Source of the DNA: an uncultured Cellvibrionales bacterium
GTDB lineage: Bacteria > Pseudomonadota > Gammaproteobacteria > Pseudomonadales > Cellvibrionaceae
NCBI GenBank assembly: GCA_913020395.1
Contig: CAJWCA010000009.1
Location: forward strand, 1 to 32,516
Direction: 5' to 3'
DNA length: 32,516 nucleotides
The translations under genes were made by a program, and so were the position numbers. Shown piece after piece: positions 1-32,516 of this stretch (the first letter of the stretch is position 1; each line of letters starts with the position of its first letter). The notes under the pieces were generated by a model. The model had not been told where the DNA came from, ran no database searches, and saw nothing but the letters and a program-made list of their open reading frames with translations.

Positions 1-711
1 TATGCCGATGTGAGTTTTTCTGGGGTAGATGAAACGATGCCTACAATCGAGTTGGCTGACCCAGATACAGAGGTAATAGACGCGGAGACTTATGGAGGTC
101 TTAAAGCGCTCTGCGAACAGGCAGTTGAGGACGCATTCCGAGATAGGGCTACGATTATTCGGCCAGGATTGATAGTAGGTCCTCACGATCCAACCGATCG
201 CTTTACTTATTGGCCGAACCGGCTTAATCAAGGAGGACGAATTATTGCCCCAGGTAGAAAAGAAAGGCACGTTCAGCTAATTGACGTACGAGATTTGGCT
301 GAATGGATACTTATTGTAATAAATGAGGGTGCAAAAGGCGTTTTCAACGCAATTGGTCCAGAGGCGCCCCTCACAATGGGGGAACTGTTAGAATGTTGTT
401 CCCGCACGATCAATAGTTTGGCAGATTTTGTGTGGATGGATGATAGCTTTCTATTGGAACAACAAGTGGGATACTGGAAAGAGCTACCATTATGGATTCC
501 TGAGTCAGAGACTGAACTAAGCGGCTTCATGAAATGCAGTAACGAGAGAGCCATTAAGGCCGGGTTAGCATTTCGCCCTCTAGAAGAAACTGTTCTTTCA
601 ACAGAAAAGTGGAATCAAACTAGACCAAAAGATTATTGTTGGGAAGCAGGGATCGATGGTAGAAAGGAAAATAAAATTATAGAGATGTGGAATCAACTGC
701 AATTGAACTAG
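1..711 (+). CDS. NAD-dependent epimerase/dehydratase-like protein (extended SDR), 3' part
   Basis: The reading frame is open from base 1, so the true start and the N-terminal Rossmann glycine motif lie outside the window; the GTG at 10 is only an internal codon. What remains is the C-terminal 236 residues. A Y-G-G-L-K sequence at bases 91-105 fits the catalytic YxxxK of extended short-chain dehydrogenases. It is followed by the typical R-P-G-L-I-V-G-P-H-D stretch after the active site and by a V-R-D-L-A motif. The substrate cannot be told; similar proteins are annotated as NAD-dependent epimerases or reductases. The gene is visibly AT-richer than the rest of the window and uses AGA, ATA and GGA codons freely, which suggests a different origin from the core genes to its right. 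Family assignment is fairly sure, function is not. Confidence 0.75.
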   Translation, partial: YADVSFSGVDETMPTIELADPDTEVIDAETYGGLKALCEQAVEDAFRDRATIIRPGLIVGPHDPTDRFTYWPNRLNQGGRIIAPGRKERHVQLIDVRDLAEWILIVINEGAKGVFNAIGPEAPLTMGELLECCSRTINSLADFVWMDDSFLLEQQVGYWKELPLWIPESETELSGFMKCSNERAIKAGLAFRPLEETVLSTEKWNQTRPKDYCWEAGIDGRKENKIIEMWNQLQLN

Positions 712-790
712 TATGCCCATGGCCAGTTCTAATCAACATTAGGCGCAGTCCTCCAAGTGAAAATCAGCTCTTGCTCACTGTTCTTAATTA

Positions 791-1060
791 TTAGCTCGAA
801 TCGTTGTTTGATCGAGCCTTATTGATATTAAAAGGGTCCTTGTCTTCACCGTTTCTTTTGGCTTTTTTTTCAATAAACGTTTTGGGTTCTTTGAGCGGCT
901 CTTGTGGAATGGCGTTTTGCGTTAGACCCTCAAAAACCGTTGCCCAGAGTTCGGTGTTTGTGTTTCTTGCGCGCAGGTAGCTTATCGCTTTTACTGCCAG
1001 GTAGAGCGCTAGAGAACTACCCAGTACAACTCCGAGTTGCACGATCATCGCAATATCCAT
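791..1060 (-). CDS. Small membrane protein of unknown function (89 aa)
   Basis: I do not recognise a family. The N-terminus (about residues 5-27) is one hydrophobic segment, followed by a charged tail rich in Lys, Glu and Asn, so it is probably a single-span inner-membrane protein with a cytoplasmic tail. An AGAGGG sequence lies upstream of the ATG at a usable ribosome-binding distance. No partner gene is evident: it faces the 3' end of the SDR gene and is divergent from the membrane protein at 1294. It could be a spurious ORF, but the start, RBS and transmembrane-plus-tail architecture favour a real gene. Confidence 0.5.
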   Translation of the reverse strand: MDIAMIVQLGVVLGSSLALYLAVKAISYLRARNTNTELWATVFEGLTQNAIPQEPLKEPKTFIEKKAKRNGEDKDPFNINKARSNNDSS

Positions 1061-1293
1061 GTGCTTGGCCCTCTGCAGCCTGAGCTGCGCTATCTAAGTT
1101 CTGTTGCTTAACTATTATTCTTGGGGCAGTTTTACAGGATTCAAGTTAAGGGGTTAATTTTAGCCACTCGCTTTTTTCTGCGCTCTCTGGCACTGTTGGT
1201 TCAGTTCGGATGCTGTCGCAGTATCATATTATCCGTCCTCTGGTCTTCCAGGTTTAAACAAACGATATGCAATAGCGGCAAAGGAGGGGGCGC

Positions 1294-1734
1294 GTGAGAC
1301 AAAATATTCTAAAGATCGCGATTAAACTGATTGGTATTGTAATGATCGCCAACGGATTGTGGATGGTGGCTCGGGCGATTCAATGGTTCTTTAATATTCC
1401 GGCGGATATGCCAGCAACGGGCGAGCCCAACGGCCACCTGATTCGCGATGTGGGTTTCGCCTATCTGGTGTTTGGCATCGCACTAATGTGGAGCGCGCAA
1501 CGGCTGCAAAGCCGACGGCCCGTTTTGTTGATGGTCTCTCTTTTTCTCACGCTGCACGCTCTGGGGCATGTGGTGGAGATTTTGATAGGTTTGCTGCCAC
1601 ACTCTCACTGGTGGATTGATTTACCTCTGGTATTTTTACCGGCGCTGTTTTTTCTCGTCTTGGCTATTCCTAAGGTATGGCTGGCTGTGGCCGGCCCAGA
1701 CGCAGAGAGCCCTCCAAGGCCTAATGGGGCATAA
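1294..1734 (+). CDS. Polytopic membrane protein of unknown function (146 aa)
   Basis: A strong ribosome-binding site (AAAGGAGGGGG at about 1280-1290) places the start at the GTG at 1294. The protein has four hydrophobic segments, at roughly residues 8-30, 47-65, 74-96 and 104-130, and a short Pro-rich hydrophilic C-terminus. It is therefore an integral inner-membrane protein. I see no catalytic motif and name no function. It reads in the same direction as the YgjP-like gene that begins about 65 bases downstream, so the two may share a transcript. Confidence 0.7.
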   Translation: MRQNILKIAIKLIGIVMIANGLWMVARAIQWFFNIPADMPATGEPNGHLIRDVGFAYLVFGIALMWSAQRLQSRRPVLLMVSLFLTLHALGHVVEILIGLLPHSHWWIDLPLVFLPALFFLVLAIPKVWLAVAGPDAESPPRPNGA

Positions 1735-1800
1735 ACCCATTGATCTAGGGCGGTGTTGCTATCAGAATGGCGGTTCACATCATAATGAGTTTATACACGA

Positions 1801-2538
1801 TTGAGCACAAGCAAAGCTGAAGCTTCACACAGGGTAACGGACGCAGAGGGTCTCGGCTTTGAATACTGTGTGGCCCTGTCCCGCAGGCGGTCAATGACAA
1901 TCACGGTCGATCAAGCCTGTGTTACGGTCGCGGCACCGCTTCGCACATCAAAACGTGTTATCCGGGAGTGGGTGGCCCACAAGCAAGTCTGGGTGAGAAA
2001 AAAACTGCTTGAACAATCTACCCGGCTGGCGGAAGTGCCAAAGCGAAGCTATTGTGAGGGTGAGCTGTGGCCCTATCTCGGCAAGCAGCTCACGTTACAC
2101 TTGGCCGTTGGCCCTCGGGCCGTGTGTTATGGCGATGACCAAAGCATTACCTTGGTCCTGGCCCGCCGCTCAAAGAAACCCCGAGAAGCGCAAGCCGCGG
2201 AACTGATGAGCCGCTGGTACCGAGAGCGTGCCCAGAGCGTTTTGGAGCAAAAAACCGAGTGCTACGCAAAAGCGCTGGATGTGACCGTAACAGAAGTGAA
2301 ATTGCGATTGACCAAAAGTAAGTGGGGGCATTGCACCCCCGAAGGTGTGTTGCAATATAATTGGCTGGTGATGCAGGCCCCTGAACAGGTCGTTGATTAT
2401 TTAGTGGCACATGAGGTGTCCCATCGTGTGCACTTGAATCACAGTGCTGCTTTTTGGCACACCGTGGAACAGATTTGTCCGGATTACAGCGTGCAGCGCC
2501 ACTGGCTCCGCACACATGGGCACAAGTTAGTTTTTTAA
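1801..2538 (+). CDS. YgjP-like metal-dependent hydrolase (DUF45/SprT-like)
   Basis: This is a zinc-metallopeptidase-fold protein of the YgjP/DUF45 family. The motif H-E-V-S-H at residues 204-208, followed by N-H-S-A-A-F-W with His214, supplies the expected metal ligands (two His of HExxH plus a downstream His) and the catalytic Glu205. Upstream, K-S-K-W-G-H-C and Y-N-W-L-V are also typical of the family. The physiological substrate of the family is not well established. The start is uncertain: the only in-frame initiator that keeps the whole N-terminal beta region is the TTG at 1801, and there is no clear Shine-Dalgarno. The ATG at residue 31 falls inside conserved sequence and is less likely. 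Length (245 aa) is normal. Confidence 0.85.
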   Translation: MSTSKAEASHRVTDAEGLGFEYCVALSRRRSMTITVDQACVTVAAPLRTSKRVIREWVAHKQVWVRKKLLEQSTRLAEVPKRSYCEGELWPYLGKQLTLHLAVGPRAVCYGDDQSITLVLARRSKKPREAQAAELMSRWYRERAQSVLEQKTECYAKALDVTVTEVKLRLTKSKWGHCTPEGVLQYNWLVMQAPEQVVDYLVAHEVSHRVHLNHSAAFWHTVEQICPDYSVQRHWLRTHGHKLVF

Positions 2539-2552
2539 TAGTTGGACAGTTT

Positions 2553-2915
2553 ATGGAACCGTTGAGTGATAGTTTAGAAGAAAACAATGATCGTTTTATT
2601 ATTGAAGCGATTGCACAGGGATGCATCTGGGGGCTGGAAGGTCCGGAGGGTTGGGCATTGTGCCCTTCAGAGAAATACAAAGAATCCGATGTTATGCCGT
2701 TTTGGTCACAGCCGGAATTTGCCCAAGTTCACTGCGTTGATGAATGGTCAATCTATAAACCCGTACCGGTGTCATTGGAAGAGTTCCTCGAGGAGTGGCT
2801 GCCTGGTATGCATGACGATGTTGTTCTGATTGGTACCAACTGGGACGAAGAAATGAACGGAGATGAGATAGAGCCTTTAGATTTGCTATCTGAATTTGAA
2901 AGCGAGCTAAGTTAA
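2553..2915 (+). CDS. DUF2750 domain-containing protein (120 aa)
   Basis: The ATG at 2553 gives a 120-residue acidic soluble protein. The open frame extends upstream to 2454, but that part overlaps the YgjP-like gene and has no family-like sequence. The body contains W-G-L-E-G-P-E-G-W-A, P-F-W-S and an acidic C-terminus with I-G-T-N-W-D, which I recognise as the DUF2750 pattern. That family has no established function. The gene starts 14 bases after the YgjP-like stop, so cotranscription is likely. It ends 6 bases from the end of selD, with which it converges. Start and family are reasonably sure; role unknown. Confidence 0.75.
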   Translation: MEPLSDSLEENNDRFIIEAIAQGCIWGLEGPEGWALCPSEKYKESDVMPFWSQPEFAQVHCVDEWSIYKPVPVSLEEFLEEWLPGMHDDVVLIGTNWDEEMNGDEIEPLDLLSEFESELS

Positions 2916-2925
2916 ACTCGTTTAA
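2912..2925. repeat. Short palindrome spanning the convergent DUF2750 and selD stops
   Basis: TTAAAC and GTTTAA form a 6-base inverted repeat with a 2-base spacer. It contains both stop codons of the convergent genes. There is no room for a conventional terminator here, and the repeat is too short to be one alone. Confidence 0.4.
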
Positions 2926-5222
2926 ACCAATATAAGGGGTGTTGGGGCGGGTTCAATGATCTCACCTATAATCGCGGCCTGGCTATATCCCGCTGACTTT
3001 AATCGCTCCAGGCAGCGTTTGCTGTTTTCCGGCGCGATGGTCGCCAGTAGGCCGCCCGACGTTTGGGGATCATACAAAATCTTGTGGGAATGTGTGGCTC
3101 CCGGTGACGGAGTAGCGCTCAATGAACCGGATTCAAACATGCGGCTGTTTTGATGGTGCAGGCTGCTCTCAAACCCTCTTTCAAAACAGGCCAATGCCCC
3201 TGGCAAGAGCGGTAAGTTCTCAAGTGTAATTTGCGCGCTCAGGGGGCTCACGCTTCGATCGTCCGGCTTGAGCATTTCTAATAAATGGCCGGCCAAACCA
3301 AAACCCGTTACGTCGGTACAGGCACTGGAGTGGTTCTGAAAAAGAAGCTCCGCAGCTGCACGGTTGGATTGCAGCATTGCCGCGGTTGCCTCTTGAATCC
3401 AGTGCCCGTCACTTTGCAAGTGTCCGTGGGCTGCGAATAACACACCGGTACCAAGAGCTTGTGTCAAGATGAGCTGATCGCCGACACGAGGGCGGTTTTT
3501 TCGAGTGACTTCCGTGGCTTTGGCTGTGCCGTTCACACTGAAACCCACACTCATTTCGGCGCCTTCAGACGTGTGTCCGCCTATAAGAGCGCAGTTATTC
3601 TCATTCAGCACCTTAAGGGCACCACTCATAACTTGAAATAAATCCCGCTCTACAATGCGAGCCGCAGAATAGGGTAGTGTGACAATAGCCAGTGCGCTGT
3701 GCGCTTTTGCATTCATTGCAAATAAGTCGCTTAATGCGTGGTTGGCAGCAATTTCGCCCAGTACAAACGGGTCGTCAATCAAGGCACGAAAAACATCTAC
3801 GCTCTGTATCAATAGGTGGTCTGAAGGGAGAGTAATTGCGCTGGCGTCATCGGGGGTGTGTAGGCCTAGAATAACGTCATTACGTTCAACCGGATTCAAA
3901 CTTTTAATCACACGACTGAGAACATCGGCGCCGACTTTTGCACCACACCCTCCGCAGCGCATAGCAACGATCTTGTCATTTGGGTTCTCATCTGCCTGCT
4001 CTCGAATATGCTGGCTCACCTCCTGTGTGCCATGTGCTTGCATCTCAGTGGTTTGGAGCACTGTGAATTTCTTCATGAATTCACGGTCGATACGGTTTTT
4101 CCAGCGCCAGACCCAGGCGCCGGAAAGTGCGGGTAATCCTGAGCCGGGTTTGCAGGCAATAGCGCTTTTGTCTCCACAAGACAGTAAACTTAAAAATTGC
4201 TTTTGGGGTTTAAAGTGTTTGAGTTTTTCTCCCAGGCAAAATGCCTGAAGATTGTTGAACAGTGTAGGGCCCTGACGGACTGCGTAAACTCCAGCTCTTG
4301 GGCGCGGATAGTCTTGTTGTCGGGCTATGTCTCCCGCCGCAAATACAAATGGGTGACTAAGGGATTGCAGGGCATTGTTGAGCCAAATGAATCCTGCCTC
4401 GTCGCAATCCAGGCCTGAATTTTTTGGCCAGTCTGGCGTGGCCGCCTGTGTACACCAATATAAATGATCGGCCTGGAAGGTCTCGCCTTTCGCTCCAAAT
4501 TTAATACATAAACTGTCCTGCTCTGCAGGAGTTGACGTAGAGCGCTCGATCGACGTGATGTTTGAGAATTCATGGACTCGAATATCTCTCTGCCGAAAAG
4601 TATCGGCTACTTTCTGTTGAACGCTTGGTGGGTAATCCTCTGGCAAGCCGCTGTTCTTCTGAAACAGGTGAAAGCGGTGTTGATGTGAGCTATTGCGGCA
4701 TGAATATTGAAGTGCCATTGCCAATTCTGTACCAGCGGCGCCTCCTCCTACAATGGCGATGTCTTGGGCGCGGTGACTGGTTTCTAAGGCGCGGCGAACT
4801 GCTTGAAAGCGAGGATAAAACTGTGAAATGGGTTTTACCGGTATGGAGAATTCTTTGGCGCCCGGAACGGAATAGTCAGGGGTTATTCCAGTATTCATAG
4901 AGACAATGTCGAAAGCCATCGCACTGCGATTGTCAAAGTGTACCTGTTTGCTTTTGAGGTCAATGCTGCTAACCGGCGCCTGGATAAAGCGAGCGTGGGC
5001 AAATTGGCAAAGGCGGGCGAGGTCTATGTGAATGTCATCGACCGTGTAGTGACCGGCAATCAAGCCTGGCAGCATACCTGAATAAGGTGTTTTGACCTGC
5101 GGAGAAATCAATGTAAGGCGCACGCCAGGCAAGGGCTTCATTGCCCACATTTTTAATACCTGAACGTGGGCATGACCGCCGCCAAGTAGAAACACATCTA
5201 TATAGACTGGAGTGTTGTCCAT
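2922..5222 (-). CDS. selD: Selenide, water dikinase fused to an N-terminal FAD/NAD(P) oxidoreductase domain
   Basis: A two-domain protein of 766 aa. Residues 1 to about 400 form a pyridine nucleotide-disulfide oxidoreductase of the NDH-2-like type, with an early G-G-G-H-A-H dinucleotide-binding turn, a second G-G-G-A-A-G-T-E motif near residue 160 and a late F-A-A-G-D motif. From about residue 410 it is SelD, which makes selenophosphate from selenide and ATP. The G-G-C-G-A-K motif puts Cys426 and Lys429 at the positions of the essential Cys17 and Lys20 of E. coli SelD, so this is a Cys and not a Sec form. The ATG directly abuts the stop of mnmH upstream, so the two are surely cotranscribed. 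This fusion is known from other bacteria; the oxidoreductase may help supply reduced selenium, but that is inference. Confidence 0.95.
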   Translation of the reverse strand: MDNTPVYIDVFLLGGGHAHVQVLKMWAMKPLPGVRLTLISPQVKTPYSGMLPGLIAGHYTVDDIHIDLARLCQFAHARFIQAPVSSIDLKSKQVHFDNRSAMAFDIVSMNTGITPDYSVPGAKEFSIPVKPISQFYPRFQAVRRALETSHRAQDIAIVGGGAAGTELAMALQYSCRNSSHQHRFHLFQKNSGLPEDYPPSVQQKVADTFRQRDIRVHEFSNITSIERSTSTPAEQDSLCIKFGAKGETFQADHLYWCTQAATPDWPKNSGLDCDEAGFIWLNNALQSLSHPFVFAAGDIARQQDYPRPRAGVYAVRQGPTLFNNLQAFCLGEKLKHFKPQKQFLSLLSCGDKSAIACKPGSGLPALSGAWVWRWKNRIDREFMKKFTVLQTTEMQAHGTQEVSQHIREQADENPNDKIVAMRCGGCGAKVGADVLSRVIKSLNPVERNDVILGLHTPDDASAITLPSDHLLIQSVDVFRALIDDPFVLGEIAANHALSDLFAMNAKAHSALAIVTLPYSAARIVERDLFQVMSGALKVLNENNCALIGGHTSEGAEMSVGFSVNGTAKATEVTRKNRPRVGDQLILTQALGTGVLFAAHGHLQSDGHWIQEATAAMLQSNRAAAELLFQNHSSACTDVTGFGLAGHLLEMLKPDDRSVSPLSAQITLENLPLLPGALACFERGFESSLHHQNSRMFESGSLSATPSPGATHSHKILYDPQTSGGLLATIAPENSKRCLERLKSAGYSQAAIIGEIIEPAPTPLILV

Positions 5223-6326
5223 TTACTCGCCAAGCTGCTTGTTGGCCCAGGCAATGACTTCGTCACCATCGCCCCTGAAGATAATTCGCCCTTCTCGCTG
5301 GTTTTGTTGGTAGTCGTACATCGGGTCATAGTAATGGGTTAGCAGCAGCTCAATGCCGGGTCTGAATCCATCTGCTCTGCCGGTTTGAAATAAGTCTGTT
5401 AGCGCTTCTGCAAATTCTCCAGACAGTTGCGTGTAACGCTCCGAGCCTAGACGTTTTTGGATCCTGGATAGGTTTCCAAGAATTTGCTCGCTGAATTTCT
5501 GTTCCCCGATTTCAGTGCCGAATGATGAGCGATAGAGTGGCAGTGCGTCGGTAATGTAATCCTCAAGTGCAAAATCAATGCGTTCTTCAAGGCTGGTTTC
5601 CAGTGTCACCAGCGGGGCAACCTGCATCTGGTTACGAAAAACGTCTGGCACATATATTCGACCGATCAGCCTGCCTTCATCTTCAACAAAAATGGGGTTT
5701 GAATGTTTATCCCGTTGCTTTAGAAGCTCAATGCTCAAAGTGTTTTCAAAATCAATCTGGCGTGGTTGTGGCTCCAATTGGGCGCCAAACGCAGAGCCGC
5801 GATGTTTGGCCATCCCCTCAAGATCGATGGTGTGTTTAATGCCCATCAGGACACGTGTTTTTCCAATGCCGGTTCTGCCACTAATTAATATTAAAGGCGC
5901 GGTGGCGCTGTTGGATTCCAGTTCATCGAGCAAATAACGCCGCATGGCTTTGTAGCCGCCTTCCACGAGCGGATACTGGGTGCCAGTTTCTGCAATGAGC
6001 TTTTGGCTGAGCTGTGAGCGAAGACCGCCTCTAAAGCAGTAGAGGTATCCCTCTGGGTGATCTTCAATAAATCGCCGCCAGGATTGTTTGCGATCGTTTT
6101 GAATATCGTCTGTAGCGAGCTCCCACCCCAGGGCGATAGCAGCGTCCTGACCCTGCTCTTTATAGCGGGTGCCAATCACGTGACGTTGTTCGTCGTTCAA
6201 TAGTGGCAGATTGCAACTTGTGGGAAAGGCGCCTTTTTCGAATTCGACCGGGGCCCGTACGTCGAGCAAGGGCGTGTCATTGAGAAACAGTTCTCGGAAA
6301 TTATGGGTATCGGGTCTGGCGCTCAA
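5223..6326 (-). CDS. mnmH: tRNA 2-selenouridine synthase
   Basis: Also called selU or ybbB. It replaces the sulfur of 2-thiouridine at the tRNA wobble position with selenium from selenophosphate. The N-terminal rhodanese domain carries Cys97 in C-F-R-G-G, the catalytic Cys position of E. coli MnmH. A P-loop (G-R-T-G-I-G-K-T, residues 150-157) opens the C-terminal nucleotide-binding domain. The E-G-G-Y-K-A and H-R-G-S-A-F-G motifs and the Y-Y-D-P-M-Y C-terminus are family hallmarks. Length (367 aa) is typical. The start is a TTG, supported by GGAG seven bases upstream and by alignment of the N-terminus with the E. coli protein. selD follows with no gap and supplies its substrate. No selA, selB or tRNA-Sec is visible in the window. 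Confidence 0.95.
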   Translation of the reverse strand: MSARPDTHNFRELFLNDTPLLDVRAPVEFEKGAFPTSCNLPLLNDEQRHVIGTRYKEQGQDAAIALGWELATDDIQNDRKQSWRRFIEDHPEGYLYCFRGGLRSQLSQKLIAETGTQYPLVEGGYKAMRRYLLDELESNSATAPLILISGRTGIGKTRVLMGIKHTIDLEGMAKHRGSAFGAQLEPQPRQIDFENTLSIELLKQRDKHSNPIFVEDEGRLIGRIYVPDVFRNQMQVAPLVTLETSLEERIDFALEDYITDALPLYRSSFGTEIGEQKFSEQILGNLSRIQKRLGSERYTQLSGEFAEALTDLFQTGRADGFRPGIELLLTHYYDPMYDYQQNQREGRIIFRGDGDEVIAWANKQLGE

Positions 6327-6394
6327 GGGGGTGCTCCACTGTGAATGTGGGGCAGTTTATCAGAAACCCGGTGGGCAGCAGTATAGATGGGTGT

Positions 6395-6426
6395 AAAAAA
6401 GGCGATGCTTTCACATCGCCTTTTTT
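6395..6426 (-). terminator. Rho-independent terminator of glnA
   Basis: The hairpin has GGCGATG/CATCGCC arms (6401-6407 and 6414-6420), flanked by A6 on the left and T6 on the right. It therefore has a U-tract in either direction. It lies 67 bases beyond the glnA stop and upstream of mnmH, which it insulates from glnA transcription. Confidence 0.9.
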
Positions 6427-6492
6427 AGAGATCCGGTTCCCTCCGTGCTGCTTTGCTCGCAGGTGCAAGCAAAGCTTGGGAGAAAAACGAAA

Positions 6493-7899
6493 TTAACAGC
6501 TGTAGTACATGTCGAATTCAACCGGGTGAGTGGTGTGCTCAACGCGGTAAACTTCTTCCATTTTCAGATCGATGTAAGCGTCAATAACGTCGTCGGTGAA
6601 TACACCGCCGGCAGTCAGGAACTCACGATCTTTGTCCAGCTCTTCCAGTGCTTCACGCAAGCTGCCGGCAACCTGAGGGATCTTGGCTGCTTCTTCAGCA
6701 GGCAGGTCGTACAAATCTTTGTCAGCTGCATCGCCTGGGTGAATCTTGTTCTTCACGCCATCGATACCCGCCATCAACATTGAAGCAAACATCAGGTATG
6801 GGTTGGCAGTTGGGTCACCGAAACGTGCTTCAATACGCTTGCCCTTGGGAGATGGAACATAAGGAATACGGATTGATGCAGAGCGGTTACGCGCTGAGTA
6901 AGCCAGCATAACAGGTGCTTCAAAGCCTGGAATCAAGCGCTTGTAGGAGTTAGTTGATGCGTTGGCAAAGGCGTTCAGTGCTTTAGCGTGTTTGATGATA
7001 CCACCGATATAATAAAGGGCGGTGTCACTTAAACCTGCGTAGCTGTCACCCGCAAAGACGTTTTCACCATCTTTCCAGAAAGACTGGTGACAGTGCATGC
7101 CAGAGCCGTTATCCCCAACAACAGGTTTAGGCATAAAGGTGGCAGTCTTGCCATAAGCGTGAGCAACATTGTGTACGCAGTACTTAAGAATCTGCACTTC
7201 ATCGGCCTTTTTCACCAGGGTGTTAAAGCGAATACCGATTTCACACTGGCCCGCCGTGCCCACTTCGTGGTGATGCACTTCAACATCCAGACCCATTTGC
7301 TCCATCGCAGTACACATGGCCGCACGTAAATCGTGCAGAGAGTCGACGGGAGGTACGGGGAAGTAACCACCTTTAACACCAGGGCGGTGACCCATGTTGC
7401 CATCGTCATATTTGTGCTCAGATGACCAAGCTGCTTCTTCAGAGTTGATTTTGTAGAAAGCGCCACTCATGTTGGCACCCCAGGTAATGTCGTCAAAGAC
7501 GAAGAACTCAGGCTCTGGGCCAAAGAAGGCGGTGTCGCCGAGGCCAGTAGACTTCAGGTAGTCTTCTGCACGGTTGGCAATGGAGCGTGGATCGCGCTCA
7601 TAACCCTGCATGGTGGTAGGCTCAACGATGTTACAACGAATGATGATCGTGGCTTCGTCAGTGAACGGGTCCAGAACAGCAGTGCTGTCATCAGGCATCA
7701 AGATCATGTCTGATTCGTTAATGCCCTTCCAGCCTGCAATGGAGGAACCATCGAACATTTTACCTTCTTCAAAGAAGTCGTCGTTAACTTCGCCGATAGG
7801 CATAGAAACATGCTGCTCTTTACCTTTGGTATCGGTGAAGCGCAGGTCAATCCAGCGAGCTTCGCTTTCTTTAATCAGGTTTAGTGTCTGTTCGGACAT
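6493..7899 (-). CDS. glnA: Glutamine synthetase, type I
   Basis: Makes glutamine from glutamate, ammonia and ATP; a dodecameric cytoplasmic enzyme and the entry point of ammonia assimilation. The 468 residues match the GSI-beta length. Visible signatures are the F-D-G-S-S-I-A-G-W loop near the N-terminus, F-F-G-P-E-P-E-F with metal-binding glutamates, the ATP-binding region [10 protein letters not shown] and N-R-S-A-S-I-R-I-P. Tyr397 in L-Y-D-L-P is the adenylylation site, so activity is probably controlled by GlnE. GGAGGA at about 7908-7913 gives a clear RBS. The gene stands alone between its own sigma54/NtrC control region and a terminator; ntrB and ntrC are not next to it. Confidence 0.98.
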
Positions 7900-8015
7900 G
7901 TAGGTATTCCTCCAAAATGGCTAGGCCAGTCAAAAAATCGGGTGTTCATTCACTCTTTTGCCTGGCGACCCGTTGGGGTTGAGTTCAGGCAGTTAAAAGC
8001 TGTGGGCATTACATC

Positions 8016-8030
8016 GCAAAATGTATGCCA
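8016..8030 (-). promoter_or_regulatory. Sigma54 promoter of glnA
   Basis: On the minus strand this reads TGGCAT-N5-TTGC. It keeps the invariant GG of the -24 element and GC of the -12 element, with the exact spacing of the sigma54 consensus TGGCAC-N5-TTGC. The predicted start near 8004 gives a leader of roughly 105 bases before glnA. The matching NtrC sites upstream support it. Confidence 0.85.
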
Positions 8031-8072
8031 TTATTGCTTAATTGCTAAGATGCTACAAAGCGTTAATTTTAA

Positions 8073-8089
8073 AGCACTTTTATGTGGCG
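8073..8089. promoter_or_regulatory. Possible weak NtrC half-conserved site
   Basis: AGCACT-N4-TGTGGCG keeps the GCACY half of the NtrC consensus but only part of the other half. It is centred about 76 bases upstream of the predicted glnA start. This is a weak match, listed because low-affinity sites accompany strong ones in other glnA promoters. Confidence 0.3.
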
Positions 8090-8123
8090 TTTAACAAGAA
8101 CGCTCTTTAGTGTAGCAAAACCG

Positions 8124-8140
8124 TGCGCCATTATAGGGCG
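8124..8140. promoter_or_regulatory. Degenerate NtrC-binding site upstream of glnA
   Basis: TGCGCC-N4-TAGGGCG is an imperfect version of the NtrC consensus TGCACY-N4-TGGTGCA. Its centre is 30 bases, about three helical turns, from the strong site at 8154-8170. That is the side-by-side spacing expected of a cooperative enhancer. Confidence 0.5.
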
Positions 8141-8153
8141 ACGCTTATATCTA

Positions 8154-8170
8154 TGCACTATATTGGTGCT
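8154..8170. promoter_or_regulatory. Strong NtrC-binding site (glnA enhancer)
   Basis: TGCACTATATTGGTGCT matches the NtrC consensus TGCACY-N4-TGGTGCA at all but the last base, and closely resembles the E. coli glnA enhancer site. It lies about 155-160 bases upstream of the predicted sigma54 start of glnA, a normal enhancer distance. Confidence 0.85.
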
Positions 8171-8297
8171 GGATCTTAATGATATCTGCTTCTTAGTGCC
8201 GGTGGCACCAAGAGAGGGAAATTTGCTGCGACTAGTTTATAATCCCGCCCAGAAGCGCTCCATCCATCCATAGGTTCCCGCTCGGCGGTAGGTAAAC

Positions 8298-9785
8298 ATG
8301 CATTTCATTGTTAAGTTATTCCCGGAAATAACCATCAAAAGCGCACCTGTGCGTAAGCGATTCATCAAACAGTTGCGGGATAATCTCCGGTCTTTATTTG
8401 TTTCCCTTAATGCGGAGCTTGAAGAGTCAGATAAAATTAAGGTACAGCGCGACTGGGACAAAATTGAACTGACCAGCGGCAGCAATGATGAGTCTCTGCG
8501 AGCCCGCGTCAGCGAAGTGCTGGCCCATGTTCCCGGAATCGCCAATTTTGCTCTGGTGCAAGACTACCCTCTCGGCGATTTGGATGACATTTTTCATAAA
8601 ACCCGGGCTGTCTACGAGCCCATGTTAGTCGGTAAAACCTTTTGTGTGCGGGTCAAGCGATCCGGCGATCACGAGTTTACATCGACAGAGGTTGAGCGTT
8701 ACGTCGGAGGTGGCCTGAATCAGCATACGCAGGCGCTGGGTGTTAAGTTGAAACAGCCCGATGTGACTGTTCGGCTTGAGATAAAACAGGACCGGCTTTA
8801 CGTCATCGAGGAAAAGATCAACGGTCTTGGCGGCTTTCCTCTTGGCACACAAGACCCGGTATTGTCGTTGATATCGGGTGGCTTTGATTCAACGGTTTCC
8901 AGTTACCTGATGATGAAACGAGGCATTCGCGCCCATTATTGTTTCTTCAATTTAGGTGGGCGTGCCCACGAAATTGCCGTGAAAGAGGTGGCTTTCTATT
9001 TATGGAATAAATATGGCGCATCCCACAAAGTGAAGTTTGTCACTGTGCCGTTTGAGGAGGTCGTGGCCGAAATACTGGGCAGTGTACAGAATTCTCAGAT
9101 GGGAGTTGTGCTAAAAAGAATGATGCTGCGAGCCGCCAGTCAAGTGGCTGAAGACATGAGCTTGCAGGCACTGGTGACGGGCGAGGCGGTAGGCCAGGTA
9201 TCTAGCCAGACGCTGACTAACCTCACGGTGATCGATGAAGTGACCGATGCCTTGGTATTGCGCCCGCTGATTGTGATGGATAAGTCCGATATTATTGATA
9301 TTGCGCGGAACATTGGAACGGAAGAGTTTTCCGCCAATATTCCGGAATATTGTGGTGTCATTTCTCGAAAACCCACCACCCGGGCAAAACGTGACCGCAT
9401 AGAAGCTCAAGAGCAGAACTTTGATTTCGAGGTGCTGGATAAAGCAGTATCAGACGCCAAAATGGTCAGCATCGATGACGTGGTTGATGATATCAACGCC
9501 GATGTGCCGGTTGAGATACTGAGTCATGCCAAGAGTAATTCGGTGATTGTGGATATACGCCACCCAAATGAAGAAGAGCTAAACCCTCTGGTTGTAGGTG
9601 ATCAGCGCATTGAAAAGATCCCTTTTTACACGCTCAACTCAGTGGCACCGACTTTCGATAAAGCGATGCAGTACCTGCTGTATTGCGATAAAGGTGTCAT
9701 GAGTCAGCTGCACGCCGCCCACCTGATAGATCAGGGTTTTGTGAATGTGGCCGTTTATCGTCCAGAGAAGGCAAAGAGTGAGTGA
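8298..9785 (+). CDS. thiI: tRNA 4-thiouridine synthase / thiamine-related sulfurtransferase
   Basis: ThiI adenylates tRNA U8 and inserts sulfur carried as a persulfide; in many bacteria it also serves thiazole synthesis. Domains in order are an N-terminal ferredoxin-like and THUMP region (about 1-170), a PP-loop ATPase with S-G-G-F-D-S-T near residue 193, and a C-terminal rhodanese domain. The rhodanese Cys is residue 463 in L-Y-C-D-K-G. The second conserved Cys, in P-E-Y-C-G-V, which forms the disulfide in the E. coli enzyme, is also present. Length (495 aa) is normal for the long, rhodanese-containing form. It lies between glnA (divergent) and typA (same strand). Confidence 0.97.
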   Translation: MHFIVKLFPEITIKSAPVRKRFIKQLRDNLRSLFVSLNAELEESDKIKVQRDWDKIELTSGSNDESLRARVSEVLAHVPGIANFALVQDYPLGDLDDIFHKTRAVYEPMLVGKTFCVRVKRSGDHEFTSTEVERYVGGGLNQHTQALGVKLKQPDVTVRLEIKQDRLYVIEEKINGLGGFPLGTQDPVLSLISGGFDSTVSSYLMMKRGIRAHYCFFNLGGRAHEIAVKEVAFYLWNKYGASHKVKFVTVPFEEVVAEILGSVQNSQMGVVLKRMMLRAASQVAEDMSLQALVTGEAVGQVSSQTLTNLTVIDEVTDALVLRPLIVMDKSDIIDIARNIGTEEFSANIPEYCGVISRKPTTRAKRDRIEAQEQNFDFEVLDKAVSDAKMVSIDDVVDDINADVPVEILSHAKSNSVIVDIRHPNEEELNPLVVGDQRIEKIPFYTLNSVAPTFDKAMQYLLYCDKGVMSQLHAAHLIDQGFVNVAVYRPEKAKSE

Positions 9786-9799
9786 GTGTTCACTTACTC
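9780..9799 (+). terminator. Possible terminator hairpin at the thiI 3' end
   Basis: GAGTGAGTG and CACTTACTC can pair, with one G-U, around a very short loop. The hairpin overlaps the thiI stop codon and is followed only by a weakly T-rich stretch. It may be a weak terminator or mRNA 3'-end structure. Confidence 0.3.
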
Positions 9800-9834
9800 C
9801 CGAGTGCTTTGTTTTAACGCTAATCCTGCTAAAT

Positions 9835-9869
9835 CCCACTCTTCGCACGGTTAAATCTGCAAGAGTGGG
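9835..9869. repeat. Perfect 9-base inverted repeat between thiI and typA
   Basis: CCCACTCTT (9835-9843) and AAGAGTGGG (9861-9869) are exact inverse complements around a 17-base spacer. With one bulged base the stem extends by GCA/TGC. No T-run follows on either strand, so it is not a standard terminator. It lies 32 bases upstream of a TATAAT that may serve typA. Confidence 0.6.
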
Positions 9870-9901
9870 TCAAAACCCTATCTGTCTAGTATTTAGCCAT
9901 G

Positions 9902-9907
9902 TATAAT
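9902..9907 (+). promoter_or_regulatory. Candidate -10 element for typA
   Basis: A perfect TATAAT lies about 92 bases before the typA start, with no convincing -35 at 16-18 bases. Its position between the inverted repeat and the gene makes it the best promoter candidate for typA. Confidence 0.4.
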
Positions 9908-9998
9908 GCGCGCCTTTTGAGCCCTGCTACCCTTAGCAGGCAAGACTCTGAAATTTGATTAACCCTGTCCGCGCGAGCCGACTGACGAGACCATCATT

Positions 9999-11807
9999 GT
10001 GATCGAAAATATTCGTAATATCGCCATTATTGCCCACGTTGACCACGGTAAAACAACCCTGGTTGATAAGCTTCTAAGCCAGTCAGGCACCCTTGACCGC
10101 AAGGATGAGGGGGCAGAGCGCATCATGGACTCCAATGATCAGGAGCGTGAGCGCGGCATTACCATTCTGGCTAAAAACACAGCGATCAACTGGGGTAAGT
10201 ACCACTTCAACATTGTGGACACACCGGGTCACGCCGATTTCGGTGGCGAAGTTGAGCGAGTATTGTCGATGGTCGATTCCGTATTGTTGCTGGTTGATGC
10301 AGTAGACGGACCCATGCCACAAACGCGTTTTGTGACCTCCAAAGCTTTTGAGCAGGGCCTGAAGCCTATTGTTGTGGTCAACAAAGTTGACCGCCCTGGT
10401 GCTCGCCCCGATTGGGTTATCGACCAGGTGTTTGATCTTTTTGATCGACTGGGCGCCAGCGATGAGCAGTTGGACTTCCCCATTATTTATGCCTCTGCCA
10501 TTAATGGCATTGCAGGTCCCGAAGCCGATGACCTGGCTGAGGACATGACACCTCTGTTTGAGATGATTGCAGAGCGAGTGCCCGCGCCTGAAGTTGACCC
10601 GGGCGCGCCCTTTCAAATGCAAATATCTGCGCTGGACTATGACAGCTATGTTGGCGTGATCGGTGTAGGTCGTATTACCCGCGGCACCCTGAAACCTAAT
10701 CAGCAGGTGATTGTGGCGGGGCCAGATGGCAAGGAACGCAAAGGCAAGGTGCTGAATGTTCGCGGGTATCTTGGGCTGGATCGCATTGATACACCCGAGG
10801 CCAGTGCGGGTGATATTGTTTGTATTAACGGTATTGATCGCCTCGGTATTTCCGACACACTTTGCGACCCTGACAATGTAGAAGCTATGCCTGCGCTGTC
10901 TGTGGATGAGCCTACTGTGAGCATGACCTTTATGGTTAACAACTCACCCTTCGCCGGCCTGGAAGGTAAGTACGTAACTTCGCGTAATATTAAAGATCGC
11001 TTGGAGCAGGAGCTGATCCACAACGTTGCCTTGCGTGTAGAAGAGGGCGATAGCCCAGAGAAATTCAAAGTATCGGGCCGGGGTGAATTGCACCTGTCCG
11101 TACTCATCGAAACGATGCGCCGTGAAGGTTTTGAGCTGGCAGTTTCCCGTGCGGAAGTAGTGCGCCGCGAAATTGATGGTGTTATGCAAGAGCCTTATGA
11201 GGCGGTTGTTATTGATGTGGAAGACGAACATCAAGGTTCAATCATGGAAGAGTTTGGCCTTCGCAAGGGTGAGCTGACTAACATGGAGCTGGATGGGAAA
11301 GGACGCGTGAAACTTGAATTCATCGTCCCTTCTCGCGGCCTGATTGGTTTCAGGGGACAGTTCCTCACTATGACCTCCGGCTCCGGTATCATGACAAGCG
11401 TATTTGATCACTACGGTGAAGTGAAAGAAGGCGATGTAGCCAAACGCCAGAATGGTGTAATGGTGTCGATGGCGAAAGGCAAAACAGCCAGTTATGGTCT
11501 GTTTACCTTGCAGGATCGAGGTCGACTCTTTAAGGGCCACGCTGAAGACGTTTATGAAGGTCAGATTATCGGCATTCACTCTCGCAGTAATGACCTGGCA
11601 GTTAACCCAACCAAGGGGAAGCAGCTTACCAATGTTCGCGCATCCGGCACGGACGAGGCGCTGGTGTTAACGCCACCTATTCGTCACACACTTGAGCAAG
11701 CGCTGGAATTTATTGAAGATGATGAGCTGGTTGAAGTGACACCAGAATCTATTCGTCTGCGTAAGAAGTTCCTGACTGAAAACGAGCGCAAGCGCAACAA
11801 AAGATAA
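9999..11807 (+). CDS. typA: Translational GTPase TypA/BipA
   Basis: A ribosome-associated GTPase of the EF-G family, involved in 50S assembly and stress or cold adaptation. The G domain shows A-H-V-D-H-G-K-T-T (G1) near residue 11, the R-G-I-T-I switch region, D-T-P-G-H (G3) and N-K-V-D (G4). It is followed by the beta-barrel, EF-G-like and TypA-specific C-terminal domains, including S-R-G-L-I-G-F-R-G. Length (602 aa) is typical. The start is a GTG, and the following residues I-E-N-I-R-N-I-A match the E. coli N-terminus. Only a weak purine-rich RBS precedes it. Confidence 0.97.
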
Positions 11808-11816
11808 ATGAGCCGG

Positions 11817-11836
11817 CCGGGCCCATTGGGGTCCGG
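11817..11836. terminator. Weak hairpin between convergent typA and the WYL regulator
   Basis: CCGGGCCC and GGGTCCGG pair (one G-U) around a 4-base loop just after the typA stop. No T-tract follows, so intrinsic termination is doubtful. It may stabilise the mRNA 3' end. Confidence 0.35.
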
Positions 11837-11870
11837 TCCCGTTCAGTGCAAACTCATGATTGCCAGAACG

Positions 11871-12584
11871 TCACTCCGTGTTACCTCCCTTAACTTTTTC
11901 CTGCAGCGCTCTGTATCTGGCGAGATAGTGATTGAGACTCATGTCTTCACGGGTTGAAAAGGTTCTTTCCTGCTCTTCAAGGTTCATGATTCTGTCGAGT
12001 CGAAACTCGCGATAGTCCTCTCTTAGTTCGCACCACGCGATCATCGTCCAGGTCTTGCCCCAAAACACCAGCCCCAAGGGTAAAAGTACACGGGTAGAAA
12101 CTTCGCCGTCTGCGCGCTGATACGTAATCTGAATAGACTTCTTCCCTCGGATTGCTTTTCGAATAACACCGCTATGGGCGGTGAGTTTTTTGCCTGCACC
12201 AAAGTCGGGCACTTGAATGCTGGGGTCTTCTTCTAGGTCTCGCAATCCGTCCGGCAGCACCGCAAGGATTTTCTGCATCGCGCTATTTGCCGCGCCGGCC
12301 ATTTGTTTGTCGCCCCAGGCACGTATCATGCGAGCACCCAGCAAAAGTGCTTCTACTTCGTCGCGATCAAACATCAGTGGGGGCAGTTGAAAGTGGCGCT
12401 GGAGTCGGTAGCCGACGCCGGCTTCTCCCTCTATCGGTACACCTGACAAAGAAAGTGCCTGCATATCGCGATAAATGGTGCGCTCCGACACCTCGAGGAT
12501 TTCGCCGAGCTGCCTGGCGGTTAAAACCTGCCGACGATTTCTCAAGACATTGAGAAGTTGGAATAAGCGCTCTGCTCGCCGCAT
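11871..12584 (-). CDS. YafY-type transcriptional regulator (HTH + WYL domain)
   Basis: A DNA-binding regulator of 237 aa. The N-terminal HTH_11 winged helix includes S-E-R-T-I-Y-R-D-M-Q-A-L, which is typical of the YafY/DeoR-like group. A WYL ligand-sensing domain follows from about residue 130 to 210. The ATG at 12584 is chosen because family members begin directly with the R-R-A-E-R-L-F sequence; the frame runs open to 12713, but that extension overlaps the 3' end of the next gene and has no family-like sequence. AGGA lies about 11 bases upstream of the ATG. The ligand is unknown. The upstream same-strand ABM-like gene is the obvious candidate partner or target. Confidence 0.88.
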   Translation of the reverse strand: MRRAERLFQLLNVLRNRRQVLTARQLGEILEVSERTIYRDMQALSLSGVPIEGEAGVGYRLQRHFQLPPLMFDRDEVEALLLGARMIRAWGDKQMAGAANSAMQKILAVLPDGLRDLEEDPSIQVPDFGAGKKLTAHSGVIRKAIRGKKSIQITYQRADGEVSTRVLLPLGLVFWGKTWTMIAWCELREDYREFRLDRIMNLEEQERTFSTREDMSLNHYLARYRALQEKVKGGNTE

Positions 12585-12625
12585 GGGTGTTTGGATCCTG
12601 TTTACGTTGAGGCGAGCATAAAACA

Positions 12626-12670
12626 CTTCGACAAAAGATGGCACCCCGTAGAGTGTGGCTTTTGTCGAAG
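12626..12670 (-). repeat. Perfect 12-base inverted repeat with nested UNCG hairpin
   Basis: CTTCGACAAAAG (12626-12637) and CTTTTGTCGAAG (12659-12670) are exact inverse complements. Read on the minus strand, the 21-base spacer holds a second stem, CACTC/GGGTG, closing a TACG loop (UNCG tetraloop type). It starts 12 bases after the ABM-like gene stop and is followed by TGTTTTATG. It could be that gene's terminator, or an attenuator or operator for the WYL regulator 42 bases further on. Confidence 0.7.
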
Positions 12671-12682
12671 CTTGTGGCTCGA

Positions 12683-13012
12683 TCAGGCGGCTTCTGCATC
12701 GCCCATGGTGCAAGCGACGCTCACAATATCGGCCTTAGTCACCACAACAGAGGCAGGATCGATTAACATCATAAACTGCCCGGCCTCTTCAAATTGCTCA
12801 AACCGCCCCTCCATCGCCTCCGCCGCGGCGCGATCGGTGAAGTAGAAAGAATCCAGCCACAGGCCGTCTTCCTGGCGAGAGAGTGAGCGGTACAGGAAGC
12901 CGGTCTGAGACTTCATAAAGCTATCCATTTTCTCGCTGGTGGCGAGAAAGCTCGATTCATTGGTTTTGTCAGCCAGTTTAAATTGATACATTTTTACAAA
13001 TTGTTCGGTCAT
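12683..13012 (-). CDS. Small ABM-like protein of unknown function (109 aa)
   Basis: A soluble 109-residue protein. The pattern (strand with M-Y-Q-F-K-L, helix, G-F-L-Y-R-S, D-S-F-Y-F-T-D, A-A-A-E-A-M) resembles a dimeric alpha+beta barrel of the antibiotic-biosynthesis-monooxygenase/EthD type. This is a fold-level impression, not a firm family call, and no substrate can be named. The ATG at 13012 has AAGGAAA at a good distance, so it is preferred to the second Met. It is read in the same direction as the WYL regulator downstream; such regulators often control an adjacent small enzyme. A perfect palindrome at 13068-13091 lies in its promoter region. Confidence 0.75.
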   Translation of the reverse strand: MTEQFVKMYQFKLADKTNESSFLATSEKMDSFMKSQTGFLYRSLSRQEDGLWLDSFYFTDRAAAEAMEGRFEQFEEAGQFMMLIDPASVVVTKADIVSVACTMGDAEAA

Positions 13013-13067
13013 TGATCATTTCCTTTTGAAATAGCGGTATTGATGAGTGGCTTATGGTAGGGCAGGG

Positions 13068-13091
13068 CTACTGACAGCGTTGTGTCAGTAG
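13068..13091. promoter_or_regulatory. Palindromic candidate operator upstream of the ABM-like gene
   Basis: CTACTGACA-N6-TGTCAGTAG is an exact 9-base inverted repeat with a 6-base spacer (centre-to-centre 15 bases). It sits 56-79 bases upstream of the ABM-like start. The size fits a dimeric repressor. The nearby WYL regulator is the natural candidate to bind it; this is inference. Confidence 0.6.
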
Positions 13092-13262
13092 TGTTTGGTG
13101 TGCGTGTTTTAATCGCCTTTGGTTGTATCCGGGGGTGTTGATATTTCCGAATAAGGAAAAGGGCTAAAGCAGTTGTTGTTGTTGAGCAAGATATGGCAAG
13201 GTGTTGTTTTGCGGTTTCCCAAGGCGAGCTATGAAACCGTCAGGCTACACTAAGGCAAATTC

Positions 13263-14219
13263 ATGTTAGTTCAATACCCGGAAATTAAACCCTTTAGTAC
13301 TCGGCAATTGCAGGTAGACCCCGTACATACACTTTATATAGAAGAGAGCGGGGAGCCGGAGGGCATTCCCGTGATTTTTGTTCACGGTGGGCCGGGTGGG
13401 GGCAGTTCAAAAACTGACCGCTGTTTTTTTGACCCCGAAAAATATCGCATCATCGTTTTTGATCAGCGCGGCTCGGGGCGCTCAACTCCCCACGCGGAGT
13501 TGAAAGATAATACGAGTGAACACCTTGTTGCTGATATTGAGCTGATTAGAACCACACTTGGCATTGAACGCTGGGTATTGTTTGGGGGCTCCTGGGGTTC
13601 AACCTTGAGTCTGCTCTATGCCCAGGCGTACCCTGAGCGGGTAATGGGCCTGATTCTCAGGGGAATCTTTTTATGTCGACAGCAGGACTTTCACTGGTTG
13701 TTTCAGGAGGGGGCCAGTCGTATTTTCCCCGATTATTGGGAGGATTTTCTCAAGCCAATTCCCGAATCAGAGCGCGGTGATTTGATGCAGGCCTATTACA
13801 GTCGCCTGACCGGGAAAAATGAACTCGCAAAAATGGCCGCTGCAAAAGCCTGGTCCCTGTGGGAGGGTCGATGTGCCACTCTCCGGCCGAGCGCCAAAGT
13901 GGTTGATGCTTTTGCCGATCCCCACAAGGCCATGTCACTCGCGCGCATCGAAGCACACTATTTTGTTAATGGTGGTTTCATTGAGGAAAACCAGATTTTG
14001 AAAAACGCCTCTAGCCTTGAGGGCATCCCCGGTATCATTGTGCACGGTCGTTACGACATGGTTTGCACAATCGACAATGCCCAGAGTTTACACCGCCACT
14101 GGCCGGACTCCGAGTTGCACATTATTCGGGACGCGGGTCATTCGTCTTCTGAGCCCGGTATCGTGGATGGGCTCATTCGGGCGACGCGGGATATGTCGCA
14201 GCGGTTTGAGCAGCGCTAA
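13263..14219 (+). CDS. pip: Prolyl iminopeptidase
   Basis: An alpha/beta-hydrolase of peptidase family S33 that removes N-terminal proline from peptides; cytoplasmic. The oxyanion motif H-G-G-P-G-G is at residues 41-46 and the nucleophile Ser110 in G-G-S-W-G-S. Asp265 (R-Y-D-M-V-C) and His293 (D-A-G-H-S) complete the triad. F-D-Q-R-G-S-G-R-S is the other hallmark. Length 318 aa is normal. dtd begins 16 bases downstream and is probably cotranscribed; the pip-dtd pair is also seen in Pseudomonas. Confidence 0.95.
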
Positions 14220-14235
14220 GGGCTTTATTACAAAA

Positions 14236-14673
14236 ATGAAAGCATTAATACAGCGAGTTTCCCATGCCAGTGTTTCAGTGGATGAGGAGATTGTCGGTGA
14301 AATAGCACAGGGTTTATTGGTTCTGTTGGGTGTGGATAAAGGCGATGACGAGGCCAGTGCAGATAAACTGGTGAAGAAACTGCTGGCCTACAGAGTGTTC
14401 TCTGATGCGGAAGATAAAATGAATGCCAGTGTCAGAGATGTAGAGGGCGGTATTTTGCTGGTGTCACAGTTCACCTTGTCTGCAGACACGAAAAAGGGTT
14501 TGAGGCCCAGTTTTTCAAGTGCCGCGGCACCCGCCGAAGCGCAGCGTCTGTATGATTATGTGGAGGCGCAGTTGCGCGCGTCTCACCCGCAGGTGGCGAC
14601 CGGTATTTTTGCGGCGGATATGAAGGTGAGTTTACTCAACGACGGGCCGGTGACTTTCCTGCTGGAGGTGTAA
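14236..14673 (+). CDS. dtd: D-aminoacyl-tRNA deacylase
   Basis: Hydrolyses D-aminoacyl-tRNA (and Gly-tRNA-Ala), a proofreading step that frees mischarged tRNA. S-Q-F-T-L at residues 77-81 and the C-terminal G-P-V-T (Gly-cisPro) motif mark both halves of the active site. The ATG at 14236 gives 145 residues, the E. coli length. The frame stays open upstream to 14017 inside pip, but that part is non-homologous and overlaps the pip coding sequence. Confidence 0.97.
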
Positions 14674-14751
14674 GCAGGCACTGGGATTTTTAGGTTTTTG
14701 GTTGAGATTACTCGAGGAGTGAGTTAGGTTTAGCCTCGCACAATAAGACTA

Positions 14752-14757
14752 TATAAT
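14752..14757 (+). promoter_or_regulatory. Candidate -10 for the 73-aa membrane protein
   Basis: A perfect TATAAT with TTTAGC 17 bases upstream as a poor -35. The predicted start leaves a leader of about 16 bases containing the GGAGAG ribosome-binding site. Confidence 0.5.
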
Positions 14758-14779
14758 TTTTTGAATTTGGAGAGTGATT

Positions 14780-15001
14780 ATGGACCCCGTTTCTGCTTCG
14801 CTACAGACGTTTGGCGCTATATTGTTGGTCGGTAGCTGGTTATTGATGCTTAAAGAGTCGTTTGACGCTGATTACACTTGGGGCCTGACCACTTTGTTCC
14901 TGCCACCGCTGTCTTATTTTTACGGTCTGTTTGCTTGGGATAAAGCCAAAGAAGCCATTTTGATGAGTGTATTGGGTTGGTTCTTGATCTTTCTTTCCTG
15001 A
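14780..15001 (+). CDS. Small membrane protein of unknown function (73 aa)
   Basis: A hydrophobic 73-residue protein with two or three membrane segments (about residues 9-24, 35-50 and 58-72). No known domain is recognised. The ATG at 14780 is chosen because GGAGAG at 14769-14774 is a good ribosome-binding site for it. A GTG two codons earlier overlaps that site and is unlikely to be used. A TATAAT immediately upstream suggests its own promoter. It converges with tatC. Confidence 0.7.
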   Translation: MDPVSASLQTFGAILLVGSWLLMLKESFDADYTWGLTTLFLPPLSYFYGLFAWDKAKEAILMSVLGWFLIFLS

Positions 15002-15013
15002 CTTGTTGTTGTC

Positions 15014-15045
15014 TCATGCGGCCAGATCAATCTCCGGTCGCATGA
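15014..15045. terminator. Hairpin between convergent 73-aa gene and tatC
   Basis: TCATGCG and CGCATGA pair, extended inward by GCC/GGT with one G-U, around a 12-base loop. It lies 12 bases after one stop and 5 before the other. No T-tract follows on either strand, so its role as a terminator is probable from position only. Confidence 0.45.
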
Positions 15046-15050
15046 AGGTT

Positions 15051-15833
15051 TCAGGTATCCGCTTCTGCTTCACTTTCTGCGCTCTTCTGACGTTTGATCA
15101 TACGACCAAAAAATATCCCCACCTCGAACAATAACCACATTGGCACGGCGAGCAGTGATTGAGAGATCACATCGGGGGGCGTGAGCAACATTCCCAATAC
15201 AAAACAAATCACCAGAACATAGGGTCTTTTTTTAGCCAGATTGTCTGGTGATATGGTGCCTGATAAAATCAATAATATGGTGGCGACGGGTATCTCAAAG
15301 GCCAGGCCAAAGGCGAAAAATAATTTTAAAACAAAATCCAGGTAGCTGCCGATGTCAGTCATCACCGCGACACCTTCGGGGCCCACACTTGTGAAAAAAC
15401 CGAAAATCAATGGGAATACAACATAATACGCAAAGGCCATGCCCGCATAAAAAAGCACAACACTGGAGATGAGTAAAGGAATCGCGATTCGTTTCTCGTT
15501 GCGATAGAGCCCCGGCGCAATGAAGGACCATAGCTGATAGAGCAGAAAAGGCACCGCTAATAATACAGATACAAATAAAGTGAGTTTAAACGGCGTCAGA
15601 AAAGGCGAGGCCACCTCTGTGGCAATCATCGTGCTGCTGTCGGGCAGAAACTTTTGAAGCGGTGCCGCGACATAGCTATAAATATCGTTGGCAAAATAGA
15701 ATAAACAGGCAAAGGCGATGGCTATGCTGGCGACCGCTCGTAACAGGCGAGAGCGTAACTCTATCAGGTGGGCGACCAGTGGTTGCTCTACATCGCCGCT
15801 CTGATCTGCATGTTCGATTTCAGGTTTATTCAT
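15051..15833 (-). CDS. tatC: Sec-independent protein translocase TatC
   Basis: The polytopic receptor subunit of the twin-arginine translocase in the inner membrane; with TatB it binds RR signal peptides. The N-terminal [10 protein letters not shown] motif is diagnostic, and about six hydrophobic segments follow. The central [11 protein letters not shown] motif is conserved and includes the functional Glu. Length 260 aa is typical. The start ATG overlaps the tatB stop by four bases (ATGA), which indicates translational coupling. Last gene of tatABC. Confidence 0.97.
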
Positions 15834-16180
15834 TCGCTCTTGTGCTGCTGTTCTGAGTCGTGGGTTTGCTCGGGTTCAGTGGGTGTAGCATGATCGTCAA
15901 CGTGGGCGCCCAGTGAGTCCATCGGGTTGTTCAGGGTTTGTTCGATATTGTTTTTGGCATCGCTTAAACTGCGCATAACCTCTTCATTGTGAAGTTGTCG
16001 CCGTATGTCGTCAGCGCCGATCTGTTGTTCTAGCTCCTGGCGGGTTTCGCGCAAGCTGCGTTTGAGGCGGCCGATCCACAGGGCTACGGTACGCACTGTA
16101 TCGGGTAAACGTTCGGGACCGATGACAATCAGACCAACGATGGCAATCAGAATTAACTCAAAAAAACCAATATCAAACAT
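15830..16180 (-). CDS. tatB: Sec-independent protein translocase TatB
   Basis: Begins with M-F-D-I-G-F-F-E-L and a single transmembrane helix (about 5-21) ending in the G-P-E-R-L-P hinge, then an amphipathic helix and a charged, Gln/Glu/His-rich tail. This is the TatB pattern, distinguished from TatA by Glu8 and the longer tail. It forms the substrate receptor with TatC. It starts 5 bases after tatA and overlaps tatC. Confidence 0.96.
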
Positions 16181-16185
16181 AGCGA

Positions 16186-16425
16186 TTAACTATCTTTTTT
16201 CTGATCAACTTTTTCAGCTTCGCCATCTATCACACTCTGTTGATCGACGGGATCTGTTTTGTCTTCTACCTTGCCGGCTTCGTCTTCTTTCATGGCTTTT
16301 TTGAACCCTTTGATTGCACTTCCAACGTCGCCACCTAAATTACGCAGGCGTTTGGTGCCAAATAACATCACCACGATGGCCAGAACAATTAAAAGTTGCC
16401 AGATGCTAATACCGCCTAAACCCAT
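16186..16425 (-). CDS. tatA: Sec-independent protein translocase TatA
   Basis: A 79-residue protein with one N-terminal transmembrane helix, the F-G-T-K-R-L-R hinge and an amphipathic helix ([11 protein letters not shown]), followed by an acidic, lysine-rich tail. It oligomerises to form the transport pore. GGAG lies just before the ATG. It is first in tatABC, 60 bases after hisE, so it may be transcribed with hisIE or from a promoter in that gap. Confidence 0.96.
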
Positions 16426-16485
16426 GATTGACTCCTGTTGTATTGTTGTTTGATGTGTCGATACTTTTTATCGTGTTGCCAGCTC

Positions 16486-16821
16486 TCAGCTTTTAGTCCG
16501 AGAGGCTTTTTCTTCAAGGCCTGAGAGGTCAAAACGTCGAGCGAGTTCAGTGAGCACCGCATCGGCATTTTCCCCCAGGTGAGAGAGCATCACGAGTGAG
16601 TGAAACCACAGGTCAGCTGTTTCGTAGACCAGATCCTTTGTATCACCGGAGCGTTCTGCATCTTTAGCGGACAGGATAGTTTCTGTGCACTCTTCGCCAA
16701 GCTTCTCGAGGATTTTGTTTAAACCTTTTGCATGCAAGCTGGCGACATAGGATGAATCCGCGTCGGCTTCGCTCTTGCGTGCGGCCAGGATCATATCTAG
16801 TTGACGAAGCACGTCACTCAT
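16486..16821 (-). CDS. hisE: Phosphoribosyl-ATP pyrophosphatase
   Basis: Second step of histidine synthesis: hydrolyses PR-ATP to PR-AMP. The 111-residue protein has the all-alpha MazG-like pattern, with conserved G-E-E-C-T-E and Y-E-T-A-D-L-W-F-H metal-binding acidic motifs. It is a separate gene 22 bases after hisI, not the fused HisIE of enterobacteria. Start ATG with an AGAGAGA purine stretch upstream. Confidence 0.95.
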
Positions 16822-16843
16822 TGTCAGTCTCTCTTTTGTCGTT

Positions 16844-17251
16844 CTATTGACCCGCAGAGTAAATGTCTTCGGGGTCTTTAATAATCGCGTCTACCGCCTG
16901 CCACTCGCCGTCCTTGAGTGTGCGATAAAAGCAGGACTCTCGGCCAGTATGACAGGCAATGCCGCCTACTTGTTCCACCTGTAAGACAATCACGTCGGCA
17001 TCACAGTCCAGGCGGATATCGTGCACATGTTGCACGTGGCCCGAAGATTCACCCTTGCGCCAGAGCTGCCCGCGAGAACGCGACCAGTATACCGCTCGGT
17101 TTTCCCTGGCTGTGAGGGACAGCGCTTCGGCGTTCATCCAGGCCATCATTAACACCCTGCCCGTTTGATAGTCTTGGGCAATGGCGGGTACTAAGCCGTC
17201 TTCTGTCCACTTGATAGCGCTGAGTGATGAATCTTTCAGGGTGTCGGTCAT
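16844..17251 (-). CDS. hisI: Phosphoribosyl-AMP cyclohydrolase
   Basis: Third step of histidine synthesis: opens the adenine ring of PR-AMP, using zinc. W-S-R-S-R-G-Q-L-W and D-C-D-A-D (Asp82, Cys83, Asp84, Asp86), plus Cys100 and Cys107 (C-H-T-G-R-E-S-C), supply the metal ligands. Length 135 aa matches the stand-alone HisI form. It sits 33 bases after ubiB and just before hisE. Confidence 0.96.
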
Positions 17252-17284
17252 GGTTCTGTCATTTTATGGGTCGGATGATCTATT

Positions 17285-18916
17285 CTACCGCAAAACCAGC
17301 GCCAGTGCGCCGATCCCAAGCAGGACGAGCGTTTGTGGCGTGGCCTGGGCGACTTCATGAACGACGTTGGGCCAAGCTGTCAGTGCCGCGCCAGCGAAGG
17401 CGAGGCCGGCGATGAGTGATTTCCGCCTGGATTGGCGGCTTGAGGTTTGCTGTTGAGCCAGCTGAGCTCTGGTTTCTCGAATCTCTGCCCCCAGTTCTCC
17501 CACTGTTTGAATGCGGTTCAACGCATTGAAAACAAGGTGTGGCACATTGGGAAACTTTTCCATCCATTCGGGACCGTGGCGTTTGAGCTCGCCCCAAAGG
17601 CTTTTCGGGTGAAAGCGGTTTTCCAGCCAGCGCTCGAGATAGGGGTGGGCGGTGCTCCACAGATCCAGCTCAGGGTAGAGTTGACGTCCAAGCCCCTCAA
17701 TATTCAACAAGGTCTTCTGGAGCAGTACCAGTTGTGGTTGTACTTCCATATCAAATCGACGAGCGGTTTGAAAAAGTGATACGAGCACCTGGCCAAAGGA
17801 AATGTCTTTCAGGGGTTTTTCAAAAATCGGCTCACAGACACTGCGAATGGCGGATTCAAAGTCATTGATTTTAGTCCCTTCGGGAACCCAGCCGCTTTGA
17901 ATGTGCAACTCGGCAACCTGGCGGTAGTCACGACGAAACATCGCAAGCAGATTGCGAGCTAAGTAATACTGATCCTCTTTGGTCAAAACACCCACAATGG
18001 CCATATCAACTGCAATATATTGTGGACGTTCGGGTGTTTCTGTCGAGACAAACACATTGCCCGGGTGCATGTCAGCGTGAAAGAAATTGTGCTCAAACAC
18101 CTGGGCAAAAAATATTTCCACGCCGCGTTCGGCGAGTAACTTCATGTCTGTATTTTGCGTATTTAGATCTTCGATGTTGCTAACGGGAATGCCGTAAATC
18201 CGCTCCATGACCATGATGTCGCGTCGACAATAATCCCAGTAAACTTCAGGGATATACAGCAGCGGAGACTGGGCAAAATTTCTTCGCAGTTGTGATGCAT
18301 TTGCCGCTTCGCGTTGCAGGTTCAGTTCGTCGAAAATGGTGTGCCGGTAATCTTCAACAATTTCTTCCGGGCGCAATCGTTTGCCATCAGTGCTAAAGCG
18401 GGCGACCAGGCGTGCAATGAGTTGCAGGAGGGCCACGTCCTGCTCGATGATGCGCTCAATACCTGGGCGAATAATTTTGACAACAACATCTTCACCGCTT
18501 TTCAGGGTGGCAGCATGAACCTGTGCAACAGAGGCTGAGGCGAGGGGTTCGCTGCTAAATTCTGCAAATACCTCCTCTACGGGAGCACCCAGCGCGGTTT
18601 GCACAAGTGCTTTGAAGGTCTCGTTGGCAAACGGAGGCACATTGTCTTGCAGTTGATCCAGCTCCGAGACAATATCGGCAGGAACGAGATCGGGGCGGGT
18701 GGAAAGCAATTGGCCAAATTTAATAAAAATTGGGCCGAGTTCTTCCAGTGCTTTGCGCAGTCGTTCGCCGCGACTCAGTTCAGGTACCGCGTTAATTTTT
18801 GCAATGAACAAGAGTGGTCGCAATGCCAGAGGCAGCTGTTTTTTGGGTAACAGCTGATCCAGGCGATATCGAATAATCACTCTGAAAATTTGTAGTAGTC
18901 GCCAAATTTCAGTCAC
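17285..18916 (-). CDS. ubiB: Ubiquinone biosynthesis kinase-like protein UbiB
   Basis: An atypical (ABC1/ADCK) kinase-family ATPase required for aerobic ubiquinone synthesis; associated with the inner membrane. The family KxGQ motif is K-F-G-Q starting at residue 66. [10 protein letters not shown] gives the catalytic/metal region. Two C-terminal hydrophobic segments end the 543-residue protein. The start is a GTG that overlaps the end of ubiJ by 8 bases, which suggests coupled translation in ubiE-ubiJ-ubiB. Confidence 0.96.
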
Positions 18917-19586
18917 TGTTCAGGTTTCCTGGCTGTATTTTTTTAATCGCTTTTTCCAGTTTTTGCTCGAGGCGATCTAGCTGCATTCTGGCATCGTCCA
19001 CGGCATTATAAAACCGCTTGAGCTCCGGTTTGGATGGAAGGGATTTTAATTCTTCGGTCAAAAATTCGCTCAGTAAGCGCTGGCCCGAGCTTGCGCGTTG
19101 CTGGGTCCAGCGGGCAACTTTTCGAATATGTTCTGCCGTCTGGTGTCCGGGGAGTTCACCCAATAGTTGATTCAGGGCGTCTTCCCAGTCGATATCCACT
19201 TGCCCCAATGCCTTTTGTAAATCGCTGAGCAAAGCCGTGCTTCCCATGACTTCCACGCCGGAGTTTGCCAGGGTGGTATTGTCTGTGACCGCCAGTGTGG
19301 CAATGGCAGTGAGTGGGCCGCGCAAGTGTGTGGAGGGTGAGCATTGCTGGCCGTGATCGGAAAACAGCCGTAATACTTCCAGGTCGTCATCACAGGTTTG
19401 AAGATAAAAGGTAAAGGCCGGTGCAGTGGATTGAACCGCTAGCACTTGCCCCTGTAATTTTTTAAGTGCGGCACGTGTGCCGGGGTCGTACTGCAGCGCT
19501 TTATTAATGGTGGCTTCCAATCCGGCCAGTGCCGCAGTGCTTAAGGTGGGGTCGATTGTGCGTCCTTGTTCAGTATTATCTGACAT
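18909..19586 (-). CDS. ubiJ: Ubiquinone biosynthesis accessory factor UbiJ (SCP2 domain)
   Basis: An SCP2-like lipid-binding protein that holds ubiquinone intermediates in the cytoplasmic Ubi complex. The N-terminal half has the SCP2 pattern, with a lipid-pocket beta-sheet (about residues 20-115). The C-terminal half is helical and ends in a coiled-coil-like [14 protein letters not shown] segment. Position between ubiE and ubiB is diagnostic. It starts 7 bases after ubiE. Length 225 aa is typical. Confidence 0.92.
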
Positions 19587-19593
19587 GGCTTTA

Positions 19594-20343
19594 TTAAGGT
19601 TTAACGCCTTTGTGAAGTGCGACGATACCGCCGGTCATGTTGTAAAATTTGGTTTCGGCAAAACCGGCATCAGTCATCATGTCTTTTAATGTCTGTTGAT
19701 CGGGGTGCATGCGAATGGACTCAGCCAGGTAGCGATAGCTATCTGCATCCTGGGTAATGGCTTTGCCGATGAGTGGTAATACCTTAAACGAATAGGCATC
19801 GTAGACTTTTTCCAGCACACTGGATTGGGGTTTGGAAAACTCGAGCACCAACAGCCGGCCACCGGGTTTTAGTACTCGAAGCATTGAGCGCAGGGCCAGG
19901 TCTTTATCGGTTACATTGCGCAGTCCAAAAGCAATGGTGATGCAATCAAAGGTGTTGTCTTCGTAGGGTAGATACTGTGCATCAGCTTGGGATACCACCA
20001 GGTTGCCTGCCACTCCGCGGTCCAGAAGGCGATCTCGGCCAACTTTCAGCATGGAGTCGTTGATATCCGCCAGCACAACCAAACCATCAGCGCCAACCAG
20101 TTTAGAGAACTTATAACTTAGATCGCCGGTACCGCCGGCAATATCCAATACTTTGTTGCCTGGTCTGACACCGGAAAGCTCAATGGTAAAACGCTTCCAG
20201 AGTCTGTGTACGCCCGCCGACATGAGGTCGTTCATAACGTCATATTTGGCAGCTACGGAGTGGAATACATCGGCCACTCGGCCGGCTTTTTCTTCGACGG
20301 CGACTTGTTCGTAGCCGAAGTGAGTCGTTTTTTTATCTGTCAT
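19594..20343 (-). CDS. ubiE: Ubiquinone/menaquinone methyltransferase UbiE
   Basis: A SAM-dependent C-methyltransferase acting on the demethylated benzoquinol ring. Motif [11 protein letters not shown] is at residues 66-75. [14 protein letters not shown] near the N-terminus and F-G-L-R-N-V-T are UbiE signatures. Length 249 aa is typical. First gene of ubiE-ubiJ-ubiB; the 95-base gap after the DUF971 gene leaves room for its own promoter. Confidence 0.97.
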
Positions 20344-20438
20344 GGGCTTGAATGCGATCTACAGTGGATAGTTCGGTGGCCGTTATTGTACGGTTCGGCC
20401 TGTCTGAATGCCAGCGAGATTATCGCCGGTCAAAGATC

Positions 20439-20816
20439 TCAGGGGTCGATGAAGCGCAGACCCTGCACATCCTTGTCGCGGGTCAGGTTGTCGGTGTGTA
20501 GCTTTTCCAGGTAGCGCTGCCAGAGCGCGTCCTGCTCAGTGCAGAGCTGGTAAAGATAGTCCCAGCTAAAAATGCCGGAATCGTGGCCATCGTCGAAGAC
20601 CAGCTTCAATGCGTAATTACCCACAGCTTCAATATGGGTCAATGAGACGTCTTTTTTCCCGTGCTGCAATACCTCTTGGCCCGGGCCGTGTCCTTTTACT
20701 TCTGCGCTGGGGGAGTGGACCCGCAAGAACTCTGCTGTCAAGTCAAAAGCCTGTGCTCCAAAATGGAGCTCCAGGCGTCTCGATTGTTTATGCAGCTGAA
20801 TTTTACTTGGCAGCAT
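20439..20816 (-). CDS. DUF971 domain-containing protein (125 aa)
   Basis: The L-x-L-x-F and E-F-L-R-V-H-S-P-S-A-E-V-K-G-H-G strings, together with the late F-D-D-G-H-D-S-G-I-F-S-W-D-Y-L motif, identify DUF971, also found as the N-terminal domain of gamma-butyrobetaine hydroxylase. As a stand-alone protein its role is not firmly known; links with iron-sulfur protein assembly have been suggested for the domain. It begins 32 bases after hslU, with GGGAGAAA as RBS, so it is probably the third gene of the hslVU transcript. The same position next to hslU is seen in Pseudomonas. Confidence 0.88.
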   Translation of the reverse strand: MLPSKIQLHKQSRRLELHFGAQAFDLTAEFLRVHSPSAEVKGHGPGQEVLQHGKKDVSLTHIEAVGNYALKLVFDDGHDSGIFSWDYLYQLCTEQDALWQRYLEKLHTDNLTRDKDVQGLRFIDP

Positions 20817-20848
20817 CTCGTGTTTCTCCCAGTGTGCCGGAGCGGTAA

Positions 20849-22180
20849 TTACAAAATATAGCGACTGAGATCTTCATTTTGAGCGAGCTCGCCCAAATGT
20901 TTATCTACAAAAGCCGCGTCGACGGTTAGGCGCTCCTCGCTGTCACCCGCATTAAATGACACATCTTCGAGCATGCGTTCCAGAACGGTATGTAAACGCC
21001 TGGCGCCAATGTTTTCGGTACGTTCATTCACCTCCCAGGCGGTCTCGGCAATGCGTCGAATGCCGTCTTCGGCAAATTCAATGGTGACACCCTCTGTTGA
21101 CATCAGGGCTTGATGTTGTTGGGTCAGCGACGCGTTGGGTTCAACCAGAATGCGTTGGAAATCACCGGGGCTCAGGGCTTCGAGCTCAACACGAATAGGC
21201 AGGCGGCCCTGTAACTCGGGTATCAGGTCAGAAGGTTTCGATAAGTGAAACGCACCTGAAGTAATAAACAAAATATGATCAGTTTTGATCATGCCGTGTT
21301 TAGTGCTGATTGTGCAGCCTTCAATCAAGGGTAGGAGGTCTCGCTGTACCCCTTCGCGTGAGACTTCACCGCTACCGCCGCCTTCATTGCGTTTGGCGAC
21401 CTTATCGATTTCGTCGATGAAAACAATGCCATTTTGCTCGGCAGCCTCTATAGCGGTGGCTTTGAGGTCTTCCGCGTTGACCAGTTTGGCGGCTTCTTCC
21501 TCCTGAAGTTGTTTGAAGGCCTGTTTAACCGACACTTTGGACAATTTTTGCTTTTGTGAAGACATAGTAGAGAACATGTTCTGCAGCTGGTTGGTCATGT
21601 CTTCCATGCCTGGGGGCGCCATGATTTCAACACCGACTGGCGCTGCTGCCATTTCTATTTCAATCTCTTTATCGTCGAGCTCACCTTCTCTCAGCTTTTT
21701 ACGAAATATCTGGCGAGTGGATGATTGGGTATCAGCGCTGAGTCCTGCATCGGTATCGCCGCGAGCGGGTGGCAACAAGACATTCAGGATGCGCTCTTCT
21801 GCGGCGTCCTGGGCGCGATGTTTCACTTTCTCCATCTCTTGTTCACGGACCATCTTGATGGACATGTCGACCAAGTCGCGGATGATAGACTCAACATCCC
21901 TGCCAACATAACCCACTTCTGTAAATTTGGTGGCTTCCACTTTAATGAAAGGTGCGTTGGCGAGCTTGGCTAGTCGGCGGGCAATTTCAGTTTTACCTAC
22001 GCCGGTGGGGCCAATCATCAGGATATTTTTCGGGGTGATTTCGTTGCGCATCTCGCTGTCCACTTGCATGCGGCGCCAGCGATTGCGCAGCGCAATGGCT
22101 ACGGCTCGTTTGGCCTGGTCTTGACCAATAATGTGTTGGTCTAATTCGTGAACAATTTCCCGGGGAGTCATATCAGACAT
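20849..22180 (-). CDS. hslU: ATP-dependent protease ATPase subunit HslU (ClpY)
   Basis: A hexameric AAA+ unfoldase that feeds substrates to HslV. Walker A G-P-T-G-V-G-K-T is at residues 57-64 and Walker B is [10 protein letters not shown]. The pore G-Y-V-G and the family-specific C-terminus ending S-R-Y-I-L, which inserts into HslV, are intact. The inserted I-domain lies in the middle. Length 443 aa is standard. It starts 3 bases after the hslV stop; a second in-frame ATG is present at codon 4. Confidence 0.98.
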
Positions 22181-22183
22181 AGA

Positions 22184-22723
22184 TCAATATTCCAGCACTT
22201 CAATGGTGTGATTTTGGTTAGTGTAGACGCAAATTTCGCCGGCAATTGTCAGACCTTGTTTGACAATATCCTCAGCGGCCATGTCGGTATTATTCAATAG
22301 TGCCCGCGCAGCAGATTGTGCAAAAGCGCCACCAGAGCCGATGGCAATCAGGTCGTCTTCCGGCTGAATGACGTCGCCATTACCTGTGATAATCAGTGAT
22401 GCCTCTTCGTTGGCAACAGCCAGCAAGGCTTCCAGCTTTCGCAGGGCGCGATCGGTGCGCCAGTCTTTGGCGAGTTCAACGGCGGCTCTGACCAACTGGC
22501 CATTGTGGGCTTCAAGCTTCGCTTCAAAGCGTTCAAACAAGGTGAACGCATCTGCTGTGCCGCCAGCAAAACCGGCTATAACCTGGTCTTTGTAAAGGCG
22601 TCGCACCTTGCGGGCATTGCCTTTCATGATGGTATTGCCCAGAGAAACCTGACCGTCGCCGCCAATGACCACTTTGCCATTACGTCGTACAGATAGAATG
22701 GTTGTGCCTCGATATTGTTCCAC
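22184..22723 (-). CDS. hslV: ATP-dependent protease proteolytic subunit HslV (ClpQ)
   Basis: An N-terminal-threonine peptidase related to proteasome beta subunits; it forms a double hexamer. The conserved T-T-I-L-S-V-R-R start of the mature enzyme is here preceded by five extra residues, E-Q-Y-R-G, after the initiator Met. No start codon lies directly before the Thr, and the GTG at 22723 has AAGGAA at the right distance. The catalytic Thr must therefore be exposed by removing a short propeptide. The rest ([19 protein letters not shown]) is standard. It is driven by a sigma32-type promoter. Confidence 0.98.
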
Positions 22724-22738
22724 AAGAGTTCCTTAATC

Positions 22739-22755
22739 GCCGGAAGGAGACCGGC
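22739..22755 (-). promoter_or_regulatory. Stem-loop in the hslVU leader
   Basis: GCCGG and CCGGC pair around a 7-base loop, between the predicted heat-shock start and the hslV ribosome-binding site. The E. coli hslVU leader is also known to carry a stem-loop, which affects mRNA stability. No T-tract follows, so it is not a terminator of the SPOR gene. Confidence 0.6.
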
Positions 22756-22769
22756 TTCACTAAGCCATA

Positions 22770-22797
22770 AGGTGGGGTTGAACTCTATTTTTTCAAG
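22770..22797 (-). promoter_or_regulatory. Sigma32 (heat-shock) promoter of hslVU
   Basis: On the minus strand CTTGAAA (22797-22791) is followed after 13 bases by CCCCACCT (22777-22770). This fits the RpoH consensus CTTGAAA-N13-CCCCATNT with two changes in the -10. The predicted start near 22763 gives a leader of about 40 bases. Confidence 0.8.
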
Positions 22798-22821
22798 GCT
22801 GAGAAAGTCAATGAAGAGATT

Positions 22822-23415
22822 TTATTGGCTGACCTTTCGCTTGAAAACAAAGGCTTCAAAATTGGCCGAAACCAAGGTGCTGCGAGCCTTTTGCATCTTA
22901 GAGGGGTTGGTAAAGGGGCCCACAAGTACGCGGTGCCAGATTTCTCCTGTGCGCAGCGTCACCTTTTCGGCCCTTGCATTGAGGTTGAGCAACAGAAGCT
23001 CGGCCCTCACCCTGTCCGCATCTCCGGGCTCTTTGAAGGAACCTACTTGCAGCGTGTATTCCATAGGGTCTTGAGCTGTGCCCTTGTAGTGCTCCTGGGT
23101 GGCCTCATTAACATCGATCTGGTTTTCTTTCAAAAGCTTATAAAACCCAAATTCAGGTTTCGGGATCGCTTTATTATTGTCTTTTGGAGTGACGTTTGCA
23201 GAGAGTTGAATATCTGAAGGCGTCTGGGGAGATATGCCTGATAGATAGACAAGGAACATAATGAAAGCGCCGAGCACAACACCGGTAAATAACCAAACCC
23301 AAGCAGGTGCCTGTGACTTTACCGGGCCTTTCTTTCGATTTGCCGATTTTCGAGCGGTGGGCTTTTTGGCCGTGGTACGTGGCGAGCGAGTTTTCTTGGC
23401 AAAATCCTGGGGCAT
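22822..23415 (-). CDS. SPOR-domain membrane protein (FtsN-like)
   Basis: A basic cytoplasmic N-terminus rich in Lys and Arg, one transmembrane segment (about residues 38-60), a periplasmic linker, and a C-terminal SPOR domain with L-Q-V-G-S-F and R-V-L-V-G-P-F. This is the architecture of FtsN-like division proteins, whose SPOR domain binds denuded septal peptidoglycan. The ATG at 23415 (197 aa) is preferred. The frame extends to a TTG at 23448, which would add 11 residues; neither has a strong RBS. It lies between priA and hslV, where Pseudomonas has a similar SPOR gene. Confidence 0.85.
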   Translation of the reverse strand: MPQDFAKKTRSPRTTAKKPTARKSANRKKGPVKSQAPAWVWLFTGVVLGAFIMFLVYLSGISPQTPSDIQLSANVTPKDNNKAIPKPEFGFYKLLKENQIDVNEATQEHYKGTAQDPMEYTLQVGSFKEPGDADRVRAELLLLNLNARAEKVTLRTGEIWHRVLVGPFTNPSKMQKARSTLVSANFEAFVFKRKVSQ

Positions 23416-23485
23416 GTTGGGGTCTGTTTTTGATATGGGGGCAGTCAATGGGCGACTATTGTAGAGGGCTCAGGCGCTGACGTCA

Positions 23486-25705
23486 CTAGCTCATGTCCTG
23501 TGGGTCCACATCGATCGCCCATCGAACCTTGCGGCCTGCAGGGAGCTTTTCCAATTGCAGACTTAATGGTTCGAGTAAGGCCCTTAACAGGCCTCTATTG
23601 GCCGCATTAATTTGTAGCTGGAAGCGAAAACGACCGCCGCGGCGCTCCATAATAGAGGGCAGTGGCCCCAGATACTGCAGTTGTGCATTGCAGGGGTAAA
23701 GTGCTTCCGCAATGCTCCTGGCCTGGCTAAGGAAATCTGTAGCCAGTCGGCCATCGACGGCTTCTGCTTTGACTAGGGCCAGGTAGCAAAAGGGGGGCAT
23801 GTTGGCCACTTGCCGCTCCCGCAGCAAGTGTCGAGCAAACCGATGGTAGCCCTCGTGCATCAGCGATTGAATCATGGGGTGATCGATGTGATGGCTCTGT
23901 AACAGCACTTGTCCCTGTTTACTTGCACGCCCCGCGCGACCAGCGACCTGAGTGATCAACTGGCCCATGCGCTCAGGTCCCCGGAAATCAGCGGAAAACA
24001 AGCCGCCATCGGCATCTATTATGGCCACCAGCGTGACATCGGGAAAGTGATGACCTTTTGCCAGCATTTGAGTGCCAACCAGAATACAAGGCTGCCCGGT
24101 ATTAATCTCGGCAACCAGATTGTTCATGGCATTTTTGCGTCTCGTTGTGTCCCTGTCGATACGCAGTACTCGCACACTTGGAAACAGTGTTTGAAGGTCT
24201 TCTTCACTACGCTCGGTACCGAGCCCCAGGGCTTGTAGTTCGTGACTAAAACACGCCTGACACTGCTTGGGTTGGTGCCGTTGATAGTCGCAGTGGTGAC
24301 AGTGCAGCCGACGAGGTTGTTGATGAACCGTGAGTCGGGTATCGCAATGTGGGCAGAGGGCCTGCCAGCCGCAATCATGGCACATGAGAGTCGGCGCAAA
24401 ACCTCGCCGATTCAGAAAGACCAATACCTGATTTTTTGCTGTCAGTTCCTGCCTAATGGCCTCAATGAGCTCTGGGGCATACCCCTGAATTAACTTTTGT
24501 CCCCGAATGTCGAGCAGCTTCACTGAGGGTGCTTTGGCGTTGGCTGCACGCTTTTTCAGTTGTAAATGCTCATATCGTTTGCCAATGGCATTGTTTAGGG
24601 ATTCTAGTGAAGGCGTGGCTGTGCCCAGTATCAAGGGAATACGGTGATGGCTCGCGCGCACTGCGGCCAGATCGCGTGCGGAGTATCGGAAACCATCCTG
24701 CTGCTTGAAAGAGGTATCGTGTTCTTCGTCAACAATGATAATGCCCGGATTGGGCATGGCTGTAAAAATGGCGGAGCGAGTGCCAATTATAATGCGAGCA
24801 TGCCCACAGGCGGCTTGAAGCCAGGCCTGCAATCGCTCTTTGTCGTTCAGGCCGGAGTGCAGCGCTGCTATCGGAACATTAAACCGTCGCTGAAAACGTC
24901 CCAGGGTCTGTGGGGTTAAGCCAATTTCTGGAATTAAGACCAGCGCCTGCTTGTTCGCTGCGAGCACTTCGCCAATCGCCTGCAAATAGACTTCTGTTTT
25001 GCCGCTACCGGTGATGCCCTCCAGCAGGTAGGTCTGATAAATGTCATAACTTATAGCGTCAAAGGCTAGTTGCTGCTCATCATTGAGCTGCAGGGCGCTT
25101 TCTGCCATTGCCGACTCGCGTGTGTAGCGAGTTAAAGAAGAGTCTGCAATGTGCTCAAATCGTTCAATGAGGCCTTTTTGCTCAAGGCTCTTTAGGCTGG
25201 CGGTACCGACCCCGCTGTCTTTTAGCGCCCTGGGGCTCAATGAAGAGTGTTCTCTCAAAATGTTCAGGGCCGCGGCCTGTTTGGGCGCTTGCCGGAGTCC
25301 GTTTTCTGGTATGCCTTTACCCTCTGTGCTCAAGCGCCAAAACGGCTCTCCCTTGAGTGTTGCGAGTTCTCCCTGACGCAACAGAGCGGGAAGTGCGGTA
25401 CTGTAAACTTCGCCCGGTGGGCATTGGTAATACTTTGCTGCCCAGGCACACAAATCCATCAGGTCTGGCGGGAGCAGGGCCTTATCATCCAGGACTTGAA
25501 GCGCCGGTTTTAGTTGCTTGCCTGGCAGATCGCAATGGTCCAGAACCTCTACCAAAATCGCAATTAGCTCTCGATTGCCAAAAGAGACACGCAGTCGTTG
25601 ACCGGGGAGCCACTGGGTTTGTGTAGACTCGATTGGCGGCAGGTAGACAAAGTGCCGCCTCAGAGGCCCGGGAACCGCTAGTTTGAGGTAAATTTGCGCC
25701 GCCAT
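23486..25705 (-). CDS. priA: Primosomal replication restart helicase PriA
   Basis: A 3'-5' superfamily 2 helicase that reloads the replisome at stalled forks. An N-terminal 3'BD domain is followed by Walker A G-I-T-G-S-G-K-T and a D-E-E-H-D Walker B. A zinc module follows with C-H-D-C, C-P-H-C, C-H-H-C and C-Q-A-C pairs, then helicase motifs V-G-T-Q-M-L-A-K-G-H-H-F and Q-V-A-G-R-A-G-R. The ATG at 25705 (739 aa) fits the family N-terminus. The frame is open to 25753, but the extra 16 residues are non-conserved. It is divergent from rpmE. Confidence 0.96.
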   Translation of the reverse strand: MAAQIYLKLAVPGPLRRHFVYLPPIESTQTQWLPGQRLRVSFGNRELIAILVEVLDHCDLPGKQLKPALQVLDDKALLPPDLMDLCAWAAKYYQCPPGEVYSTALPALLRQGELATLKGEPFWRLSTEGKGIPENGLRQAPKQAAALNILREHSSLSPRALKDSGVGTASLKSLEQKGLIERFEHIADSSLTRYTRESAMAESALQLNDEQQLAFDAISYDIYQTYLLEGITGSGKTEVYLQAIGEVLAANKQALVLIPEIGLTPQTLGRFQRRFNVPIAALHSGLNDKERLQAWLQAACGHARIIIGTRSAIFTAMPNPGIIIVDEEHDTSFKQQDGFRYSARDLAAVRASHHRIPLILGTATPSLESLNNAIGKRYEHLQLKKRAANAKAPSVKLLDIRGQKLIQGYAPELIEAIRQELTAKNQVLVFLNRRGFAPTLMCHDCGWQALCPHCDTRLTVHQQPRRLHCHHCDYQRHQPKQCQACFSHELQALGLGTERSEEDLQTLFPSVRVLRIDRDTTRRKNAMNNLVAEINTGQPCILVGTQMLAKGHHFPDVTLVAIIDADGGLFSADFRGPERMGQLITQVAGRAGRASKQGQVLLQSHHIDHPMIQSLMHEGYHRFARHLLRERQVANMPPFCYLALVKAEAVDGRLATDFLSQARSIAEALYPCNAQLQYLGPLPSIMERRGGRFRFQLQINAANRGLLRALLEPLSLQLEKLPAGRKVRWAIDVDPQDMS

Positions 25706-25904
25706 GCTGCGTATTGTATTCCCTGTTTGTTGCTTTGATTGGATGCGATGCAAATTGTCTTGCGTCAGAAACTGATTCTGGTAGTATGCGCCGTCTAATT
25801 TTTGTTCGGTATGACATCTGTCTATACTGAACTCGGCACCTTAACCGCTGTACCGTGCTCGGCACAAGATCGAGTGGCGGTATACTTAATAGTGAGGCGA
25901 TACC

Positions 25905-26120
25905 ATGCAAGCTGATATACACCCTAAGTACGACGAAATGACTGCAAGCTGTAGCTGTGGCAACGTGATTAAGACACGTTCTACTCTGGCTTCCGAAATT
26001 CACCTGGACGTTTGTTCTGAATGTCACCCATTCTACACGGGCAAGCAAAAGGTATTGGACACCGGTGGTCGTATTGATCGCTTCAACAAGCGTTTTGCAG
26101 GACGCAGCCTTAAGAAATAA
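25905..26120 (+). CDS. rpmE: 50S ribosomal protein L31
   Basis: The 71-residue protein is the zinc-binding (C+) form of L31: C-S-C at residues 16-18 and C-S-E-C at 37-40 provide four Cys ligands. M-Q-A-D-I-H-P-K-Y and the late F-N-K-R-F are typical. A GAGG lies before the ATG. It is single, followed by a strong terminator and divergent from priA, an arrangement also found in Pseudomonas. Confidence 0.97.
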
Positions 26121-26145
26121 GGTTTGTATTGCTGTAGCAACGCCC

Positions 26146-26183
26146 AAAAACGCCTTTATGCTCATGCTAAAGGCGTTTTTTTT
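26146..26183 (+). terminator. Rho-independent terminator of rpmE
   Basis: AAAAACGCCTTTA (26146-26158) pairs with TAAAGGCGTTTTT (26168-26180) around a 9-base loop, followed by further T residues. A classic intrinsic terminator 26 bases after the rpmE stop. Confidence 0.95.
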
Positions 26184-26339
26184 GGTCAAAATTTCGACTG
26201 CTAAAAGCCGAACATTCAATCAACTATAGTGTTTTGGTGACGTTTTGCTTACTCAGATAATGGTAAAAGTGGCCAAAATGGCTAGTCATTTGGTCGTTTT
26301 TTGCCTTGAGGCTTCTTCGGCACTCCGGTATCCTGCTCG

Positions 26340-26392
26340 CCCAAAATAAGAAAAACCCCATAACAAGAAACATCCCCCATAATAAGAAAAGA
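26340..26392. repeat. Three imperfect direct repeats upstream of the malic enzyme gene
   Basis: Read on the minus strand, the units are TTCTTATTATGGGG, TTCTTGTTATGGGG and TTCTTATTTTGGGC. They begin 17 and 19 bases apart, about two helical turns. They end about 40 bases before the malic enzyme start codon. Confidence 0.65.
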
Positions 26393-26433
26393 CTCCGTGC
26401 AAGTTTCCTTAAATACAGATATTGGTTGGGTTC

Positions 26434-27681
26434 ATGTCAGATACATTAAAAAAAGCAGCGCTTGATTATCACGCGTTGCCCGTGCCAGGTAAATTGAGTA
26501 TTGAGTTGTCAACGCCCGCTGAGACGCAAGAGGATTTGTCTCTTGCCTACAGTCCCGGTGTGGCAGAGCCCGTCAGAGAAATCGCAAGAGACCCCGAGCT
26601 TGCCTACCGCTATACGGGTAAGGGAAATCTAGTGGCTGTTATTACCGATGGCAGCGCGATCTTGGGTTTGGGCAATTTGGGGCCTTTGGCGAGCAAGCCA
26701 GTAATGGAAGGCAAAAGCCTTTTGTTCAAGCGATTTGCCAATATTAATTCCGTTGATGTCGAAATCAATGCCGAAAGCCCGCAGGCCTTCATTGATACTG
26801 TAGAACGCATTGCAGACACTTATGGCGGGATTAACCTCGAAGATATCAAGGCACCGGAGTGCTTCGAAATTGAGAGTGAGTTGATTAAGCGTTGTAATGT
26901 GCCAATTTTCCACGATGACCAGCATGGTACCGCCATTGTGACGGCAGCTGGCATGTTGAATGCGATTGAGATCCAGGGCAAAAGTCTTGATCAGGCTAAG
27001 ATCGTTTGTTTGGGGGCCGGTGCTGCAGCGAATGCTTGCTGCAAACTGCTTATCAGTGCGGGTGCCACACCTGGAAACATTACGATGTTGGACAGCCGTG
27101 GTGTGATTCACTCCGGCCGGACAGACCTGAATAAATACAAAGCCGAGTTTGCCATTGAGACTGATGCGCGAACATTGGATGACGCCATTGAAGGGGCGGA
27201 CGCCTTTTTGGGTGTGTCAGGGCCTAACTTATTGGGCGCTGAGCAGCTTGCAAAAATGGCCGAAAAGCCAATTGTATTTGCGTGTTCAAACCCCGACCCT
27301 GAAATTGCACCCGCTTTGGCTCATGAGACCCGCAGTGATTTAATCATGGCGACCGGTCGTTCTGACTACCCAAATCAGGTCAATAATGTTTTGTGTTTCC
27401 CATTTTTGTTCAGAGGCACGTTGGATGTCAGGGCAACGCAAATCAATGCTGAAATGAAGCTGGCGGCCGTTGAGGCCATTAGAGCTTTGGCTAAAACCGA
27501 TGTGCCGTCTGAAGTGAGTGCGGCCTATGGGGGCGCGAGTTTTAGTTTTGGCCCAGAATATATTATTCCAAAACCCACGGACCCTCGCTTGCTGGGTGAT
27601 GTGGCAGCGGCTGTTGCTAAAGCTGCGGTGGATTCCGGGGTGGCAACCTTGCCTTACCCTGAGCACTATCCTCTGGTTTAA
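26434..27681 (+). CDS. Malic enzyme, short form (NAD(P)-dependent)
   Basis: Oxidative decarboxylation of malate to pyruvate. Y-S-P-G-V-A-E-P near residue 40 and the V-I-T-D-G-S-A-I-L-G-L-G-N-L-G block form the catalytic N-terminal half. H-D-D-Q-H-G-T-A carries metal-binding Asp residues. G-A-G-A-A-A-N-A-C starts the nucleotide-binding half. At 415 aa it is the short type, without the phosphotransacetylase-like C-terminal domain of E. coli MaeB. The ATG at 26434 fits the family start; a TTG four codons upstream is less likely. Cofactor choice cannot be read from the sequence with confidence. Pseudomonas has a similar gene between rpmE and ponA. Confidence 0.93.
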   Translation: MSDTLKKAALDYHALPVPGKLSIELSTPAETQEDLSLAYSPGVAEPVREIARDPELAYRYTGKGNLVAVITDGSAILGLGNLGPLASKPVMEGKSLLFKRFANINSVDVEINAESPQAFIDTVERIADTYGGINLEDIKAPECFEIESELIKRCNVPIFHDDQHGTAIVTAAGMLNAIEIQGKSLDQAKIVCLGAGAAANACCKLLISAGATPGNITMLDSRGVIHSGRTDLNKYKAEFAIETDARTLDDAIEGADAFLGVSGPNLLGAEQLAKMAEKPIVFACSNPDPEIAPALAHETRSDLIMATGRSDYPNQVNNVLCFPFLFRGTLDVRATQINAEMKLAAVEAIRALAKTDVPSEVSAAYGGASFSFGPEYIIPKPTDPRLLGDVAAAVAKAAVDSGVATLPYPEHYPLV

Positions 27682-27688
27682 TCTCGCT

Positions 27689-27721
27689 TCGCGCCAGAGC
27701 TTACTTGCAGCTCTGGCGCGA
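27689..27721. terminator. Long perfect hairpin between convergent malic enzyme and ponA genes
   Basis: A 13-base perfect inverted repeat (TCGCGCCAGAGCT and its complement) around a 7-base loop, starting 8 bases after the malic enzyme stop and 18 before the ponA stop. It is very stable and well placed for both genes, but neither strand has a real T-tract. Confidence 0.65.
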
Positions 27722-27738
27722 CGACCTTTATTAGCAAT

Positions 27739-30300
27739 TTAGAACAGTTCTTCCGGTGGAGCGTCTTCCGCAGTGGGGCGTGGATCCTCATTGCTGCCAT
27801 TGACAGCGACGGCTATTTTCTCAACATTCTTCTCTCTGAATATTTCAAAAATAGCATTGGGGGCACCCGGCTCCGCGAGTTTCCCGGTCGCCGGATCTAT
27901 TCTCACTGTTACCAACCCATTGGGCTGCTCCCGAGACGATTCAGGAATTCCATCAAGAGCCACCTTCATGTAGTCGATCCAAATAGGCAGCGCGGCCGAA
28001 CCTCCAAATTCATTTCTGCCCAATTTGGAATTTTGATCAAAACCTAGCCAGGTGGTTGTTACCAGGTGGTTATTGTAGCCAGAGTACCAAGCGTCTGTGG
28101 GGCCGTTTGTGGTGCCCGTTTTTCCCGCAAGATCATTGCGTTTCAGAGCCAGTGCCTTGCGTCCCGTGCCTCTTTTAACGACATCCTTCAGTATGGAGTC
28201 GATGATGTAAGCCACTTGTTTGTCGATGACTCTCGGCGCTTCGGGATAAATCGGAGTTTCTATGGGAATCTCTTGATTAGAGGGGGCGCTTTGCTCTGTG
28301 CCCAAGAGGTCTTCGATATTGCTGCTCTCTACAAAATCGGAATCGGTAGAGAGAATCGGTTCATTGTTCGAAGCATCAGAGCGGCCCTCATAAGGGGTGT
28401 TTTTGTCTAGATCTTGTGCCAGTTCTTTTTCTCTTGCCAGTTCACACCACCTGCAAACAGTGAGTGGGCTAGATTCAAATGCAATCTCGCCATTGTCTCG
28501 GGTGACTTTTTCAATAAGAAAGGGTTCAACCTTGTAACCTCCGTTGGCAAATACGGCATACCCTGTTGCTACCTGTAAAGGTGTTAGTGCATAGGACCCT
28601 AGTGCCAGTGATAGGTCGTGAGGCAATTCATCTTTGTTCAATCCAAACCGATCCATATTGGCAATGGCCTTTTTAACGCCAATGCTTCGCAAGACTCGAA
28701 TCGATACCGAATTGGTTGATTGATAGAGGGCTTTGCGTAATCGGGTAGGGCCTCGAAACTTTCCACTTGAGTTCTCGGGTCTCCAGGTGCCTTCAAGGCT
28801 GGCATCGTCGACGACAATAGGCGCATCATTTATTAGCGTGGCTGCCGTAAAGCCGTTTTCCAGTGCGGCGGTATAAACAAAAGGTTTGAAGTTGGATCCG
28901 GGCTGTCTGACAGCCTGGATCGCTCGGTTGAAGTGGCTTTGGTTAAAATCAAAGCCACCGACCATGGACCGGATGCCACCATTTTCAGGGTTTAGTGCAA
29001 CCAAAGCCGCCTGAGCCTTTGGTACTTGTTTCAGAGACCACTGACTATCACCAGACTCCGTCAGACGAATAACGTCTCCTGTCGAAAAGATTTCCGCTGC
29101 TGTTTGCGGGCGCGGTCCTCTGCGATCTTCATTGATGTAGGGGCGGGCGCGGGAGAGGCCGTCTTCCCAGTTGAGCAGTACGCGACTGCCATCTCCCAGC
29201 ATCGCCTCGATGTCTTTGTCGCCGACATAGGTGATCACCGCTGGTTTTAATCCCCCAAAAGTGGGTATCGCATTCACCGCTTTTTGCCAGTTTTCCAACT
29301 GATTCTCTTCCACGGGTTCCAGGGTTAGCTCTGGCCCTCTATAGCCGTGGCGAGTGTCATAACTCATTAAGCCTTCTCGCAGCGCGACTTGTGCCGCGGC
29401 TTGAAGCTTACTGTCTATCGTAGTGATGAGTGTGTAGCCGTCGGTATAGGCTCTGTCTCCAAACAGTTCCAGCGCTTGTTTACGGGCCATTTCTGCAATA
29501 TACGGCGCGTTCAAATCGAGAATGGAGCCGTGGTAACTTGCGGTAATAGGCTCGGCAATAGCGTTTTGATAGGTAGTTTCATCTATCTTCCCCAGGGCCA
29601 GCATTCTTCCCAAGATCCAGTCCCTCCTGATTAACGCGCGATCGGGGTTTATCAGTGGATTGAAAGTGGAGGGTGCTTTTGGCAGACCTGCGATCATGGC
29701 AAGTTGCGAAACATTCAGATTATCAATTGTTGTGCCATAATAAACTTGAGCGGCGGCCTGAATGCCGTAGGCGCGATTGCCAAGAAATATCTTGTTGACA
29801 TAAAGCTCCAGAATTTCGGGCTTGGTGAGTTCTCTTTCAATTTGCAGTGCGAGCAGAATCTCATTAAATTTTCGAGCGAAAGTCTGTTTGAAGGTTAGGA
29901 AAAAATTCCTTGCCACCTGCATAGTGATGGTGCTGCCACCGGACTGCTTGCGGCCGGTTTGCAATAATTGTGACACGGCTCTCAACAGACCTTTGATAGA
30001 AACGCCATGATGTTCGTAGAAATCGTCATCTTCGGCGGCTAAAATCGCGTCTATGTAGTGTTTGGGGATTTCTTGATAGCTAATGGGGGTGCGTCTTTTC
30101 TCACCAAATTCACCAATTAGCTTCAGGTCACTGGAATAAATACGCAATGGGGTCTGTAATTGTACTTGGCGGAGTGTCTCTACTTCGGGAAGTTGTGGGC
30201 TCAAATAGAGATAAAAGCTCGCCAAAACAACGACTGTTCCACAGGATCCGGATAAAAGTAGCCAGAGGATTAGAGATTTATAAGATCTTTTAATAGTCAT
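27739..30300 (-). CDS. ponA: Penicillin-binding protein 1A (bifunctional class A PBP)
   Basis: Also called mrcA. Polymerises and cross-links peptidoglycan at the inner membrane. A short cytoplasmic start and one transmembrane helix (about 8-31) precede the glycosyltransferase-51 domain, with catalytic Glu90 in E-D-D-D-F-Y-E-H-H-G and the G-G-S-T-I-T-M-Q motif. The transpeptidase domain has Ser469 in S-N-F-K (SxxK), an S-T-N (SxN) motif and K-T-G-T-T near residue 728. Length 853 aa is typical of the PBP1A branch. A Glu/Asp/Ser/Pro-rich insert near residues 620-690 splits the transpeptidase region before K-T-G, as in other PBP1A. It is divergent from pilM, as in Pseudomonas. Confidence 0.96.
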   Translation of the reverse strand: MTIKRSYKSLILWLLLSGSCGTVVVLASFYLYLSPQLPEVETLRQVQLQTPLRIYSSDLKLIGEFGEKRRTPISYQEIPKHYIDAILAAEDDDFYEHHGVSIKGLLRAVSQLLQTGRKQSGGSTITMQVARNFFLTFKQTFARKFNEILLALQIERELTKPEILELYVNKIFLGNRAYGIQAAAQVYYGTTIDNLNVSQLAMIAGLPKAPSTFNPLINPDRALIRRDWILGRMLALGKIDETTYQNAIAEPITASYHGSILDLNAPYIAEMARKQALELFGDRAYTDGYTLITTIDSKLQAAAQVALREGLMSYDTRHGYRGPELTLEPVEENQLENWQKAVNAIPTFGGLKPAVITYVGDKDIEAMLGDGSRVLLNWEDGLSRARPYINEDRRGPRPQTAAEIFSTGDVIRLTESGDSQWSLKQVPKAQAALVALNPENGGIRSMVGGFDFNQSHFNRAIQAVRQPGSNFKPFVYTAALENGFTAATLINDAPIVVDDASLEGTWRPENSSGKFRGPTRLRKALYQSTNSVSIRVLRSIGVKKAIANMDRFGLNKDELPHDLSLALGSYALTPLQVATGYAVFANGGYKVEPFLIEKVTRDNGEIAFESSPLTVCRWCELAREKELAQDLDKNTPYEGRSDASNNEPILSTDSDFVESSNIEDLLGTEQSAPSNQEIPIETPIYPEAPRVIDKQVAYIIDSILKDVVKRGTGRKALALKRNDLAGKTGTTNGPTDAWYSGYNNHLVTTTWLGFDQNSKLGRNEFGGSAALPIWIDYMKVALDGIPESSREQPNGLVTVRIDPATGKLAEPGAPNAIFEIFREKNVEKIAVAVNGSNEDPRPTAEDAPPEELF

Positions 30301-30350
30301 TTTTTCTAGGTTAATTAATGGCTTAGGGGTTTTTAAGGTTTACGGCAACT

Positions 30351-30356
30351 ATTATA
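30351..30356 (-). promoter_or_regulatory. Candidate -10 of the ponA promoter
   Basis: A perfect TATAAT on the minus strand, giving a leader of about 45 bases before ponA. The -35 region is poor (TATGTA at 17 bases). Confidence 0.45.
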
Positions 30357-30391
30357 CGGGCTTTTAAAGGGTTTACATACGTGTGTTATTG

Positions 30392-30421
30392 TTGCACGCT
30401 TCAGTTAAAGTGTCTTAACAT
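30392..30421 (+). promoter_or_regulatory. Weak candidate promoter for pilMNO
   Basis: TTGCAC and TAACAT lie 18 bases apart, ending 34 bases before pilM. The match is weak, and is reported because the 155-base divergent gap must contain the pil promoter. Confidence 0.25.
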
Positions 30422-30434
30422 AAAACGCATGTAA

Positions 30435-31522
<1,088 letters not shown>

Positions 31523-31523
<1 letters not shown>

Positions 31524-32086
31524 TGGCAACAATTAATCTACTCCCCTGGCGTGACCAATATCGGCAAGATAAGAAAAAAGAATATCTTGGTGTATTGGGG
31601 GCTTGTGGTGTTGCAGCGCTGCTCGCCGGATATATATGGGTATCTTCGGTTCAGGGTGATATTGCTAACCAGCAAGAACGGAATGGCATTCTTACCGCAG
31701 AAATTGCGATCTTAGAAAAAAAGGTTGTCGAGATACGAGATCTGAAGAAGCGGCGTGAGGCGTTGCTGAGTCGTATGAAGGTTATTCAGGATCTCCAGGG
31801 CACGCGGCCTATTATTGTGAGGCATTTTGACGAGCTGGTTCGCTCCATCCCGGACGGTGTTTATTTAAATACTTTGAGCAGGAAGGGCAGTGAACTGCGA
31901 ATTAAGGGAATTGCCGAATCGAATAACCGGGTCTCGTCTTTTATGAGAAATCTGGATCAGTCTGACTGGTTTGCCGCTCCAAACCTGACAGGTGTGAGTG
32001 CAGCCCCAGACGAGGGAGATCAGGCGAACTCGTTTGAATTGATTGTGGCGACATCGGCCCCCAAAGATAAAAAGGAGGGCAAATAA
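31523..32086 (+). CDS. pilN: Type IV pilus assembly protein PilN
   Basis: A bitopic inner-membrane protein. The N-terminal I-N-L-L-P-W-R motif at residues 4-10 is the peptide that docks in the PilM groove. A transmembrane helix follows (about 23-42), then a coiled-coil segment rich in Glu and Lys and a ferredoxin-like periplasmic domain that pairs with PilO. Length 187 aa is typical. Start overlaps the pilM stop by one base. Confidence 0.96.
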
Positions 32087-32087
32087 A

Positions 32088-32516
32088 ATGGCATTGGCAG
32101 ATACTTTAGAGCAGCTCAATAATTTAGATTTGTCTGACATTGACTGGGAGCGAATTGGTGTATGGCCGATTGCAGCTCGCGTTTTTCTATGTCTTCTGCT
32201 GGCGGTGGGTATTATTGTTGGCACCTATTACACGTTTATAGAAGATCTCAATCTTAGCTTGGCCTCAGAAGTTAGAAAAGAGGAGGAGCTCCGGTCTACC
32301 TTTCGAGTAAAAAGTTTTCAGGCTGCAAACCTGGAGGAGTACAGGGCCCAAATGGTAGAGATGGAAAAGTCTCTGGGGGCGTTGGTAGCCCAATTGCCTA
32401 GTGATACAGAAGTGCCGGGCTTATTGGAGGATATAGATGAGAAAGGCACAGAAAGTAATCTGAGTATTGATAGCATTCGATTGGCGAAAGAAAAAGTTGG
32501 CGCATTTTATGTGGAG
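32088..32516 (+). CDS. pilO: Type IV pilus assembly protein PilO, 5' part
   Basis: Runs off the window end after 143 codons. The ATG at 32088 directly follows the pilN stop, with AAGGAGGG at about 32072-32079 as a strong RBS. Residues about 25-47 form the transmembrane helix, followed by a coiled-coil (L-N-L-S-L-A-S-E-V-R-K-E-E-E-L) and the start of the periplasmic domain with A-Q-L-P-S-D-T-E-V-P, a PilO hallmark. Pairs with PilN. Confidence 0.95.
   Translation, partial: MALADTLEQLNNLDLSDIDWERIGVWPIAARVFLCLLLAVGIIVGTYYTFIEDLNLSLASEVRKEEELRSTFRVKSFQAANLEEYRAQMVEMEKSLGALVAQLPSDTEVPGLLEDIDEKGTESNLSIDSIRLAKEKVGAFYVE

Follow-up and report, generated by a model that had tools for sequence, protein, structure and literature searches.

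Intercistronic stem-loop and conserved upstream palindrome at an ABM-type enzyme and WYL regulator gene pair of an uncultured Cellvibrionales bacterium

The gene pair and the hairpin in its spacer

The window, a stretch of 32,516 nucleotides from an uncultured Cellvibrionales bacterium (contig CAJWCA010000009.1), carries on its minus strand a small enzyme-like gene with an ABM-type dimeric alpha-beta-barrel fold (12683-13012), followed by a gene for a regulator with HTH_11 and WYL domains (11871-12584). A two-tier hairpin lies in the spacer between them (12626-12670, minus strand). The enzyme gene product was given no name by Pfam or NCBIfam, and its profile matches were weak, namely, to Pfam ABM in 2 of 13 enzyme homologues (best E 0.031) and to SnoaB (E 0.027). 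Its AlphaFold2 model (pLDDT 86.7) gave 65 PDB matches at E ≤ 0.001, headed by 1y0h, 2qyc and 3kg1 SnoaB, and these matches support the ABM-type label as a predicted fold. The regulator was recognized by domain search and by alignment to relatives, in which the N-terminus starting at the ATG at 12584 was also alignable. Both neighbors of the hairpin are thus as named in an earlier note made from the letters of the window, an ABM-like gene and its regulator.

Read on the minus strand from 12670 to 12626, the hairpin is CTTCGACAAAAG-CCA-CACTC-UACG-GGGTG-CCAT-CTTTTGTCGAAG, followed by TGTTTTATG. The outer stem (12659-12670 with 12626-12637) consists of 12 perfect base pairs and is AU-rich, with five G-C pairs; the inner stem (12651-12655 with 12642-12646) has 5 bp including one G-U pair and ends in a C-G closed UACG loop (12647-12650), and the internal loop is uneven, with 3 nt on one side and 4 nt on the other. 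An extra G-U pair, 12671/12625, was added by the predicted fold. The 101-nt RNA of the minus strand from 12600 to 12700 folded at -33.5 kcal/mol (z -3.53, with 2 of 200 shuffles equally good), and the plus strand of the hairpin region gave z -2.38. Sequence and fold therefore agree with the earlier description of a perfect 12-base stem, a 5-base inner stem and a C(UACG)G loop on the minus strand. A third tier overlooked in that description, CGAGC (12677-12681) paired with GCTCG (12613-12617), was predicted by the fold and its centroid; it clamps the hairpin together with the short U-run (12613-12681) and may be due to chance.

The palindrome upstream of the enzyme gene

The minus strand carries, ahead of the enzyme gene, the palindrome CTACTGACA-N6-TGTCAGTAG (13068-13091), which recurs in relatives and is the putative site of the WYL regulator. 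A candidate -10 element, TACCAT (13054-13059, minus strand), follows 12 nt past its right TGTCA arm, and by our own reading no TTGACA-like -35 stands before TACCAT at 17 nt spacing. Among 49 regulator loci, a count from which L047 (the same record as G001) and the distant L055 were dropped, the core TGACA-N4-10-TGTCA was found upstream of the regulator start in 30, only beyond the regulator in 4 and nowhere in 15; a control palindrome with each arm reversed had 0 matches in the same 187,414 bases. Where the enzyme gene was recognized, the core lay 64-108 bases upstream of its start in 13 of 15 loci.

The enzyme gene was also followed in 36 loci, one per genome, drawn from the 30 of 46 profile matches that had loci and from the earlier set of 13, of which 7 were left out (6 already covered, and L010). 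The exact core was present 73-140 bases upstream of the profile match in 27, further upstream in 3 and absent from 6; in L010 (G014), outside this set, it lay 76 bases upstream. Three of the six core-less loci (G042, G056 and G191) have degenerate copies with scores of 14-16 of 18, against a background of 22 places in 400 kb at a score of at least 13 of 18. L136-L138 showed no palindrome, not even a degenerate one; a regulator match was either lacking from these loci or distant (28-29% identity) and on the opposite strand. The palindrome accompanies the enzyme gene even if the regulator is found on the opposite side of that gene (G004, G043, G488, G238 and G348) and in four of five enzyme loci with no regulator in the stretch examined (G388, G240, G267 and G176; not G457).

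The spacing of the candidate -10 element is shared as well. TAnnnT occurred 12 nt past the right arm in 20 of 27 non-redundant loci, compared to 7 at 11 nt and at most 4 at any other offset to 39; the tally held 32 rows before near-duplicates were removed, with three of the six core-less loci admitted by a relaxed right arm and the three loci with a far-upstream palindrome left out. With the -10 placed in this way, the palindrome spans about -44 to -21, and no -35 hexamer can be recognized. Judged from these sequence comparisons, the conserved control site at the locus is the palindrome at 13068-13091 and not the hairpin. It is probably bound by the operon's own WYL regulator, which we infer to act as an activator of this promoter.

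A similar layout is described in passages on SiwR, a WYL activator of Mycobacterium smegmatis (PMC10693628). According to these passages, the promoter of msmeg_1357-56 has a 19-bp imperfect palindrome between the -35 and -10 regions, and its -26 region is needed for activation. It is the palindrome at 13068-13091 with its -10-like element, and not the hairpin, that resembles this arrangement, and the likeness is one of layout, no TGACA or TGTCA letters being given in these passages. The described gene order differs, too, in that SiwR adjoins the two-gene DinB-like operon it activates, whereas here the regulator follows its presumed target (PMC10693628).

This recurrent arrangement, in which the palindrome is joined by a -10-like element at a fixed distance and a -35 is not apparent, links a widespread WYL regulator to small ABM-fold proteins in many genera, and offers a directly testable candidate binding site and regulon for this regulator group. 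Among the open-licence literature matches listed, none described a ligand or an operator for this group, and a search with the palindrome letters brought up only apparently unrelated papers. We regard the conserved WYL promoter as the more useful lead at this locus and the hairpin as routine.

Two further exact palindromes of the operator type (C39 and C125) and 12 places with one mismatch occur in the same genome; by our reading, the C39 copy lies inside an open reading frame resembling a TonB-dependent receptor and is probably due to chance. In L117 (G040), the enzyme-regulator pair is flanked by two such palindromes, of which the second closely precedes another ABM-type match that lies about 1.2 kb from the first match. 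In L028 and L032, a protein that we read as VOC/glyoxalase-type replaces the ABM-type protein before the same regulator, and the palindrome is still upstream. Another kind of palindrome, GACAACGTTGTC, was seen in L088 at 4213-4256 and 11015-11057 of one contig, each time twice about 20 nt apart; these resemble operators of a LacI-type regulator.

Similar hairpins in the genome and at the junction in relatives

The earlier note had presented the hairpin as a structure exceeding a usual terminator, an impression not supported by comparison with a sample of its genome. Perfect stems of at least 12 bp with loops of 3-30 numbered 21 in 432,516 bases, comprising the window and 20 stretches of its own genome, against 0 in each of three Markov-1 simulated sequences of that length; the hairpin is thus beyond chance, yet not rare in this genome. 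Its fold energy is unremarkable, since a 55-nt window folding as stably as its -22.4 kcal/mol, or more so, was found at 265 separate places in the same 432 kb (either strand, step 15). Among 100 codirectional spacers of 25-170 nt in the 432 kb, 13 reached z ≤ -2.5 and 9 reached z ≤ -3.5; among the 40 of 61-120 nt, these numbers were 9 and 7. The counts include the window's own hairpin (z -3.59 there), and the spacers are approximate because genes were called simply, as greedy ATG open reading frames of at least 100 codons. Several other strongly folding spacers of the genome were, by our reading, also without a U-tract.

Sequence search of the own genome (83.9% complete) returned one hairpin match, the hairpin itself, and the exact 12-mer arm occurs solely in its own two copies, so membership in a REP/MITE-like repeat family was rejected. 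The gapped arm pattern had 0 exact matches in viral contigs. Rfam gave 0 matches in the window at the gathering threshold, and in 12560-13100 at E ≤ 5 nothing on the hairpin; a sub-threshold rpfG match at 13036-13100 on the plus strand reached 19.7 bits, where the gathering score is 75.9.

Twenty-six distinct genomes have the enzyme gene followed by the regulator gene on one strand, 22 from the enzyme-locus survey plus G143 (with one stop in its regulator frame), G159 and two Motilimonas from an earlier comparison; G247, with a spacer of 781, was excluded from this count of adjacent pairs. The spacers range from overlapping genes to 167 nt, and 14 of the 26 are at most 45 nt or overlap. A fold with z ≤ -2.5 was present at the junction in six genomes, namely, the window's own, two Motilimonas species, G318, G197 and G304. 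The other 20 have no such fold or a spacer too short for the calculation. In G001, the only other genome of the same genus compared, the hairpin is absent (z 0.3 to 0.5) and the regulator is 74% identical. The pairing, whose loss in relatives the earlier note had named as evidence against its proposal, is therefore missing in G001 and in 20 of 26 pair-bearing genomes, which makes a conserved function less likely and leaves room for a species-specific one. The comparison with G001 shows, at the level of sequence, that the arrangement is dispensable within the genus and that the operon can do without the hairpin, which looks like an ordinary, species-specific intercistronic stem-loop.

No homologous copy of the hairpin was found among the sequences compared. 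Short-word BLAST among the six hairpin spacers gave no between-genera match at E ≤ 0.1; the matches were confined to the Motilimonas pair and to G197 with G304. The junction hairpins of the two Motilimonas (L050 and L051) and of G318 (L118) are strong, with z -4.3, -5.1 and -3.9, and have no U-tracts. The spacer of G304 (L135, 1352-1440) has been entered by a palindromic repeat of about 57 bp starting with GGGAGCCTCTAAAAA; this insert, absent from the spacer of G197, is a dispersed repeat that was matched 6 times in G304, counting the query, and 26 times in G197. A REP/MITE-like element thus sits in the same spacer of that relative, whereas the window's hairpin is single-copy.

Junction hairpins were seen in 5 of the 25 genomes other than the window's own, a share that does not significantly exceed background. 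An excess of convergent hairpins at the junction was unsupported, with 4 of 9 junctions against 9 of 40 background spacers (61-120 nt, z ≤ -2.5; Fisher P = 0.22) in a hand-tallied table in which the window's hairpin stands in both rows, the two Motilimonas count as one, G001 is a separate miss and G304 is left out as outside the length range. It is improbable, in our estimate, that the junction repeatedly gains unrelated hairpins (in this species, Motilimonas, G318 and G197/G304) through selection for less WYL protein relative to the enzyme, with palindrome insertion as one route to that ratio.

The main rival to a functional reading, on account of the absence from G001, is that the hairpin is a palindrome without a selected role, neutral or nearly so, in a spacer that tolerates it. 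The missing pairing in most pair-bearing genomes, the nonsignificant Fisher comparison and the repeat copy at the junction of G304 would all fit such an origin. Against it, a perfect 12-bp stem is unexpected by chance and would decay without selection unless it were recent, and its single copy in the genome does not mark it as a repeat. We consider the neutral origin possible, if rather unlikely.

Proposed role of the hairpin

The hairpin stem stands 12 nt downstream of the enzyme stop codon and 41 nt before the start codon of the regulator. No sigma-70-like promoter was found in 11500-14000, including the stretch before the regulator, by a sigma-70 consensus scan; the same scan missed the putative WYL promoter, so a regulator promoter that it did not list is conceivable. 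Since the putative promoter precedes the enzyme gene, the scan listed none for the regulator and the gap is only 41 nt, the regulator probably needs read-through. The two genes are likely to form one co-transcribed operon, in keeping with their shared strand, the recurrent gene order and the short or overlapping spacers of many relatives.

The U-tract after the stem, TGTTTTATG (12617-12625, minus strand), is weak, as the earlier note had held, with four consecutive U and a T-tail score of 2.82. The terminator score of the hairpin was -22.9. It was computed for 17 of the 26 hairpins of the perfect-stem survey, in which the two best reached +24.2 and +6.8; 14 of the 16 others were below zero on both strands, so the score separates hairpins poorly. 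A terminator scan gave 9 sites against 3.2 in shuffles and recorded here only the inner 5-bp stem (tail CCATCTTTTG), since the loop of the 12-bp stem is too long for that scan.

Taken with the absence of a separate regulator promoter from the scan, the weak U-tract suggests a leaky intercistronic attenuator, a 3'-end stabilizer or both. Transcription of the minus strand would start at the promoter ahead of the enzyme gene, where the operon's own WYL regulator would act on the palindrome, and run on through the regulator gene. The hairpin would form in the RNA just past the enzyme stop codon and, having a long stem and a poor U-tract, would end only some transcripts, with much read-through; it may also, or instead, protect the enzyme message from exonucleases attacking its 3' end. 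The regulator would as a result be made in a smaller amount than the enzyme. We hold this reading as a whole with moderate confidence, and partial termination or stabilization is a role that we infer for the hairpin. It retains, as the best reading, the attenuator and RNA-stability roles proposed in the earlier note, the third of whose proposals, a DNA operator, fell because the upstream palindrome is conserved and the hairpin is not.

A comparable case is described in passages on the ars1 operon of Bacillus sp. CDB3, in which an inverted repeat between arsC and arsD is reported as a probable attenuator with read-through, so that both a short and a long transcript arise; when the repeats were mutated, the long one increased 'more than one fold' (PMC4562236). 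The likeness is that an inverted repeat separates two genes within an operon. The first ars1 stem-loop, as these passages have it, is a GC-rich 23-bp stem accompanied by concentrated U, and it was examined by mutation (PMC4562236), whereas the stem in the window is AU-rich with a weak U-tract.

The position of the stem directly after the stop codon and the four U in a row of its tail would also suit complete intrinsic termination after the enzyme gene, the regulator then having its own promoter. We think this improbable. The score of -22.9 is far from the two best of the 17, for what this poorly separating measure is worth, the scan found no promoter-like site before the regulator, and relatives' spacers at 14 of the 26 junctions, at most 45 nt or overlapping, leave little room for one. 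That the 12-bp inverted repeat is instead a DNA operator for the WYL regulator was rejected as very improbable: the repeat adjoins the regulator gene with arm centers 33 bp apart, but no further copy of its exact arm is present in the genome and the orthologous places in most relatives lack the hairpin, whereas a different palindrome, that at 13068-13091, recurs upstream of the enzyme gene.

Elsewhere in the window, a perfect 14-bp stem at 6394-6427, with A and T runs within its arms, has the shape of a two-way terminator.
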